Program-made: the position numbers and the translations under genes | Notes under the pieces: generated by a model | The model's database searches: none | The model's input: the letters and a program-made list of their open reading frames with translations, nothing else | What the model was told of the DNA's origin: nothing | Shown: positions 1 to 64,000 of the stretch, in pieces | Numbering within the stretch: the first letter of the stretch is position 1 | Layout: every line of letters begins with the position of its first letter | Origin: Georgenia sp. M64 | Lineage (GTDB): Bacteria > Actinomycetota > Actinomycetes > Actinomycetales > Actinomycetaceae | Length of the DNA stretch: 64,000 nt | NCBI RefSeq assembly: GCF_038049925.1 | Contig: NZ_CP145809.1 | Coordinates: 2,700,599-2,764,598 of the forward strand | Reading direction: 5' to 3'

Positions 1-274
1 GGTATGTCGTCAGATGGACATACCGGGACGACACATGCACATGCACATCGAGCGGCGCGGCGAGAAGACGTTCTGCCCGGGGCCCTGGTGCGTGTTCATT
101 CGTCCTGAGTTTCCTTCGTGCTCGGCGGTTGTCCCGCGCACTCGCGGGACCAGGTCATCACCCGGGGCACCCCCCGCACGTGGGGGGTTGCCGGCCAGCG
201 AGCCGGGGCTTGACGCTGACGCTCTTGACCTCGACATGACAGTAGGTGGGCGTTGCTTCAGGTGTCAACCATCG
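1..274. other. Left-edge intergenic stretch with two GC-rich hairpins
   Basis: No convincing gene is visible. There are two perfect stem-loops: 131-138 pairs with 143-150 (GTCCCGCG, 4-nt loop), and 169-175 pairs with 182-188 (ACCCCCC, 6-nt loop). Both lie downstream of the minus-strand operon that ends at 312, so they may be back-up terminators for it, or belong to a gene beyond the window edge. Near 33-50 there is a short CATGCA run. Confidence 0.35.
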
Positions 275-301
275 GTCCCGGTGCGTGGACCGCACCGGGA
301 C
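275..301 (-). terminator. Rho-independent-like terminator of the KPN_01854-type operon
   Basis: A perfect 11-bp stem (275-285 with 291-301, arm GTCCCGGTGCG) with a 5-nt loop begins 11 nt after the stop codon at 312. There is no T tract, as is common for actinobacterial terminators. Confidence 0.6.
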
Positions 302-311
302 GTGGGCTGCC

Positions 312-1658
312 TCACACCCCCGGTTCCGCTGGCTCGCCGAGGGACAGCATGAGCCGGTTGGCCCACCCGAAGAAAGCCGCACCGTGGACGAGATCGGCGA
401 TCTCGAGGTCGTCGAGCCCGGCGGCCCGCAGCGCGCCGACCTCCTGCGCGCCGAACGTGGGCGGGGTGCTGCTCAGCGCGACCGCCGCGGCGACCACCGC
501 GTCCCACCGCGGTCCGAGGTCGGCGAAGACGCCCTCGTCGAGCAGTCGCTGGACGTCCTCGGGACGCCGCGAGTGGTGCGCAGCGAAGCGGGCGTGGACC
601 GAGGCGCAGAAGACGCAGCCGTTGAGGCGGCTGGCCGCGGTGGCCGCGAGCTCGCGCTCGGCCCTCGGCAGACCGCCGCGGGTGTTGTAGAAGATGTCGT
701 TGTCGGTGCGGGTGCGCGCCGCGAGGACCTCGGGGTCGCGCACGAGCAGCCGGAAGTAGTCGTTGTCCGCACGGCGCCGGTCGACGAGCCCGTCGAGGTG
801 CCGCTCGGTGAGCTCCTCGCGGGGCAGGGGCTCGAGCCACGGGACCCACCCGAGCTGGTCGCGGGTGAACGCCTCGGGACGACGGAGGTCCGGGTAGGTG
901 AGGACCTGGGCGGGCGCCCGCTCAGCCGGCCCGGGCTCCGGACGGTCGCCGGCGAGACCGTCCGGCGCCTCGCCGGCGACGCCGTCGGGTGCCTCGGCGG
1001 TGCCACCATCCGGTACCTCGGCGGCCAGCGCACCGAGGCCGTGGACGACGCGGACCTGGAAGGCGAGGAACGACACCAGCTGGGCGAGCGTGACGATGCC
1101 GTCGGTGCTCCAGCCCGCCGCGGCCAGGCGCTCGAGCGCCGCCGGGCTCGCCTCGCGGGGCCGCAGGACGAGCAGGTGCGCGTGCTCGAGCGCCGCGGTG
1201 AGCCGGGCCCCGAGCGCCTCGCCGTCCTGGACCCGGTACACCGGGCCCGGCCTGCTCTCCCCGGCCAGCGCCGGCTCACGGTAGGCGCCGTACGGTCCCG
1301 TGGTCGCGCCGCTCGCCACCTCGCGTGCGACGACGCGGGCGAGGTGCGGGTCGGCCGCCCCGAGGTGGGCGGCGTAGCGGGCGGCGACGGGACCCGAGCC
1401 GTGCAGTGCCGAGACGAACGCGGCCACCACCGAGCGCTCGAGGAGCGAGACGTGGGTGGGGTCGACCGGCTCGAGGAGGGCCTCGTGGCTGCGCTGGGCG
1501 TTCGCGCGGGCGGCGGGCCGCGCGCCGCGGATCTCGTCGAGCCGGCTGCCCGGCCGGGTGCCGAGGAGGTGGTCGACGACGTCGGGGACCGCCGGGGGGA
1601 CGTCGGGGTCGGTGGGGACGGTGGTGGGTGCGGAGGCGGTGGTGGGTGCGGTGCTCAT
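312..1658 (-). CDS. Fused CMD-domain / alkylhydroperoxidase-domain protein (Avi_7170 + Avi_7169 type)
   Basis: A 448-residue protein with two carboxymuconolactone-decarboxylase/AhpD-like halves. The N-terminal half (about 30-220) resembles the CMD protein family named for Avi_7170 and has no CxxC pair. The C-terminal half (about 265-440) resembles the Avi_7169 peroxidase family and carries the AhpD redox motif CVFCASVH, with cysteines near 348 and 351 and a following His. The linker (about 225-265) repeats APDGxAGE-like units. The start is ATG 1658, preceded by AGAGGA at 7-nt spacing; an earlier ATG at 1688 overlaps the upstream gene. These two families usually accompany the KPN_01854 transporter, as they do here. 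A thiol peroxidase or disulfide reductase role beside the monooxygenase is inferred; the substrate is unknown. Confidence 0.85.
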   Translation of the reverse strand: MSTAPTTASAPTTVPTDPDVPPAVPDVVDHLLGTRPGSRLDEIRGARPAARANAQRSHEALLEPVDPTHVSLLERSVVAAFVSALHGSGPVAARYAAHLGAADPHLARVVAREVASGATTGPYGAYREPALAGESRPGPVYRVQDGEALGARLTAALEHAHLLVLRPREASPAALERLAAAGWSTDGIVTLAQLVSFLAFQVRVVHGLGALAAEVPDGGTAEAPDGVAGEAPDGLAGDRPEPGPAERAPAQVLTYPDLRRPEAFTRDQLGWVPWLEPLPREELTERHLDGLVDRRRADNDYFRLLVRDPEVLAARTRTDNDIFYNTRGGLPRAERELAATAASRLNGCVFCASVHARFAAHHSRRPEDVQRLLDEGVFADLGPRWDAVVAAAVALSSTPPTFGAQEVGALRAAGLDDLEIADLVHGAAFFGWANRLMLSLGEPAEPGV

Positions 1659-1684
1659 GTCGGGTCCTCTTCTGGTCGGGGAGG

Positions 1685-2704
1685 TCATGCCACGGGGGCG
1701 GGGAGCCCGGCGCGCAGCCCGGTCCGCAGCGCAGGGGCCACCTCGGTGGCGATGAGCTCGATGGAGCGCAGGACGTCCTCGTGGGGCGGGTCGATGGAGT
1801 GGACCTGGAACGAGACGTCCGTGGCGCGGGCCAGGGCCGTGTCCTCGGCCAGCTCCGCGAGGACCTGCTCGGGCGTGCCGAGGTGGCTGTCGGTGCGCCG
1901 CAGGAGCGCGTCGACGTCGTCCTCGGGCAGGTGGTGGCCCTGGCGCCGCAGGCCTTGGGCGGCGCGTCGCAGGCCTGCCTCGGCGTGGGGCCGGAGGCGG
2001 GCCGGGTCCTCGGCGACCACGAGCGTGCGGGAGGCCAGGATCCTCGGCGCCACGCCGTCGGGCAGGGCCGCGAGGTAGGCGTCGATCACGGGGTCCTGCA
2101 GCTCGCTGAGGGTGGCGTCCGGCGCGTGGGCCGGGCGCGGCTGGGTGCGCGAGAGCATGAGTCCGTCCCCGCGCTCGCCCGCCCGCGCACCGCCGTCGAC
2201 GGAGAAGGTCGCCTGCCAGATCCGCCGGCCCAGGTCCGGCGCCGGCGGGTAGAGGTGGTTGCGCTCGTCGGCCAGCGCCCGTCCCTCGAGGGCCTCGAGG
2301 AGCGCGGCGAGGTGCCGGGCGAAGATCTCGCGCCGGTCGGCGTGGGCGCGCCCGAAGGCGGGGAAGGACTTCGGCGTGCCGCCGTTGCCCAGACCCAGCT
2401 CGAGCCGCCCACCGGACAGGACGTCCAGGACGGCCGCGTCCTCGGCCACGCGCACGGGGTCCTCCAGCGGGAGGGTGATGATGCCCGTGCCGAGCCGGAT
2501 GCGGTTCGTCAGGGCCGCGACGTGGCTGAGCAGCACCAGCGGGGAGGGCAGGCCGCCCTCGTCGCGGTCGAAGTGGTGCTGGGCCACCCACGCCGAGTCG
2601 AGCCCGAGGTGCTCCGCGAGGCGGATCTGCTCGACGGCGTGGGCGTAGCGCTCGGCCGGCGAGGCGTCGTCGAGGATGCGGGTGAAGATGCCGACGGCGG
2701 TCAT
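1685..2704 (-). CDS. Luciferase-like FMN-dependent monooxygenase, KPN_01858 type
   Basis: A 339-residue bacterial-luciferase-fold (TIM barrel) protein. Family features are the N-terminal strand VGIFTRILD, the AQHHFDRDEGG segment near 42-52, the RIRLGTGI strand near 69-76 and the GGRLELGLGNGG flavin/phosphate loop near 98-109. Such enzymes use reduced FMN and O2 to oxidise small molecules. The gene overlaps the upstream ATPase gene by 4 bp and is followed by the CMD protein, so it is co-transcribed with an importer. The divergent flavin reductase at 8827 could supply FMNH2. The substrate is not known; by analogy with other importer-monooxygenase operons a sulfonate, thioether or amine is possible, but this is inference. 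Confidence 0.87.
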   Translation of the reverse strand: MTAVGIFTRILDDASPAERYAHAVEQIRLAEHLGLDSAWVAQHHFDRDEGGLPSPLVLLSHVAALTNRIRLGTGIITLPLEDPVRVAEDAAVLDVLSGGRLELGLGNGGTPKSFPAFGRAHADRREIFARHLAALLEALEGRALADERNHLYPPAPDLGRRIWQATFSVDGGARAGERGDGLMLSRTQPRPAHAPDATLSELQDPVIDAYLAALPDGVAPRILASRTLVVAEDPARLRPHAEAGLRRAAQGLRRQGHHLPEDDVDALLRRTDSHLGTPEQVLAELAEDTALARATDVSFQVHSIDPPHEDVLRSIELIATEVAPALRTGLRAGLPAPVA

Positions 2705-4446
2705 CTGGTCTCTCCGTTCGTGGGGGCCGCCGCGCGGTGCGGGATCGCCTCGACGAGGGCGGCGGTGTAGTCGTGGGCTGGGTGGTCGAGGACGTCGGCC
2801 GCGCGGCCGTGCTCGACGACCCGGCCGTCGCGCATCACCGAGACGGTGTCGGCGATCTGTCGGACGACGGCGAGGTCGTGGGAGATGAAGAGGTAGGTCA
2901 GGCCCAGGTCCTGCTGGAGCCGGTCGAGGAGGTCGAGGATCTGGGCCTGGACCGTGACGTCGAGCGCGGAGACCGCCTCGTCGAGCACGAGCACCGCGGG
3001 CTCCAGGACGAGGGCCCGGGCGATCGCCACGCGCTGCCGCTGCCCGCCCGAGAGCTCCGCCGGCCGACGGGCCGCCAGCGTGGCCGGCAGCGCGACCTGC
3101 TCGAGGGCCTCGGCCGCCCGGCGCCGCCGGTCACGTCGGTCGGTGCGGCCGTGGTTGCGCAGGGGCTCGGCGACGATCTCGGTCACGCTCTGGCGCGGGT
3201 CGAGGGAGCTGAACGGGTTCTGGTAGACCAGCTGGGTCCCCCGGCGGAACCGGCGCAGGGCCTCCCCCCGCAGCCCGGTGACCTCCGCCCCCTCGACCAC
3301 CACGGAGCCGGCGGTGGGTCGTCGGAGCCCGACGACGGCGCGGGCGGTGGTGGTCTTGCCCGAGCCGGACTCCCCCACGAGCGCGTGGGTGGTGCCGCGG
3401 ACCACCGAGAAGGAGACGTCGTCGACGGCACGGAACCGCGGTCCGCGTCCGTGCCCGAACTCCTGGACGAGGCCGCGGACCTCGATCGCGCGGTCGGTCT
3501 CGCGCGCCGTCTCGACGAGCCGGGCGGTGGCCCGGGGTGCCGGCTCGGTGAGGGAGGGCGCGTCGGCGAGGAGCGTGCGCGTGTAGGGGTGGGCCGGGGC
3601 GGCGAGGAGCGCCTCGGTCGCGCCCTCCTCGACGATCCGGCCGTCCTTCATCACGAGGATGCGGTCGGCCCGCTCGGCGGCGACGGCGAGGTCGTGCGTG
3701 ACGAGCAGGACGGCCGAGCCGAGCTCGGCGCGCAGGTCGTCGAGCAGGTCGAGGATCCGGCGCTGGACGGTGACGTCGAGGGCGCTGGTGGGCTCGTCGG
3801 CGATGACCAGGTCGGGCCCGAGCGCGATCGCGCCGGCGATGAGGACCCGCTGCTTCATCCCGCCGGACAGCTCGTGCGGGTACTGGCGGGCCCGCCGCTC
3901 CGGCTCGGGGATGCCCACCCGGGCGAGGAGCTCGACGACCCGCGCCCGCACCGCCGCCCGGGGGCCGGCCCGGTGGATGCGCAGGACCTCGGCGAGGTTG
4001 TCGCCGATGGTGCGGACCGGGTTGAGGGAGTTGTGCGGGTCCTGCGGCACCAGGCCGATCCGTGCCCCGCGCACGGCGCGCAGCTGCCGGGGCGTCCAGC
4101 CGGAGACGTCGGCGCCGCCGACGGCGATGCTGCCCGCGTCCACGTGGGCGCCGGCGCCCAGCAGACCGATGACGGCCTGCGCCGTCGTCGTCTTGCCCGA
4201 CCCCGACTCCCCCACGACGGCGACGACCTCGCCGGGCCGGACGTCGAAGGAGACGCCGCGCACGGCCGCGGTCGAGGTGCGGCCCGAGCGGTAGGTGACG
4301 GCGAGGTCGCGGACGGCGAGGACGGGCACGTCGCGGGGGGTCCCGGGGGCCGCGACGTCCCCCGGTGCGGTTCCCGCGCTCGTCACTGCGGCTCCTGGAC
4401 CGGCGGCCGCGGCGGAGGCCCGGTGAAGGGTGGGGGCGGTGGTCAT
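2701..4446 (-). CDS. ABC transporter dual ATPase (Dpp/Opp-type, two fused nucleotide-binding domains)
   Basis: A 581-residue protein with two complete ABC ATPase domains. Domain 1 has Walker A GESGSGKTT at 79-87, signature LSGGMKQR at 193-200, Walker B LVIADEP near 213 and a switch His near 251. Domain 2 has Walker A at 359-367, LSGGQRQR at 465-472 and VLVLDE at 485-490. PxHPYTR-type ends (as in DppD/DppF) follow the first domain and are weaker after the second. It energises the two permeases encoded directly upstream; the start overlaps the permease stop by 4 bp. The first 40 residues are Ala/Gly/Thr-rich and probably disordered. Fused NBDs are common in actinobacterial peptide/nickel-class importers. 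Confidence 0.93.
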   Translation of the reverse strand: MTTAPTLHRASAAAAGPGAAVTSAGTAPGDVAAPGTPRDVPVLAVRDLAVTYRSGRTSTAAVRGVSFDVRPGEVVAVVGESGSGKTTTAQAVIGLLGAGAHVDAGSIAVGGADVSGWTPRQLRAVRGARIGLVPQDPHNSLNPVRTIGDNLAEVLRIHRAGPRAAVRARVVELLARVGIPEPERRARQYPHELSGGMKQRVLIAGAIALGPDLVIADEPTSALDVTVQRRILDLLDDLRAELGSAVLLVTHDLAVAAERADRILVMKDGRIVEEGATEALLAAPAHPYTRTLLADAPSLTEPAPRATARLVETARETDRAIEVRGLVQEFGHGRGPRFRAVDDVSFSVVRGTTHALVGESGSGKTTTARAVVGLRRPTAGSVVVEGAEVTGLRGEALRRFRRGTQLVYQNPFSSLDPRQSVTEIVAEPLRNHGRTDRRDRRRRAAEALEQVALPATLAARRPAELSGGQRQRVAIARALVLEPAVLVLDEAVSALDVTVQAQILDLLDRLQQDLGLTYLFISHDLAVVRQIADTVSVMRDGRVVEHGRAADVLDHPAHDYTAALVEAIPHRAAAPTNGETR

Positions 4447-5399
4447 GACGGCCTCCTCAGGGCGGCGCTGATGCGGTTGGCGGACAGGACCACGGCGACC
4501 AGGACGAGCCCCGGCAGGGTGGTGAGCCACCAGGCTGTGGCGATGTAGCTGCGCCCCTCGGCGATGAGCAGGCCCCACTCGGGGGTGGGCGGGGGTGCGC
4601 CGTAGCCGAGGAACCCCAGGGTGGAGACGGCGATGATCGCGGTGCCGAACTGCAGGGCGGCGAGGGAGACGACCGCGCCGACCGAGTTCGGCAGGACGTG
4701 GCGCCACAGCACCGGGAAGAACCGCCCGCCGGAGCCGAAGGCGGCCTCGACGTAGTCGCTGCGCCGCACCCGGACCACCTCCGAGCGCGCCAGCCGGGCG
4801 AAGGCGGCCACCGAGCTGATCCCGACGGCGATCGCCGCGTTGGTCGTGCCGAAGCCGAGCAGGATGATGATGCTGAGCATGAGCAGCAGCGCGGGGATCG
4901 CCAGCAGCACGTCGACGACGCGCATGAGGACGTCGTCGACGAGCCGGCCCGCGGAACCGGCCAGCACGCCCAGGGCGGTCCCGGCGGCGAGGCCGACGGT
5001 GACGGCGAGCAGGGCGCCGGCGAGGGAGTGCACCGAGCCGTGGACGACCCGGGCGAGGAGGTCCCGGCCCAGGGCGTCCGTCCCGAAGGGGTGCGCCGGG
5101 CCCGGGGCCTGGAGCTTCTCCGCGGGCACGCCGGCGAGCGGGTCGTGGCCGGTGAACAGCCCCGGCGCGACGGCCCACCCCAGGACGACGGCGACGACGG
5201 CCACCGCGAGGACCAGGCTCGGCGAGGTGCCGCGCAGGGCGCGGAGCGGGGTGCGCCGGGCGGCGAGCCCCTCGACGCCGCGCGGGTCGTGGCCGGGCGG
5301 GGTGGCGACGCCACTCGGATCGCCGGTCGAGGTCGCGACGCCACGCGGGTCGTGCCCGGGCGAGCTCGCGGGGGGCGGGGTGGGGGTCGTGGTGCTCAT
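4443..5399 (-). CDS. ABC transporter permease, DppC-type
   Basis: A 318-residue inner-membrane permease of the peptide/nickel class. After a cytoplasmic N-terminal tail it has a first membrane segment (LVLAVAVVAVVLGWAVAPG), then the DppC hallmark HPFGTDALGRDLLARVVHG, and a later coupling loop EAAFGSGGRFFPVLWRHVLP that docks on the ATPase. The N-tail (about 15-45) carries duplicated HDPRGV and GVAT motifs from short DNA repeats and is unlikely to be functional transmembrane sequence. The start is ATG 5399, overlapping the stop of the DppB-type gene by 4 bp. It acts with the neighbouring permease and the dual ATPase. Confidence 0.92.
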   Translation of the reverse strand: MSTTTPTPPPASSPGHDPRGVATSTGDPSGVATPPGHDPRGVEGLAARRTPLRALRGTSPSLVLAVAVVAVVLGWAVAPGLFTGHDPLAGVPAEKLQAPGPAHPFGTDALGRDLLARVVHGSVHSLAGALLAVTVGLAAGTALGVLAGSAGRLVDDVLMRVVDVLLAIPALLLMLSIIILLGFGTTNAAIAVGISSVAAFARLARSEVVRVRRSDYVEAAFGSGGRFFPVLWRHVLPNSVGAVVSLAALQFGTAIIAVSTLGFLGYGAPPPTPEWGLLIAEGRSYIATAWWLTTLPGLVLVAVVLSANRISAALRRPS

Positions 5400-6337
5400 G
5401 CGGCCAGCCCGATCTTCGTGGCGGTGCGGGGGTCGAGGACGGGGTAGAGCAGGTCCACGACCAGGTTGACGACGACGAACGCGGTGGCGGCCAGGAGGAC
5501 GACGCCCTGCAGGACCGGGATGTCCTGCTGGGCGACCGCCTGCTCCGTGAGCCGGCCGATCCCGGCGCGGCCGAAGACGGTCTCGGTCACCACCGCGCCG
5601 CCGATGAGCTCGCCGAGCAGCACCCCGGCGACGGTGAGCGCCGGGGCGACGGCGTTGCGGGCCACGGTCCGGGTGAGCAGCCACACCGGACCGGCGCCCT
5701 TCGCCGCGGTCACGGCGACGAAGGGCTGGAGGCTCACCTCGTCGATGCTGCGCACGAGCACCTGGGCGAGCGGGGCCGCCAGGGGCACGGCGAGCGCGAG
5801 GACCGGCAGGACGAGCCCCTGGACGGGGCTCGCCCCGATGACCGGGACCAGGCCCAGCCGGAAGGAGAAGACCTGGACCAGGACGATCGCCAGCCAGAAC
5901 ACCGGCACCGCCGCGAACAGCGACGGAGCCGAGCGCAGGAGCCCGCGGAGCCACGCGAACGGGGCGAGCACGCTCAGGGCCGCGATCGCCGTCGCGAGGA
6001 CCACCGCGAGGGCCAGTGCGGACGCCGCGAGGGCGGCCGTGCCGGGCAGGGCCTCGGCGACGAGCGTGGCCACCGGCGTGCCGTACTGCACGGAGTAGCC
6101 CAGGTCCCCGGTGAGGAACCCGCCGAGGGCGTCGAGGTACTGCCGCACCAGCGGCACGTCGGCGCCGTAGGCCTCGCGGATGGCCGCGATCTCGGTCGAG
6201 GACAGGCCGAGCTCGGGGTTCTCGAACTTGATGAGCAGGGCGTCCCCTGGCAGCGCCTGGAGCAGCACGAAGCTGAGGGTGAAGGCGGCCAGGAGGACGA
6301 CGAGCGCCTGGCCGACCCGGTTGAGGACGTACCGCAC
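5396..6337 (-). CDS. ABC transporter permease, DppB-type
   Basis: A 313-residue membrane protein. It opens with the DppB-type signature MRYVLNRVGQALVVLLAAFT and LPGDAL, followed by a periplasmic segment with DLGYSVQYGTPV and about five more membrane helices. The cytoplasmic coupling loop AVTAAKGAGPVWLLTRTVARN and the C-terminal DLLYPVLDPR are both typical. It starts 2 bp after the binding-protein stop and overlaps the DppC gene by 4 bp, so all transporter parts are translationally coupled. Confidence 0.92.
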   Translation of the reverse strand: MRYVLNRVGQALVVLLAAFTLSFVLLQALPGDALLIKFENPELGLSSTEIAAIREAYGADVPLVRQYLDALGGFLTGDLGYSVQYGTPVATLVAEALPGTAALAASALALAVVLATAIAALSVLAPFAWLRGLLRSAPSLFAAVPVFWLAIVLVQVFSFRLGLVPVIGASPVQGLVLPVLALAVPLAAPLAQVLVRSIDEVSLQPFVAVTAAKGAGPVWLLTRTVARNAVAPALTVAGVLLGELIGGAVVTETVFGRAGIGRLTEQAVAQQDIPVLQGVVLLAATAFVVVNLVVDLLYPVLDPRTATKIGLAA

Positions 6338-6339
6338 GG

Positions 6340-7989
6340 CTACTCGCTGAGCCAGGTGTCGTAGAACGCCGGCCGACCGACCGACTCGAACCCGGCGCCC
6401 TGGACGCGCGGGGCGACGCCGTAGACCTGCGGCTCCTCGAAGAGCGGGATGTAGTACGCCTGCTCGGTGAGGTAGTCCTGGACCTCGCCGGAGCGCTCGG
6501 CCCGGGCCGCGGCGTCGGGCTCGGAGGCGACGGCCTCGAGGAGCTCGTCGAGGGTGGGGTCGTCGGAGATGAGCACGTCGCGGTTGGCGGTGTGGAACTG
6601 GCTCTTGATGACGTCGAAGTCCGCCCGTCCGACCATGGAGTGGTAGAGCGGGGTCTTGAGCGGGTCGCGCGAGTTCGCGGTGATCGTCGCGGAGTCGGCG
6701 GTCTTGACGTTGAGCTCGACGCCGATCTCCGCCAGCTGCTGGGAGACAAGCTCGAGGTTGGGCTTGGACAGCGGCTGGGCGTTGGAGGCGTAGACGTCGA
6801 GCGAGAGCCGCTCGCCGTCCTTCTCCCGGATGCCGTCGGCGCCGGGGACCCAGCCCGCGTCGTCGAGGAGGCTCTGCGACAGCTCGGGGTCGTGGGCGAG
6901 GGCGTCGCCCTGGTCCCTGTAGCCGAGCGCGGTGGCCGCCAGGTGCGAGGTGGCCACCGGGTAGTTGGCCGTGTAGACGGTGTCGACGACCTCCTGGGCG
7001 TCCACGCCGTGCAGCAGCGCCTGGCGGACGCGGACGTCGCTGAGGATCGGGTGCGTGGGCCGCAGCGCCAGGCCGTTGTTGACCCCGCGGGTCTGGGGCG
7101 CGTGCAGGGCGAAGCCGGCGGACTCCACCTGGGCCTCGTCGTGCGCCTGGACGTACCGGACGTAGTCGGCCTGACCGGAGGTCAGCGAACCGATGCGAAC
7201 GCTGTCCTCGGGGGTGACGACGATCGTGATGGCGTCGAGGTAGGCGCGGCCCTGGTGCTCCAGGGCGGGCGGGGCCCAGTCGTAGTCCTCACGGGCCTCG
7301 AGCCGGATCTGCGAGCCCACCTCCTCCGAGGCGATGACGAACGGGCCCGAGCCGACGACGTCGGTCGAGCTGCCGGCCCCGAGCTCCTCGAGGCTGCGGT
7401 CCAGCGTGTCGGCCGAGAGGAGCCCGGAGTTGATCGTGGAGGTGGCCTGGAGGAAGCCGGGGGCGGGGGCGTCGAAGTGGAACCGGACGGTGTCCGCGTC
7501 GACCACCTCGCTGCCGGCGTAGTTGTTGATCGCCTCCGAGACGGTCAGGCCGAGCTCGCTGTCGCCGAGGCCGTAGGTGTCGAAGTTCTTCGCCACGACC
7601 TCGGCGTCCAAGGCCGTGCCGTCGGAGAAGGTGACGCCCTCGCGCAGGTCGAAGGTGTACTCCGTGGCGTCGGCGTTGACCTCCCAGTCCGTGGCGACCC
7701 ACGGGTGGATCTCCAGGGTCTCGGGGTCCTGGTAGGTGAGCCGGTCGGTGATGTTGTTGACGAGCCCGCCGTTGGGGTAGAAGCCGGCCTGGGGCGGGTA
7801 GAGGTTGGTGTGCGGCTGGTACTCGAGGTAGACGAGCTCACCGCCGGTCACGGGCTCCCCGGAGGGGGCGGCGCCTGTGGTGGCCGGCGCCGACGACTGG
7901 GCGGATGAGCACGCGGCGAGCAGGGAGGCCGCGACGAGGGCGCCGAGGGCCGGGGCGGCCCTGCGCAGGGTGCGGGAGGGGCGGTTCAT
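6340..7989 (-). CDS. ABC transporter substrate-binding lipoprotein, KPN_01854 family
   Basis: A 549-residue extracellular solute-binding protein of family 5. The signal peptide ends in the lipobox LAAC, with lipidated Cys27. The mature part includes YLEYQPHTNLYPPQAGFYPNG, which fits the KPN_01854 subfamily that travels with KPN_01858 monooxygenases and Avi_7169/7170 CMD proteins. It is the first gene of the minus-strand operon. The start is ATG 7989 with GAAGGA about 6 nt upstream. It captures the substrate outside the cell; class 5 proteins bind peptides, opines, nickel chelates and many others, so the ligand cannot be read from sequence. Confidence 0.9.
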   Translation of the reverse strand: MNRPSRTLRRAAPALGALVAASLLAACSSAQSSAPATTGAAPSGEPVTGGELVYLEYQPHTNLYPPQAGFYPNGGLVNNITDRLTYQDPETLEIHPWVATDWEVNADATEYTFDLREGVTFSDGTALDAEVVAKNFDTYGLGDSELGLTVSEAINNYAGSEVVDADTVRFHFDAPAPGFLQATSTINSGLLSADTLDRSLEELGAGSSTDVVGSGPFVIASEEVGSQIRLEAREDYDWAPPALEHQGRAYLDAITIVVTPEDSVRIGSLTSGQADYVRYVQAHDEAQVESAGFALHAPQTRGVNNGLALRPTHPILSDVRVRQALLHGVDAQEVVDTVYTANYPVATSHLAATALGYRDQGDALAHDPELSQSLLDDAGWVPGADGIREKDGERLSLDVYASNAQPLSKPNLELVSQQLAEIGVELNVKTADSATITANSRDPLKTPLYHSMVGRADFDVIKSQFHTANRDVLISDDPTLDELLEAVASEPDAAARAERSGEVQDYLTEQAYYIPLFEEPQVYGVAPRVQGAGFESVGRPAFYDTWLSE

Positions 7990-8063
7990 GTCGATCCTTC
8001 ACGGGTGGGTCGGCGCCGTGGCGGTGCCGAGGAGTCAGGGTGGTGCGGGACTACAGGCGACGG

Positions 8064-8127
8064 CCGTGCACCGGAGCCGTTCACCAGGGCCGTTCGCCTG
8101 GGTCTTCACCCGGGTTCTTCACCCGGG
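8064..8127. repeat. Array of five imperfect 13-bp direct repeats upstream of the importer operon
   Basis: Consecutive units occupy 8064-8076 (CCGTGCACCGGAG), 8077-8089 (CCGTTCACCAGGG), 8090-8102 (CCGTTCGCCTGGG), 8103-8114 (TCTTCACCCGGG) and 8115-8127 (TTCTTCACCCGGG). The core TTCACC-GGG is kept. The array lies 75-138 bp upstream of the binding-protein start codon at 7989, a position suited to a regulator or to control in the leader. Confidence 0.6.
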
Positions 8128-8282
8128 CCGCGGGGCCCGGGGGCCGTGCGGGACGTCGGGGCAGGTCATGGCGCACGGCCTCGCTGGACGGGCGTCGGCG
8201 CGACGACCGGTGACGCGGTCGGACGATGCGTCGAGGCCGAGGCACCGGAACGGTGGGGATCCAGCGGACCGGTGGGTGTCAC

Positions 8283-8294
8283 CCAACCGGTTGG
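8283..8294. promoter_or_regulatory. Perfect 12-bp palindrome, candidate operator
   Basis: CCAACCGGTTGG is a perfect palindrome. The AACCGGTT core with flanking CCA/TGG resembles operators of TetR-family repressors. It sits about 290 bp from the importer operon start and 530 bp from the flavin-reductase start. No TetR gene is in the window. Confidence 0.35.
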
Positions 8295-8826
8295 TATCTA
8301 CCGGAGCAGCAAGTACCCGCCGGAACACGCAGGGGCTGCCGGAGCACTGGCGGCCACCGGAACGGCACGAGACCGTCCTCAGATGCCCGGGCTGCGACCG
8401 GTGGCGCCGAGCTGAGCCGCCTTCGCGAAACTGGTGGGAAGGTCCTGGCCGGGGTCCGACGGGAGGTCGGTCAGCCGGCGCAGGACCTGCGCATACAGGC
8501 CCGCACGGTCATGGGACGACAGCGGCGGGTGCCCGTCACGGGCGCGCCACCGAGGAAGCTGCGGGCCGGACCCGTGCTCTCCGTCATCGTTCCTCCGTCT
8601 TGCGGGCGGGGCCGGCTCCGGCGTCTCCGGGGCCCTCGTGGGAGGAAGACTGCCCGGCTCACCCCACCCCCGCCCCTGTCCGTCTTGTCCGTCTCGCCAA
8701 GCGAGACGCCAGCGTCCGTGGAGCGTCGCCGTCTCCGTCCGCGAGACGACCGGGTCCGTCCACGCGCCGGCGGCCCGCGCCCGTCGTAAGGTCCACGAGA
8801 CCTGTCACCGGACCGAGGAGTGCCGC

Positions 8827-9372
8827 ATGAGTGCCGAGGACGTGGTCGCGCTCCCCTGCGCGGCCGAGGACCCGGCCCGCCACGGCGCGGAGATCGGCCC
8901 CGAGGAGTTCAAGCGGATCTTCCGCCACCACCCCGGCGGCGTCGCGGTGATCACCCTCGCCGGCCCGCACGGGCCGGTGGGCTTCACCGCCACCTCTGTC
9001 ATCTCGGTGTCCGCCGCGCCCGCGATGCTCGCCTTCTCCCTGGCCTCGACCTCCTCCGCGCGTACCGCGGTCGAGGCGGCGCGCGGGGTCGCCGTCAACT
9101 TCCTCGCGGCCGACCAGGAGGATCTCGCCGCACGGTTCGCCCGCCGCGGCGTGGACCGGTTCGCCGGCCTGGACTGGCTCCCGCTGCCCACCGGTGAGCC
9201 CGTGCTGCCCGGGGTCCGTGCCTGGGTCCGGGGCACGGTCGAGCAGCGCGTCCCCGTCGGCGACAGCCTGCTCGTCACGCTGCGGGCGGTCCGCGCCGAC
9301 GACCGGGCCGCCGCTCCGCTCGTCTACGAGAACCGCACGTACCACCGCCTCGGCGGCCACACCACGACCTGA
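8827..9372 (+). CDS. Flavin reductase family protein (FMN reductase component)
   Basis: A 181-residue flavin-reductase-like (split-barrel, HpaC-type) protein. It shows the family pattern FKRIFRHHPGGVAVITLAG, then GFTATSVISVSAAPAMLAFSL, where FMN binds, and a C-terminal ENRTYHRL. The start is ATG 8827 with GAGGAG 6 nt upstream. Proteins of this type reduce FMN with NAD(P)H and pass FMNH2 to two-component monooxygenases. The likely partner is the luciferase-like monooxygenase in the divergent operon. This pairing is inferred from proximity. Confidence 0.88.
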   Translation: MSAEDVVALPCAAEDPARHGAEIGPEEFKRIFRHHPGGVAVITLAGPHGPVGFTATSVISVSAAPAMLAFSLASTSSARTAVEAARGVAVNFLAADQEDLAARFARRGVDRFAGLDWLPLPTGEPVLPGVRAWVRGTVEQRVPVGDSLLVTLRAVRADDRAAAPLVYENRTYHRLGGHTTT

Positions 9373-9496
9373 CCCTCCACCTGCGCGGGTCCCTCTCGTC
9401 CGTCCCCGCGAGTGTCGTTGCCCGCGCATCCGGATCGTCCGGCTGGGCGGGTCCGCGCCGATCGCCGTGGGCCCCGCTCTCCGTATCGTGTGCGTC

Positions 9497-10393
9497 ATGG
9501 ACGCCGACCCCCGCGCCCAGGCGGGCTACGGCACGAGGTTCGACTGGGGCCTCGCGGGTGCTCGGGCCCTGGCGCACCGCCACGCGCTCGTGGTCGTCGT
9601 CGACGTGCTCTCCTTCAGCACCACCGTCGCCATCGCCGTCGGCCGGGGCATTGCGGTACACCCCTGCGGCGACGACGACTCGGCCGCCGACCTCGCGCGC
9701 CGGACCGGCGCCACCCTGGCCGCACCGCGCCGCCGGGCGACCCCGGACCACCCGTGGTCACTCTCCCCCGCGCTGGCCCTGCGCGCCCCGGCCGTGCCCC
9801 GCCTCGTCCTGCCCTCGCGCAACGGCTCCGCCATCGCTGCCGCGGCTGACCGTGCCGGAACCAGGCCTGCGGCGGCTACGTCTGGTGCCCGCACCGCGGC
9901 TGCCACCGGCGCCACGCCCACCGCGGATGCCACCCCCGCGGGCGCCACGTCGGCCACCGGCGCCACACCCGCCGCGGGCATCCCGGCGGCCGCGGTCGTC
10001 ACCGCCGCACTCCGGAACGCGCGGGCCGTGGCGGCGTGGGCCACCGCCCGCGGCTTCGGCACGCCGGACCGGCCGGTGAACGTCGTGGCGGCCGGCGAGC
10101 GCTGGCCCGACGGCACGTTGCGCCCGGCCCTGGAGAACCTCCTGGGCGCTGCCGCCGTCCTGCGCGCCCTCCACGTCTGGCCCGGCCACCGCTCCCCCGA
10201 GGCGCGCGCGGCCGCCGCGGCCCTCGAGGGCGTGGGTGACCTCGGTGCGGCGCTGCGCGGCTGCGCCTCCGGCCGCGAGCTGGTCGCCGTCGGCTGGCAG
10301 GACGACCTCGCCGCCGCGGCGGACGTCGACGTCGACACCGTGGTGCCGCTGCTGAGCGGCGGGGCGTTCAGGGACGCCGCAGCCGCACCCTGA
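9497..10393 (+). CDS. 2-phosphosulfolactate phosphatase (ComB) family protein
   Basis: A 298-residue ComB-like protein. The N-terminal QAGYGTRFDWG and VVVVDVLSFSTTVAIAV (Asp and Ser/Thr for Mg2+/phosphate), a middle LVLPSRNGSAIA and the C-terminal WPDGTLRPALENLLGAAAV match the family. ComB hydrolyses 2-phosphosulfolactate in coenzyme M synthesis in archaea; the role of bacterial homologues without that pathway is unclear. Residues about 120-165 are an Ala/Thr/Gly low-complexity insert between conserved blocks. ATG 9497 is chosen; an in-frame GTG lies 9 bp upstream. The 3' end overlaps the convergent proB by 26 bp. Confidence 0.75.
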   Translation: MDADPRAQAGYGTRFDWGLAGARALAHRHALVVVVDVLSFSTTVAIAVGRGIAVHPCGDDDSAADLARRTGATLAAPRRRATPDHPWSLSPALALRAPAVPRLVLPSRNGSAIAAAADRAGTRPAAATSGARTAAATGATPTADATPAGATSATGATPAAGIPAAAVVTAALRNARAVAAWATARGFGTPDRPVNVVAAGERWPDGTLRPALENLLGAAAVLRALHVWPGHRSPEARAAAAALEGVGDLGAALRGCASGRELVAVGWQDDLAAAADVDVDTVVPLLSGGAFRDAAAAP

Positions 10394-11510
10394 CCTGGAC
10401 GAGGTCGTCACGGTGGACCACCGCGCGCGGGTGGCGGTCGTCCTCAGGTCCGCGCAGCTGGTCGGTGGACTTGCCCATCATCTCGGGGATCTCGGCCGAG
10501 CCGTAGGCGCTCAGCCCGCGCGCGACGACGCCGTCGGGACCGACGAGCTCGACGGCGTCGCCGGCCTCGAACTCGCCGTCGACCCCGACCACCCCGGCCG
10601 CCAGGAGTGAACGCTTGCCATCGGTGACGGCCCGGGCGGCTCCGGCGTCGAGGTGCAGGCGGCCGCGGATCTGGGCCGCGTGGGCGAGCCAGAGCCGTCG
10701 GGCCGACTTGCGCTTCCCGGTGGCCGAGAACCACGTGCCGACGTTCTCGCCGTCGAGGGCCTGGCGCGCACGGTCGGCCGAGGTCAGGACCACGGGGATC
10801 CCCGATCCCGTGGCGATCGCGGCGGCGTCGAGCTTGGTGACCATCCCGCCGGTGCCGATCTCGCTCCCGCGGCCGGTGACCTCCACGTGCGCGAGGTCGG
10901 CCGGCCCGTCGACCTGCGGTACGAGACGGCTGGTGGCGCGTCCGGGCGGGCCGTCGTAGAGACCGTCGACGTCGGTGAGCAGGACCATGGCGTCGGCGCG
11001 GACGAGGTGGGAGACGAGTGCGGCGAGGCGGTCGTTGTCCCCGAACCGGATCTCGTCGGTGGCGACGGTGTCGTTCTCGTTGACGATCGGCACGACGCCG
11101 AGGGCCAGGAGCCGCTCGAGGGCGCGCTGGGCGTTGGCGTAGTTCGTGCGTCGAATGAGGTCCTCAGCCGTGAGGAGCACCTGTCCCACCCGCTGGCCGT
11201 AGTAGGCGAACGCCTCCGTGTAGCGGGCAACGAGGATGCCTTGGCCCACCGAGGCGGTGGCCTGGGCAGTCGCGAGGTCCCGGGGACGGCCGGTGAGGCC
11301 GAGCGGCGTCATGCCGGCGGAGATCGCGCCGGAGGAGACGAGGACGATCTGCTGACCCCGGGCGCGGCGCGCCGCGAGGATCTCCACGAGGGTGTGCAGG
11401 GCCGGCATGCTCAGCCGCCCGTCGGCGGCGGTGAGCGAGGAGGACCCGACCTTGACCACGACGCGGGTTGCCGTGGCGATCCCGGAGCGGTCGGCGAGGG
11501 GCTTGTTCAC
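10368..11510 (-). CDS. proB: Glutamate 5-kinase
   Basis: Phosphorylates glutamate in the first step of proline synthesis. The 380-residue protein has the amino-acid-kinase domain (RVVVKVGSSSLT, LVSSGAISAGM, NENDTVATDEI, FGDNDRLAALV, LLTDVDGLYDGPP, GTGGMVTKLDAA) and a C-terminal PUA domain from about residue 285. GTG 11510 is preferred because GGAAGGA lies 8 nt upstream; ATG 11528 is an in-frame alternative adding six residues. In most actinobacteria proB follows obgE directly. Here about 5 kb with genes on the other strand separates them, so it needs its own promoter. proA is not directly downstream. Confidence 0.96.
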   Translation of the reverse strand: MNKPLADRSGIATATRVVVKVGSSSLTAADGRLSMPALHTLVEILAARRARGQQIVLVSSGAISAGMTPLGLTGRPRDLATAQATASVGQGILVARYTEAFAYYGQRVGQVLLTAEDLIRRTNYANAQRALERLLALGVVPIVNENDTVATDEIRFGDNDRLAALVSHLVRADAMVLLTDVDGLYDGPPGRATSRLVPQVDGPADLAHVEVTGRGSEIGTGGMVTKLDAAAIATGSGIPVVLTSADRARQALDGENVGTWFSATGKRKSARRLWLAHAAQIRGRLHLDAGAARAVTDGKRSLLAAGVVGVDGEFEAGDAVELVGPDGVVARGLSAYGSAEIPEMMGKSTDQLRGPEDDRHPRAVVHRDDLVQVRVRLRRP

Positions 11511-11897
11511 GATCCCATCCTTCCCCATGAGCCCCGTGGGCGGTGCCGCTGGTCGGCCGGTGGACGCGCGCCCGTGCGAGCCGCCACGGTCCGTCGGGTA
11601 CCGACGGGCCGGCGGAGACGACGCTCTGCTCGCCGGACCACTCCGTCGGGCCTCCCGTGTCGTCGCGCGACGAGCCGTCTCTGCTCGACGAACCGGATCC
11701 TCCAGCCTTGTCTGTCTCCAGCCTCCACACGAGGACGTCACCGCTGAGCCGCCTGCTCGACCATCCTGCTCACCGGCCGCTACCGGCATAGCGGCGAGCT
11801 CACAGGGCCGTCGTCGGGGCGGTGTTCACAGTCGTGGTGTCGATGTCACACCCCGTCTCTACGGTGGGAACATCAGTTCGAGGTGGAGGTGGGAGCG
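11511..11897. other. Divergent proB / HNH intergenic region
   Basis: No supported gene. An inverted repeat at 11591-11607 (CCGTCGG, 3-nt centre, CCGACGG) lies about 80 bp upstream of proB. TACGGT near 11860 could be a weak -10 for the HNH gene, but no matching -35 is evident. Confidence 0.4.
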
Positions 11898-14294
11898 GTG
11901 GACCAGGACCCCGAGTCGGCGGCCCGCGACCGCGACGGCTCGGCCGGCGACGACCGGCCTGCGGACACCCACACTCGTGATGGCGACGCCCGGGCCGCCC
12001 AGGGCAGCGATGCCGATGACCGGGATGCGCAGGCGCGCGAGCGCGGGTACTGCTGCTACGCCGACGCGCTGACCAACGGTGGGTGCGAGCACCTGATCGC
12101 CGTGCAGCGGCAGTGGCGGACCGAGGAACGCATCGCCCGGGCCCGCACCCTGACCACGCTGGGCATCAAGGGCCTGGCCGACCAGGCCCACGACGGCCAC
12201 CGCTGGTCCCAGGACGTCTTCGACCAGCTCCTCGGCCCCGGCGGGTACCAGGCCGTCGCCGAGCCCCTCACCCCGCCCGCCACCGACAGTGAGGACTCGG
12301 CCGGAGACGGGGACGGGGATGAGGACGAAGATGCTGCGCGGGTCAGGCGGCGGCGTCGGCTCGACCGGCCGATCGCGGAGGTCATCGCCCAGGTCTACGC
12401 CGAGCACGCGGCCACCCTCGGGGTGGCCCTGAACGTCCTGGCCTCGATGGCCCCGGGCCCCGAGCTCGCCGCCCTGCTGGACGAGATCGACCTCGACGCC
12501 CTCGCCCCCTTCGCCAAGGTCGAGGTCGTCGCCGCCTACAAACGCCTGGAGTCCTGGTCCGCCGGACGGGCCGCGCTCGCCGCCGCCCACGTCGCCACCG
12601 AACCGGTGATGTACGCCAAGACCGGCGCGGCCGCCCCCAAGACCATCGACGGCACCGCCGAAGAGCTCGCCCTGCGCCTGGCCACCACCCGGCAGGACGC
12701 CGCCAAGCTCGTCGCCACCGGGCAGGGCCTGACCCGGTCCTTCGCCGCGACCCGCGCCCACCTCGAATCCGGTCAGATCGACTACCGCAAGGCCGCCACC
12801 ATCGTCGCCACCCTCCACCACAGCCCCACCCCCGTGGCGTGGATGGTCGAGCACGACATCCTCACCGAGGCCGACCGGCGCACCCACCCCCAGCTCGTGC
12901 GCGACCTCGCCGACAAGCTCATCGCCGTCGACCCCCACGATGCCCAGGCCCGCCACCACCGCGCCCGCGCCCGCCGCCACGTCACCCACACCCAGCCCCT
13001 ACCCGACGGCATGGGCCGCATCAGCGCCGTCACCACCGCCACCAGCTGCGTCCAGATCGACCTCGTCCTGGACCACATGGCCCAGAGCGCCCGCGCCGCC
13101 GGCGACACCCGCACCACCGACCAGCTCCGAGCCGACATCCTCCTCGCCCTCATCACCGGCCGCTTCCGCCCCACCACCCACACCCCCGGCCACGACCACG
13201 ACCACGCCGAGGGCGACGCCGACGCCGCCACCAACAGCGACCCCGACGCCGACGCCGACGCCGCCACCGCAGCCGATACCGATGCCGACGCCGACGCCGA
13301 TGCCGATACCGCAGCCGGGCCGCGAACCGAGGCCGACGCCGGGACCGGGGCCGTCGAGTCCGGGACGACCTGCCGGTGCCCCGCCGCCCCCCAGGACCCC
13401 AGCGAAGGCCCCTGCCTGCCCCCGCTGCACCTGCTCATCCCCGCCGACGGCGAGTGGTTCGGCGACCCACCCAAGGTCGACATCCGCCTCGACGTACCCC
13501 TGTCCGTCCTCCTCCCACCAGCCACCGCCACCCCACCGACCACCACCACGCAGCAGCCGCCGCCGACGTCAGGTCCGCCGCAGGACGCTCCCACGGTGCC
13601 CGGCCAGCCGCCCGACGACACGGCAGAGTCACCGCCGACCTCCGACCCGCCGACGTCCGACCCGCCGCAGGACGGGCCGACGTCTGACCAGCCGCAGGAC
13701 ACGCCGACCTCTGACCCACCGCAGGACACGCCCGCGGTGCCCGGCGAGTTCCCCGACGACCCGCCCGCCGGTGTCGCCACCCTCACCGGCTACGGCCCCA
13801 TCACCCCCGACGTCGCCCGCGCCCTCGCCGCCGGCGGCACCTGGCGCCGGATCGTCACCGACCCCCTCACCGGAGCCGTCCTCGACGTCGGCCGCACCCG
13901 CTACCGGCCCCCCGCCGACCTCCTCGACCACGTCCGCCAACGCGACCGCACCTGCGTCCGCCCCGGCTGCACCACCCCCGCCCACCGCTGCCAGTACGAC
14001 CACACCCAAGCCTGGGCCCACGGCGGCCCCACCGCCGCACACAACGGCGGACCCCTGTGCACCCGCGACCACACCATCAAAACCGCCGGCATCTTCACCG
14101 TCGTCCAACCCCAACCCGGCATCTTCGAATGGCTCACCCCCACCGGACACGCCTACCGACGAGAGATCAACGGCACCATCACCATGCTCCCCCACACACC
14201 GCCCCACCTCGCCGACCGCCGACCCACGACGAAACACCTCACCGGCGCCGCACCCGGCGATCCACCCCCAGACCCCGGCACCCCGCCCTACTGA
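11898..14294 (+). CDS. DUF222 / HNH endonuclease family protein with low-complexity expansions
   Basis: A 798-residue member of the actinobacterial DUF222-HNH family (13E12-repeat type). Residues about 125-425 form the DUF222 part. A C-terminal HNH nuclease motif lies at about 685-725: CVRPGCTTPAHRCQYDHTQ, then AHGGPTAAHNGGPLCTRDH. Members are usually 400-550 residues. The excess here comes from an Asp-Ala run at about 429-474 and tandem TSDPPQD-like units at about 577-617. GTG 11898 is chosen because GGAGGT lies 7 nt upstream; GTG 11883 is possible. The biological role of this multicopy family is not established. It sits, with the next gene, inside the otherwise conserved obgE-proB interval. 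Confidence 0.85.
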   Translation: MDQDPESAARDRDGSAGDDRPADTHTRDGDARAAQGSDADDRDAQARERGYCCYADALTNGGCEHLIAVQRQWRTEERIARARTLTTLGIKGLADQAHDGHRWSQDVFDQLLGPGGYQAVAEPLTPPATDSEDSAGDGDGDEDEDAARVRRRRRLDRPIAEVIAQVYAEHAATLGVALNVLASMAPGPELAALLDEIDLDALAPFAKVEVVAAYKRLESWSAGRAALAAAHVATEPVMYAKTGAAAPKTIDGTAEELALRLATTRQDAAKLVATGQGLTRSFAATRAHLESGQIDYRKAATIVATLHHSPTPVAWMVEHDILTEADRRTHPQLVRDLADKLIAVDPHDAQARHHRARARRHVTHTQPLPDGMGRISAVTTATSCVQIDLVLDHMAQSARAAGDTRTTDQLRADILLALITGRFRPTTHTPGHDHDHAEGDADAATNSDPDADADAATAADTDADADADADTAAGPRTEADAGTGAVESGTTCRCPAAPQDPSEGPCLPPLHLLIPADGEWFGDPPKVDIRLDVPLSVLLPPATATPPTTTTQQPPPTSGPPQDAPTVPGQPPDDTAESPPTSDPPTSDPPQDGPTSDQPQDTPTSDPPQDTPAVPGEFPDDPPAGVATLTGYGPITPDVARALAAGGTWRRIVTDPLTGAVLDVGRTRYRPPADLLDHVRQRDRTCVRPGCTTPAHRCQYDHTQAWAHGGPTAAHNGGPLCTRDHTIKTAGIFTVVQPQPGIFEWLTPTGHAYRREINGTITMLPHTPPHLADRRPTTKHLTGAAPGDPPPDPGTPPY

Positions 14295-14693
14295 TCTCCC
14301 TACTGATCAGACACGCTGAGTGCGGACGGACCGGGACGACATCCCACGGCCGGGGCCGGACTCGGTGTCCGAGGGATCCGATGAGGCGAACGCTCCGACG
14401 GGGGGGCTGGACGAGGGGCTCAGATGCCGCTGGGATGCCGATACCAAGAGCCCCACGGCGCTTGGACCGGAGAGCGGCGTCGGCGCCCCAAGTCCTGACC
14501 CTTGTGCCCGGTTCGTCCCCGGCGGACGATGGAGCTCCTCACCGCCGGGCGCGCGTTCCCGCGACTGCAGGGGGTGCCGGGCTGCTGCACCCCGACGGCG
14601 AGGGAGCCGTGCATGTGCACGGCCCCTCTCGCGGGCTCGCCGACACCGCCCGGGCCGTCCGCCCCCCTGCCAGGCGGTCGAGGCGTGGTGGAC
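14295..14693. other. Intergenic region without a supported gene
   Basis: About 400 bp. A 9-bp direct repeat CTACTGATC occurs twice at the HNH stop codon (about 14290-14312). Nothing else I can support is present. Confidence 0.4.
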
Positions 14694-16091
14694 ATGGACG
14701 ACGGACCGACCCTTGCCGAACCGGTCGAAGGCCTGCGCGAGCAGGTCGCGGGACAGGTACTGGGGCCAGGCGACGAGGGCTACGACGAAGCGCGGCGGGT
14801 CTGGAACGGCATGGTCGACGCGCGTCCGCTCGCCGTCGTGCGGGCCTCCTCGGTGGACGACGTGCGCCACACCGTTCTGGTCGCGCGGGACCGCGGGCTC
14901 ACCCTCGCCGTGCGGGGCGGCGGGCACGGCGTCGCCGGCAACGGCACGGTCGACGGCGGCATCGTCCTAGATCTGGGGGCGCTGAACGCCGTCACTACCG
15001 ATCCCCGCGCTCGGACGGTCACCGCCGGCGGCGGCGCGCTCCTTTCCGACGTCGACGCCGCGACGGTGCCGCACGGACTCGTCGTCCCGCTGGGGGTCGT
15101 CTCACGCACAGGGGTCGGTGGTCTCACGCTCGGCGGCGGTGTCGGCTGGCTGACCCGGGCCTACGGGCTGGCCGCGGACAACCTCCTGGCGGCGGACGTG
15201 GTGACAGCGACGGGTGAGGTGGTGCGCGCCGGCGACGACGGCGACCCCGAGCTGCTCTGGGGTCTCCGAGGCGGCGGCGGGAACTTCGGTGTCGCCGTCT
15301 CCCTGACGTTCCGCGCCTACCCCCTGCCCGAACGAGTGCTCGCGGGCACGCTCCTGTACGGCCTGCCCCGTTGGCGGGAGGTGCTCGCTTCCTACGAGCG
15401 CTGGACCCGCGAGATGCCCGAGGCCATGCAGACGATCGTCTCGGTCATGACCCCGCCGCCGGAGCTGGACGCCGGCGACGACCCGGTCCTCATGGTCGGC
15501 TACGTCTGGGCCCTGCCCGACCACGACGCCGGCGAGGCCGTCGTCGCCGAGCTGCGGGCTGTCGCCCCGCCGGACGCCGAGGAGTCGGGACCGGCCACGT
15601 GGAGAGACGTCCAGACGGCGCAGGACGCCTTCCTGCCGCCCGGCTCACGGGCTTACTGGAAGAACGCCTCGTTCGACCGCCTCGACGACGAGGTGATCGA
15701 GGTCCTCGTCCGACGCGGCACCGAGCAGACCTGGGTGGGCACCGGGTACGACATCCACCACATGGCCGGGGCGTACGAGCGGGAGCCCGAGGGCGGATCG
15801 CCCTTCCCGGCACGGTCCGCCAGGTTCTGGCTCAACATCTACGGCTTCTGGACCGACCCGGCGGACGACGCCCACCACACGGCCTTCGTCCGTGGCCTCG
15901 CGGCCGACATGGCACCGTTCGCGACCGGCGGGCTGTACGTGAACTTCATGGGTGGGTCCGAGGTGGCCGACGGCGCCGCCTGGGCACGGACGATCTACGG
16001 CGAGGAGGCGACGGGCCGGCTGGTGGCGCTCAAGCGTCGCTACGACCCGGAGAACCTCTTCCGGCTCAACCACAACATCCCGCCGGGCTGA
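14694..16091 (+). CDS. FAD-binding oxidoreductase, berberine-bridge-enzyme type
   Basis: A 465-residue flavoprotein of the PCMH/BBE family. The FAD domain has LAVRGGGHGVAGNG, where His78 is the expected covalent FAD attachment site, and GVGGLTLGGGVGWLTRAYGL. The C-terminal BBE tail YDPENLFRLNHNIPP is diagnostic. In bicovalent BBE enzymes a Cys occupies the position that here is Ser137 (GVVSRTGVGG), so single histidyl attachment is predicted. Substrates of such oxidases are sugars, alkaloid-like amines or secondary metabolites; none is suggested by context. ATG 14694 is chosen, but GTG 14688 is equally plausible. It follows the HNH gene on the same strand, inside the obgE-proB insertion. Confidence 0.88.
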   Translation: MDDGPTLAEPVEGLREQVAGQVLGPGDEGYDEARRVWNGMVDARPLAVVRASSVDDVRHTVLVARDRGLTLAVRGGGHGVAGNGTVDGGIVLDLGALNAVTTDPRARTVTAGGGALLSDVDAATVPHGLVVPLGVVSRTGVGGLTLGGGVGWLTRAYGLAADNLLAADVVTATGEVVRAGDDGDPELLWGLRGGGGNFGVAVSLTFRAYPLPERVLAGTLLYGLPRWREVLASYERWTREMPEAMQTIVSVMTPPPELDAGDDPVLMVGYVWALPDHDAGEAVVAELRAVAPPDAEESGPATWRDVQTAQDAFLPPGSRAYWKNASFDRLDDEVIEVLVRRGTEQTWVGTGYDIHHMAGAYEREPEGGSPFPARSARFWLNIYGFWTDPADDAHHTAFVRGLAADMAPFATGGLYVNFMGGSEVADGAAWARTIYGEEATGRLVALKRRYDPENLFRLNHNIPPG

Positions 16092-16168
16092 CCGCTCGAG
16101 CTGCCGGGCTGACCGCCGAAGCTGCCGGGCCGACCGGTGAAGCTGCCGGGCTGACCGCTCGTGCTGCC
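16085..16168. repeat. Four tandem 21-bp repeats at the oxidase stop codon
   Basis: Units at 16085-16105, 16106-16126, 16127-16147 and 16148-16168 share GGGCTGACCG and GCTGCC. The first unit contains the stop codon TGA (16089-16091). The period of 21 equals 7 codons; in one frame it would read GLTARAA-like heptads, but the oxidase frame is closed by stops. Confidence 0.8.
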
Positions 16169-16181
16169 CGATCGCGCCCGG

Positions 16182-16427
16182 CTACGGCGTGAACCCCCGG
16201 GGCCGTTCGCGATCCTCGGAGTCCCCGACGGCCGTGTCCGCCTCGGCCCCGGCGGCGGGGTCGCCGCCACCCTCCTCGCCGTGGACGTCAGGCGACGGGC
16301 CCAGCTCGTCGGACCGGTCCGGGTCCGCCGCGCCGTAGGTCAGGTCGGCGGGACCCGACGTGGTGGGTGGCGCGGCGCGGCGGCCGGAGTCCTCGTCGGG
16401 CGGTGCAATGCGCTCGTCCTCGCTCAT
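16182..16427 (-). CDS. Small acidic Pro/Glu/Asp-rich hypothetical protein
   Basis: An 81-residue frame downstream of obgE on the same strand, beginning MSEDERIAPPDEDSG and containing a central GPADLTYGAADPD. It is strongly acidic, without signal peptide or membrane segment, and probably disordered. No clear ribosome binding site is seen, but the amino-acid profile looks protein-like and small acidic proteins are often encoded between obgE and proB in related genomes. I do not recognise a family. Confidence 0.4.
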   Translation of the reverse strand: MSEDERIAPPDEDSGRRAAPPTTSGPADLTYGAADPDRSDELGPSPDVHGEEGGGDPAAGAEADTAVGDSEDRERPRGFTP

Positions 16428-16549
16428 GCGCCTACGGTCGCACCGAACCCGCCCGACGGCGCGGCGAGCGGACCGTTCGCCCTGCGAGGCGGCTGCGCCG
16501 CCCATCCCGAGGTGCGGCGGGCTGCCCTGCCGGACCTGCACGGCCGCCG

Positions 16550-18082
16550 TCAGGAGGTCTGGTCGTCGACGTCCTCGGGATCGGTCCACACGCCATGCTG
16601 ACGCTCGGTCCACAGCTCGTCGCGAGCGGCGCTCTTGGCGTCCATGAGCTCGTGGTAACCGCGGCGCTTCTCCGCACGGGTCGGCCGCGCGGTCTCCTCC
16701 AGGCGCAGGTCGGTGCCGCGCGGCCCGAGCAGCTCGGCACCGGTCTGCATGGTGGGCTCCCAGTCGAAGACGACCCCGCCCTCGACCGCACCGATGACGA
16801 CCGTGTCGCCCGCGACGGCACCGGCGCGGTAGAGCTGGTCCTCGACGCCGATCCGGTTGAGCCGGTCGGCGAGGTAGCCGACGGCCTCGTCGTTGTTGAA
16901 GTCGGTCTGACGCACCCACCGCTCGGGCTTGGCGCCACGCACCTGGTAGAACACCCCGTCCGGCCCGTTGCGGCGGGTCACGGTGAACCCGGCGTCGTCG
17001 ACGGCGGTGGGCCGCAGGATCACCCGGGTAGCCTCCTGCGTGGGGGCCTCGGCCCGCGCCCGCGCGACGATCTCGGCCAGCGCGAACGACAGCTGCCGCA
17101 GACCCTCGTGGCTCGCCGTCGAGATCTCGAAGACCCGCAGGCCGCGCTGCTCCAGCTCGGGGCGGACCATCTCGGCGAGGTCCCGCGCCTCGGGGACGTC
17201 GATCTTGTTGAGGACGACGACGCGGGGGCGCTCCATGAGCGGAACCCGCCCCCCGGCGAGGTCGAGGTCCCCGGCGTAGGCGGCGAGCTCGGCCTCGATG
17301 GTGTCCAGGTCGCTCACCGGGTCGCGGCCCGGCTCGAGCGTGGCGCAGTCGAGGACGTGGACGACGACGGCGCAGCGCTCGATGTGACGCAGGAACTCCA
17401 GACCCAGGCCCTTGCCCTGCGAGGCGCCGGGGATGAGGCCCGGGACGTCGGCGACGGTGTAGCGCTCCGAGCCGGCCTGGACGACGCCGAGGTTGGGCAC
17501 GAGCGTGGTGAACGGGTAGTCGGCGATCTTGGGACGCGCGGCGGACATGGCCGCGATGAGCGAGGACTTCCCGGCGCTCGGGAAACCCACGAGCGCGACG
17601 TCGGCGACGGACTTCAGCTCGAGGACGAGGTCGACCTGCTCCCCCTCCTCGCCCAGGAGGGCGAAGCCGGGAGCCTTGCGCCGCGGCGAGGACAGGGCGG
17701 CGTTGCCGAGCCCGCCGTGGCCGCCCTGGGCGGCGACGAACCGCGTGCCAGCACCGACGAGGTCGGCGAGGACCTCGCCGTCGAGGGTCTTGACGACCGT
17801 GCCGTCGGGGACGGGGAGGATCAGGTCCTCACCGGTCCTGCCCGCGCGCATGTCACCGGCCCCCTGGGTGCCGGACGTCGCCCGCTGGTGCGGGGAGTGG
17901 TGGTAGGGCAGCAGCGTCGTGGTCTGGGGGTCGACGACGAGGATGACGTCACCGCCCTTGCCGCCGTTCGCGCCGTCGGGGCCGGCGAGCGGCTTGAACT
18001 TCTCGCGCCGGATGGACGCGCAGCCGTTCCCGCCGTCGCCCGCGGCGACGTGGAGAACCACGCGATCGACGAAGGTGGCCAT
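16550..18082 (-). CDS. obgE: GTPase ObgE/CgtA
   Basis: An essential ribosome-assembly and stringent-response GTPase of 510 residues. It has the Gly-rich Obg fold (about 1-160; [24 protein letters not shown]), then the G domain with G1 [10 protein letters not shown] near 168, G3 DVPGLI and G4 NKID. The actinobacterial OCT domain (about 350-425) is followed by a charged tail. It is third in rplU-rpmA-obgE. A strong hairpin in the 134-bp gap after rpmA probably lowers its expression relative to the ribosomal proteins. Confidence 0.97.
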
Positions 18083-18163
18083 CGCCGTCGTCCTCTCTCT
18101 CGGGTCCGGCGCGCCGTGGGGCGCCCCGTGGGTGGTGCGGTCCTGCGGACCTCAGGCATGGAA

Positions 18164-18196
18164 CAGGGGCGGACGGCTGTGCGCCGTCCGCCCCTG
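18164..18196 (-). terminator. Strong hairpin between rpmA and obgE (attenuator or partial terminator)
   Basis: A perfect 14-bp stem (18164-18177 with 18183-18196) and a 5-nt loop, 20 nt after the rpmA stop. There is no U tract. The position suggests partial termination or processing that separates abundant L21/L27 mRNA from obgE. Confidence 0.6.
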
Positions 18197-18216
18197 CCCG
18201 GAGCTGAAGGTGTTGC

Positions 18217-18474
18217 TCAGGCGTTCGCCAGGACGATGTCGACGACCTTGCGGCCGCGGCGGGTGCCGAAGGCGACGGCGCCGGGCTCGAGGGCGAAGAG
18301 GGTGTCGTCCTTGCCACGGCCGACGTTCAGACCGGGGTGGAAGTGGGTGCCGCGCTGGCGGACGATGATCTCGCCGGCCTTGACGACCTGGCCACCGAAG
18401 CGCTTGACGCCCAGACGCTGGGCGTTGGAGTCGCGGCCGTTCCGGGAGGAGCTGGCGCCCTTCTTGTGTGCCAT
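18217..18474 (-). CDS. rpmA: 50S ribosomal protein L27
   Basis: An 85-residue protein matching L27 throughout: [40 protein letters not shown] and RGTHFHPG. The N-terminus reaches the peptidyl-transferase centre. It begins directly with MAHKKG, so no N-terminal cleavage of the Firmicutes type is needed. It lies 53 bp after rplU. Confidence 0.98.
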
Positions 18475-18527
18475 CTCGAACCTGCTTTCTGATTGCTCGA
18501 TACGAACGGACCCTGGCGGGCCGCGAG

Positions 18528-18848
18528 TCAGTTGATGCCGGTGACCTTCAGGCGCGTGCGCTGGCTGCGGTAGCCCTGGCGCTTGCGGTAGCCGGTCTTG
18601 TTCTTGAACTTCATGATCGAGATCTTCGGGCCCTTCTCGGCCCGGACGATCTCGGCGGTGACCTTGACCTTGCCGAGGTCGCCGGCGCCCGTGGTGACCT
18701 TGTCACCGTCGACGAGCATGATCGGCTCGAGCTCGACGGTCTCGCCGACCTCACCGGTCAGCCTGTCGACGACGACGACGTCGCCGACGGACACCTTCTC
18801 CTGACGGCCGCCGGCCTTGACGATCGCGTACACCACGTTGCTGCTCAT
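18528..18848 (-). CDS. rplU: 50S ribosomal protein L21
   Basis: A 106-residue protein with [17 protein letters not shown] at the N-terminus and the C-terminal RNA-binding [17 protein letters not shown] typical of L21. ATG 18848 is used; in-frame GTG codons at 18836 and 18833 (just before YAIVKAGG) are alternatives because the upstream Shine-Dalgarno is weak. It is first gene of rplU-rpmA-obgE, with a good promoter at 18952-18980. Confidence 0.96.
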
Positions 18849-18951
18849 CTCTGTCGTTACGGGTGGGGTCACGGCTCCCGGGGACCTGAGATCCCGCCGG
18901 GGCTGCCGGACTTCACGGAACAGGCGCGCCGCGGAGGCGCACCGACGCTCT

Positions 18952-18980
18952 AGGTTACGCGCTGGGGGTCCTGCGGGCAA
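18952..18980 (-). promoter_or_regulatory. Sigma-70-type promoter of rplU-rpmA-obgE
   Basis: On the minus strand, -35 TTGCCC (18975-18980) is followed by a 17-bp spacer and -10 TAACCT (18952-18957). The predicted start near 18945 leaves a leader of about 97 nt before rplU. Confidence 0.6.
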
Positions 18981-19066
18981 ATGTCCGCGGGGCCCCACCA
19001 GCGGTCCTGCCCTGTGGGATCGGGCACAAGGCTACGCGAGCGAGGCAGCCGCTGCGAGCAGCGCGA

Positions 19067-19094
19067 AGGCCCCGCCCCAGCGGGGACGGGGCCT
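19067..19094 (-). terminator. Terminator hairpin after the small secreted protein gene
   Basis: AGGCCCCG (19067-19074) pairs with CGGGGCCT (19087-19094), with an inner CCCC/GGGG pairing. It starts 12 nt after the stop at 19106. Confidence 0.6.
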
Positions 19095-19105
19095 GTCACG
19101 TCGGG

Positions 19106-19336
19106 TCAGCCGGCGCAGCCGTGGACGACCGCGACGCCGACGAAGGCGTTGGCGCCACCGGCGTAGTTGGGGTGCGCCGAGTCGCCCGCGGCCCTGGCCG
19201 GACCGACCAGCTGGCCGAAGGACGTGCCGCAGCTGTCCTGGATGGTCTTGCCGGGCGGCATGTGGCCCGCGGCGGAGGCCGGGGCGGCCAGGAGGCCGAG
19301 CCCGAGTACTGCGGCGGCGATGAGTGTCTTCTTCAT
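19106..19336 (-). CDS. Small secreted protein with two cysteines
   Basis: A 76-residue protein. It has a clear Sec signal peptide (MKKTLIAAAVLGLGLLAAPASA, cleavage after about residue 22) and a mature part of about 54 residues with two Cys that could form one disulfide (QDSCGTSFG and VVHGCAG). The ribosome binding site is strong (AGAAGGAGA). Upstream at about 19425-19440 the AT-rich direct repeat CTAGATA x2 may be part of the promoter or an operator. I do not recognise the family. Its own terminator follows. Confidence 0.75.
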   Translation of the reverse strand: MKKTLIAAAVLGLGLLAAPASAAGHMPPGKTIQDSCGTSFGQLVGPARAAGDSAHPNYAGGANAFVGVAVVHGCAG

Positions 19337-19549
19337 GAGGATCTCCTTCTACCCGGGGGCCGGCGCCCGCCTCGTCGGCCCGTCGTCGGGCCGTCAAGAG
19401 GGACGCTACACACACATCGCTCGCTTGGCTAGATACTAGATAGGAGAGTTTGGGTCTTCTGACTGCCCGGCCGCGTGCGGCGGGTCCACGTGTCGAGCCG
19501 CCCAGCGGACGGCCCGGTAGCGTCGGTCGTCCCGAGACCTGGAGGTCCT

Positions 19550-20287
19550 GTGCCCGCCGACTCCCCCACCATCCTCGCCACGTCGGGCGGGTACGTCCCC
19601 GGACGCCGCACCCAGCTCGAGCTCGGTCCGCTGGTGCACCACGCGGTCGAGCTGTCCGGGGTGAGTGGGCGAGCGCCCCGGCTGGGCTACCTCGGCACCG
19701 CCGCCGGCGACCAGCGCTGGGCGATCGCCGAGCGCCACGAGGCGGCGCGCCTGGCCGGGTACGAGCTGAACCCGCTGCGGCTGTTCACCATGCCCAACGT
19801 CGACGACGTCGAGGGGTACCTGCTCGAGCAGGACGTCGTGTGGGTGGACGGCGGGTCGGTGGCCAACCTCCTCGCGGTGTGGCGCGTGCACGGACTGGAC
19901 GCGATCTTCCGCCGCGTGTGGGAGGCCGGCGTCGTGCTGGCCGGCGTCAGCGCCGGCTCGATCTGTTGGCACACCTCGGGCACGACCGACTCCTTCGGAC
20001 CCGAGCTGCGCGCCGTCCACGACGGCCTGGGCCTGGTGCCGTACGCCAACGGGGTGCACTACGACTCCGAGCCGCGCCGCCGCCCGCTGGTGCACGAGCT
20101 CGTCGCCGCCGGGGAGCTGGGCACCACGTACTGCACGGACGACGGCGTCGGGCTGCTCTACCGCGGCACCGAGCTGGCCGAGGCGGTGACGGAGGTGCCG
20201 GGCAAGGGCGCGTACGTGGTCACTCGCGGTCCGGACGGCGCCGCGGTGGAGGAACGCATCGAGCCGCGGCTGCTTCGGCGCGGCTGA
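19550..20287 (+). CDS. Peptidase E / cyanophycinase-like serine peptidase (family S51)
   Basis: A 245-residue protein of the S51/class-I-glutaminase-like fold. The nucleophile motif is GVSAGSICW, with the Ser near 136. Preceding segments VWVDGGSVANLLAVW and following YANGVHYDSEPRRRPL fit the family, which includes aspartyl dipeptidase PepE and cyanophycinase. GTG 19550 is chosen because GGAGG lies 4-5 nt upstream. No signal peptide is seen, so a cytosolic dipeptidase role is likely. No cyanophycin synthetase gene is nearby. Confidence 0.82.
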   Translation: MPADSPTILATSGGYVPGRRTQLELGPLVHHAVELSGVSGRAPRLGYLGTAAGDQRWAIAERHEAARLAGYELNPLRLFTMPNVDDVEGYLLEQDVVWVDGGSVANLLAVWRVHGLDAIFRRVWEAGVVLAGVSAGSICWHTSGTTDSFGPELRAVHDGLGLVPYANGVHYDSEPRRRPLVHELVAAGELGTTYCTDDGVGLLYRGTELAEAVTEVPGKGAYVVTRGPDGAAVEERIEPRLLRRG

Positions 20288-20321
20288 CCGCGATGTCAGT
20301 GGTGGGTGGGACGGTGCCCTC

Positions 20322-20825
20322 ATGGACACGGTGCCCCTCTCCGCCGAGCAGGTGATCGGCGTCTTCTGGGCGCGGTCGCGGCTGCTGCAGCACCCCGCGC
20401 TCCACGCGCGCGGCCGCCTCGTGCGCCGCCACCTCGACGTCTACCTCGACACCGAGGCCGAGCAGTGGCTCACCACGCCGGAACGGGCGCTCGTCGAGGC
20501 CGAGCGCCAGCTCGACCCGGCGGGCGCCGTGGCCCGGGTGACGGGACCGGAGGCGCTCGTCGCGGCGCTTCCCGGGTTCGTCGACGCCGAGTGGCTCCTG
20601 CCCTCGGTGGCCGACGCGCACGCCCAGCTCCTCGTCGTCGACTCGCTCGTGCGGTGGCTCATCGCCTCCGGGACGGTCGACGCCGGCGAGATGTCGTGCT
20701 CGGTGCTGGAGATCGAGACGAGGCTGGCGCAGGCGGCGGCGGGTCTGGACCGCCGCCGCGCGCTCAGTCGGTCAGATCCGCCAGGGCGACTGCCACCCGG
20801 TGCGGCCCGGAGACGACCTCGGTGA
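20322..20825 (+). CDS. Hypothetical protein
   Basis: A 167-residue predicted soluble protein, mostly helical in composition, with no motif I recognise. It begins MDTVPLSAEQVIGVFWARSR. The C-terminal 25 residues are Arg/Pro-rich and overlap the convergent NAD(P)-binding gene by 62 bp, so the real functional part may end earlier. It follows the peptidase E gene by 34 bp on the same strand and could be co-transcribed. No good ribosome binding site is visible. Confidence 0.5.
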   Translation: MDTVPLSAEQVIGVFWARSRLLQHPALHARGRLVRRHLDVYLDTEAEQWLTTPERALVEAERQLDPAGAVARVTGPEALVAALPGFVDAEWLLPSVADAHAQLLVVDSLVRWLIASGTVDAGEMSCSVLEIETRLAQAAAGLDRRRALSRSDPPGRLPPGAARRRPR

Positions 20826-21417
20826 CCACCCCGGCCGTGGCCGGGTCGTCCAGGGCGGCGACGACGACGCGCGCGACGTCCTCGCGCGGGATCGTGCCCC
20901 GGCCGGGGCGACCCACGCTGACCGTTCCGGTGCCCGGGTCGTCGGTCAGTCCGCCCGGACGGATGACGGTCCAGTCGAGGTCGCGGGACATGAGGTCCTC
21001 GTCGGCGGCCTTCTTCGCGTCGAGGTAGGCGGCGAAGACCTCGTCCATGCCCGGCTCGCCGCCGGTGGCGGCGCCCATGGACGAGATCATGACGTACCGG
21101 CGCACCCCGGCGCGCTCGGCGGCGTCGGCGAGGAGGACGGCCGCGCCCCGGTCGACCGTGTCCTTGCGGGCGGCGCCGCTGCCCGCCCCGGCCCCGGCGG
21201 CGAAGACGACGGCGTCGGCACCACGGAGGATGCCGGCGACGTCCTCGAGGGCCGCCGTCTCGAGGTCGAGCAGCACCGGCTCGCCGCCGGCGTCGCGCAC
21301 GTCCGCCTCGTGGGCGGGGTTGCGGACCAGGCCCACCACCTCGTCGCCGCGGCCGGCGAGCTGCCGGGTCAGGATGAGGGCGATCTTGCCGTGTCCACCG
21401 GCGATGACGATTCTCAT
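20764..21417 (-). CDS. NAD(P)H-binding atypical short-chain dehydrogenase
   Basis: A 217-residue Rossmann protein of the NmrA/YwnB-like atypical SDR group. The nucleotide motif IAGGHGKIALILTRQLAGRG is at the N-terminus. VVFAAGAGAGSG, RRYVMISSMGA and DLDWTVIRPGGLTDDPGTG follow, and the usual YxxxK is replaced by YLDAKKAADEDL. Such proteins are redox-linked regulators or reductases. It lies 48 bp upstream of the sugar-transporter permease gene on the minus strand, transcriptionally after it. Confidence 0.87.
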   Translation of the reverse strand: MRIVIAGGHGKIALILTRQLAGRGDEVVGLVRNPAHEADVRDAGGEPVLLDLETAALEDVAGILRGADAVVFAAGAGAGSGAARKDTVDRGAAVLLADAAERAGVRRYVMISSMGAATGGEPGMDEVFAAYLDAKKAADEDLMSRDLDWTVIRPGGLTDDPGTGTVSVGRPGRGTIPREDVARVVVAALDDPATAGVVTEVVSGPHRVAVALADLTD

Positions 21418-21465
21418 GGCGTCGACGTTACCCGGACCGGCCGCTCGAGCGTCGGGCGGGTCCCG

Positions 21466-22284
21466 CTACTCGCGCACCGCTCCCTCGAGCATCCCCTGGA
21501 TGAAGTGGCGCTGGAGGACGAGGTAGAGCACCACGACGGGCAGGGCCACGAGGACGGCCGCGGCGGCGAGCAGCGTGGTGCCCTGGACGTACTGGCCCTG
21601 GAAGAGCGCGAGCCCGAGCGGCGCGGTGCGCAGCTGAGCGTTGGGCGACATCACCAGCGGGATGAGGAACTCGTTCCACGTCCACATGAACGTCAGCAGG
21701 ACGAGCGTGACGATCGCGGGGCGCGCGACCGGGACGAGCACCTGCCACAGCACCCGGTGGTGCCCGGCACCGTCCAGCCGCGCGGCCTCGATGAGCGAGC
21801 GGTTCGCGCCCCGGAAGTACGCCCGCATCCAGAAGGTGCCGAACGCCACCGACTGGGCCACCTGCGGCAGGGCGATCGCCCACACGGTGTTGGTGAGCCC
21901 GAGTGCCTGGAGGTCGAAGAACAGCGGCACGACGATGGCCTCGGTGGGCACCATGATGCCCAGCAGGAACAGGTAGAACAGCGGCTGGGAGCCGCGGAAC
22001 GTGAACGCCCCGAAGGCGTACCCCGCCATGATCGAGAAGGTCGTGGCCATCGAGACGACGATGACGCCCACGACGACCGAGTTGAGCATGTACTCGCTGA
22101 ACCGGCCCTGCTCCCAGGCGCGGCCGAAGTTCTCCACGTGGAGCGGAGGTCCCGTCAGAGCGTCCTGGGGTGTCTCGGGCGCGAGCGCCGCCTGGAGGAT
22201 CGTCAGGACGGGCGCCAGCGCGACAAGGGCGAAGAGGATGAGGATGGCGTAGTTGGTGGCGCGCTCCCCCGCGGAGATCCTCAT
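21466..22284 (-). CDS. Carbohydrate ABC transporter permease, MalG/LacG type (CUT1)
   Basis: A 272-residue inner-membrane permease with six predicted helices. The ATPase-contact EAA loop is EAARLDGAGHHRVLWQVLVPVARP. Typical MalG-type segments MVPTEAIVVPLFF and FMWTWNEFLIPLV are present. It is third in SBP-permease-permease and begins 25 bp after the previous gene. No ATPase gene is in the cluster, so it probably uses a shared MsiK-type ATPase, as is usual in actinobacteria. Confidence 0.93.
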   Translation of the reverse strand: MRISAGERATNYAILILFALVALAPVLTILQAALAPETPQDALTGPPLHVENFGRAWEQGRFSEYMLNSVVVGVIVVSMATTFSIMAGYAFGAFTFRGSQPLFYLFLLGIMVPTEAIVVPLFFDLQALGLTNTVWAIALPQVAQSVAFGTFWMRAYFRGANRSLIEAARLDGAGHHRVLWQVLVPVARPAIVTLVLLTFMWTWNEFLIPLVMSPNAQLRTAPLGLALFQGQYVQGTTLLAAAAVLVALPVVVLYLVLQRHFIQGMLEGAVRE

Positions 22285-22309
22285 GAGGCGGCCGCAGGAC
22301 CGGACGCGC

Positions 22310-23245
22310 TCATGACTCCCGCTCCCCGATGCGGTTCACTGCGATGTTGATCCCGAAGATGAGGACGGTCAGGACGACGGCGACCGCCGCTGCGGAGCCG
22401 ACCTCGCCGAGCTGGAACGCCCGACGGTAGACCTCGAAGCTGGGGACCGTCGTCGTCGCCCCCGGCCCGCCGGAGGTGGTGACGTAGACGAGGTCGAAGG
22501 TCTTCAGCGCGGCGATGATGGTCATCGTCAGGGCGACGACGACCTCCGCCCGCACCGACGGCACCGTGATGAAGAGGAAGCTGCGCACCGCGCCGGCGCC
22601 GTCGAGGGTGGCGGCCTCGTACAGCTCCGTCGGGATCCGCGACATCCCGGCCATGAGCAGGACCGTCACCAGGCCCGTGGAGACCCACGTGCCGATCAGC
22701 CCGACGGCGGGGAGCGTGAGGGTGAAGTCCCCCAGCCAGGTGCGCGTGAGGGCGTCGAGGCCCACTGCGCGCAACAGCGTGTTGAGCTGCCCGTCCGGTG
22801 CGTAGATCTGGCGCCACGCGACGGCGACCACGACCATCGCGATGACCTGCGGGAGGAAGATGACCGTGCGGAAGAACCCCATACCCCGGACCTGGCCGCG
22901 GGTGAGCAGGGCGGCCAGGACGAGCCCGATGCCCAGCGGCAGGACCGCGAAGAAGAAGATGAGCACGAGGGAGTGCCCGAAGGCGCTGCGGAGCCGGTCG
23001 TCGGTGAGGACGTCGGCGTAGTTCGCCAGCCCCACGAACGTCGCCAGGCTCAGCCCGTCCCAGTCGTACAGGGAGATCTGCACGGCCCGGCCGAGGGGGT
23101 AGAGCAGGAACAGGGCGTAGACGACGAGCGCGGGCAGCAGGAACCAGTAGGGCGTCAGGCCGTAACGGCTCCGCCGACGGACCGGTGCGGGGCCGCCCGG
23201 GCCCCGCACCGTCTCGTCACTGGTTGGAGGCGACGAAGTCCGCAT
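22310..23245 (-). CDS. Carbohydrate ABC transporter permease, MalF/LacF type (CUT1)
   Basis: A 311-residue membrane permease. LTPYWFLLPALVVYALFLLYPL forms the first helix, and the coupling loop is EAATLDGAGAVRSFLFITVPSVR. ATG 23245 lies inside the binding-protein gene (29-bp overlap); GTG 23209 is the only later in-frame start before the first helix. The coding region near residues 12-21 contains the 10-bp hairpin listed at 23184-23210, which may limit translation relative to the binding protein. Confidence 0.92.
   Translation of the reverse strand: MRTSSPPTSDETVRGPGGPAPVRRRSRYGLTPYWFLLPALVVYALFLLYPLGRAVQISLYDWDGLSLATFVGLANYADVLTDDRLRSAFGHSLVLIFFFAVLPLGIGLVLAALLTRGQVRGMGFFRTVIFLPQVIAMVVVAVAWRQIYAPDGQLNTLLRAVGLDALTRTWLGDFTLTLPAVGLIGTWVSTGLVTVLLMAGMSRIPTELYEAATLDGAGAVRSFLFITVPSVRAEVVVALTMTIIAALKTFDLVYVTTSGGPGATTTVPSFEVYRRAFQLGEVGSAAAVAVVLTVLIFGINIAVNRIGERES
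23184..23210 (-). promoter_or_regulatory. Hairpin at the binding-protein/permease junction
   Basis: A perfect 10-bp stem, GGTGCGGGGC (23184-23193) with GCCCCGCACC (23201-23210), and a 7-nt loop starts 7 nt after the binding-protein stop. In many sugar importers a hairpin here protects binding-protein mRNA or blocks read-through. Here it also lies within the permease reading frame. Confidence 0.5.
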
Positions 23246-24605
23246 AGTCCGCTTCGACGGCCTCGGTGAACTCCTCCGGGGTCATCTCCCCCGCCATGAG
23301 GGCCTGAAGGGCCTGCCCGATGGTCTCCGCCATCGTGGGGGTGGCGTAGTCGAGGTAGGGCACGAGGCCGTCGTTCTGGCTGACCTCGTCGAACGCGGTG
23401 AAGATCTCCGACTGGACCCCGCCCTCGGGCAGGTGCTCCGCCGTCTCCACGACCGGCATGTTGCCGGTCTCGGCGAGGATCGCCATGGCGTCGGCGCTGG
23501 TGATGAAGTCGATGTACGCCGCCGCGACGTCGGGCGTCTCGGCCGCGGAGGTGATGGTGAAGGGCAGGCCCGTGCCACCGGTGGTCACCGACGTCCCGGC
23601 GCCCTCGACCGGCGGCGGCGGGAAGAAGCCGACGTCCTCGCCCATGGCGGCCTCGAGGTCGGCCGCGAGCCACGAGCCGCCGATGAGGTAGACGCCGCCG
23701 CCTTCCGTGAGGGACTGCCAGACGGCGTCGTAGTCGGCGCCGTTGAAGCCCTCGTTGAAGTAGCCGGCCTCGGCCCACTCCTGGATGGTCGCGGCCGCCT
23801 GGAGGTTGGAGTCGGCGGTCCAGCTGGCTCCCTCGTTGCCGAAGCCGAGGGTGCGGATCTCGGCCGTGTCGACGTAGGCACCCTGGACGGGGCCGAAGAC
23901 GTGAAGAGCGGGCCACTGCTCGATGTTGCCCAGCAGGAGCGGGGTCTCTCCGGCGTCCTTGATGGTGGCGAGCTGGGCCTCGAAGTCGGCCCACGTCTCG
24001 GGGACCTCCAGGCCGAGCTCCTCGAGCTTGGGCTTGGAGTAGTAGACGCCGACGATCTCGCCGACCTGCGGCATGCCGTAGAGGTTGCCGTCGCCGAACG
24101 TCGCGCCGTCCTCGCTGTAGCTGGAGTACTGCAGGACCGACTCGGGGTAGCGCTCGGTCCAGCCGTAGGCCTCGGCCCACGGGTCCAGCGGGACGAGCTG
24201 GCCGGCACCGACGAACCGGCCCATCTGGCCGCGGGAGTTGTTCGCCTGCACGACGTCGGGGGCGTCGTCACCCGTGAGGGCCAGGGGCAGCGTGGTCTCG
24301 AGGTCCTCGAAGGCCTGGGAGTTCCGCTCGATGGTGATGTTCGGGTACTGCTCCATGAAGGCCTCGTTGAGGCGCTCCATCTGCTCGTTCTGCCCCCCGC
24401 GGACCTCCTGGTCCCACACCACGAGGGTCTGGTCCTCGAGGTCCGAGATGTCGGTGACCACCTCGGCGGCCTCGCCGGTGGTGGGCTCCGAGGTCTCCTC
24501 CGAGCCGGTGTTGGAGCCAGGGGTGCAGGCTGCGAGGGCGAGGGACGCGACCGCGAGCGCGGCCACCCCGACGCCGCCGCGCGCGTGGCGCAGTGAGCTG
24601 GTCAT
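23217..24605 (-). CDS. Sugar ABC transporter substrate-binding lipoprotein (family 1)
   Basis: A 462-residue extracellular solute-binding protein. The signal peptide has a lipobox with lipidated Cys27 (LALAAC) followed by a Ser/Thr/Glu linker. The mature domain shows the family 1 start LVVWDQEVRGGQNEQMERLN and a hinge region GMPQVGEIVGVYYSKPKLEE. It is the first gene of the transporter operon (ATG 24605). The sugar cannot be deduced; no glycosidase or regulator lies beside it. Confidence 0.9.
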   Translation of the reverse strand: MTSSLRHARGGVGVAALAVASLALAACTPGSNTGSEETSEPTTGEAAEVVTDISDLEDQTLVVWDQEVRGGQNEQMERLNEAFMEQYPNITIERNSQAFEDLETTLPLALTGDDAPDVVQANNSRGQMGRFVGAGQLVPLDPWAEAYGWTERYPESVLQYSSYSEDGATFGDGNLYGMPQVGEIVGVYYSKPKLEELGLEVPETWADFEAQLATIKDAGETPLLLGNIEQWPALHVFGPVQGAYVDTAEIRTLGFGNEGASWTADSNLQAAATIQEWAEAGYFNEGFNGADYDAVWQSLTEGGGVYLIGGSWLAADLEAAMGEDVGFFPPPPVEGAGTSVTTGGTGLPFTITSAAETPDVAAAYIDFITSADAMAILAETGNMPVVETAEHLPEGGVQSEIFTAFDEVSQNDGLVPYLDYATPTMAETIGQALQALMAGEMTPEEFTEAVEADYADFVASNQ

Positions 24606-24688
24606 GTTGGTTCTCCCGTCGTGTGCAAGCACCTCATTGTCACCGAGGATGCCCCCGTCGGGGGCCTCGCCACTCGGGCACATTCCGT

Positions 24689-25543
24689 TCAGCCGTCGGT
24701 CAGGCTCGCCTCGGCGGTGCGGACGTCGAACGGCGCCGAGGTCTCGGTCGTCGTCGCCAGGCCTGCTACCGGCAGCCACACCCCGGAGCCGGCGACCTGG
24801 AACTCGCCCGCCCACCTCGTGGTCAGCTCGACGGTGGCGCCCTCCGCGGCACGGTCGTAGATGTGCGAGACGGAGTGGTCGGGGTACGGCGCACCGGGGT
24901 CCGTGGTCACCAGCGGCGCTGAACCGTCGCCGAAGTCCCACGTGTAGTCCACCGGGCTCACCCGCACCTGGACCGGCGTGCCGAGCACCACCGTGTCGAA
25001 GGTTTGGGTGGCGCCGTCGGTCCACACCACGGTGTCGAGGTTGACGAGCACCCAGCCACGGTCCGGCTGCACGGTCAGGCCGCCGGGCTCGATGGGGAGT
25101 CGCCGCATCTCCTCCGCCGTCACGACGACGGGCAGCGGCGCCGGCGCATTGGGGGCGGCCGGGTCCCCCGGGGCCGGAGCGATCATCCACGGTGCCATGT
25201 CGGTGTAGTCGACGAGGAAGGACTCCCCGCACGCGGTGAAGTCGATCTCGTAGACCCCGCCGCCGATGGGGATGTACATGAAGCACGGCGGAGGAGGCGC
25301 GGCGGCGGATGATTGGGAGGGCGGCGACGATGGTGTGCCCGAGCCAGTTCCCGACCCGGTGTTCGCTGCCGGAACCTCGTCTCGCGAATATCCGGTGAGC
25401 TCAAGCGCGTCGTTGTCCGCGTTGCCCTCCCACCTACTGTCCGCCCAGGCGGAAGCGATCGAAAGACTGCTTATCGCAACTATGGCGACGATTGTCTTCG
25501 CTCCTCGAATCACTCCTCTAGCCGAGCGCTTCTCCGTCCTCAA
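24689..25543 (-). CDS. Secreted PKD-domain protein
   Basis: A 284-residue protein with an N-terminal membrane/signal segment (IVAIVAISSLSIASAWA, about 18-34), a Ser/Gly/Pro linker, two Cys (about 87 and 105) and a C-terminal PKD-type beta-sandwich with WDFGDGS at 202-208 and SHIYDRAAEG. It overlaps the end of the upstream DUF6318 gene by 26 bp, so the two are likely translated together; this pair recurs in Micrococcales as far as I know. A cell-envelope role is inferred. The 5' part (about 25380-25543) is visibly less GC-rich than the 3' part. Confidence 0.78.
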   Translation of the reverse strand: MRTEKRSARGVIRGAKTIVAIVAISSLSIASAWADSRWEGNADNDALELTGYSRDEVPAANTGSGTGSGTPSSPPSQSSAAAPPPPCFMYIPIGGGVYEIDFTACGESFLVDYTDMAPWMIAPAPGDPAAPNAPAPLPVVVTAEEMRRLPIEPGGLTVQPDRGWVLVNLDTVVWTDGATQTFDTVVLGTPVQVRVSPVDYTWDFGDGSAPLVTTDPGAPYPDHSVSHIYDRAAEGATVELTTRWAGEFQVAGSGVWLPVAGLATTTETSAPFDVRTAEASLTDG

Positions 25544-26150
25544 CCTGCACCTCCCTCACCAGCCACTCGTCCACTGCACGACCGATTGCGAAGATCAAGA
25601 CGCTCCTTCCACCCGAAGCCGTGCTGGACGAGCCCGAACCTTCGACCCTTCGGGACGGTCCTTCCTCCGCCAGCAGGTCTACACGGAAGTACTCATTGCC
25701 CTGCAAAGGTGGATGGGCGGTCGCGTCGAGGACTGAAAAGTCACCACCTTCAGCCGATCCGCCCGCACCATAAAGCTCCTCCACGTCTGAGACGACGTCC
25801 GTACAGAAGTCACACTCCGGATCCGACATCGCGCGGATTTCAGCGGTACTTCCACTGGCATAGGCGTACTGATACAACTTAAGGAAGTACTGCGCCGCGG
25901 CCTCCGCGCCGGCGACGTCGTCGCGGCGCATCGCCTCCGGTGGTACGGGCTTCTCGACCTCCGCCGACGGCGCGGTGGTCGTCGGCTCGGGCGCCGCGCT
26001 GGACGGCTCCACCGACGGCGCCTCCGAAGCGGAGACGGTAGGGGTCGGCGTTCCCGCGGAGCCGTCCGTGCACCCGCCGAGCAGGATGGACAGCGTCAGC
26101 GCCGCCGTCGCCCCGACGATCGTCCGCGGTCGTCTCTCCCCCAGCACCAT
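25518..26150 (-). CDS. DUF6318 family lipoprotein
   Basis: A 210-residue lipoprotein with lipobox LLGGC (Cys27) and a long Ser/Thr/Pro/Glu linker (about 30-70). The DUF6318 core includes AAAQYFLKLYQYAYASG, MSDPECDFCTDVV and a C-terminal beta-rich half. The function of DUF6318 is unknown; it is common in Micrococcales and resembles NTF2-like folds in its helical start. It is downstream of rne on the same strand. The 3' third has lower GC than its surroundings. Confidence 0.8.
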   Translation of the reverse strand: MVLGERRPRTIVGATAALTLSILLGGCTDGSAGTPTPTVSASEAPSVEPSSAAPEPTTTAPSAEVEKPVPPEAMRRDDVAGAEAAAQYFLKLYQYAYASGSTAEIRAMSDPECDFCTDVVSDVEELYGAGGSAEGGDFSVLDATAHPPLQGNEYFRVDLLAEEGPSRRVEGSGSSSTASGGRSVLIFAIGRAVDEWLVREVQVEDGEALG

Positions 26151-26244
26151 GGGCAGACGCTATTAGCGACCCGCGGTGTCCGGCTAGCGTTTGGGCACAC
26201 CTGTGGAAACTTCGCGAACTTCGCCCGGACACCGGACCACGACG

Positions 26245-26280
26245 AGGCGGGGGCCGGACCGTGTGGTCCGACCCCCGCCT
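26245..26280 (-). terminator. Terminator of rne
   Basis: A 16-bp stem with one mismatch (26245-26260 with 26265-26280) and a GTGT loop begins 26 nt after the rne stop codon at 26306. Confidence 0.65.
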
Positions 26281-26305
26281 GCCAGGTCCTACAACCTGCG
26301 CTCGG

Positions 26306-29300
26306 CTACTGCTGCTGCCCCTCGGACGTCGAGGACGGCGGCGTGACGACGCCGCTCGCGACGACCCGTCGGCTGCGTCGCGCCCGCCGGGGCGCGGGGG
26401 CGGAAGGTGCCTCGTCCGCTGCCGCCTCGCCGGGCGACGCCGGCGTGACCGCCGCGGCCGGGGCCGGGGCCCCGATGACGCCGGTGGACTCGACGACCGG
26501 CTCAGCGGCCTCCGCCGGCTCGGCGACCGAGGCCGCAGAGATCTCGGCGGCAGCACTCCGCTCCGGCCGGGCCTCATCCACGTCGGACGACGCACCGGCG
26601 GACGCCCGCAGCGCGGCGAGCTCCTCGCCGATGGCCAGGGCCGTGAGCTCGGGCTCCTTGCCCGTCGAGCCGGTCGAGACCGTCTCACCGGCGCCGGAGC
26701 TGTCGGACTCCGACCTGGGGTGCTCGTGGTCGTGCTCGTGCGCGCTGGCGGCGGCCGCGGCGATCGTCGCGAGCGTGGCCTTGACGGCCTCGCGCGCAGC
26801 GACGGCGGCCGGGTCCTCCGCCTGCTCCTTCGGCTCGGGTGCGGCCTCCGGCTGCGAGCCACCACTGCCCTTGCGGCCCCCACGACGACGTGCGCTCGGG
26901 GGCGCCTCCTCCACCGCGGTTCCGTTGGCGCTGCGCTCGACCGGGGCGTCGTGGACGACGAACCCGCGGCCGTTGCAGGCCTCGCACGGGGTGGAGAAGG
27001 CCTCGACGAGGCCCTGACCGACCCGCTTGCGGGTCATCTGGACCAGGCCGAGCGAGGTCACCTCGGCGACCTGGTGACGGGTCCGGTCCCGGCCCAGGCA
27101 CTCCAGGAGCCGGCGCATGACGAGGTCGCGGTTGGACTCGAGGACCATGTCGATGAAGTCGATGACGATGATCCCGCCGATGTCGCGCAGCCGGAGCTGG
27201 CGGACGATCTCCTCGGCGGCCTCGAGGTTGTTGCGGGTGACCGTCTCCTCGAGCGTGCCGCCCGAACCGGTGAACTTGCCCGTGTTGACGTCGACGACGG
27301 TCATGGCCTCGGTGCGGTCGATGACCAGCGAGCCACCGGAGGGCAGCCAGACCTTGCGGTCCATCGCCTTCGCCAGCTGCTCGTCCACGCGGTGCTCGGC
27401 GAAGACGTCGCGCTCGCTCGTCCAGTGGTGCATGCGGTGCGCGAGGTCCGGCGAGAGGTCCCGGACGTACCCGGAGATCGTCTCCCAGGCCCCGCCACCC
27501 GAGACGACCAGAGACTCGAAGTCCTCGTTGAAGACGTCACGGACCACCCGCACGGCGAGCTCGGGCTCGCCCTTGAGCAGCAGCGGCGCGGCCTTGGCGT
27601 TCTTGGCCTTGGACTCGATGTCGGCCCACTGCTTGGTGAGTCGCTCGACGTCGGCGCGCAGCTGCTCCTCCGAGGCGCCCTCGGCCGCCGTACGCACGAT
27701 GACGCCGGCCCCCTCGGGGACGATCTCCTTGAGGAGCTTCTTCAGCCGCGCCCGCTCGTTCTCGGGGAGCTTGCGGGAGATGCCCGTCATCGCCCCGGAG
27801 GGCACGAGCACGAGGTGGCGCCCCGCGAGGGTGATCTGGGAGGTCAGACGCGCGCCCTTGTGCCCGATGGGGTCCTTCGTGACCTGGACGAGCACGGTGT
27901 CGCCGGACTTCAGCGCCTGCTCGATGCGGCGGGGCTGGCCCTCCATCCCGGCGGCGTCCCAGTTGACCTCGCCGGCGTAGAGGACGGCGTTGCGGCCCTT
28001 GCCGAGGTCGACGAACGCGGCCTCCATCGACGGCAGCACGTTCTGCACGCGGCCGAGGTAGACGTTGCCCACCATCGAGGTCTGCGTGTGCCGGGCGACG
28101 TAGTGCTCGACGAGGATGCCGTCCTCGAGCACGGCGATCTGGTTGAGACCGTCCTTCTCCCGCACGATCATCTTGCGGTCGACCGCCTCGCGGCGGGCGA
28201 GGAACTCGGCCTCGCTCAGCGTGGGTCGGCGCCGCCCGGCCTCACGGCCCTCCCGGCGACGCTGACGCTTGGCCTCCAGACGGGTCGAGCCCTTGAGCGC
28301 GGTGACCTCGTCCCGAGCGGGACGGGGCTCCTCGGTCTCCCCGGACCGGCCCGAACGGCGGCGCCGGCGACGGCGACGCGAGCTCGAGCCGCCCTCCTCG
28401 CCCTCGTCCTCGCCGGACTCGGGCTCCTCCTCGGGCTCGTCCTCGGTGGACTCGGCCGACTCCTCGTCGTCCTCGCCGCCGCTCTCGCCCTGGCCGCCAC
28501 GGTTACGACGGCCACGGCCGCCACGGCGACGGCGACGGCGTCCCCCGCGCTCCTCGTCACCGGTCTCCTCGGCGCCGTCGGTCTCCTCGGGCTCCTCGGC
28601 GGCGGCGACCGTCTCCTCCGGCAGCTCCTCCTGAACGGTCGGCTGCTCCGCGGCCGGCTGCTCGGCCGGCTTGCGACGGCCACCACGACGACGGCCGCGC
28701 GGCTCCTCGGCGGCCGGCTCCGACTCGGAGGTCGTGGCCTCGGCGGTCACGGTGTCGGTGCGCTCGGTGGCCGGGACCGGTGCACCCGCGGGTGCGGAGG
28801 CCCGGCGGCGCGGCCGGGCGCGGCTGGTGTCGGGCGCCTGGAACAGCAGGGCGGCCGCGGGCAGTCGCGGCCCCTCGGCCGGCTCTCCAGCAGCCGCGGG
28901 AGCGGTGGCCTCGCCACCGTCCTCGGTCTCGTCGGCGACGGAGACCTCGGCGTCCTCGTCCTCGTCCTCCGTCACCGGCTCGTCAGCGGGAGCGGCGGGC
29001 CCGCCGAGGCCAAGCTCGGCGAGGACGTCGATCTTCTGCTCCGGCGAGCGGGCGGGCGCGGTGGCGCGGCGGCTCCGACGGGCCGGGCGCTTGCCGGCCC
29101 CGGCCGCGCCGTCCTCGGCCACGTCGGGACCGGCCCCAGCCGTCTCGGCGGCGCCGGCCTGGGGTGCGGTCCCGGGCGTGGCGTCGGCGGTCCGGCCCTC
29201 GGCGGAGGGTGCAGACCCGGTCTGCGCGAGCGGAGCCGACTCAACGGGCTGCGCGGTCTGGTCCCCGGGGCCCGCCTCGCTGGGAACGTCGGCAGCGACC

Positions 29301-29815
29301 TCGGCGGGAGCCGCCTTCTTCGTGGTGCGGCGGGCGCGGGTCTTCTTCGGCGCCGGCTCGGCGTCGGCCCGGTCGGCCGCCTCGGCGGGGACCGGCGCGT
29401 CGGTGGGGACCGGCGCCTCGGCGGGGACCGGCGCGTCGGCGGGAGGAGCGACCTCCGCGGTCTTGCGGGTGGACGCGCGGCGGGTGCGGGGCTTCTTCGG
29501 CGCCTCGCCCTCCGTGGCCGTGACCGAGCCGGCGTCCGGGGCGTCCACGGCGGGCTCCTGCCCGGCCGGGTCGGCGCTGCCGCCCTCGGTGGTGACGGGC
29601 GGGGTCTTGGCGCGGCTGCGCCGGGCGGGGGCCTTCTTCGCCGCGGGGGCCGCGGCGGTCTCGTCGGGCGCACCCGCCTCAGGGGTGGCCCCCTCCACCG
29701 TCGTCGCGGCACCGGCGGGGGCGGTGACGCGGCGGGACCGGGGACGTCGCTTGGGGGCCTCGGTGGCCTCGGCGCCGGCGGTCTCGGCGGGGGTGGTGCT
29801 GTCGTTCTCGCTCAT
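26306..29815 (-). CDS. rne: Ribonuclease E/G family protein
   Basis: The main endoribonuclease for mRNA decay and rRNA processing, 1169 residues. The first about 530 residues are an Ala/Pro/Glu/Arg-rich disordered extension, with repeated PVPAEAPVP units and RRRRRGG-type Arg-Gly clusters that probably bind RNA. The catalytic part (about 537-960) contains an S1-like region (GNVYLGRVQNVLPSMEAAFVDLG in part), the metal site SLVIDRTEAMTVVDVNTG and the zinc-link CEACNGRG near 947. A short acidic/Ala-rich tail follows. ATG 29815 is chosen. In actinobacteria rne normally precedes rplU; here 7.3 kb of other genes lie between. Confidence 0.95.
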   Translation of the reverse strand: MSENDSTTPAETAGAEATEAPKRRPRSRRVTAPAGAATTVEGATPEAGAPDETAAAPAAKKAPARRSRAKTPPVTTEGGSADPAGQEPAVDAPDAGSVTATEGEAPKKPRTRRASTRKTAEVAPPADAPVPAEAPVPTDAPVPAEAADRADAEPAPKKTRARRTTKKAAPAEVAADVPSEAGPGDQTAQPVESAPLAQTGSAPSAEGRTADATPGTAPQAGAAETAGAGPDVAEDGAAGAGKRPARRSRRATAPARSPEQKIDVLAELGLGGPAAPADEPVTEDEDEDAEVSVADETEDGGEATAPAAAGEPAEGPRLPAAALLFQAPDTSRARPRRRASAPAGAPVPATERTDTVTAEATTSESEPAAEEPRGRRRGGRRKPAEQPAAEQPTVQEELPEETVAAAEEPEETDGAEETGDEERGGRRRRRRGGRGRRNRGGQGESGGEDDEESAESTEDEPEEEPESGEDEGEEGGSSSRRRRRRRRSGRSGETEEPRPARDEVTALKGSTRLEAKRQRRREGREAGRRRPTLSEAEFLARREAVDRKMIVREKDGLNQIAVLEDGILVEHYVARHTQTSMVGNVYLGRVQNVLPSMEAAFVDLGKGRNAVLYAGEVNWDAAGMEGQPRRIEQALKSGDTVLVQVTKDPIGHKGARLTSQITLAGRHLVLVPSGAMTGISRKLPENERARLKKLLKEIVPEGAGVIVRTAAEGASEEQLRADVERLTKQWADIESKAKNAKAAPLLLKGEPELAVRVVRDVFNEDFESLVVSGGGAWETISGYVRDLSPDLAHRMHHWTSERDVFAEHRVDEQLAKAMDRKVWLPSGGSLVIDRTEAMTVVDVNTGKFTGSGGTLEETVTRNNLEAAEEIVRQLRLRDIGGIIVIDFIDMVLESNRDLVMRRLLECLGRDRTRHQVAEVTSLGLVQMTRKRVGQGLVEAFSTPCEACNGRGFVVHDAPVERSANGTAVEEAPPSARRRGGRKGSGGSQPEAAPEPKEQAEDPAAVAAREAVKATLATIAAAAASAHEHDHEHPRSESDSSGAGETVSTGSTGKEPELTALAIGEELAALRASAGASSDVDEARPERSAAAEISAASVAEPAEAAEPVVESTGVIGAPAPAAAVTPASPGEAAADEAPSAPAPRRARRSRRVVASGVVTPPSSTSEGQQQ

Positions 29816-29876
29816 GGGGTGAGCCTCTCCACCCGGGACGCCGTCCACACCCTGCCGGCGCCCTCGGGCGTCAATC

Positions 29877-29896
29877 GTCCGCGGCGAGCCGCGGAC
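29877..29896 (-). promoter_or_regulatory. Stem-loop in the predicted rne leader
   Basis: GTCCGCGG (29877-29884) pairs perfectly with CCGCGGAC (29889-29896), with a 4-nt loop, 62 nt upstream of the rne start codon. Hairpins in the rne leader mediate autoregulation in enterobacteria; the same role here is a guess. Confidence 0.3.
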
Positions 29897-30166
29897 GGAA
29901 GTCCTGGTGTACGCCGGGTGCGCATTCGGTGCGCGGCCCGCCGCCGACGGACGGGACGACCCGCCGGCCGTCTCCGGCTCGGCGGTGCCTGCACCGGTGC
30001 CCCTGCTGCAGCGCACTCACCTGGTCTGGCGAGGCGGCGCGAGGTGGGCGCCCGGTACGAGGCGGTCGCGACGTCGTCGGACCGGAGAACGGGGTGTGGA
30101 TCTGCTCTCCGACCATCACGGAGTATCTCACAGGGCGGCCCGGTCCGGGCGGGACGCGCGCGGGAC

Positions 30167-30180
30167 GGACCAGGTGGTCC
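30167..30180 (+). promoter_or_regulatory. Secondary DevR-like palindrome upstream of cydA
   Basis: GGACCAGGTGGTCC has 6-bp inverted arms around a 2-nt centre. Its half-site spacing is 2 bp wider than a standard DevR box. Its centre is 33 bp (about three helical turns) upstream of the better box at 30200-30213, the arrangement expected for two cooperating dimers. Confidence 0.4.
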
Positions 30181-30199
30181 TGACGTCCCGTCATCTCCC

Positions 30200-30241
30200 G
30201 GGACCTTGGTCCCGGTACGCCACAGAGCCCGATCGTAGGTT
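30200..30241 (+). promoter_or_regulatory. Candidate DevR/DosR box and -10 element of the cydABDC-kinase operon
   Basis: GGGACCTTGGTCCC at 30200-30213 has exactly the half-sites and spacing of the DevR/DosR box (GGGAC, 4 nt, GTCCC). Its arms extend to 8 bp. A -10-like TAGGTT lies at 30236-30241, predicting transcription from about 30248, so the box is centred near -41.5, a classic activator position. The operon encodes a DevS-like kinase, with a DevR-like regulator next to it. Confidence 0.55.
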
Positions 30242-30324
30242 TGGACGTGGCAGAATTCGTGCTCGCACAGCCCGCCCCGGGCGCGGCGCGCCCCCCCTCC
30301 CCCCGTCTGAGAAGGGCTTCGAAG

Positions 30325-31818
30325 GTGGAGACACTCGACCTGGCTCGGTGGCAGTTCGGCATCACGACCGTCTACCACTTCGTCCTCGTCCCGCTGACGA
30401 TCGGCCTGGCGCCCCTGGTGGCCGGAATGCACACCGCGTGGGTGCGCACCGGCAAGGAGCACTGGCACCGCCTGACGAAGTTCTTCGGCAAGATCCTCCT
30501 CATCAACTTCGCCCTGGGTGTGGCCACGGGCATCGTGCAGGAGTTCCAGTTCGGGATGAACTGGTCGGAGTACTCCCGCTTCGTCGGCGACATCTTCGGC
30601 GCCCCGCTGGCCGTGGAGGCGCTCGCCGCGTTCTTCCTCGAGTCGACGTTCCTCGGGCTGTGGATCTTCGGCGAGGGCAAGCTGCCCCGCTGGCTGCACA
30701 GCCTCTCCATCTGGATGGTGGCGGTGGGCTCGACGATCTCCGCGTACTGGATCCTCGCGGCGAACTCGTGGATGCAGCACCCGGTCGGCGCGGTCTACAA
30801 CCCCGAGACGGGCCGGGCCGAGCTCGACGGCGTCGGCGGCTTCCTCGAGGTGATGACGAACAACACCCTCATCGCCGCGTTCTCGCACACCATCACGTCG
30901 GCGTTCCTCGTCGGCGGGACGTTCGTCGCCGGCATCTGCGGCTGGTGGATCGTGCGCTCGGTGCGCGCCGGACGGGAGAACGAGGCGCGACAGGTGTGGC
31001 GCCGCGGCGCGTACGTCGGCCTCGTCACGATCGTCCTGGCCGGGATCGGCGTCGTCGGGACCGGCGACATCCAGGGCAAGCTCATGTACGAGCAGCAGCC
31101 CATGAAGATGTCCGCCGCCGAGGCGCTGTGCGAGGGCACCGAGGGGGCCTCGTTCTCGCTGCTGACCATCGGCGACCTGTCCAACAGCTGCGAGAGCGCC
31201 CACGCCATCCTCGAGATCCCGGGCCTGACCTCCTTCCTCGGCACCGGCTCCTTCAGCGGCCCGGAGAGCTACCTCCCCGGCGTCAACGACATCCAGGCCG
31301 AGTACACCGAGCGCTACTCCGACGCCTTCGGCGAGGTCGACTACACCCCCAACCTCATGGTCACGTACTGGAGCTTCCGGCTCATGATCGGGCTGGCGGT
31401 CTTCTCCGCCGCCCTGGCGCTGGCCGGCCTGTGGCTCCTGCGCAGGGGCCGGGTCACCGACAAGATGTGGTTCTCCCGGCTGAGCCTGCTGGCCCTGCCC
31501 ATGCCGTTCCTCGCGGCGTCCTTCGGCTGGATCTTCACCGAGATGGGCCGCCAGCCCTGGGTGGTCCACCCCAACCCCGCCAACCCGGTCGACCAGGTGT
31601 ACCTCCTCACCCAGAACGGGGTCTCCACGGTCGTCTCGGCCGGCTCGGTCATCACCTCGCTGGTGGTCTTCACGCTGCTGTACGCGGCGCTCGGCGTGGT
31701 GTGGTTCATGCTCATCCGGCGCTACGTCCGCGAAGGGGTGCGCCCGCTGCCCGAGGACGTCACCGACGCGCCGCAGGGCACCGACGAGCCCGCACCGACC
31801 CTGTCCTTCGCGTACTGA
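30325..31818 (+). CDS. cydA: Cytochrome bd ubiquinol oxidase subunit I
   Basis: The haem-bearing subunit of the high-affinity bd oxidase, about 497 residues with nine predicted membrane helices. It has the haem-ligand helix FGITTVYHFVLVPLTIGL, the NFALGVATGIVQEFQFGMNW segment with quinol/haem residues and the diagnostic FGWIFTEMGRQPWVV near the C-terminal part. The Q-loop is of the short type usual in actinobacteria. GTG 30325 is chosen (AAGGG 8 nt upstream; family homology starts at ETLDLARWQFG). It is first gene of cydABDC plus a sensor kinase. Confidence 0.97.
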   Translation: METLDLARWQFGITTVYHFVLVPLTIGLAPLVAGMHTAWVRTGKEHWHRLTKFFGKILLINFALGVATGIVQEFQFGMNWSEYSRFVGDIFGAPLAVEALAAFFLESTFLGLWIFGEGKLPRWLHSLSIWMVAVGSTISAYWILAANSWMQHPVGAVYNPETGRAELDGVGGFLEVMTNNTLIAAFSHTITSAFLVGGTFVAGICGWWIVRSVRAGRENEARQVWRRGAYVGLVTIVLAGIGVVGTGDIQGKLMYEQQPMKMSAAEALCEGTEGASFSLLTIGDLSNSCESAHAILEIPGLTSFLGTGSFSGPESYLPGVNDIQAEYTERYSDAFGEVDYTPNLMVTYWSFRLMIGLAVFSAALALAGLWLLRRGRVTDKMWFSRLSLLALPMPFLAASFGWIFTEMGRQPWVVHPNPANPVDQVYLLTQNGVSTVVSAGSVITSLVVFTLLYAALGVVWFMLIRRYVREGVRPLPEDVTDAPQGTDEPAPTLSFAY

Positions 31819-31842
31819 CCGCCCCCGACCTGGAGACACGCC

Positions 31843-32907
31843 GTGGACCTCCCCCTCCTGTGGTTCCTGCTCATCGCGGTCCTGTGGACCGGCTACCTCG
31901 TCCTCGAGGGCTTCGACTTCGGCGTCGGCATGCTGCTGCGCCCCTTCGCCCGTGACGAGAACGAGCGCCGCGCCATGCTGCGCACCATCGGGCCCGTCTG
32001 GGACGGCAACGAGGTGTGGCTGCTCACCGCGGGCGGCGCGACCTTCGCGGCCTTCCCCGAGTGGTACGCCACGATGTTCTCCGGCTTCTACCTGCCGTTG
32101 CTGCTCATCCTCTTCGCGCTCATCATCCGCATCGTCGCGATCGAGTGGCGCGCGAAGATCGACGACCCTCGCTGGCGCGGCCGCTGGGACTGGGCCCACA
32201 CCGTCGGCGCCTGGATCCCGGCGGTCCTGTGGGGCGTGGCGTTCGCCAACCTCGTCCAGGGCATGGAGATCGAGGTGGTCGACGGCAACCACCAGCTCGT
32301 CGGCGGGTTCTTCTCGCTCATCACGCCGTTCACCCTCCTCGGTGGGGTCATGACCGCCACGGTCTTCCTCACCCACGGCGCGGTCTTCCTGGCGCTGAAG
32401 ACCGACGGCGAGATCCGCCACCGCGCCGGCGCCCTGGCGGCCCGGCTGTCGGTGCTCTCCCTCGTTGTCGCCGGGGTGTGGGCCGTGTGGGCGCAGCTGG
32501 CGTTCTCCGCCCACTCCCTCACGTGGGTCCCGCTGGTCGTGGCCGCCGTCGCCCTGGTCGGCGTCGTCGTGGCCACCCGTGAACGCCGCGAGGGCTGGGC
32601 GTTCGTCCTCAACGCCGTCGCGATCGTCGCGGCCGTGGTCCTCATCTTCGGGACCATGTACCCCAACGTCATGCCCTCCTCGCTGGACCCGGCGTGGTCG
32701 CTGAGCATCGACCAGGCCGCCTCGACCGACGCCACGCTCACGGTGATGAGCATCGTCGCGCTGTTCTTCGTGCCGGTCGTCCTGGCCTACCAGGGCTGGA
32801 CGTACTGGGTGTTCCGCAAGCGCATCGTCGCCGCGCCGGGCGGTGGCGACGACGGCCTGCACCCCACCGACGTCCGCGCGTTCGAGTCCAGCACTGGGGC
32901 ACACTGA
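31843..32907 (+). CDS. cydB: Cytochrome bd ubiquinol oxidase subunit II
   Basis: A 354-residue membrane subunit with eight to nine helices. The hallmark LEGFDFGVGML is at the N-terminus and GPVWDGNEVWLLTAGGATFAAFP follows. It pairs with CydA to form the oxidase that supports respiration at low O2. GTG start at 31843 with GGAG upstream, 24 bp after cydA. Confidence 0.96.
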   Translation: MDLPLLWFLLIAVLWTGYLVLEGFDFGVGMLLRPFARDENERRAMLRTIGPVWDGNEVWLLTAGGATFAAFPEWYATMFSGFYLPLLLILFALIIRIVAIEWRAKIDDPRWRGRWDWAHTVGAWIPAVLWGVAFANLVQGMEIEVVDGNHQLVGGFFSLITPFTLLGGVMTATVFLTHGAVFLALKTDGEIRHRAGALAARLSVLSLVVAGVWAVWAQLAFSAHSLTWVPLVVAAVALVGVVVATRERREGWAFVLNAVAIVAAVVLIFGTMYPNVMPSSLDPAWSLSIDQAASTDATLTVMSIVALFFVPVVLAYQGWTYWVFRKRIVAAPGGGDDGLHPTDVRAFESSTGAH

Positions 32908-32911
32908 GGCG

Positions 32912-34606
32912 GTGAAGCCGCTCGACCCACGCCTGCTCAGGCACGCCCGGGCGGCCCGCCGCTACATCGCCCTGACGGCGGTGACGGGGCTCGTCACCGC
33001 CGCGGCCGTGATCGCCCAGGCCGTGCTCGTCGCCCGCGCGGTCTCCCCCGTCGTCGAGGGCCGGGCGGGCTGGGCGCAGGCCGCGCCGCTCGTGGCCGCC
33101 CTGGCCGGGGTGCTGGTGCTGCGCGCCGTCGTCCTGGTCGTCCAGGAGTCCCTCGCCCACCGCGCCGCCCGTGACGTCGTCGCCGAGCTGCGCGAGCAGG
33201 TCCTCGCCCGGGCGGTGGCCCTGGGCCCGCGGTGGCTCGCCGACGGCAACGGCCCGCGGGTGGTCACCCTGGCCACCCGGGGGCTGGACGACCTCGAGCC
33301 CTACTTCGTGCGCTACCTTCCCCAGCTGCTGCTCGCCGCGACGGTCACCCCCGCCACGGTCCTGGTGATCCTCGGGCTGGACCTCACCTCGGCGCTCATC
33401 GTCGCCGCGACGATCCCCCTCATCCCGGTCTTCATGTGGCTCATCGGGGTGCTCACCCAGCGCTTCGCCGCCGAGCGGCTGGTCGCGATGCAGCGCCTGG
33501 GCACCCAGCTCCTCGACCTCCTCGCGGGCCTGGCCACCCTCAAGGCCCTCGGCCGGGAGCAGGGACCGGCCGCACGGGTGCGCGAGCTGGGGCAGGCCTA
33601 CACCCGCACGACGATGGCCACGCTCAAGGTCGCCTTCCTCTCGGGGGCGGTGCTGGAGTTCCTCGCGTCGATCTCCGTGGCGCTCGTGGCGGTGACGATC
33701 GGCATGCGCATGGTCTACGGCGGGCTGGACCTCACCACGGGCCTCACCGTGCTCATGCTCGCGCCCGAGGTGTACCGCCCGCTTCGCGAGGTGGGCTCGC
33801 ACTTCCACGCCTCCGCGGACGGCGTCGCCGCCGCCGAGCAGGCCTTCGCCGTCCTCGAGGAGCGCCCGGCCACGCCGGGCACCGTCCCCGCCCCCGATCT
33901 GCGCCGCACCGACATCGTCCTCGACGGCGTGAGCGTGGCGGCGCCGGGCCGGGCCACCTGGGCGCCGTGGCGGCTGAGCGCGCGCCTGCACCCCGGGCGC
34001 GTGGTCGCCCTCGCCGGCCCCTCGGGCGCCGGCAAGACGACGGCCGCGCAGGTGGTCCTCGGGCTGCTCCGGCCGGACGAGGGCTCGGTGCGCCTGGAGG
34101 GCGCGGCCGGCACCGGACCGACCGACCTCGACCTCGCCGACGTCGAGCCCGGCTCGTGGTTCGACCAGATCACCTGGGTGCCGCAGCGCCCGGTCATCGT
34201 GCCCGGGACCGTGCGGGCGAACGTCCTGGGTGACCGCCCGGTCGACGACGCCGCCACCACCGCCGCGCGCGCCACCGGCCTCGACGCCGTCCTGGCCGAG
34301 CTGCCCCGGGGCTGGGAGACGCCTCTGGGCCACGGCGGGGTGGGGTTGTCCGTGGGGCAGCGTCAACGGCTCGCCCTGACCGCGGCCCTCCTCGGTGGCG
34401 CCCCGCTCGTCGTCCTCGACGAGCCGACCGCCCACCTCGACGCCGCCGCGGAGCAGCACGTCCTCGACGCCGTGGCGGCCCTGCGCGACCAGGGCCGCAC
34501 CGTCGTCGTCATCGCCCACCGCGCCGCCCTGCTCGACCTCGCCGACGACGTCGTCACGGTCGCCGCGGCCCCGGCCACCATCGAGCCTGCCGAGGCCTGG
34601 TCATGA
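32912..34606 (+). CDS. cydD: CydD subunit of the CydDC ABC exporter
   Basis: A 564-residue half-transporter: six-helix ABC exporter domain (about 1-310), then the nucleotide-binding domain with Walker A AGPSGAGKTTA, a signature region GVGLSVGQRQRLALTAAL and Walker B PLVVLDEPTAHLD. CydDC exports reduced thiols and is needed to assemble cytochrome bd. GTG 32912 is chosen, 4 bp after the cydB stop. It overlaps cydC by 4 bp. Confidence 0.94.
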   Translation: MKPLDPRLLRHARAARRYIALTAVTGLVTAAAVIAQAVLVARAVSPVVEGRAGWAQAAPLVAALAGVLVLRAVVLVVQESLAHRAARDVVAELREQVLARAVALGPRWLADGNGPRVVTLATRGLDDLEPYFVRYLPQLLLAATVTPATVLVILGLDLTSALIVAATIPLIPVFMWLIGVLTQRFAAERLVAMQRLGTQLLDLLAGLATLKALGREQGPAARVRELGQAYTRTTMATLKVAFLSGAVLEFLASISVALVAVTIGMRMVYGGLDLTTGLTVLMLAPEVYRPLREVGSHFHASADGVAAAEQAFAVLEERPATPGTVPAPDLRRTDIVLDGVSVAAPGRATWAPWRLSARLHPGRVVALAGPSGAGKTTAAQVVLGLLRPDEGSVRLEGAAGTGPTDLDLADVEPGSWFDQITWVPQRPVIVPGTVRANVLGDRPVDDAATTAARATGLDAVLAELPRGWETPLGHGGVGLSVGQRQRLALTAALLGGAPLVVLDEPTAHLDAAAEQHVLDAVAALRDQGRTVVVIAHRAALLDLADDVVTVAAAPATIEPAEAWS

Positions 34607-36513
34607 CCGCTCCCGCCCCGCCCGCCCCGCCGGTGGTGGCCGACCGTCCGGTGGTCCTGCCGGCCGATGAGCGCCGGGCCCTGCGCCGGGCCGTCGGGCT
34701 GCTGGCCCTGGACCGGGTGCGTCTGCTCTGGGCGGTGCTCGCCGGCAGCGCGGGGCTCGGCAGCGCCGTGGCGCTCACGGCGACCTCCGCCTGGCTCATC
34801 GCCCGTGCCTCCCAGATGCCGCCCGTGCTGGAGCTGTCCGTCGCAGCGGTGGCGGTGCGGACCTTCGGCATCTCCCGTGCGGTGCTGCGCTACCTCGAGC
34901 GCCTCGCCTCCCACCTGGTGGCGCTGCGCGGCATGGCGGCGCTGCGCGAGACGGTCTACCGCCGGCTCGCGGCCGGCCGCACCGACGCCGTCGCCGGTCT
35001 GCGCCGCGGGGACCTCCTGGCCCGGACGGGCGCCGACGTCGACGCGGTCGGCGACGTCGTCGTCCGCGCCCTGCTGCCCGCGGTGGTCGCCGCGGTCGTC
35101 GGGGTCGGGTCGGTCGTCCTCGTCGCGTGGCTGCACCCCGGTGCCGGCGCCGTGCTGGCCGTCTGCCTCGTCGTCGCGGGCGTCCTCGGGCCGTGGCTGA
35201 GCATGCGGGCGGCCCGGCTCGCCGAGCACGCCCAGGTCCTCGCCCGCGGCGAGCTCGCCGCCACGGCCATGACGATGGTCGACGGCGCCGCCGAGCTCAC
35301 CGTCTCGCAGCGCGTCGCACCGCTCCTGCGCGCCGTGGGCCGGACCGAGCGCGAGCTGGCCACCGCCAAGGACGCGGCCGCCCGGCCCGCCGCGCTCGCC
35401 GCAGGCATCGACAGCCTCGCCATGGGCGTGGCCGTGCTCGGCGCCATCGTGCTGGGGATCCCCGCGACCGTGGCTGGCGCGCTCCAGCCGGTCGAGCTCG
35501 CCGTCGTGGTCCTCACCCCGCTGGCCGCGTTCGAGGGCACCGCCATGCTCGGCCCGGCGGCCGTGCAGCTCGTCCGGTCCGCCGGCTCGGCGGTACGGGT
35601 CATGGCGCTGCTCGACGCGGCCGGTCCGGACGCCGGGACCGGGGCGCCCGCCGCGCAGGCGGCGCCGGTCGCCGCGGCAACGGCGCGGCCCACGAGCGGT
35701 CGCGCCCTCGTCCCGGGCCGTGCCGAGCCGTCCGCTACGGACGGGCCACGGCTGTGCGCCCGGGGACTCGCCGTGGGCTGGCCCGGCGGCCCGGTCGTCG
35801 CCGAGAGCCTCGACCTGGACCTCGCGCCCGGCCGCGCGCTCGCCGTGGTCGGCCCCAGCGGGATCGGCAAGACCACCCTCCTCCTCACCCTCGCGGGCCT
35901 GCTGCCGCCGCGGGCCGGCACGGTCACCCTCGACGGGACGCAGGTGTGGGGCCGCTCCCGCGAGGAGGTCAGCCGGCAGGTCGTCCTCACGGCCGAGGAC
36001 GCGCACGTCTTCGCCACGACCGTCCTGGAGAACCTCCGCGTCGCCCGTGGCGACCTCACCGAGGACGACGCCGTCGACCTGCTGCGCCGCGCCGGCCTGG
36101 GCGACTGGCTCGCCGGCCTGCCCGCCGGGACGGCCACCGGGCTCGGCACCGACGCCGCCACGATCTCCGGCGGGGAGCGCCGGCGCCTGCTCCTGGCCCG
36201 GGCGCTCGCCAGCCCCGCCCGGCTCCTGCTGCTCGACGAGCCCGCGGAGCACCTGGACCCGACCACCGCCGACCGCCTGGTCACCGACCTCCTGCGGGCC
36301 GGGCAGGACGTCGCCGGCCGCGGGGTCCTGCTCGTGACCCACCGGCTCGCCGCCCTCGGCGCCGCGGACGAGGTCGTGGTCCTCGGCCCGGCGGGTGACG
36401 CGGGCGCGAGGCCGCCCGCACCGGCTACCGTGCTGGCGAGGGGCTCGCACACCGAGCTCCTGGCCACCGTGCCCGCCTACCGGTGGGCCGCCGAGCAGGA
36501 GGAGCGACGATGA
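34603..36513 (+). CDS. cydC: CydC subunit of the CydDC ABC exporter
   Basis: A 636-residue half-transporter. The membrane domain (about 20-330) includes ARASQMPPVLELSVAAVAVR and FGISRAVLRYLERLASH, typical of CydC. An Ala-rich linker (about 340-380) precedes the nucleotide-binding domain, with Walker A GPSGIGKTTL, signature ATISGGERRRLLLARAL and Walker B LLLLDEPAEHLD. It heterodimerises with CydD. The stop overlaps the sensor-kinase start by 4 bp, so kinase synthesis is coupled to cydC. Confidence 0.94.
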   Translation: MTAPAPPAPPVVADRPVVLPADERRALRRAVGLLALDRVRLLWAVLAGSAGLGSAVALTATSAWLIARASQMPPVLELSVAAVAVRTFGISRAVLRYLERLASHLVALRGMAALRETVYRRLAAGRTDAVAGLRRGDLLARTGADVDAVGDVVVRALLPAVVAAVVGVGSVVLVAWLHPGAGAVLAVCLVVAGVLGPWLSMRAARLAEHAQVLARGELAATAMTMVDGAAELTVSQRVAPLLRAVGRTERELATAKDAAARPAALAAGIDSLAMGVAVLGAIVLGIPATVAGALQPVELAVVVLTPLAAFEGTAMLGPAAVQLVRSAGSAVRVMALLDAAGPDAGTGAPAAQAAPVAAATARPTSGRALVPGRAEPSATDGPRLCARGLAVGWPGGPVVAESLDLDLAPGRALAVVGPSGIGKTTLLLTLAGLLPPRAGTVTLDGTQVWGRSREEVSRQVVLTAEDAHVFATTVLENLRVARGDLTEDDAVDLLRRAGLGDWLAGLPAGTATGLGTDAATISGGERRRLLLARALASPARLLLLDEPAEHLDPTTADRLVTDLLRAGQDVAGRGVLLVTHRLAALGAADEVVVLGPAGDAGARPPAPATVLARGSHTELLATVPAYRWAAEQEERR

Positions 36514-38255
36514 GCGCCGAGGCCCCCGGCGACGACGGCATCCACGTCCGCCGGGCCACCGACGCCACCGGCGGCGCCGACCGGCGCCCGGACACCATCG
36601 CCTCGAACACCTCCTCCCTCCTCGGCGCGGCGATCGACCTCACCTCGCACCTGGACGTCCAGGCCGCGCTCAAGAACTTCGTCGACCGTGCCGCGCGCCT
36701 GTCCGGGGCCCGCTACGCCGCGCTCGGCGTCCTCGACAGCCGCGGCAACACCACCGCGTTCGTCCAGGTGGGCGTCAGCGAGGAGGTGCAGGCGGTCCTC
36801 CGACACCCGCCGCGGGGGTACGGCGTGCTCGGGGCCATCCCCGTCGACGGCCCGCTCCTGCTGGACGACCTCACCCAGCACCCCGACTTCGGGGGCTTCC
36901 CGCCCGGCCACCCCCCGATGCACTCCTTCCTCGGGGTGCCGGTGCGGGTCAACGAGCAGGTCTTCGGCCGGCTGTACCTGGCCGAGAAGCTGGGTGGGTT
37001 CACCGAGCACGACGCCCAGGACATGATGAGCCTGGCGGAGGCGGCCGCGGTCGCCATCGAGAACTCCCGCCTCTACGCCGAGGCGCGCAACCGCGAGCGC
37101 TGGATCGCGGTGAGCCAGGACATCACCACCACGCTGCTCGAGGGCACCGAGGAGGAGGAGGCCCTGGAGATGATCGTCTCCCGGGTCCGCGACGTCGCCG
37201 AGGCCGACACCGCGCTCATCGTGCTGCCCTCCGTCGGGGACGCCTGGGCGTGCGAGATCGCCGACGGGTACCTCGCCGGGGACCTCCTCGGCCTGGTCTT
37301 CCCGCCCGACGGCCGGGCCATGACGGTCCTCAAGGAGGGCACCGGCCTCATCGTCGACTCCCTCACCCGGCTGCGCACGCTGCGCCTGCGCGAGCTCGCC
37401 CAGTTCGGCCCGGCCCTGTACGCGCCGATGATGCTGCGCGGTGAGGGCAAGGGCGTGCTCCTGCTGCTCCGGCGCATCGGCGGGCCGGAGTTCGACCCCT
37501 CCGACCGCGCCATGGCCGAGTCGGTCGCCCGTCAGGCCGCTCTGGCCCTCGAGCTCGCCGCGGCCCGGCACGCCCAGGACGTCGCGGCGCTGCTCGACGA
37601 GCGCGCCCGCATCGGCCGCGACCTGCACGACCTGGCCATCCAGCAGCTCTTCGCCACCGGCATGCAGCTCGAGGCCGCCCGCACCGCCGCCGCCGAGCGG
37701 GGCGACCCGGCCCTGACCACGCTCCTCGAGGACTCCCTGTCCAGCGTGGACGAGTCCGTCAAGCAGATCCGCGCCATCGTGCACTCCCTGCGCGAGCCGG
37801 ACACCGCCGTCGTGCTCGTCGAGCGGCTACGGCGCGAGGCCTCCCTCGCCCGGACCTCGCTGGGGTACGCCCCCTCGCTCGTCATCGACGTCGAGGGCAC
37901 CGTCATCTCCGACGACGACGCCCAGGCCGGGCTGGTCGACATCATCGACGACCGGGTCGACGCGGACATCTCCGACGACGTCGTCGCGGTGGTCCGCGAG
38001 GGACTGTCCAACGCCGCCCGCCACGCCCGGGCCGCCTCGGTCCAGGTGCGCGTGAGCGTGCTCGGCTCCGGCCCGACCGGCCGCGTGATCGTCGACGTCG
38101 AGGACGACGGCGGCGGCGTCGACCCCACCGTGAGCCGTCGCTCCGGACTGGCCAACCTCGCCACCCGCGCCCGGCGGCACGGCGGGACGTTCTCCCTCGG
38201 CAAGAGCGAGCGCGGCCAGGGCAGCCTCATGAGCTGGCAGGTGCCGCTCAGCTAG
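36510..38255 (+). CDS. DevS/DosS-like sensor histidine kinase (two GAF domains)
   Basis: A 581-residue soluble kinase. GAF-A (about 45-195) contains FPPGHPPMHSFLGVPVRV, the region that carries the haem-binding His in mycobacterial DosS/DosT; His134 and His138 are candidates. GAF-B spans about 215-365. The HisKA_3 box ERARIGRDLHDLAIQQL has the phospho-acceptor His373, and the ATPase domain has VVREGLSNAARHA and a final Gly-rich lid. DosS/DosT sense O2, NO and CO through haem and phosphorylate DevR. Coupling to cydABDC suggests that it senses O2 or redox state and controls the bd oxidase; the partner is probably the convergent regulator at 38361-39017. Confidence 0.88.
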   Translation: MSAEAPGDDGIHVRRATDATGGADRRPDTIASNTSSLLGAAIDLTSHLDVQAALKNFVDRAARLSGARYAALGVLDSRGNTTAFVQVGVSEEVQAVLRHPPRGYGVLGAIPVDGPLLLDDLTQHPDFGGFPPGHPPMHSFLGVPVRVNEQVFGRLYLAEKLGGFTEHDAQDMMSLAEAAAVAIENSRLYAEARNRERWIAVSQDITTTLLEGTEEEEALEMIVSRVRDVAEADTALIVLPSVGDAWACEIADGYLAGDLLGLVFPPDGRAMTVLKEGTGLIVDSLTRLRTLRLRELAQFGPALYAPMMLRGEGKGVLLLLRRIGGPEFDPSDRAMAESVARQAALALELAAARHAQDVAALLDERARIGRDLHDLAIQQLFATGMQLEAARTAAAERGDPALTTLLEDSLSSVDESVKQIRAIVHSLREPDTAVVLVERLRREASLARTSLGYAPSLVIDVEGTVISDDDAQAGLVDIIDDRVDADISDDVVAVVREGLSNAARHARAASVQVRVSVLGSGPTGRVIVDVEDDGGGVDPTVSRRSGLANLATRARRHGGTFSLGKSERGQGSLMSWQVPLS

Positions 38256-38360
38256 CCGTCCTGCCACGCCTGGGTACGCGGCCGGCGGGAAGACAGTCCG
38301 GGAAGTTCGGCCCGGTCGGCCGATGGGCTCAGCCGGGCTCGGCCGGGCGGTCCGGCGAGG

Positions 38361-39017
38361 TCAGCCCCGCCAGCCGGCGGCGCGCTGCCCGGCGACCCAG
38401 GCGGCGACCTGGGTGCGGCGCTGCAGACCCATCTTCGACAGCAGCGCCGTGATGTGGTTCTTCACGGTCTTCTCCGCCACGCCCAGCCGGTCGCCGATCT
38501 CGCGGTTGGACAGGCCGTCGCCGATGAGCTCGAGCACGCGGCGCTCGGACGGGGTGAGGTCGGCGGTGGGGTCCTCGTGGTCCGCGCGCCGGCGGGTGAC
38601 CGTCCGCTCGTCCAGGAGGGTGCGGCCCGAGGCGACGGCCCGCACGACGTCGGCGATCTCCGCGCCGCGGACGGTCTTGAGCAGGTAGGCCTTGGCGCCG
38701 GCCGCGAGGGCGGAAGCGAGCGCGTCGTCGTCGTCGAATGACGTCAGGACGATGGGCCGCGCGTCCGGCACCTTCTCGCGCAGGGTGGCGATGATGTCGA
38801 TGCCGGTGCCGTCGGGCAGCTGCAGGTCGACGAGGAGGACCTCGGGCCGGACGAGCTGCGCCCGGCGCACGGCCTCGGCCACCGAGCCGGCCTCCGCGAC
38901 GACCGTGAGGCCCTCGGCGCGGTCGACGATCTCCGCGATCCCCCGACGCACGACCTCGTGGTCGTCGATGATCATGACCCGGATGTCGTGAACGGGCGTC
39001 TCCTGCGTGTTCGGCAC
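38361..39017 (-). CDS. DevR/DosR-like NarL-family response regulator
   Basis: A 218-residue two-domain regulator. The receiver domain has acidic pocket D18-D19, phospho-acceptor Asp64 (LLVDLQLPDG), Thr92 and Lys114. The LuxR-type helix-turn-helix LTPSERRVLELIGDGLSNRE is followed by AEKTVKNHITALLSKMG and RRTQVA, close to the DNA-reading helix of mycobacterial DevR. The recognition helix AEKTVKN is the part that contacts GGGAC half-sites in DevR. GTG 39017 is the likely start. It is convergent with the DevS-like kinase, 105 bp apart, and has its own promoter. Confidence 0.88.
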   Translation of the reverse strand: MPNTQETPVHDIRVMIIDDHEVVRRGIAEIVDRAEGLTVVAEAGSVAEAVRRAQLVRPEVLLVDLQLPDGTGIDIIATLREKVPDARPIVLTSFDDDDALASALAAGAKAYLLKTVRGAEIADVVRAVASGRTLLDERTVTRRRADHEDPTADLTPSERRVLELIGDGLSNREIGDRLGVAEKTVKNHITALLSKMGLQRRTQVAAWVAGQRAAGWRG

Positions 39018-39109
39018 GCCCCGAGCCTACCCAAGGTGGCGGGTTTTCCCGGCATCTCGGCACCCGCCGGACGTGGCGCGGAACACATCCCGGGCCCGGG
39101 GCACCGCGG

Positions 39110-40132
39110 TCACGCGCGCGCCCGGCGCTGGCAGCCCGGGCAGGAGAACGAGCTGCGGTTCATGAACTGCTCCCGCCGGATCGGCCGTCCGCACCGCGGG
39201 CACGGCAGGCCCTCGCGGCCGTAGGCGTTGAGGGAGCGCCCGAAGTACCCGGCGGCGCCCTCGACGTCGACGTAGAGGGCGTCGAAGGACGTCCCCCCGA
39301 CCGCCAGCGCCTCGCGCATGACGTCGGTCGCGGCGTCGAGCAGCTCGCGCACCCGCGCCGGCGAGAGTCGGTCCGTGGGCCGGGAGCCGTGGAGGCGGGC
39401 GCGCCACAGGGCCTCGTCGGCGTAGATGTTGCCCACGCCGGAGACGAGGGTCTGGTCGAGGAGGGCGCGCTTGACCTCGGTGCGCCTGGCCCGGGTGCGC
39501 CGGACGAGCGCGGCGCGGTCGAGCGCGGGGTCGAGGAGGTCGCGGGCGATGTGCGCCACCGGTGCGGGCAGGACCGGCGCCGCGCTGCCGTGACCGCCGG
39601 GCCCGCCGTCGGCCGTGGGGACCGTGCCGGCGACCAGGACGTGGCCGAAGGTGCGCTGGTCGACGAACCAGAGCTGGCCGCCATCGTCGAAGGTCAGCCG
39701 CACGCGCAGGTGCGCGGTGGAGAGCGGGACGGTCCGCACGAGCGTCGGCGGGAGGGTGGCGGTGAGGTCGCGGGCGGGCCCGTCGGCGACGAACGCGGCG
39801 GCGTCGGCGTCGTGGCGCCGGCTGCCGTCGGGCTCCTGGACGAGGAGCTGGCCCGACATTCCCAGGTGGGCGACGAGCGCCTCCTGGGGCAGGTCGTGCT
39901 CAGTAAGCTCACCCGGCTCACCCGGTTCACCGAGGTTGAGCCACAGGTACTTCCCGCGCCGGACCGCGGCGGCGACCGTGCGGCCGGCCACCCGGGCGAC
40001 GAGCTCGGCGGCCCCGCCGGGCTGACGGCGGACCGCCCTCGGGTGCAGCACCTCCGCGGTCGCCACCCGTCGGCCGACGACCCGGCCGGCGAGGCCGGCC
40101 CGGACCGTCTCGACCTCGGGGAGCTCAGGCAC
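39110..40132 (-). CDS. mutM: Formamidopyrimidine-DNA glycosylase (Fpg)
   Basis: Excises 8-oxoguanine and ring-opened purines and nicks abasic sites. The 340-residue protein begins (after GTG=Met) with [13 protein letters not shown], in which Pro2 and Glu3 are the catalytic residues. It has the RRGKYLW lysine, [19 protein letters not shown] and a C-terminal zinc finger with CPRCG and CPGCQ. Short inserts at about 75-85 (GEPGEPGE) and about 180-195 are Gly/Pro-rich. The start overlaps the end of rnc by 8 bp. Confidence 0.95.
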
Positions 40133-40922
40133 GCCGGGCCGCGTCGGTTCCCGGAGGCTCGGCCGCGTCGGCGCCGTCGTCGGGCAGCGGGCCGGCGTCG
40201 CCGTCGAGCCGCTCGTAGGCGTCCTCGGCGGCGTTCTGCTCGGCGACCTTCTTCGAGGGGCCCACGCCCTGGCCGTACCGCTCGCCCTCGAGGAGGACGA
40301 CGGCGGAGAAGGTGCGGGCGTGGTCGGGCCCGGTGCCGCTGACCACGTAGCCGGGCGCGCCGAGCCCACGGCCGGCCGCCAGCTCCTGGAGCGAGGTCTT
40401 CCAGTCGAGGCCGGCGCCGAGGCGGGCGGCCTGGCCCAGGAGCGGTGCCACGAGCTGCTCGACGACGCCACGGGTGTGCTCCAGGCCGTGGCACAGGTAG
40501 GTCGCACCGATGAGCGCCTCGACGGTGTCGGAGAGGATGGAGTCCTTCTCACGGCCACCGGTGACGAGCTCGCCGCGGCCCAGGAGGATGAACGCTCCGA
40601 GGTCGAGGTCGCGCGCCACGCCCGCGAGGGCCCGCTGGCTCACCGTCGCCGCCCGCATCCGGGCCAGGTCCCCCTCGGGGACGTCGGGGTGGTGGCGGTA
40701 GAGGTACTCCGTCACGACGATGCCGAGCACGGAGTCGCCGAGGAACTCCAGCCGCTCGTTGGTGGGCAGCCCCCCGGCCTCGTGGGCGAAGGACCGGTGC
40801 GTCAGCGCCAGGACGAGCAGCTCGGGGTCGATGTCGGTGCCGAGCGCGCCCAGCAGCGCCTGGACGTCGTCGCGGGCGGGCGTCTCCACGACGTCGTCGT
40901 GCCTGGCCCGGCGCCGGCTCAT
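40125..40922 (-). CDS. rnc: Ribonuclease III
   Basis: Cleaves double-stranded RNA in rRNA maturation. The 265-residue protein has the catalytic signature [13 protein letters not shown] near 55-67, [16 protein letters not shown] for the second acidic cluster and a C-terminal double-stranded-RNA-binding domain ([12 protein letters not shown] to [13 protein letters not shown]). A disordered tail of about 25 residues follows. ATG 40922 overlaps the DUF177 stop by 4 bp. Confidence 0.97.
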
Positions 40923-41503
40923 CGAGCCTCCTCGCCGCCCTCGGGGTCCGACCCCTCGTCCTCGGCGAAGAGCGAGCCGAGGGCGGCCCAGCGCGGGTCG
41001 AGCTCCTCGTGGTGGTGGCCGGGCTCGGCGTCGTCGAGACGGACGCCGCAGTGCGGGCACAGCCCGGCGCAGTCCGCGCGGCACAGGGGCTGGAACGGCA
41101 GGGCGAGGACGACCGCGTCGCGCACGGTGGGCTCGAGGTCGAGGAGCTCGCCCTCGAGCTCGGGGAGGTCCTCGGCCTCCTCGTCGCCCTCCTCGGTCAG
41201 CGCGGCCTTGCGGCCCTCGTAGTAGTACAGCTCCGAGACGTCGACGGTGATCGAGGAGTCGACGTCGCGCAGGCAGCGCACGCACTCCCCGTGCAGGGGC
41301 GCGGCGGCGGTGCCGGTGACGAGGACGCCGTCGGCGACCGCCTGCAGGGTCAGGTCCAGGTCGAGCTCGGCGCCGAGGGGCACGCCGATGACCTCCGTGC
41401 CCATGTCGGCGGGGGCTGGGACGCTCGTGCTGAGGGTGCGCATCGCCCCGGCCCGGCGGCCGAGGTCGTGCGTGCTGACCACGAGCGGGGATCGGGGGTC
41501 CAT
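40919..41503 (-). CDS. DUF177 (YceD-like) protein
   Basis: A 194-residue protein with a conserved [18 protein letters not shown] pattern and a C-terminal [18 protein letters not shown] metal-binding-like cluster. YceD/DUF177 proteins are linked to 23S rRNA metabolism and in most bacteria are co-transcribed with rpmF (L32). Here the next gene is rnc, with a 4-bp overlap, so no rpmF fits between them. Confidence 0.9.
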
Positions 41504-41574
41504 GGCTCTCCTCTGGGGTGACGGCGGCTCCGCGACGGCGCGCGGACCGGCGTCGATGCTACCCGCCCGGGCCG

Positions 41575-42081
41575 CTACCGCTCGGTGTCGGCGGCGCTCT
41601 CGCGGCCGACCCGGGCGGCGAGCGCCTCCCGGCCGGCACGGACCTGGGTGCCGATGGCCCCGAGGTCGATCTCGAACTGGGCGAGCTGGCGGTCGCAGTA
41701 GTCGTTGGCGTCCGCGGCGAGCTTCGCGGCGCTCGCCTCCGCCTCGGCGACGATCTGCGCGGCGCGCTCCTGCGCGAGGCGCACCACGCGCTCCCCCGCC
41801 ACGAGCTCCTCGGCGCGGGCGCGGGCGTCGGCGAGGACGGCCTCGGCCCGGTCGCGCGCCCGCTCGAGCATCGCGTCGGCGTCGGCGACGATGTCGTCCG
41901 CGGCGTGGATCTCCTCGGGCACCACCGCCCGGGCGGCGTCGAGGAGGTCGAGGACCTCGGCCCTGTTCACCAGCACCGACGCCGACATCGGCATCGCGCG
42001 GGCGCTGCCGAGCATCTCGGTGAGCTCGTCGAGGATCGACATCAGCGAGGCGCCCTCGCGGGTCTGCTCGGTCGTGGTCAT
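41575..42081 (-). CDS. DivIVA/AtpF-like coiled-coil protein
   Basis: A 168-residue highly charged helical protein. After a short head (ILDELTEMLGSARAMPMSAS) it is one long coiled coil of Ala/Glu/Arg heptads (ADAMLERARDRAEAVLADAR and onwards). A protein of this kind is regularly encoded between coaD and DUF177 in actinobacteria and is annotated as a cell-division initiation or DivIVA-like protein. A septum or cell-pole scaffolding role is inferred from family. ATG 42081 overlaps the coaD stop by 4 bp. Confidence 0.8.
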   Translation of the reverse strand: MTTTEQTREGASLMSILDELTEMLGSARAMPMSASVLVNRAEVLDLLDAARAVVPEEIHAADDIVADADAMLERARDRAEAVLADARARAEELVAGERVVRLAQERAAQIVAEAEASAAKLAADANDYCDRQLAQFEIDLGAIGTQVRAGREALAARVGRESAADTER

Positions 42082-42596
42082 CGCGTACCTCCAGGGACGG
42101 GTGGTGCGGGCAGCACGCGGCGCAGCGCCGCGGCGACGTCGGCGGTGACGAGGTCCTCGACCGGGCCGCCGTGGCGGGCGACGTCCTTGACGAGGGAGGA
42201 GGCGACGTGGGCGAGCGCCGGGTCGCCCATGACGAAGACGGTCTCGACGCCGCTGAGGTGGCGGTTCATGAGGGCCATCGAGTGCTCGGCGTCGAAGTCG
42301 GCAGCGCCGCGCAGACCCTTGACCACGGCGGTGGCGCCGACCTGCGCGCAGAACTCCGCGAGCAGACCGGGCACCGCGGCCACGCGCACGCCGTCGATCC
42401 CGGCGGTGGCGGAGCGGGCCAGCGCGAGGCGCTCGTCGAGGTCGAGGAGGTAGCGCTTGTCGGGGTTGTGCGCGACGGCGACCACGACCTCGCCGAAGAG
42501 GCCGCGCGCTCGCCGGACGACGTCGACGTGCCCGAGGGTGATGGGGTCGTACGACCCGGGGCACACCGCCAGGGTGCCGTCCCGCGTGGCGTCCAT
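42078..42596 (-). CDS. coaD: Phosphopantetheine adenylyltransferase
   Basis: Catalyses the penultimate step of coenzyme A synthesis. The about 172-residue protein has the nucleotidyl-transferase signature CPGSYDPITLGHVDVVRRA and the active-site segments VVKGLRGAADFDAE and HVASSLVKDVARHGG. ATG 42596 is chosen; GTG 42605 is in frame three codons earlier. It lies in rsmD-coaD order, as is standard. Confidence 0.96.
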   Translation of the reverse strand: MDATRDGTLAVCPGSYDPITLGHVDVVRRARGLFGEVVVAVAHNPDKRYLLDLDERLALARSATAGIDGVRVAAVPGLLAEFCAQVGATAVVKGLRGAADFDAEHSMALMNRHLSGVETVFVMGDPALAHVASSLVKDVARHGGPVEDLVTADVAAALRRVLPAPPVPGGTR

Positions 42597-42656
42597 GGGC
42601 GTCACCGTAACGGCCCCGCGGGCCGACGCCGGGGAGGCGGGACCCGCGTGGCGGTG

Positions 42657-43211
42657 CTACCCCGGGGCCGGCTCGGCGAACCAGACCTGCGTGTCGCCGT
42701 ATGTCCGGGAGTCGGTGCGGATCATCCCGGCCGGCCACGCCGGCTCGGGGCTGCGGCGCGAGCGTTCGACGACGACCACCCCGTCCGGGGCCACCCACCC
42801 GTCCCCCAGCCGTGCCAGGACCTCGGCGAGGTCGTCCTCGTCGACGTCGTAGGGCGGGTCGAGCAGGACGAGGTCCGCCGCGAGGGGCGGGCCGGCCAGG
42901 TGGGTCAGGACGCGGGCGCCGACGACGGTGACCCCGCCGAGGCCCAGCCTGGCGGCGTTCTTCCGGCACAGGGCCGCAGCCGGGCGGGCCGCCTCGACGA
43001 GGGTCACCCGGCGCGCCCCGCGCGAGGCTGCCTCCAGACCGAGTGCGCCCGAGCCGGCGTAGAGGTCCAGGACGACGGCGCCCCGGACGACGCCGAGGTG
43101 GTCCAACCGGGAGAACAGCGCCTCGCGGACCCGTTCGGAGGTGGGCCTGGTGCCGGTGCGCGGCACGTCGAGGCTCCGCCCGCCGGCCGAGCCGGCCACG
43201 ATCCTGGTCAT
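42657..43211 (-). CDS. rsmD: 16S rRNA (guanine966-N2)-methyltransferase RsmD
   Basis: A 184-residue SAM-dependent methyltransferase. It has the N-terminal RIVAGSAGGRSLDVP and TRPTSERVREALFSRL, the SAM loop DLYAGSGALGLEAASRG and the catalytic LLDPPYD. It methylates m2G966 of 16S rRNA. It starts the conserved run rsmD-coaD-coiled-coil-DUF177-rnc-mutM; the gene before it is the hexapeptide-repeat protein, 39 bp away. Confidence 0.95.
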   Translation of the reverse strand: MTRIVAGSAGGRSLDVPRTGTRPTSERVREALFSRLDHLGVVRGAVVLDLYAGSGALGLEAASRGARRVTLVEAARPAAALCRKNAARLGLGGVTVVGARVLTHLAGPPLAADLVLLDPPYDVDEDDLAEVLARLGDGWVAPDGVVVVERSRRSPEPAWPAGMIRTDSRTYGDTQVWFAEPAPG

Positions 43212-43250
43212 CGGACCAGCCTAGGCTCCGCCCCGACCGTCCAGACGGGT

Positions 43251-43748
43251 CTAGGCGGCCCGCCGGCGCCGCGCCGACGACCTCGCGTCCGACCTCGTGG
43301 ACGTCGTCCCGGCCGAGCCGGCCCCGGCCGCCGTGGTCACCCCGGCCGCCGTCGTGGCCCCGGCCGCCGTGGTCACCCCGGCCGTCAGGACGGTGTCGGG
43401 GGCCACCCGGGATCGCGGAGCGACCCGGACCCACTCCCCGACCCGGGCGCGTGCCCCGACCGTGGCCCCGCTCCCGACGACCGCACGCGGGCCCACGTGG
43501 GCGCCGGGTCCGACCTCGGCGTCCGCGCCGACCACCGACCCGCGGTCGACCCAGGCCCGGGGGGCGACACGCGCTCGCGGCATGACCTGCGCCCCGGGGT
43601 CGACGTAGGCACCCTCGCCGACGAACGCGGTGGGGTCCACGCGCGCGGCCGCCTCGACGTACCCGCCACCGTTGGCGTGGGGCGCGTAGCGTCGGGTGAC
43701 GCCCTCGTCGTCCTCGAACTCGTTGCGCTGCAGGTGCTGGTTGCGCAT
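43251..43748 (-). CDS. Hexapeptide-repeat (left-handed beta-helix) protein
   Basis: A 165-residue protein. The N-terminus [20 protein letters not shown] is followed by hexapeptide-like rungs (about 35-120) such as [18 protein letters not shown] and [19 protein letters not shown]. This is the left-handed beta-helix pattern of acyltransferases and carbonic-anhydrase-like proteins, but no catalytic residues or CoA site can be assigned. The C-terminal part (about 120-150) decays into repeats [12 protein letters not shown] from an 18-bp DNA unit and a basic tail. It may be the first gene of the rsmD operon. Confidence 0.65.
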
Positions 43749-43881
43749 CCGTCCCTCCCTGTCCGATGCGTACACCTGTCCAACGCGGGACGAGCGGGGC
43801 GTGTTCCACCGGTGTGCGCTGACGTACCGTGGACCGAGATCGATTGGCGACCTCACGCGTCCGGTACCTCCAGGGAGCACC

Positions 43882-44868
43882 ATGTCCGTCCCCGTCTCCG
43901 TCCTCGACCTCGCGACCGTCCACACCGGTGGCACCGTCCGCGAGACGCTCGACAGCTCCGTCGACCTCGCCCGCCACGCCGAGCGGTGGGGCTACCGCCG
44001 CTACTGGTTCGCCGAGCACCACAACATGCCCACGGTGGCGTCCTCGGCCACCGCCGTGCTCGTCGGGCACGTCGCGGCGCACACGAGCACCATCCGGGTC
44101 GGTGCCGGCGGGGTCATGCTGCCCAACCACTCCCCCCTCGTCGTCGCCGAGCAGTTCGGCACGCTCGAGACGCTCTACCCCGGCCGCATCGACCTGGGCC
44201 TGGGCCGCGCCCCCGGCGGGGACATGGCCATGCTGCGCGCGCTGCGCCGCGACCCCTCCGCCGCGGAGAGCTTCCCGCAGGACGTGGTCGAGCTGCAGTC
44301 CCTCCTCGGTCCCCTCACGCCCGGCCAGGGCGTCCGCGCCACCCCGGGCACCGGCACCGAGGTCCCGTTGTACATCCTGGGCTCCTCCCTCTTCGGTGCC
44401 CGGCTCGCGGCGGCGCTGGGCCTGCCCTACGCCTTCGCCTCCCACTTCGCCCCGACGGCGCTCGTCGACGCCGTGCAGGCCTACCGCCGCGAGTACCGGC
44501 CGTCCGCGCGTCATCCCGAGCCGTGGGTCATCGCCGGCCTCAACGTCTTCGCCGCCGACACCGACGCCGCCGCCCGCGAGCTCCACGCCGACGCCCTGCG
44601 CGCCGGCGCAGCCCGCCTGACGCGCCGCGGCGAGGACCTCACCCCCGCCGAGGCCGACGCCGTCCTCGCCTCCCCCGCCGGCGACCAGATCCGGATGATG
44701 ACGCACTACTCCGCGGTCGGCGGGCCCGAGGGCCTCAAGGACCAGGTCGAGATGTTCGTCCGGCACGCGGGGGCGGACGAGATCATCGTCGCGACGAACG
44801 CCCCCACGCACGAGCAGCGCCGTCGCTCCTACGAGATCCTCGCCGGGGCCCTCGACCTGGCGGGTTGA
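43882..44868 (+). CDS. LLM-class flavin-dependent oxidoreductase (MsnO8/YhbW type)
   Basis: A 328-residue luciferase-like protein. It has [19 protein letters not shown], the [20 protein letters not shown] segment, [20 protein letters not shown] and a C-terminal [14 protein letters not shown]. This subgroup (single-component group 1 of the family) includes proteins of unknown substrate. ATG 43882 is preceded by AGGGAG. It stands alone, divergent from the beta-helix gene, and is only distantly related to the KPN_01858-type monooxygenase at 1685-2704. Confidence 0.88.
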
Positions 44869-44964
44869 GCGCAGAATCACCGGTGGAGCCGTGTGGTTGC
44901 GGGACTCGGCCCGCCCGCCAAGACCGCCCGACGGCCGCTGGTGGGTGAGGTGGGGCAGCCCAGA

Positions 44965-45002
44965 CGCTATACGTGCACATAGACCGCTATAGGTCTGCAT
45001 AG
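44965..45002 (+). promoter_or_regulatory. Two 18-bp operator-like repeats in front of the AAA ATPase gene
   Basis: CGCTATACGTGCACATAG (44965-44982) and CGCTATAGGTCTGCATAG (44985-45002) agree at 14 of 18 positions and are spaced exactly 20 bp, about two helical turns. They end 18 bp before the GTG start, in an AT-rich island unlike the flanks. Autoregulatory binding is a reasonable guess. Confidence 0.5.
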
Positions 45003-45020
45003 TTAGTTAGGATGGGCATC

Positions 45021-46187
45021 GTGGACCCGGTGAGAAATCCGTACATGCCTGGCGCGGGCCGCAAGCCAGCCGCGCTCGTCGGTCGCGACGACACGCTGCG
45101 CTCCTGGGACATCGCCCTCCAGCGAGCAGAGCGCGGCGTCACAGATCAGCCGTTCGTGCTGTATGGCCTGCGCGGAGTTGGCAAGACCGTCCTGTTGACC
45201 CAGTTGCGCCATGACGCACAGGCACGCGACTGGTGGGTAGTTCAAGTCGAAGCGGGCGCAAACCGATCACTGCGAGAGATGCTGGGCGAAGGACTGTACG
45301 AGCCACTCTCAGAGATCAGTCGACCTTCCGCCGGGCGCAGAGTCCTTCGGGCACTGAAGACCGCCCTCTCTTTCAAGGCCTCCTACGACGCGACAGGGAC
45401 CTGGACGTTTGGAGCGGACCTGTCCGGCATTCCCGGGGGTGGCGCAGACAGCGGCGTCCTCGACACCGATCTCCGAAAGATCATCAAGGACGTATCCCTC
45501 GCGGCAGCCGAGGAGGGCGTGGGACTCGCAATCCTGATCGACGAGGCGCAGGACCTGAGCACCGCGGAGTTGACGACGCTCGCTGTGGTCTCTCAAGCTG
45601 CAGCGCAGGACAACTGGCCGGTGCTGTTCGCTCTCGCAGGTCTCCCGAGCCTTCCTCAGACGCTGGCCGAAGCAAAGTCGTACACAGAACGGTTCCAGTT
45701 CAACCCGGTCGAAAAACTGTCGCATGAGGACGCGCACGCAGCCATCGTCCGACCCGCCGAGCAGGAGGGTGTTTCATGGGACGGAGCCGCGCTCGAGAAT
45801 CTCGTCGAAGCTTCCGGTCGATAGCCTTACTTCATCCAGCAGTTCGGTCGAGAGGCATGGGATGTGGCCGATGGTGACCGCATCGAGCTGGTAGACGCGA
45901 GGGTGGGAGTCTCCGTCGGCCAGAAGCAGTTGGACAGCGGCTTCTTCAAGGCACGCTGGGACAGAACTACAGCCTCCGAGAAGCGGTACCTGCGCGCGAT
46001 GTGTCCTGAAGGTGACACTGGCGTGGGCTCGGGGGAAGTTGCTTCACGACTCAAGAAGACGATCAACGCGCTGGGGCCAACTCGCGCAAACCTGATTCAC
46101 AAAGGCCTGATCTACGCCCCCGACCACGGCGTGGTGTCCTTCACGGTGCCGGGCATGGCGGCCTTCATCCGACGACAGGCCGACTAG
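45021..46187 (+). pseudogene. AAA ATPase (ORC/Cdc6-like P-loop protein) interrupted by an in-frame stop
   Basis: The frame encodes a 388-residue ATP-binding protein broken by TAG at 45822-45824 (codon 268). Before the stop: GLRGVGKT Walker A at 49-56, ILIDEAQD Walker B near 171-178 and an arginine-rich sensor region. After it the same frame continues without shift, PYFIQQFGREAWDVADGDR up to the winged-helix-like end near 388. Homologous proteins have a Tyr-Pro-Tyr-Phe run here, so TAC to TAG is the simplest change. GTG 45021 has AGGA 8 nt upstream; ATG 45012 is the alternative. GC content is clearly lower than in its neighbours, suggesting transfer. A 267-residue truncated ATPase could still be made. 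Confidence 0.75.
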
Positions 46188-46375
46188 TCCGACCGCCTTG
46201 ACGGGCGTTGACCGGTCCGACGGCACGGCACGGCGACGGCGCCGCTCCGCCTGACAGTTTCTCCACCCAAACTCCATCTCGTGCCGGCAGGAAAGGGCGG
46301 CGCCCGACTCGCACGGGCCACGACGTCCGCCCCCGAGCCCGGGCGCGGCACAGGCACCTGCCGCAGACTGGCCCC

Positions 46376-47932
46376 ATGACCGACGCCCCCCTCGCCCTCG
46401 TCTCCGGCGCCACCGGCTACATCGGCGGCCGCCTCGTGCCCGAGCTCCTCGCCGCCGGCCTGCGGGTGCGCGCCATGGCGCGCCACCCCGACCGGCTCGA
46501 CGGGCGGCCCTGGCGCGAGGGCATCGAGGTCGTCGCGGCCGACGCCCTCGACGAGGACGCGCTCGCCGCGGCCATGGAGGGCGTGGACGTCGCCTACTAC
46601 CTCATCCACTCCCTCGGGACCGGCGCGACCTTCGAGGAGCGCGACCGGCGCACCGCCCGCACCTTCGGGGTCGCGGCCCGCCGGGCCGGCGTCGGGCGCA
46701 TCGTCTACCTCGGCGGCCTGCACCCCGAGGAGGAGGAGCTCTCCGCCCACCTGAGCTCACGCAAGGAGGTCGGGGAGATCCTCCTCGCCTCCGGCGTGCC
46801 CACCACCGTCCTGCAGGCCGCGGTCATCATCGGCTCGGGCAGCGCGTCCTTCGAGATGATGCGCTACCTCACCGAGCGGCTCCCGGCGATGATCGCGCCG
46901 AAGTGGCTGGAGAACCGGATCCAGCCCATCGCCGTGCGTGACGTCCTGCGCTACCTCGTCGGGGCGGCGTCCATGCCGGCCGACGTCAGCCGCGCGTTCG
47001 ACATCGGCGGGCCCGAGGTCCTCACCTACCGGCAGATGATGCAGCGCTACGCCGCCGTCGCCGGCCTGCCCCCGCGGGTCATCAAGACCGTCCCCGTGCT
47101 CACCCCACGGCTGGCGAGCCACTGGGTGGGCCTGGTCACCCCGGTGCCCGCCGGGCTCGCGCGCCCGCTCGTGGAGTCGCTCATCCACGAGGTCGTGGCG
47201 AAGGAGGAGGACATCAAGGCCTACGTCCCCGACCCGCCCGAGGGCCTCATCGGCTTCGACCGGGCCGTCGAGCTCGCCCTCCAGCGGGTCCGCGACTTCG
47301 ACGTCTCCACGAGCTGGTCGTCCGCCTCCCCGGCCGGCGCGCCGTCCGACCCGCTGCCCGACGACCCGGACTGGGCCGGTGGGTCCCTGCAGGTGGACGA
47401 GCGCGAGACGGTCGTCGACGCGGGCGCCGACGACCTGTGGACGGTCATCGAGGGCATCGGTGGGGCGCACGGCTGGTACTCCTGGCGCCTGGGGTGGGTG
47501 GCGCGCGGGCTCATGGACCGCGTCTTCGGCGGGCCGGGCCTGCGCCGCGGCCGACGTCATCCGCACCAGCTCGCCGTCGGCGACGCGCTGGACTGGTGGC
47601 GCGTGGAGAAGCTCGACGACGGCCACCTCCTGCGGCTGCGGGCGGAGATGCGTCTGCCCGGCGAGGCCTGGCTCGAGCTCGTGGCCGACACCGACGACGC
47701 CGGCCGGACGCTCTTCCGCCAGCGGGCGATCTACCACCCGCACGGGCTGCTCGGCCAGGCGTACTGGTGGGCGGTCTACCCCTTCCACGGCGTGGTCTTC
47801 GGCGGCATGCAGCGCAACATCGCCCGCGCCGCCGAGGAGGCGGCGAAGGCGGCGGACGGAGGGACGGCGAAGGCGGCGGACGGGGAGACGGCCGAGGACA
47901 CCGGGACCGCGGCGCAGACGACGGCCCCGTGA
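46376..47932 (+). CDS. SDR (NmrA-like) and DUF2867 fusion protein
   Basis: A 518-residue protein. The N-terminal Rossmann domain (about 1-300) has LVSGATGYIGGRLVPELLAAG and VDVAYYLIHSLG. The C-terminal DUF2867 domain (about 335-485) includes WYSWRLGWVARGLMDRVFGG, LAVGDALDWWRVE and FHGVVFGGM. The last 30 residues repeat KAADGGTAKAADG. The function is unknown; it may be an NAD(P)-dependent reductase linked to a lipid- or START-like domain. It overlaps the next gene by 4 bp, and the two are probably one transcript. Confidence 0.87.
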   Translation: MTDAPLALVSGATGYIGGRLVPELLAAGLRVRAMARHPDRLDGRPWREGIEVVAADALDEDALAAAMEGVDVAYYLIHSLGTGATFEERDRRTARTFGVAARRAGVGRIVYLGGLHPEEEELSAHLSSRKEVGEILLASGVPTTVLQAAVIIGSGSASFEMMRYLTERLPAMIAPKWLENRIQPIAVRDVLRYLVGAASMPADVSRAFDIGGPEVLTYRQMMQRYAAVAGLPPRVIKTVPVLTPRLASHWVGLVTPVPAGLARPLVESLIHEVVAKEEDIKAYVPDPPEGLIGFDRAVELALQRVRDFDVSTSWSSASPAGAPSDPLPDDPDWAGGSLQVDERETVVDAGADDLWTVIEGIGGAHGWYSWRLGWVARGLMDRVFGGPGLRRGRRHPHQLAVGDALDWWRVEKLDDGHLLRLRAEMRLPGEAWLELVADTDDAGRTLFRQRAIYHPHGLLGQAYWWAVYPFHGVVFGGMQRNIARAAEEAAKAADGGTAKAADGETAEDTGTAAQTTAP

Positions 47933-48747
47933 GCGCACCCGTCGCGGCGGTCGTCACCCGCGCCGACCGCGTCCGGCAGGTCGCGGTGACGATCAGCCTC
48001 GTCCTCTGCGTCGTCGGGTCGATGATCGGTGTCGGGGTCTTCGGCGGGACGCCGATCCAGGACGCGGCGGGCGGGCTGCTCGCCGCGGACGCCACGCACC
48101 TCGCGCCCGCGTCGCCCGCCTTCTCGGTCTGGACGGTCATCTACCTCGGGCTCGGCGCCTACACGGTCGTCCAGCTGCTGCCCGGACGCGCCGCCGACTC
48201 CTTGTTCCGCAAGGTGGGGTGGCCCGCTGCCGCGTCGATGCTCCTCAACGCGGCCTGGATCCTCGTGGTGCAGGCCGGTCTCGTGGCGCTGTCGGTGGCG
48301 GTGATCGTTGCGCTGCTCGCCGTCCTCGTGCTCATCTTCCTGCGGCTGGGCGTCGCGCACGGCCGGCGGCGCCTCGACCGCGTCGTGGTCGACGGGACCT
48401 TCGGGGCCTACCTGGGCTGGGTGAGCGTGGCGACGGTCGCCAACATCGCCGCCGCGCTGCTCGGGGCGGGCTTCACCGGTGCCGGCTTGCCGCAGGTGTT
48501 GTCGGTCGCCATGCTCGCGGTCGTCGCCGTGGTGGGCGTCGGGCTCGCCCTCGTGGGCGGCGCCGGCCGGATGTCTGCCGTGGGCCGGTACGGCGTCGCC
48601 GCGACGATGGTGTGGGGCCTGGTGTGGATCGGCGTCGGCCGCACCCAGGGCGAGCCGCTCGCCCCGGTGACGGCCTACGCCGCGTGGGCCGCGGCGGCCG
48701 TCATCGCTGCCGTGACGCTTCTGCGGTCCCGCCGCCGCACCTCCTGA
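47929..48747 (+). CDS. TspO/MBR-related tryptophan-rich membrane protein
   Basis: A 272-residue integral membrane protein with about eight hydrophobic segments. The central PASPAFSVWTVIYLGLGAYT and LLNAAWILVVQAGL, with the FxxWxxIY and NxxW patterns, resemble the TspO/MBR fold in a longer, duplicated-looking form. TspO proteins bind porphyrins and respond to light or O2. Genes of this type often follow SDR-DUF2867 genes, as here. The assignment is moderate. Confidence 0.7.
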   Translation: MSAPVAAVVTRADRVRQVAVTISLVLCVVGSMIGVGVFGGTPIQDAAGGLLAADATHLAPASPAFSVWTVIYLGLGAYTVVQLLPGRAADSLFRKVGWPAAASMLLNAAWILVVQAGLVALSVAVIVALLAVLVLIFLRLGVAHGRRRLDRVVVDGTFGAYLGWVSVATVANIAAALLGAGFTGAGLPQVLSVAMLAVVAVVGVGLALVGGAGRMSAVGRYGVAATMVWGLVWIGVGRTQGEPLAPVTAYAAWAAAAVIAAVTLLRSRRRTS

Positions 48748-48768
48748 CGAGGCGCCGCGGACCCCGCA

Positions 48769-48835
48769 GAAAAATTGCCTCGGGAAAAGTGCATCCAAAC
48801 GCATCGACCCGGGGGAAGTCCTCCATGTCAGCACC
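48769..48835 (+). promoter_or_regulatory. AT-richer candidate promoter region of the DUF4397-sortase-sigma operon
   Basis: This is one of the few A-rich runs in the window (CAGAAAAATTG, GGGAAAAGTG), followed by TGCATCCAAACGCATCGA, which contains a CATCC element like the -35 of SigK-type promoters. An autoregulated ECF promoter is plausible because the operon encodes its own SigK-like factor, but no exact -10 can be fixed. Confidence 0.3.
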
Positions 48836-48871
48836 ACAGCGCCCCACGGGGCACGACACGGAGGACCAACC

Positions 48872-49675
48872 ATGAAGACTGCAGCAGCGCTCGGCGGCTC
48901 CATCGCCGCGATCCTCGCCTTCGCCGCCGTCCCCGCCCAGGCGGACGGGCACCAGGCCCAGCTCTCCGTCCTGCACGGCGTCCCCGACCTCGTCGTCGAC
49001 GTGTGGGTCAACGGCGAGCTCACGCTCGACGACTTCGAGCCCGGCGAGCTGGCCGGTCCCCTCGACCTCGACGCCGGCACGTACACCGTGGCGATCACCG
49101 CGTCCGACGCGGCCGACGACTCCGAGCCCGCCATCGGCCCGGTCGACCTCCCGCTCGAGGCCGGCATGAGCTACACCGCCGCGGCGCACCTCGCCGAGGA
49201 CGGCACGCCGACGGCGACCCTCTTCACCAACGACACCAGCGCCACCGAGGCCGGCCAGGGGCGCCTGACCGTGCGCCACGTGGCCGCCGCACCGGCCGTC
49301 GACGTCCTCGCCGGCGACCAGGCCGTCATCACGGGTCTCGCGAACCCCGACGAGGCCTCCCTCGAGCTCGACGCCACCACCGTGCCCGCCGCGGTCGCCG
49401 CCGCCGGCACCACGGACCCGGTGATCGGGCCGGCCGACGTGCCCGTCCAGGACGGCGTGGCCACCATCGTCTACGCCTGGGGCAGCCTCGAGGACGGCAA
49501 CCTCGCGCTGGCCACCCAGACCATCGAGGGCCTGCACTCCGCGCCCGCCGGCGTCCCGACCGGCCTCGTCGAGGTCCAGGAGTCGACCTCTCCCGCGCTG
49601 TACCTGGGTCTGGCCGGCCTGCTCGCGCTCGGCCTGGGGGTCGGCGCCCGCCGCCTCGCCGCCGCCCGCAGCTGA
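48872..49675 (+). CDS. Secreted, membrane-anchored DUF4397 protein
   Basis: A 267-residue protein with a Sec signal peptide (cleavage after about AQA, residue 24) and a DUF4397 region starting AQLSVLHGVPDLVVDVWVNG and continuing in a second copy near 125 (GRLTVRHVAAAPAVDVLAG). A C-terminal membrane helix (LYLGLAGLLALGLGVGARRL) ends in an Arg-rich tail. There is no LPXTG motif, so anchoring is probably by the helix. DUF4397 is linked with sortases and SigK-like systems in actinobacteria; its role is unknown. It is the first gene of the four-gene envelope-stress-like operon. Confidence 0.85.
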   Translation: MKTAAALGGSIAAILAFAAVPAQADGHQAQLSVLHGVPDLVVDVWVNGELTLDDFEPGELAGPLDLDAGTYTVAITASDAADDSEPAIGPVDLPLEAGMSYTAAAHLAEDGTPTATLFTNDTSATEAGQGRLTVRHVAAAPAVDVLAGDQAVITGLANPDEASLELDATTVPAAVAAAGTTDPVIGPADVPVQDGVATIVYAWGSLEDGNLALATQTIEGLHSAPAGVPTGLVEVQESTSPALYLGLAGLLALGLGVGARRLAAARS

Positions 49676-49750
49676 CCCCGTCGCCGGCAGTCGCCGGTGA
49701 CCCGCACGACGCACGTACGACCAAGAACGCACTCTCCGGAGGAGGATCCC

Positions 49751-50470
49751 GTGACCGGCACCCGAGCACTCGCCGTCGCCGTCCTCCTCCTGGGTGGCTG
49801 CGCCGTAGCGGTGCAGCCACCCACCGAGACCCCGTCCCGCTCCGCCTCGGCGGAGCGGGCTCCGGCGGGGGACCTGGATGCTGCCGCGGCGGAGCCCCCG
49901 ACGGCAGACCGTCCCCCGGCGTCAGGGGAGCCCGGCGCGGCGGTGGTGCCCCCGCCACCGTCCGCGCCGGTGCCCGTGGCCGTGCGCGACGCGACCGGCG
50001 TCCCCGCCGCCCCGACGCGGACGGCGCCGGTCCGACTCGTCTACGAGGCCCTGGGCGTCGACATCCCGGTCGACGCCGTCGGGGTCGCCCCCGACGGCCA
50101 GATGGAGATCCCGGAGGACGCCGCCCGGGCGGGCTGGTACCGCCACGGTCCGGGGCTGGACGCCGGGGCCGGCACGGCCGTCCTGGCGGCGCACGCCGGC
50201 AGCTACGTCACCCCGCGCGGACCGCTCTACGACCTGCCCGACGCCCGCCCCGGCGACGTCGTCGTCCTCACGGGCGACGACGGGTCCGAGCTCCGGTACG
50301 AGGTGGAGACGGTCGAGCAGACGACCAAGACGGTCATCGACTGGTCCGCCTACTTCCGCCGCGACGGCGAGCCCCGCCTGGTCCTGGTGACCTGCGGCGG
50401 CGAGTGGGACGCGCAGCGGCAGAGCTACGACGACAACGTCACGGTCACCGCTAGGCTCGTGGGGAGCTGA
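49751..50470 (+). CDS. Class F sortase
   Basis: A 239-residue cysteine transpeptidase. The N-terminus is a lipoprotein-type signal (LLLGGC, Cys17), followed by a Pro/Ala-rich linker (20-85) and the sortase barrel. Catalytic candidates are His in AAHAGSYVTPRGPLYDL and Cys in LVLVTCGGEWD, with an Arg just after (DAQRQSYDDN). Class F enzymes attach LPXTG proteins in actinobacteria, but no LPXTG protein is encoded nearby. GTG 49751 with GGAGGA upstream. A lipid anchor on a sortase is unusual and depends on the start being right. Confidence 0.87.
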   Translation: MTGTRALAVAVLLLGGCAVAVQPPTETPSRSASAERAPAGDLDAAAAEPPTADRPPASGEPGAAVVPPPPSAPVPVAVRDATGVPAAPTRTAPVRLVYEALGVDIPVDAVGVAPDGQMEIPEDAARAGWYRHGPGLDAGAGTAVLAAHAGSYVTPRGPLYDLPDARPGDVVVLTGDDGSELRYEVETVEQTTKTVIDWSAYFRRDGEPRLVLVTCGGEWDAQRQSYDDNVTVTARLVGS

Positions 50471-50471
50471 G

Positions 50472-51074
50472 ATGTCCACGGTCGCACCGCCACGCGGCCG
50501 GGTCCCGGCAGGGGAGGTGGCCGCCGTCGACGAGGATGCCCTCGAGGCCGCCTTCCGGGCCGGCCGGCCCGAGGCTGTGCGCGACGTCTACGAGCGCTTC
50601 TCCCCCATGGTCTTCTCCATCGCCCGGCGGTCGCTCGGCAACGTCGCGGACGCCGAGGACGTCACCCAGCAGGTGTTCGTCTCGGCGTGGCGCTCACGCG
50701 AGCGGTTCGACCCCGACCGGGCCCGGATCGGCGCCTGGTTGGTGGGGATCACGCGCCACGCCGTCGCCGACGCCCACGAACGGCGCTCACGGGAGCGGCG
50801 CACGGAGGACGCCCTGTCCGCCACCGCCGAGCCGCTGACCGCCCCGCCCGGGGAGCACCCCGAGCGGGTCGTCGACCGGGTGATCGTCACGGACGCGATC
50901 GAGAGCCTGGGCGACCCGCAGCGCGCGATCATGTCCCTGGCGTTCTTCGAGGACCTCACCCACGGCCAGATCGCCGCCCGGCTCGACCTGCCGCTGGGAA
51001 CCGTGAAGTCCCACATCACCCGAAGCCTCAGACGACTACGAGCAAGGATGGAGGTGCCTGATGTCGCTCTCTGA
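50472..51074 (+). CDS. SigK-like ECF RNA polymerase sigma factor
   Basis: A 200-residue group 4 sigma factor with sigma2 (YERFSPMVFSIARRSLGNVA to DAEDVTQQVFVSAWRSRERF) and sigma4 (FEDLTHGQIAARLDLPLGTV, then KSHITRSLRRLR). The extended linker and the RskA-like partner place it near SigK (ECF19 type). It starts 1 bp after the sortase stop and overlaps the anti-sigma gene by 14 bp. It probably transcribes the DUF4397-sortase genes and itself when released from the anti-sigma factor. Confidence 0.92.
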   Translation: MSTVAPPRGRVPAGEVAAVDEDALEAAFRAGRPEAVRDVYERFSPMVFSIARRSLGNVADAEDVTQQVFVSAWRSRERFDPDRARIGAWLVGITRHAVADAHERRSRERRTEDALSATAEPLTAPPGEHPERVVDRVIVTDAIESLGDPQRAIMSLAFFEDLTHGQIAARLDLPLGTVKSHITRSLRRLRARMEVPDVAL

Positions 51075-51855
51075 CCACCACGTCGATGACGAGACCCTGG
51101 CCCTCCTCGCCCTGGGCGAGCCCGCCGACCCGGCGGTGGCCGCGCACACCCGCGACTGCCCCGTGTGCCGCGCCTCGCTCGCCGAGCTCGCCGACGTCGT
51201 GGGCCTCGCGCGCCACCCCGAGGTCGCCCGCGGGCTGGAGCGGCCCGGCCCGCACGTCTGGGACCGGATCGCCGCCGAGCTCGCGGCGGACGACGCTCCC
51301 GTCGCTCCGGCCGTGAACGCGCCGGCGTCGGCCGAGCCGGTCGGCCCGGCCACGCCACCCGGGCGGCCGATCGGCGCACCCCCCGCCCCGGCGGCCGCTG
51401 CACCCGGCCCGCGTGCGGCCGGCACCCCGTGGTGGCGCCGCCGCACGGCCTGGGTGGCGGCGGCGAGCTTCGCGCTCGGCATCGCCGGCACGCTGGCGGC
51501 GGAGAACCTCCTCGCGGCCGGCCCCGGGCCCGCCGTGGCATCGGCCGCCCTCGACCCGCTGCCCGGCTGGAGCGAGACGGGGACCGCCTCGGTCCACGAG
51601 GTCGACGGCCGCCGCGTGCTCACCGTCGAGGTGCCGGGAGCGGCGGAGGACGCCTACCGCGAGGTCTGGCTCATCGACACCGAGGTCCAGCGGCTCGTGA
51701 GCGTGGGCATCCTCACCGGCGAGCAGGGCACCTTCGAGCTGCCGGACGGGCTGGACATCGACGAGTACCCCATCGTCGACGTCTCCCGGGAGCCCCTGGA
51801 CGGCGACCCCGCACACTCCGGGGACAGCATCGTCCGCGGCCGGCTGACGGCCTGA
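51061..51855 (+). CDS. RskA-like anti-sigma factor
   Basis: A 264-residue single-pass membrane protein. The cytosolic N-terminus is a zinc anti-sigma (ZAS) domain with His29-x3-Cys33-x2-Cys36 (AAHTRDCPVC). A Pro/Ala linker is followed by a membrane helix (about 130-147) and the extracytoplasmic RskA C-terminal domain (EVWLIDTEVQRLVSVGIL, GTFELPDG). It holds the SigK-like factor inactive until a signal triggers regulated proteolysis. Confidence 0.9.
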   Translation: MSLSDHHVDDETLALLALGEPADPAVAAHTRDCPVCRASLAELADVVGLARHPEVARGLERPGPHVWDRIAAELAADDAPVAPAVNAPASAEPVGPATPPGRPIGAPPAPAAAAPGPRAAGTPWWRRRTAWVAAASFALGIAGTLAAENLLAAGPGPAVASAALDPLPGWSETGTASVHEVDGRRVLTVEVPGAAEDAYREVWLIDTEVQRLVSVGILTGEQGTFELPDGLDIDEYPIVDVSREPLDGDPAHSGDSIVRGRLTA

Positions 51856-51862
51856 CCGTGCC

Positions 51863-52369
51863 TCACCCGTCCGACGCCGCGCGCAGCGGGGTGCCGGCGA
51901 GGTCGAGCTCGTCGGCCATGGCGAGGAGGAAGTCCGCGACGTCCTGGCGGGCCTCGGGCCGCACCGCCCGGGCGATCTCGCCCATCCGACGGTGCATGCG
52001 GGCCATCCGCTCGCGCAGCTCGCGGTGCGCGTACGGCGTGGCCCGCAGGACCACCGAGCGCCGGTCCCGCGGGTGCGGCACGCGCTCGAGGTGCCCCGAC
52101 GCCGCGAGCCGGTCGACGAGCTTGGTGGTCGAGGCGGTCGAGATCCCCAGATGGGCGCTCACCTGGCGCGGGGTCGCGACCTCCCCGCGGTTCTCCGCCG
52201 CGATGATCAGCTGCAGCGCCTGGACGTCGCTGACGTTCATGTCCATGTCGGCGCTCATGCGCCGGCGCATCTCCTGGTCGGCTCGTCTGAACCGGCGGAG
52301 TGCACCCAGCACAAGGGTGGCCGGATCGTCGTCGTCGTACCAGTATCCAGGTACCTGCTCGGTGGTCAC
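51863..52369 (-). CDS. MarR-family regulator, probable CrtR-like repressor of the carotenoid operon
   Basis: A 168-residue winged-helix protein. It has the DNA-binding region ATPRQVSAHLGISTASTTKL and the wing RVPHPRDRRSVVLRATP, typical of MarR. It is divergent from idi-crtE across a 78-bp gap that holds the promoter and an inverted repeat. In Corynebacterium the MarR-type CrtR sits in the same place, represses the crt operon and releases DNA on binding GGPP; the same role is inferred here. GTG 52369 has AAGG 7 nt upstream. It is convergent with the anti-sigma gene, 7 bp apart. Confidence 0.85.
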   Translation of the reverse strand: MTTEQVPGYWYDDDDPATLVLGALRRFRRADQEMRRRMSADMDMNVSDVQALQLIIAAENRGEVATPRQVSAHLGISTASTTKLVDRLAASGHLERVPHPRDRRSVVLRATPYAHRELRERMARMHRRMGEIARAVRPEARQDVADFLLAMADELDLAGTPLRAASDG

Positions 52370-52382
52370 ACAACTACCTTAC

Positions 52383-52413
52383 TCGACAACTTGCTTGCTT
52401 ATCTAGTAAGTTG
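52383..52413 (+). promoter_or_regulatory. Promoter of the idi-crt operon overlapped by a MarR operator-like inverted repeat
   Basis: The -35 TCGACA (52383-52388), an 18-bp spacer and -10 TAAGTT (52407-52412) form a plausible promoter. The inverted repeat CAACTT (52387-52392) / AAGTTG (52408-52413) covers it, so binding would block RNA polymerase. The same AT-rich 78-bp gap also serves the divergent regulator gene. Confidence 0.5.
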
Positions 52414-52447
52414 CCGTCATCCCCCGACGCTCCTCCAGGAGGCCGAG

Positions 52448-53026
52448 ATGCCGACGTCGACCACCCTCACCACCGCGGACCACGTCGTGCTCGTCGACGA
52501 CGACGGCCGGGCCGTCGGCACCGCCCCGCGGGCGAGCGTGCACGGGCCACAGACACCCCTGCACCTGGCGTTCTCCTGCTACGTCTTCCGGGCCGACGGT
52601 GACCTGCTCATGACCCGGCGGGCGCTGGCCAAGCGGACGTTCCCGGGCGTGTGGACGAACAGCTTCTGCGGGCACCCGCGGTCCGGGGAGCCGATGACCG
52701 TGGCGATCGCCCGCCATGCGCGCTCCGAGCTCGGCCTCAGCCTCACCGACGTCACGTGCGTGCTGCCCGACTTCCGCTACCGGGCGACCGACGCGTCCGG
52801 CGTCGTGGAGAACGAGCTGTGCCCGGTCTACGTCGCCACCGCCCTGCACGCCCCGGTCCCGAACCCCGAGGAGGTCATGGACCTCGCGTGGGTGGCGCCC
52901 GAGTCCCTCGGCCGGGCGGTGGTCTCCGCGCCGTGGGCGCTGAGCCCCTGGACGGTCGAGCAGGTGCGGGCGCTCGCCGAGGCCGACCTCGACGACGTCC
53001 CCGGAGTGACGGAGCTGGCCGGATGA
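52448..53026 (+). CDS. idi: Isopentenyl-diphosphate delta-isomerase, type 1
   Basis: Interconverts IPP and DMAPP, priming isoprenoid synthesis. The 192-residue Nudix-fold protein has the catalytic Cys in TNSFCGHPRSGE and the acidic site in GVVENELCPVY. ATG 52448 is preceded by AGGAGG at 5-nt spacing. It is the first gene of the carotenoid operon and overlaps crtE by 4 bp. Confidence 0.95.
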   Translation: MPTSTTLTTADHVVLVDDDGRAVGTAPRASVHGPQTPLHLAFSCYVFRADGDLLMTRRALAKRTFPGVWTNSFCGHPRSGEPMTVAIARHARSELGLSLTDVTCVLPDFRYRATDASGVVENELCPVYVATALHAPVPNPEEVMDLAWVAPESLGRAVVSAPWALSPWTVEQVRALAEADLDDVPGVTELAG

Positions 53027-54045
53027 ACGCCGTCGACGCCGTCCTCGAGGCCCACCTGCGCCGCGACAGCGGCTCGCTCGGCCCGGAGTACGCCCGGCTC
53101 TGGTCGGCGCTGGGTGACGCCGCCGAGGGCGGCAAGCGGTTCCGGCCCGCGCTCGTGGCGGCGATGTACCGCTCGCTCGGCGGCGCCGACGACGAGCTGG
53201 CCACCCGGGTCGGCGCGGCCGTGGAGCTGCTGCACTGCGCGTTCGTCATCCACGACGACGTCATCGACGGCGACGACACCCGTCGTGGCCGCCCGAACGT
53301 CTCCGGGACGTTCTACGCCGCGGCCCGGCGGGCCGGCGCCGCCGACGGGCCGGCCCGCGGCTACGCCGACACCGCGGGGATCCTGGCGGGCGACCTCGCC
53401 CTCGCCGCCGCGGTGCGCGCCATGGCGACCTGCGGCGCGGCCCCGGCCGTGACCACCCGCCTGCTGGACCTCATGGACGAGGCGTTGCACGTCACCGCGG
53501 CCGGCGAGCTGGCCGACGTCCACCTCTCCCTCGACCTCGCGCCGGTCTCTCTCGGCGAGGTGCTGACCATGGAGGAGCGCAAGACGGCCGTGTACTCCTT
53601 CGAGCTGCCGCTCCAGGCGGGCGCCGTGCTCGCCGGCGCCCCGGAGCCGCTGGTCGCCGGCCTCGCCGAGCTCGGCCGCCTCGTCGGCATCTCCTTCCAG
53701 CTCCTCGACGACCTCCAGGGGGTCTTCGGCGCCGAGGACCTCACGGGGAAGTCCGTCCTGACCGACCTGCGCGAGGGCAAGCACACCCCGCTCATGGCGC
53801 ACGCCCGCACGACCGCCGCCTGGCCGCGGATCGCGGCCTACGTCGGCGACCCGGACCTCGACGAGGCCCACGCGGCCGAGGTCCGTGAGCTCCTCACGAC
53901 GTGCGGCTCGCGCAGCTTCATCGAGGACCTCGCCGACGACTACGTCTCGGCCGCCCTGGGTCTGGCCGCCGACCTCGGGATCTCCGACGACGTCGTCGCG
54001 CACCTCACCGCCCTGACCGACCAGCTCGTCCGGAGGGCAGCATGA
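53023..54045 (+). CDS. crtE: Geranylgeranyl diphosphate synthase
   Basis: A 340-residue trans-prenyl transferase. The first Asp-rich motif DDVID is at 78-82. The second is DDLQGVFG, where the last Asp of the usual DDxxD is Gly, as in other actinobacterial GGPP synthases. GGKRFRPALV near 37 binds IPP. It makes the C20 precursor for the carotenoid. It overlaps idi and crtB by 4 bp each. Confidence 0.93.
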   Translation: MNAVDAVLEAHLRRDSGSLGPEYARLWSALGDAAEGGKRFRPALVAAMYRSLGGADDELATRVGAAVELLHCAFVIHDDVIDGDDTRRGRPNVSGTFYAAARRAGAADGPARGYADTAGILAGDLALAAAVRAMATCGAAPAVTTRLLDLMDEALHVTAAGELADVHLSLDLAPVSLGEVLTMEERKTAVYSFELPLQAGAVLAGAPEPLVAGLAELGRLVGISFQLLDDLQGVFGAEDLTGKSVLTDLREGKHTPLMAHARTTAAWPRIAAYVGDPDLDEAHAAEVRELLTTCGSRSFIEDLADDYVSAALGLAADLGISDDVVAHLTALTDQLVRRAA

Positions 54046-54914
54046 GCCTCGACCACACGACGTCGACACCCGCGCGGGCGATCTACGACGACGTCGCCCG
54101 GCGCAGCGCCGCCGTCGTCATCAGCGCCTACTCCACCTCCTTCGCCTGGGCGTGCCGGCTCCTCGCCGAGCCGGTGCGCACCCACGTGCGCAACGTCTAC
54201 GCCCTGGTCCGCATCGCCGACGAGGTCGTCGACGACCCCGCGGCGGCCGAGGCCGCCCACCGGGGCCACGTCCTGACCGTCCTGGAGGAGGAGACCTACC
54301 AGGCCCTGCGCACCGGCTACAGCACGAACCTCATCGTGCACGCGTTCGCCGGCACCGCCCGCGCCTGCGGCATCGGCCCCGAGCTCCTCACGCCCTTCTT
54401 CGCCTCGATGCGCGCCGACCTCGCCGTCCACGAGCACGACCGCGCCAGCCTGGACACCTACGTCTACGGCTCCGCGGAGGTGGTGGGGCTCATGTGCCTG
54501 CGGGTCTTCCTCACCGACCCGGCGGCGCGGTCCGGCTACGACGAGCTCGCGCCCGGCGCGCGCCGCCTCGGAGCGGCGTTCCAGAAGGTGAACTTCCTGC
54601 GCGACCTCGCCGAGGACCACGACGACCTCGGCCGCACCTACTTCCCCGGCCTGGACCCCGAGCACTTCGCCGACACCCACAAGGACGCGCTCCTGGACGA
54701 CATCGACGCCGACCTCGCAGCGGCCGCGGCCGTGGTCCCGCTGCTGCCGCCGAGCAGCCGCCGGGCCGTGCGCGCGGCGCACGGCCTCTTCGCCGAGCTG
54801 TCCCGGCGTCTGCGCACCACCCCGGCCAGCCGGATCCGCGCCGAGCGGGTGCGGGTCCCCGGGCCGGTCAAGGCCCGCATCCTCCTCGCCTCGCTGCTCG
54901 GGGTGGGGGCGTGA
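54042..54914 (+). CDS. crtB: Phytoene synthase
   Basis: Condenses two GGPP to phytoene. The 290-residue protein has the SSTF-like STSFAWACRLL start, the first Asp-rich motif YALVRIADEVVDD and the second NFLRDLAEDHDDLGRTYFP. All metal-binding Asp residues are present. ATG 54042 overlaps crtE by 4 bp. Confidence 0.95.
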   Translation: MSLDHTTSTPARAIYDDVARRSAAVVISAYSTSFAWACRLLAEPVRTHVRNVYALVRIADEVVDDPAAAEAAHRGHVLTVLEEETYQALRTGYSTNLIVHAFAGTARACGIGPELLTPFFASMRADLAVHEHDRASLDTYVYGSAEVVGLMCLRVFLTDPAARSGYDELAPGARRLGAAFQKVNFLRDLAEDHDDLGRTYFPGLDPEHFADTHKDALLDDIDADLAAAAAVVPLLPPSSRRAVRAAHGLFAELSRRLRTTPASRIRAERVRVPGPVKARILLASLLGVGA

Positions 54915-56608
54915 GCGCCCGCACGGTCCCGGGCGTGCCGAGCGCCGGTGCCGCGCCGGACCGGCCGGCGACCGGTGCCGGCGCCCGGCCGCGCGCCGTC
55001 GTCGTCGGTGGCGGGATCGCCGGTCTGGCCTCCGCCGCCCTCCTGGCCCGCGAGGGGTACGAGGTGGACCTGCTCGAGCAGAACGACGAGCTCGGCGGCC
55101 GGGCGGGGTCCTGGGAGTCCGGCGGCTTCCGGTTCGACACCGGGCCGTCGTGGTACCTCATGCCCGAGGTCTTCGACCACTTCTTCGAGCTGCTCGGCAC
55201 CTCGGCCGCCGAGCAGCTCGACCTCAGCGTCCTGGACCCCGGCTACCGGGTCTTCTTCGAGGACGGCTCCGCCCCCCTCGACATCCGGGCCGACCGGGCC
55301 GCGAACATCGCCACCTTCGAGTCGGTCGAGCCCGGCGCGGGACGCCGCCTCGAGGCCTACCTGGACTCCGCGCGGCAGGCCTACGACCTGGCGGTGCGCC
55401 GGTTCCTCTACACGACGTTCGCCTCGCCGCGGTCGCTGCTGCACCGCGACGTCCTGTCCCGGGCGCCGCACCTGGCCGAGCTCCTGCTCCGGCCGCTCGG
55501 CTCGTTCGTCGCCGCCCGGTTCCAGGACCCGCGCCTGCGCCAGGTGCTCGGCTACCCGGCGGTCTTCCTCGGCTCCTCGCCCGACCGGGCGCCCAGCATG
55601 TATCACCTCATGAGCCACATGGACATCGCCGACGCCGTGCGGTACCCCCAGGGCGGCTTCACCCGCCTCATCGAGGTCGTCGCCGCGCTGGCCGTCCGCG
55701 AGGGCGCGCGCCTGCACACCGGGGCGACGGTCACCGCGATCCTCACCGGCGCCGTCCCCGAGCGGGTGGGGCGACGCCGCGGCCTCGCCGCCGCCGCCCG
55801 CAGTTTGCGCGGGGGGCTCGGCGTGCGCGCCGGGGCGCGCGGGGTGCGCTACCGCACCGCCGACGGTGCGGAGCACACCATCCGGGCCGAGGTCGTCGTC
55901 GCCGCGGCCGACCTCCACCACGTCGAGACCCAGCTCCTCCCCGAGCGCCTGCGGACCTACCCGCAGCGCTGGTGGGACCGCCGGACCTCGGGCCCGGGCG
56001 CCGTCCTGCTCTACCTCGGCGTGCGCGGCAGCCTGCCCGAGCTCCCCCACCACTCGCTGTTCTTCACCACCGACTGGCAGAGCAACTTCGACGCCATCTT
56101 CGGCCGCTCCCCCCGGGTGCCGGACCCCGCGTCGTCGTACGTCTGCAAGCCGTCCCAGACCGACCCGACGGTCGCCCCGCCCGGCACGGAGAACCTCTTC
56201 GTCCTCGTGCCGGTCCCGGCCGACGTCACCCTGGGGCGCGGCGGCGTCGACGGCGCCGGCGACCCCGCCGTCGAGCGGATCGCCGACGCGGCCATCGACC
56301 AGATCGCCGCCTGGGCGGGCATCGAGGACCTGCACGAGCGCGTCGTCGTACGCCGCACGGTCGGGCCGGCGGACTTCGCCGCGGAGCTCAACGCCTGGTC
56401 GGGCGGGGTGCTCGGGCCCGCGCACACGCTCCGCCAGAGCGCCTTCCTGCGGGGGTCCAACGCCTCGCGCCGGGTGGCGGGGCTGTACTACGCCGGGTCG
56501 AGCACGATTCCCGGGATCGGGCTGCCGATGTGCCTCATCAGCGCCGAGATCATGCTGAAGCGGCTGCGTCACGACCACTCCACCGAGCCCCTGGCGGTCC
56601 CGCTGTGA
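54911..56608 (+). CDS. crtI: Phytoene desaturase
   Basis: A 565-residue FAD-dependent desaturase that converts phytoene to lycopene. The N-terminal dinucleotide motif VVVGGGIAGLASAALLAREG is preceded by a 25-residue Ala/Pro tail. GGRAGSWESGGFRFDTGPS and the C-terminal FAD motif YYAGSSTIPGIGLPMCLIS are diagnostic. An Arg-rich insert (about 281-305, RRRGLAAAARSLRGG) is longer than in standard CrtI. GTG 54911 overlaps crtB by 4 bp. Confidence 0.95.
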   Translation: MSARTVPGVPSAGAAPDRPATGAGARPRAVVVGGGIAGLASAALLAREGYEVDLLEQNDELGGRAGSWESGGFRFDTGPSWYLMPEVFDHFFELLGTSAAEQLDLSVLDPGYRVFFEDGSAPLDIRADRAANIATFESVEPGAGRRLEAYLDSARQAYDLAVRRFLYTTFASPRSLLHRDVLSRAPHLAELLLRPLGSFVAARFQDPRLRQVLGYPAVFLGSSPDRAPSMYHLMSHMDIADAVRYPQGGFTRLIEVVAALAVREGARLHTGATVTAILTGAVPERVGRRRGLAAAARSLRGGLGVRAGARGVRYRTADGAEHTIRAEVVVAAADLHHVETQLLPERLRTYPQRWWDRRTSGPGAVLLYLGVRGSLPELPHHSLFFTTDWQSNFDAIFGRSPRVPDPASSYVCKPSQTDPTVAPPGTENLFVLVPVPADVTLGRGGVDGAGDPAVERIADAAIDQIAAWAGIEDLHERVVVRRTVGPADFAAELNAWSGGVLGPAHTLRQSAFLRGSNASRRVAGLYYAGSSTIPGIGLPMCLISAEIMLKRLRHDHSTEPLAVPL

Positions 56609-56946
56609 CGGGGTGGGAGTACCTGCTCGCCCTGGCCGTCTCGCTGGCGTCGATGGTGGTCATGGACCGCCGGTGGCGCCTCGTCCTGTGGCACCGGCCC
56701 CGCCGGGCGGCGGGGGTGCTCCTCGCCGGCGTGGCGTTCTTCCTCCTGTGGGACCTCACCGCGATCGCCCTCGGCTTCTTCGAGCGCGGCCAGTCGGCGG
56801 CGATGACCGGGATCGAGCTGCTGCCCGAGCTGCCGCTCGAGGAGCTGTTCTTCATCAGCTTCCTGTGCTACCTGACCCTGGTGCTGCACGCCCTCGCGCT
56901 GCGCCTGCTCCCGGCGCCCGCCGCCCGGCAGGGGGCGCAGCGATGA
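56605..56946 (+). CDS. crtYe: C50 carotenoid epsilon-cyclase subunit CrtYe
   Basis: A 113-residue membrane protein with three helices, of the lycopene-cyclase-domain family. It includes WDLTAIALGFFERGQSAAMTG and LPELPLEELFFISFL, with the conserved P-E-E-F motif (PLEELFF). It works as a heterodimer with CrtYf to cyclise C50 carotenoid ends. GTG 56605 overlaps crtI by 4 bp. Confidence 0.9.
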   Translation: MTGWEYLLALAVSLASMVVMDRRWRLVLWHRPRRAAGVLLAGVAFFLLWDLTAIALGFFERGQSAAMTGIELLPELPLEELFFISFLCYLTLVLHALALRLLPAPAARQGAQR

Positions 56947-57326
56947 CCTACCTCGGCCTGGGTCTGCTGTTCGTCGCCGTGGCCGTCGCGGTCCTGGTCG
57001 TGGCCTGGTGGACGGTGCGGCCGTCGCGGCGGTGGTGGCTCGCCACGGTGGTCACGGTCGTGGCGCTCGTGGTGCTCACCGTCGTGTTCGACTCCGTCAT
57101 GATCGCCGCGGACCTCTTCCGGTTCGACGAGGCCGCGCTGACCGGCCTGCGCCTCGGCCTGGCGCCCGTGGAGGACCTGGCCTGGCCGGTGGCCGCCGGG
57201 CTCGGTCTGCCCGCGCTGGTGGCCCTGCGGGCCGGCCGGTCGGCGGCGACGTCGGCGGCCTCGGTCGGTCAGGCCACCGCGACCAACCGGACCACCGCGG
57301 CGGAAGCGACCGGGAGGGAGGCATGA
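56943..57326 (+). CDS. crtYf: C50 carotenoid epsilon-cyclase subunit CrtYf
   Basis: A 127-residue membrane protein with three helices, the partner of CrtYe. VTVVFDSVMIAADLFRFDEA and LRLGLAPVEDLAWP match the second half of the heterodimeric cyclase. The last 25 residues are Ala/Thr-rich and variable. It overlaps both neighbours by 4 bp. Confidence 0.88.
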   Translation: MTYLGLGLLFVAVAVAVLVVAWWTVRPSRRWWLATVVTVVALVVLTVVFDSVMIAADLFRFDEAALTGLRLGLAPVEDLAWPVAAGLGLPALVALRAGRSAATSAASVGQATATNRTTAAEATGREA

Positions 57327-58213
57327 GCGTGTCGCAGACAGGCGGCGTGAGCGCGGCCCTGCGCCAGGTCGTCGGCTCCTCCCGACCCGTCAGCTGGATC
57401 AACACCGCGTACCCCTTCGCGGCGGCGTACCTCCTGGCGGGCGGCGGCGTCGACGTCGCCCTCGTCGTGGGCACCCTGTACTTCCTCGTCCCGTACAACC
57501 TGCTGATGTACGGCATCAACGACGTCTTCGACTTCGAGTCCGACCTGCGCAACCCGCGCAAGGGCGGCATCGAGGGCATCGTCCTGGCGCGACGGTGGCA
57601 CCGGGTCACCCTCTGGTCGGCGGTGCTGAGCAACCTGCCCTTCCTCGTCGCCCTCCTCCTCATGGGCACGGCGACGTCGGCGCTCGTGCTCGCGGTGAGC
57701 GTCTTCGCCGTGGTGGCGTACTCGGCACCCGGCCTGCGCTTCAAGGAGCGGCCCGTCCTGGACTCGGCCACCTCGGCGACGCACTTCGTCAGCCCGGCGG
57801 TCTTCGGGCTCGCCCTGGCCGGGGCCGCACCGACCGGGGCGGCGGTGGCGGCGATGGTCGCCTTCTTCCTCTGGGGCATGGCCTCCCAGGGCTTCGGCGC
57901 CGTCCAGGACGTCGTGGCGGACCGGTCCGCGGGCATCGGCTCGATCGCCACCTGGCTGGGCGCGGCCCGCACGGTCCGGCTGGCGATGGCGCTGTACGTC
58001 CTCGCCGGCGTGGTGGTCCTGGCCACCGGATTCCCCGGGGCGCTGGCCGGACTGCTCGTCGTGCCCTACGTCGTCAGCGTCGCCCCCTACCGGTCGCTGG
58101 TGGACGAGGACTGCGAGCGGGCGAACGGCGGCTGGCGCCGGTTCCTCTGGCTCAACATGGTGACGGGGTTCCTGCTCACCCAGCTGTTCATCTGGATCGC
58201 GCTGCGAGGCTGA
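57323..58213 (+). CDS. crtEb: Lycopene elongase (UbiA-type prenyltransferase)
   Basis: A 296-residue membrane prenyltransferase that adds two C5 units to lycopene to give a C50 carotenoid. The Mg-prenyl-diphosphate motif is NDVFDFESD near 67-75, with a second acidic motif QDVVADRSAGIGSIATWLG. About eight helices are predicted. It is the last gene of the crt operon; a strong bidirectional hairpin follows. Confidence 0.93.
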   Translation: MSVSQTGGVSAALRQVVGSSRPVSWINTAYPFAAAYLLAGGGVDVALVVGTLYFLVPYNLLMYGINDVFDFESDLRNPRKGGIEGIVLARRWHRVTLWSAVLSNLPFLVALLLMGTATSALVLAVSVFAVVAYSAPGLRFKERPVLDSATSATHFVSPAVFGLALAGAAPTGAAVAAMVAFFLWGMASQGFGAVQDVVADRSAGIGSIATWLGAARTVRLAMALYVLAGVVVLATGFPGALAGLLVVPYVVSVAPYRSLVDEDCERANGGWRRFLWLNMVTGFLLTQLFIWIALRG

Positions 58214-58235
58214 CCCGGCGCGTGCCCTGCGCGCC

Positions 58236-58260
58236 GAGCGGCGCCCGCCGGGCGCCGCTC
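58236..58260. terminator. Bidirectional terminator between crtEb and recG
   Basis: A perfect 12-bp inverted repeat (58236-58247 and 58249-58260, arm GAGCGGCGCCCG) lies between the convergent genes. Outer arms GCGTGCCC (about 58220) and GGGCACGC (about 58271) extend the structure. Confidence 0.7.
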
Positions 58261-58294
58261 CGGGCAGGCTCGGGCACGCCCGGTCGTGGCGTCG

Positions 58295-60607
58295 CTACGC
58301 CCGCTCGAGGTAGGCGGCGGTCTCCTCGTCGACGTGCCGGGCCAGCACCTCGGCGAGATCGGTGTGCGCGGCGAGCTCCGGGTCGGCCGCGACGACCGCA
58401 CGCGCGGCCGCCCGGGCGGCGTCGATGATCTCGGCGTCCTTGGTCACGCGGAGCAGACGCAAGGAGGTGCCCCGCCCGGACTGGGCCGCGCCGAGGACGT
58501 CGCCCTCCCGCCGCATCTCGAGGTCCAGCTCCGCGAGGCGGAAGCCGTCCGCCGTCGCCGCGAACGCCTCGACCCGGGCGAAGGCGGGGCTGCCGGGCGC
58601 GGCCGCGGTGACCGCCATGCACACCCCCGGCCGGTCACCGCGGCCGATCCGGCCGCGCAGCTGGTGCAGCTGGGACAGGCCGAACCGTTCGGCGTCGAGG
58701 ACGACCATGACGGTGGCGTCGGGGACGTCGACCCCGACCTCGATGACGGTGGTGGACACCAGCACCGGGGTCTCGCCGGTGGCGAAGGCGCGCATCGCGG
58801 CGTCCTTCTCCTCCCCGCTCAGGCGCCCGTGCATCTGCCCGACGGCGACCCCCGCCAGCGCCGGGACGGCGCGGAGCAGCTCGGTGACCTCCTCGACCGA
58901 CGCCAGCGGCGGCCCCGCCGGCTTGGCGGCGTCGAGCAGGTCGGCCGGCACGTCGTCCGGGTCGCCGTCGGCCACGAGGGCCGCGTCGTCCGCCGCGTCG
59001 ATCCGCGGGCACACGACGTAGGCGCGACCACCGCCGTCGACCTCCTCGCGGATGCGCTCCCACATGCGCCCGACCCACCGCTCGTTGCCGGCGGGCACGA
59101 CGGAGGTGCTCACCCCGGCCCGGCCGGCGGGCAGCTCGCGCAGCGTGGAGGTCTCGAGGTCCCCGAAGCTCGTCATGGCCACCGTCCGGGGGATCGGCGT
59201 GGCGGTCATGACGAGCAGGTGCGGGCTCACCCGGGCCTTCGCCCGCAGGGCGTCGCGCTGCTCCACCCCGAAACGGTGCTGCTCGTCGACCACGACGAGG
59301 CCGAGGTCGGCGAGCTGGACCACGTCACCGAGGAGGGCGTGCGTGCCCACGACGATGCCCGCCTCCCCGGACGCGGCGGCGGCGAGCGCCTTGCGCCGGG
59401 CGGCCGCGCCCATCGACCCGGTCAGCAGCACGACGCGGGTGCCCTCCTCCGCGCCGCCGAGCATCCCGCCCTCCGCCAGCGGCCCGAGCAGCCCGGTGAT
59501 GGAGCGGTGGTGCTGGTGGGCCAGGACCTCGGTCGGCGCGAGCAGGGCCGCCTGCCCGCCGGTGTCGACCACCTGGAGCATCGCCCGCAGGGCCACGACG
59601 GTCTTGCCCGAGCCCACCTCGCCCTGGAGGAGCCGCTGCATGGGCACCGGGCGGGCCAGCTCCTCGGCGACGACGTCCCCCACCTCGCGCTGCCCGGCGG
59701 TCAGGGTGAAGGGCAGGCGCGCCTCGAAGGCCTCACGGATCCCGCCGGCGCGCGGCGGCCGGGCCGTCGCCGGCTCGGCGAGCGCCGCGGCCCGTCGGCG
59801 CGCCAGCGCCGTCTGCAGGACGAACGCCTCCTCGTGACGCATGCGGTCCTGCGCGCGACGCCACTCCCCCTCGCTGTGCGGCAGGTGGATCGAGCGGAAC
59901 GCCTCGAGGGCCCCCGGCAGGCCGTGCTCGCGGCGGTACTGCTCGGGCAGCGGCTCGGGCACGTCCTCGGGACGCTGCGGCCGCAGGACGGTCTGCACGG
60001 CGTCGGCGACCTTCCAGGAGGGCATCTCCGCGCTGGCCGGGTAGATCGGGATCGGCCAGTCCATGCTCTCCATCGCCGCGGCCTCGTCGTCGACGTCGCG
60101 GAAGGTCCGGTAGTCCGGGTGCGTGAGCTGCCGGGTACCGCGGTAGTCGCTCACCGTGCCGGTGAACATCCCGCTCTCCCCGGGCCGGAGCCGGCCCTCG
60201 TGGTACTTCACCGTGCCGAGGTTCTTGCCGAAGAACGTCAGGGTGAGCTCGTTCGTCCCGTCCGTGATGATCGAGGTGAGGATCGCCCCGGGCCGGTTCT
60301 GCATGCGTCGCGCCGAGGTCCGGGCCACCTGGGCGATGACCGTGACGTGCTCGCCGACGGCGAGGCTCCGCAGGTCGGACAGGCGTCCCCGGTCGCCGTA
60401 GCGACGCGGGTAGTGACGGAGGATGTCCTCCTCCGTGCGCAGGCCGATCTTGTCCAGCGCCTTGGCGGTGCGCTCGCCGAGGAGGTCCTTCAGCGACCGT
60501 CCGAGGCGGAAGCGCACGTCGCCGGCGACGGCGGGGTCGTGGCGGACCCCGCGCGCGAGCGGTGCGCCCGCGCGCGCCCCGCCGGTGCTCACGTGGTCGG
60601 TGCTCAC
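58295..60607 (-). CDS. recG: ATP-dependent DNA helicase RecG
   Basis: A branch-migration helicase for stalled forks and recombination intermediates. About 770 residues: an N-terminal wedge/OB domain (HYPRRYGDRGRLSDLRSL), helicase domain 1 with Walker A GEVGSGKTVVAL and DEQHRFG, domain 2 with GRLSGEEKDAAM, VSTTVIEVGVDVP and QLRGRIGRGD. The start is uncertain: GTG 60607 is used, but GTG 60592 or 60637 is in frame, and a 15-bp duplication makes two GTGAGCACCG copies here. Confidence 0.95.
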   Translation of the reverse strand: MSTDHVSTGGARAGAPLARGVRHDPAVAGDVRFRLGRSLKDLLGERTAKALDKIGLRTEEDILRHYPRRYGDRGRLSDLRSLAVGEHVTVIAQVARTSARRMQNRPGAILTSIITDGTNELTLTFFGKNLGTVKYHEGRLRPGESGMFTGTVSDYRGTRQLTHPDYRTFRDVDDEAAAMESMDWPIPIYPASAEMPSWKVADAVQTVLRPQRPEDVPEPLPEQYRREHGLPGALEAFRSIHLPHSEGEWRRAQDRMRHEEAFVLQTALARRRAAALAEPATARPPRAGGIREAFEARLPFTLTAGQREVGDVVAEELARPVPMQRLLQGEVGSGKTVVALRAMLQVVDTGGQAALLAPTEVLAHQHHRSITGLLGPLAEGGMLGGAEEGTRVVLLTGSMGAAARRKALAAAASGEAGIVVGTHALLGDVVQLADLGLVVVDEQHRFGVEQRDALRAKARVSPHLLVMTATPIPRTVAMTSFGDLETSTLRELPAGRAGVSTSVVPAGNERWVGRMWERIREEVDGGGRAYVVCPRIDAADDAALVADGDPDDVPADLLDAAKPAGPPLASVEEVTELLRAVPALAGVAVGQMHGRLSGEEKDAAMRAFATGETPVLVSTTVIEVGVDVPDATVMVVLDAERFGLSQLHQLRGRIGRGDRPGVCMAVTAAAPGSPAFARVEAFAATADGFRLAELDLEMRREGDVLGAAQSGRGTSLRLLRVTKDAEIIDAARAAARAVVAADPELAAHTDLAEVLARHVDEETAAYLERA

Positions 60608-60687
60608 GTGTGGCAGGTTAGCCGGTGGCACCGACACGACGCCGTCGGCCTGTGGTCGACGCCACCGGCCGCCGCACCCGGCACCGT

Positions 60688-60717
60688 TTGGGGCCCCGGC
60701 CCGTGGTCGGGTACTCT
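60688..60717 (+). promoter_or_regulatory. Promoter of rpmB
   Basis: -35 TTGGGG (60688-60693), 18-bp spacer, -10 TACTCT (60712-60717). The leader to the start codon is about 100 nt. Confidence 0.45.
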
Positions 60718-60823
60718 TGCCAGGTTGCCCGCGACCTCAGGCCTGCGCCTGCCCGCCGGGCTCACCGACCATCGCGTACGGCCGCCCCGGCCGCGCGTCA
60801 GCGAGAAGATCAGGAGAACGACC

Positions 60824-61015
60824 GTGGCTGCCACCTGCGACGTCTGCGGCAAGCGCCCCAGCTTCGGCAAGAGCGTCTCGCACTCCCACGTGCGGACCAG
60901 CCGCCGTTGGAACCCCAACATCCAGCGCGTGCGCGCCCTCGTCAACGGCGCGCCGAAGCGCGTGAACGTGTGCACCTCGTGCCTCAAGGCCGACAAGGTC
61001 ACCCGCGCCGTCTGA
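60824..61015 (+). CDS. rpmB: 50S ribosomal protein L28
   Basis: A 63-residue L28: AATCDVCGKRPSFGKSVSHS and TSRRWNPNIQRV. It keeps both cysteine pairs (CDVC and CTSC), so it is the zinc-ribbon form. GTG 60824 is preceded by AGGAGA. It lies alone, divergent from recG, which is the common arrangement. Confidence 0.96.
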   Translation: MAATCDVCGKRPSFGKSVSHSHVRTSRRWNPNIQRVRALVNGAPKRVNVCTSCLKADKVTRAV

Positions 61016-61030
61016 CACCGACGCGCCACC

Positions 61031-61061
61031 AGGGCCGCCACCCGCGAGGGTGCGCGGCCCT
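61031..61061 (+). terminator. Terminator of rpmB
   Basis: AGGGCCGC (61031-61038) pairs with GCGGCCCT (61054-61061), with an inner CACCC/GGGTG pairing. It begins 15 nt after the rpmB stop and is followed by TTCGTG. Confidence 0.65.
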
Positions 61062-61105
61062 TCGTGCGTCACCGCCGCGGCGCCGAGCCAGGCGGCTCCG
61101 CCGCA

Positions 61106-61171
61106 CCCCTGAGCCCGGCCCGCCGAACCCCTGCGCCCTGCCCGCCGAACCCCTGAGCCCGGCCCGCACGG
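61106..61171. repeat. Three tandem 22-bp repeats
   Basis: Units at 61106-61127, 61128-61149 and 61150-61171 share CCCCTG at the start and GCCCGC near the end. They lie in the non-coding gap between rpmB and the large secreted protein gene. Confidence 0.75.
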
Positions 61172-61273
61172 CCGAGCGCGACGGGGCCGTGCAATCCCTG
61201 GGCCCTGCCCGGCCGTACCACCGGGCACGACGTTCGTGCACGACGGTGTGCACGCGGGAGGCGGGCGGGCACC

Positions 61274-63979
61274 ATGCGCGGACGAGCCACTCTGATCCTG
61301 GTCCTGGCGACGGCTCTCGTCGCGACCCCGCTGGCCCCGGCCTACGGGGCGGTGACGGTGAGCAGGGCGGAGATCTCCGGGTCCCGGCTCAGGCTGGAGG
61401 GCACCGCGACCGCCAACCGGGACATCACGGTCGACGGCGAGGTGCTGGGCCGCAGCAGCAGCTCGGGCCGGTTCCGGATCAGCCGCACCCCGTACACGGC
61501 ACCGCCGGACTGCACGGTCGACGTCAACGACGGCTCGGCCGCCCCCCGTGTGGTCACCCTGAGCGGCTGCACCGTGAGCCAGCCGGCGCCCGATCCCGAG
61601 CCGTCGACGTCGCCGCCGACGCTCGTCTCCCCCGCGGCCGGCGCGAGCGTCACCACGCCGTTCACCATCGCGTGGACCTCCGACATCAGCCCCGACTCGA
61701 TCAACGGCGGCTTCAACTGGGAGGTCTCCACCACCTCGACCTTCTCCACGGTGGTGCTGCGCGACTCCACCCTGCCGAGCGTGCGCCAGGACACCGTCAG
61801 CGGCATCCCCGCCGGCACGTACTTCTGGCGTGTCCAGGCCGTCGACGGCGAGCTGAACCTCAGCCCGTTCTCGGCGCCGCGCAGCGTCACCGTCACGGGT
61901 GCGAGCGCCGGCCAGCTCGGGGCGGCGACCCTCAGCCTCCCGCCGTACGGCAGCTCCTTCCACCCGTTCGAGTCCTTCGAGGTCTTCTGGACGGCCGTCA
62001 CGGGGGCCGCCACGTACACCCTGCAGTTCACGAAGGACTCGTCCTTCCCGGCCGGCACCTTCGGCATCGACAACATCACCGACACCTCGACCGGCATCAC
62101 GATCGGTGACTTCTGCGGCGGCTGCGAGCAGGGCACGTACTTCGCCCGGGTGATCGCCGAGGACGCGGACGGCGTCCAGGGAGCCCCGTCGAACACCATC
62201 AGCTTCACGATCTCCTACGACGCCCCGCTCCCCCCGCCCCCCGCGCCGCTCTCCCCGGCCGACGGCGCCCAGCTGACCCTGCCCATCTCCATCGACTGGG
62301 CCGACGTCCCCAACCCGCAGCCCTCCGGGTACGAGCTGCAGATCGCCCGGGACAGCGCCTTCACCGACATCGAGGACCACGCGCCGCAGCTCACCTCCTC
62401 CCAGCGCACCGTCCTCTCCCTCACCTCGGGGACGAAGTTCTGGCGGGTCCGCTCCCACCAGGGCGACGCGTCGGCGACGACGGCGGCGGTCACCGACTGG
62501 TCCCCGACGCGCACCTTCACCGTGGCGCCGAGCGCGTCCGGCGTGCAGTCGGTCTGGCTGGGCGCACCCCCGTGCGAGAACCCCTGCCCGGGCGCGGACA
62601 ACCTCGACAGCGGACAGGAGATCACCGGCTCGATCCAGCTCACCACCGCCGCACCGGCCGGCGGCGCCGTGGTCACCCTCACCAGCGACCCGGCCTCGGG
62701 CGCGAGCCACCCCGCGACGGTGACGATCCCCGCCGGCCTGGCCTTCGCCACGTTCCGGCTCTTCGCCGGCGAGGTGACCACCGTGACCCCGGTGACGCTC
62801 ACGGCCACGATGGGCTCGTCGTCGGCGAGCTTCGCCTTCACGGTGCACCCGACGACCGTGGAGCGGCTCTCCTTCTGCTGCGACACCACCGGCGGGTTCG
62901 AGGCGCCGGGGTTCCTCCAGATGACCGGGAAGGTGCCGGCCGGTGGCCTGACCGTGAGCCTGAGCAGCAGCTCCCCGCTCGCGCAGCCGCCGGCCACCGT
63001 GACCGTGCCGGCCGGCAGCTTCGCCCTGCCCGTCCCCATCCCGACCAGCGCGGTCACCGAGGTGACCACCGTGACCATCACGGCCACGCTGGGCGGCACG
63101 ACGATCACCGCGCCCCTGCGGCTCTACCCGCAGGTGCCGCCGTCGTCGCTGGTGCTCGACCGGACGGAGACCACCGGCGCCCAGGGCGCCGCCGGTGTCG
63201 TACGGATCGCGACGGGGCAGACCCACGAGGTGCAGATGCGGATCACCAGCAGCCACCCGGCGATCGCCGACCCGCAGGACGCGCGCATCGGCTACCAGGG
63301 CACGGGTTCCTCGTTCACGATCACGACGCAGCCGCCGGCCGAGTCGACCGTCGTGACGATCTCCGCGACCGGCGCCGGCGTGACGCTCACGGCGACGCTC
63401 ACCGTCCACCCGTCGGGCGGGCCGACGCCACCACCGCCCGCACCGGCGGCGCTCTCCGCGGTGACCCTGAGCCCGGCGACGGTCACGTCCGGCGCGAGCT
63501 CGACCGGCACCGTCACCCTCACCGCCGCGGCACCGGCCGGGGGCGCCACCGTCGCGCTCACCTCCTCGGCCTCCGCGGCGACGGTCCCCGCGAGCGTGAC
63601 CGTCCCGGCCGGCGCCACCAGCGCCACCTTCGCCGTCACCGCCGGCTCCGTCACGACGCAGAGCACCACGACGATCGGCGCCACCTACGCCGGCGCCTCG
63701 CGCTCGGCGGTGCTCACGGTGACGCCACCAGCCGCACCGTCGACCGACACGGTGGCCGTGCAGCGGGCCGAGTACGACGACGGTCGGCTCCGCGTGGAGG
63801 CCACCAGCACCAGCTCGACGGCGACGTTGCGCGTCACCACGTCGACGGGGGCTCTCATCGGGACCCTCTCGAACGACGGCGGCGGGCGCTACCGCGGCGA
63901 GCTCAGCTGGCCCACGAACCCGCAGAGCGTCACGGTGACCTCGAGCCTGGGCGGCAGGGCGACGCGCACCGTGTCCTGA
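61274..63979 (+). CDS. Large secreted protein with FN3/Ig-like beta-sandwich repeats
   Basis: A 901-residue exported protein with a Sec signal peptide (about 1-26). Residues about 110-440 hold three fibronectin-type-III-like repeats marked by SPADGAQLTLPISIDWADV and GTYFWRVQAVDG-type strands. Residues about 445-830 hold Ig-like repeats of the type seen in bacterial invasin/adhesin proteins, for example GGAVVTLTSDP, then PATVTIPAG, repeated with Pro/Gly linkers. The N-terminal (about 27-100) and C-terminal (about 825-900) parts resemble each other: VSRAEISGSRLRLEGTAT and VQRAEYDDGRLRVEATST. There is no LPXTG or membrane anchor, so it is probably released or loosely wall-bound. A surface-matrix or glycan-binding role is inferred. 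Confidence 0.82.
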   Translation: MRGRATLILVLATALVATPLAPAYGAVTVSRAEISGSRLRLEGTATANRDITVDGEVLGRSSSSGRFRISRTPYTAPPDCTVDVNDGSAAPRVVTLSGCTVSQPAPDPEPSTSPPTLVSPAAGASVTTPFTIAWTSDISPDSINGGFNWEVSTTSTFSTVVLRDSTLPSVRQDTVSGIPAGTYFWRVQAVDGELNLSPFSAPRSVTVTGASAGQLGAATLSLPPYGSSFHPFESFEVFWTAVTGAATYTLQFTKDSSFPAGTFGIDNITDTSTGITIGDFCGGCEQGTYFARVIAEDADGVQGAPSNTISFTISYDAPLPPPPAPLSPADGAQLTLPISIDWADVPNPQPSGYELQIARDSAFTDIEDHAPQLTSSQRTVLSLTSGTKFWRVRSHQGDASATTAAVTDWSPTRTFTVAPSASGVQSVWLGAPPCENPCPGADNLDSGQEITGSIQLTTAAPAGGAVVTLTSDPASGASHPATVTIPAGLAFATFRLFAGEVTTVTPVTLTATMGSSSASFAFTVHPTTVERLSFCCDTTGGFEAPGFLQMTGKVPAGGLTVSLSSSSPLAQPPATVTVPAGSFALPVPIPTSAVTEVTTVTITATLGGTTITAPLRLYPQVPPSSLVLDRTETTGAQGAAGVVRIATGQTHEVQMRITSSHPAIADPQDARIGYQGTGSSFTITTQPPAESTVVTISATGAGVTLTATLTVHPSGGPTPPPPAPAALSAVTLSPATVTSGASSTGTVTLTAAAPAGGATVALTSSASAATVPASVTVPAGATSATFAVTAGSVTTQSTTTIGATYAGASRSAVLTVTPPAAPSTDTVAVQRAEYDDGRLRVEATSTSSTATLRVTTSTGALIGTLSNDGGGRYRGELSWPTNPQSVTVTSSLGGRATRTVS

Positions 63980-64000
63980 CCGGGTCACGCCCGCTCGGCC

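Follow-up and report, generated by a model that had tools for sequence, protein, structure and literature searches.

A conserved DevR/DosR-type operator predicted upstream of a cydABDC operon that ends in a DevS-like kinase gene in Georgenia sp. M64

Organization of the cydABDC-kinase locus

The analysed stretch of Georgenia sp. M64 DNA (64,000 nucleotides, hereafter the window) carries a cytochrome bd oxidase gene cluster on its forward strand. The gene for subunit I, cydA (30325..31818; Pfam PF01654, E 8e-156), has a GTG start, which was picked by frame score together with a ribosome-binding site, the Shine-Dalgarno sequence AGAAGGG at approximately 30310. It is followed on the same strand by cydB (31843..32907, scoring above the cut-off of TIGR00203), by cydD (32912..34606; TIGR02857, 581.8 bits with a cut-off of 435, start taken from a codon-usage gene caller), and by cydC (34603..36513; TIGR02868, 574.9 bits with a cut-off of 329), which shares an ATGA overlap with cydD. 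The ATG of the next forward-strand gene (36510..38255), encoding a DevS/DosT-like kinase with GAF, GAF, HisKA_3 and HATPase_c domains according to Pfam, overlaps the cydC stop. Because of the ATGA overlaps at both the cydD/cydC and the cydC/kinase junctions, we read the kinase gene as a member of the operon. Convergent with it, on the reverse strand, lies a gene for a DevR-like response regulator of the NarL family (38361..39017). The best PDB match of its product is Mycobacterium tuberculosis DevR (3c3w, E 6.6e-53), with the recognition-helix sequence AEKTVKN common to both and the aspartate of its VLLVD segment, the phosphoacceptor, aligned to that of VAVLD in DevR. An earlier sequence-only reading of this DNA had proposed that a two-GAF DevS-like kinase closes the cyd operon and that a regulator with the DevR recognition helix converges with it, and the domain and structure matches agree with both proposals.

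Matches to the kinase were found in 150 of 151 genomes of the family, the same count as for cydA. In 136 of the 145 genomes with both genes listed, cydA was upstream of the kinase gene on the same strand, with the two starts 5.9-10.3 kb apart; in the 9 others, the genes were on different contigs in 8 and truly apart in one (G002). The linkage of cyd and kinase genes is an old arrangement in the family. Elsewhere in the class their adjacency is sporadic, seen by eye in G170, G414, G406, G419 and G366 among the matches listed.

A predicted DevR/DosR-type operator in the cydA promoter

Upstream of cydA, the 8-bp arms CCGGGACC and GGTCCCGG, separated by TT, form a palindrome at 30198-30215. Its core, GGGACCTTGGTCCC at 30200-30213, matches GGGACN4GTCCC exactly, as no other place in the window does. 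A predicted -10 hexamer, TAGGTT (30236..30241, forward strand), begins 22 nt past the core, or about 20 nt past the end of the 8-bp arms, and would set the transcript start at approximately 30248, from which arithmetic gives a box centre of -41.5; the cydA GTG at 30325 lies 111 nt past the core. The half-sites of a DevR box with their 4-nt spacing and extended arms, as well as the position of -41.5 relative to TAGGTT, had been pointed out from the sequence before. The half-sites, spacing and arms are present as described, and the placement agrees with the coordinates of the predicted start and is backed by conservation. The loose motif is without enrichment in the window, where up to two mismatches gave 69 matches, fewer than the 137 expected as the mean of shuffles. 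Near cydA, a consensus scan showed no sigma-70-like promoter. A role of the palindrome as a terminator or in the leader RNA was dropped, since no terminator-like site was found there and the leader RNA folded no better than its shuffles.

To a distance of 350 nt upstream of cydA, we searched for the box in 110 family genomes (30 loci plus 80 fetched loci). With the N4 spacing, 35 genomes had an exact box and 51 had one when a single mismatch was allowed, leaving 59 genomes with none at that threshold. In comparison, the other spacings (N0-N3 and N5-N8) gave no exact match and 1-7 matches within one mismatch, and 20 rounds of approximate dinucleotide shuffling of the same 110 upstream regions gave on average 0.1 exact matches and 2.5 within one mismatch. 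The box was concentrated among close relatives: the 35 most similar cydA genes had 27 exact boxes and 33 within one mismatch, compared to 8 and 18 for the remaining 75. Among the 51 promoters with a box when one mismatch is allowed, 27 carry a TAnnnT sequence at 22 or 23 nt past the core. Similarly, in the best 80 of 552 named loci, a sample which partly overlaps the 110-genome set and in which cydA was within the reach of evaluation for the box in 59, with cydA lying within 60, a box within one mismatch preceded 39 of the 59 evaluable genes, many of them from Cellulomonas. Outside the family but in the same class, 8 of 29 genomes had a box with at most one mismatch, which was exact in 3, and one of these 29 also had an exact palindrome with the N0 control spacing; none of 20 genomes of family f11 had a box within one mismatch at cydA. 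Taken together, the palindrome is real, and is very probably an operator of the DevR/DosR type.

Genome-wide distribution of the box

The exact GGGACN4GTCCC pattern occurred 35 times in the Georgenia genome, compared to 6 times for its reversed pattern. All spacings from N0 to 12 together occupied 205 places, with an average of approximately 14 for the 12 spacings other than N4. According to a simple codon-usage gene caller, 26 of the 35 exact sites (25 of 34 outside the window plus the window site) were intergenic, compared to 5 of 20 control-spacing sites (N2, N3, N5 and one N6, among the matches listed; Fisher p 6e-4), one of those 5 partly overlapping a gene. By this caller, genes take up 0.86 of the window and 0.82 of 128 kb taken arbitrarily from the genome; the motif statistics come from pattern searches and fetched stretches. 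A sharpened motif, RGGACNWWNGTCCY, which we derived from the conserved promoters, had 22 sites compared to 2 for its reversed control, and 21 of the 22 were intergenic. The 22nd falls inside the first codons of an NrdJ-like frame, but the best model match of this frame starts only at residue 22, so the box probably precedes the true start. With both the 35 exact and the 22 sharpened sites exceeding their reversed controls, the motif does not occur at chance frequency. TAnnnT at a distance of 22 or 23 nt was found in 6 of the 44 orientations of the 22 RGGACNWWNGTCCY sites (window included), compared to 8 over 53 other offsets.

Genes next to RGGACNWWNGTCCY sites include nrdD (class III ribonucleotide reductase), nrdJ (class II), feoA, nuoA and ctaC, as well as genes for a cobalamin adenosyltransferase, a flavodoxin, a thioredoxin, a Usp protein, a 2-oxoglutarate dehydrogenase, an argininosuccinate-lyase-like protein, regulators of the CsoR and ArsR types, and a weak match to Fe-S biosynthesis. 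Where an exact box lacks the A/T centre, the neighbours include nrdF (class Ib) and genes for arginine deiminase, for another flavodoxin, for another thioredoxin together with a rhodanese, and for an NADH-dehydrogenase-like oxidoreductase. Other neighbours do not look hypoxia-related: ribosomal protein S16, a GDSL lipase, a TetR gene, a subtilase, an alpha-amylase-like gene, a CAAX-type protease, a CNNM-type transporter, and several genes without family. Some boxes are probably chance occurrences, more likely those that lack the A/T centre. From their neighbours, the boxes are predicted to mark a hypoxia regulon. The self-contained circuit of oxidase and sensor that the sequence-only reading had envisaged is not what the genome presents, as box sites number approximately 22 and extend to the aa3 oxidase as well as to ribonucleotide reductase genes.

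Conservation was also seen at nrdD, where 13 of 30 upstream regions had an exact box and 17 of 30 a box within one mismatch (best 30 of 54 genomes with a match). In the same 30, no spacing from N0 to N8 other than N4 gave an exact box, and no -10 sequence was found at a fixed distance from the box. Each of the three classes of ribonucleotide reductase has a gene with a box beside it: nrdJ, nrdF and nrdD (loci L048, L001, L002 and L359, which include the cobalamin adenosyltransferase). Downstream of the box at nrdD, paired ACAACATnTTGTGGT-type repeats, which we take to be NrdR-like, were observed by eye (L300-L328).

The box at the aa3 oxidase

In the same genome, a box that reads AGGACGAAGGTCCC in the direction of the gene is located upstream of ctaC, which encodes subunit II of cytochrome c oxidase. 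A ctaC match was obtained in 17 of 61 family genomes, and among these 17 the box was present within one mismatch in 12 and exactly in 5; among the other spacings from N0 to N8, none gave an exact box and the best gave 3 with up to one mismatch. Each of the 12 boxed upstream regions has a TAnnnT that starts 12-16 nt ahead of the box, so the box would span approximately +1 to +18, over the predicted start, and a regulator bound there should block transcription. Thus the same operator is present at both oxidases, in positions which predict opposite effects: activation of cyd and repression of ctaC.

Predicted haem-sensor features of the kinase

The first GAF domain (GAF-A) of the kinase aligned to DosS GAF-A structures (E 2e-32). 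In a predicted model of the protein, this part superimposed on DosS GAF-A 2w3d with a TM score of 0.87 over the target, 1.6 A rmsd and 43% identity, the pTM of the whole kinase model being 0.47. Tandem GAF, HisKA_3 and HATPase_c domains are all present. In DosS, His149 is the proximal and Tyr171 the distal residue (PMC4082495), and in the alignment both are kept in the window kinase, as His and Tyr. At the position of DosS Glu87 the window kinase has Gly, and DosT is described as having Gly85 there (PMC4082495). The Gly is compatible with a true oxygen sensor, although it is no proof of one. A search of the genome returned one DevS-like kinase, while three other matches covered the kinase domain only.

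Among the best 80 of 552 named loci, the nearest kinases belong to Georgenia ruanii (84%) and its kin. The haem His is kept in 55 of these 80 kinases. Judging from the alignment, some relatives have lost the haem histidine of GAF-A, and in 12 of the 80, all from Actinomyces, Glu replaces it; the sensor input may have been replaced in those Actinomyces kinases. They fall within the named loci L271-L294. A canonical cydA promoter was present in 30 of 38 rows with His and in 0 of 21 without (Fisher p 8e-10 by plain counting), a count over 59 evaluable rows which omits the 21 of 80 without an evaluable promoter. Two of the rows counted as without His, L252 and L260, owe this to gaps in the alignment, and in L260 none of the four columns can be read. 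On the tree, loss of His and loss of the promoter could be compared in 4-5 independent pairs, for which a sign test was non-significant (median p 0.5), and the link between the two losses is treated as a correlation confounded by descent.

Comparison with known systems

DevR/DosR is mainly known as a mycobacterial dormancy regulator, and as a regulator of stress and development in Streptomyces. By their sequences, the components described here are of the DevS-DevR kind. They share with DevS/DosT-DevR (DosRST) of M. tuberculosis the equivalents of GAF-A His149 and Tyr171, the second GAF domain, HisKA_3, a NarL-family regulator with AEKTVKN, a GGGACNNNNGTCCC-type operator, and a Usp gene beside a box; operators of this type are recognizable by sequence upstream of predicted target genes in the Georgenia genome. 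While the parts themselves are of a kind already known, the wiring differs from DosRST: here the kinase gene closes the cydABDC operon, and oxidase, ribonucleotide reductase and nuoA genes have boxes. For M. smegmatis, cydA is described as activated by Crp1 (PMC7739888), and loss of DosR is described as leaving growth in CO unchanged (PMC8125079).

OsdK-OsdR of Streptomyces coelicolor likewise has a DevR-type regulator and Usp targets (PMC5069765). SCO3948 is named as the kinase closest to OsdK (PMC5069765) and cydAB corresponds to SCO3945-3946 (PMC7931247), locus numbers which suggest that this kinase gene is near cydAB. Unlike the case of Georgenia, the predicted OsdR sites in Table 1 of PMC5069765, with the consensus AGGGCCGATCGGCCCT, include no cyd gene, and for S. 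lividans, where cyd is co-expressed with OsdR, the directness of the effect "remains unclear" according to PMC6302529. A functional analogue is HrrSA of Corynebacterium glutamicum, a two-component system which ranks the bc1-aa3 and bd oxidases; unlike the system here, it answers to haem, favours aa3, and reaches cydABCD through sigC, as described in PMC7337898. In a transcriptome of Cellulomonas fimi, chromate lowers cydA/B, with no regulator named in the portions of PMC10251745 that were covered.

At the level of titles and the beginnings of abstracts, with subscription journals mostly outside the scope, no DevR-type box at cyd or cta genes was found in the literature, and the portions of the cited papers that were covered do not include a bd oxidase among the shown DevR/DosR targets. 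In the present data, a DevR-type box is conserved at the bd oxidase (cydA) in Georgenia, Cellulomonas, Actinotalea and kin, and, from smaller samples of family genomes, at the aa3 oxidase (ctaC) and the class III ribonucleotide reductase (nrdD). The sensor is built together with the oxidase under its predicted control. An older role of the system, and the effect of placing a sensor inside its own target operon, thereby become testable.

A model of low-oxygen control and its alternatives

The explanation that we consider best, with a probability of nearly 0.8, is that the box is the operator of the 38361-39017 regulator, which under a low-oxygen signal from the kinase would raise cyd, lower ctaC, and act at approximately 22 sites. 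When oxygen falls, the haem-GAF kinase would phosphorylate the regulator. The regulator would then bind GGGACNWWNGTCCC at -41.5, substitute for a -35 element, and recruit polymerase to the TAnnnT -10 sequence, by which cydABDC and the kinase itself would be raised. It would also serve the other sites, among them those of the class II/III ribonucleotide reductase genes, feoA, the usp gene and nuoA, and would repress the aa3 oxidase from the box that covers the predicted ctaC start. Since the kinase would be made from the operon that it raises, the sensor should amplify its own signal. devR is autoregulated. Upstream of the regulator gene (beyond 39017), no box within one mismatch was found, the one two-mismatch match being at 39100-39113, and the gene may be co-read from a same-strand gene upstream of it. 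In Streptomyces, a predicted OsdR site is placed at osdR itself (PMC5069765). With the kinase last in the operon and the regulator lacking a clear box of its own, we infer that feedback runs via the sensor and not via the regulator. Several observations count against this explanation: 59 of 110 family genomes and all 20 of family f11 lack a box within one mismatch at cydA, the loose motif is not enriched in the window, the consensus scan gave no sigma-70-like promoter near cydA, some neighbours of boxes do not fit hypoxia, the genome has other possible binders, and the regulator gene has no close box before it. On balance, a relative of the tuberculosis dormancy regulator seems to serve this soil-type actinobacterium as a general switch for low oxygen, predicted to turn the high-affinity oxidase on and the ordinary one off.

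A wider form of this reading, on which we would lean neither way, is that operator position sets the output, with bd oxidase and haem sensor turned on from -41.5 and aa3 turned off from over the start; that the same regulator would shift deoxyribonucleotide synthesis away from class I and towards the B12-dependent reductase and the oxygen-free one; and that the tuberculosis switch would be a branch of an older actinobacterial respiratory switch resembling ArcA/FNR.

The box could instead be the true operator of another NarL-family regulator, with the local kinase and regulator controlling something else. The genome encodes many response regulators, with 30 matches to the domains of the regulator, several of them near full length, and therefore other binders exist; but the next-best regulators are only 38-39% identical to the 38361-39017 regulator. 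Additionally, the recognition helix GVAEKTVKNH was identical in 16 of 16 kinase-adjacent regulators found at 20 sampled loci (at the 4 others, no regulator was found within the fetched stretch beside the kinase), the AEKTVKN portion is common to DevR, and the genomic motif matches what we take to be the mycobacterial DevR box of the GGGACNNNNGTCCC type. We consider this alternative unlikely.

Equally improbable is that the main activator of cyd is a factor acting on TGACRNNNYGTCA at approximately -61, with the DevR box modulating or repressing. The element in question, TGACGTCCCGTCA (30181..30193), has its centre 19.5 bp further upstream than that of the box. In the 110 cydA upstream regions, an N5 spacing between TGAC and GTCA was found in 27 and an N6 spacing in 7, with 0-2 for each of the rest up to N12, and genome-wide all 12 TGACRNNNYGTCA sites were outside called genes, although one (L216) is surrounded by no called gene and another (L210) lies between two gene ends. 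The sites adjoin cydA, ctaC, hemC and, at 18 nt, a MerR-type gene, and the element looks like a candidate operator of a respiratory or haem regulator. Against a leading role, the palindrome is absent in many relatives which keep the box and the -10 sequence, including most Cellulomonas loci among the best 80 of 552 named loci. Finally, that the cydA palindrome is a chance GC-rich inverted repeat, a terminator part or an RNA hairpin is scarcely credible: a GC content of 0.74 favours such palindromes and the window has fewer loose matches than its shuffles give, but spacing-specific conservation across 110 genomes, the A/T centre and the fixed -10 distance speak against a chance repeat, which conservation and intergenic placement already make very unlikely, and the lack of a terminator-like site and the shuffle-level leader folding speak against a terminator or hairpin.

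The identity of the second element was revised as well. The palindrome first noticed 33 bp upstream of the box, GGACCAGGTGGTCC (30167..30180), is at that position, but just 3 of the 110 cydA upstream regions from the family share its GGACC-N4-GGTCC pattern; it was dropped as a conserved element and is probably not a functional part. The conserved second element, by the same comparison, is TGACRNNNYGTCA. Rfam at the gathering threshold returned nothing in the 12 loci that bear it. One TGACRNNNYGTCA site separates a CarD-type gene from a frame that diverges from it; this site and others of the 12 are at loci L211, L213, L218 and L219. Four more of the 12, near-identical copies with the sequence TGACGACTCGTCA, were located near TrwC relaxase genes (L209, L212, L215 and L217), and are perhaps a transfer-origin or control site of a family of integrated elements.
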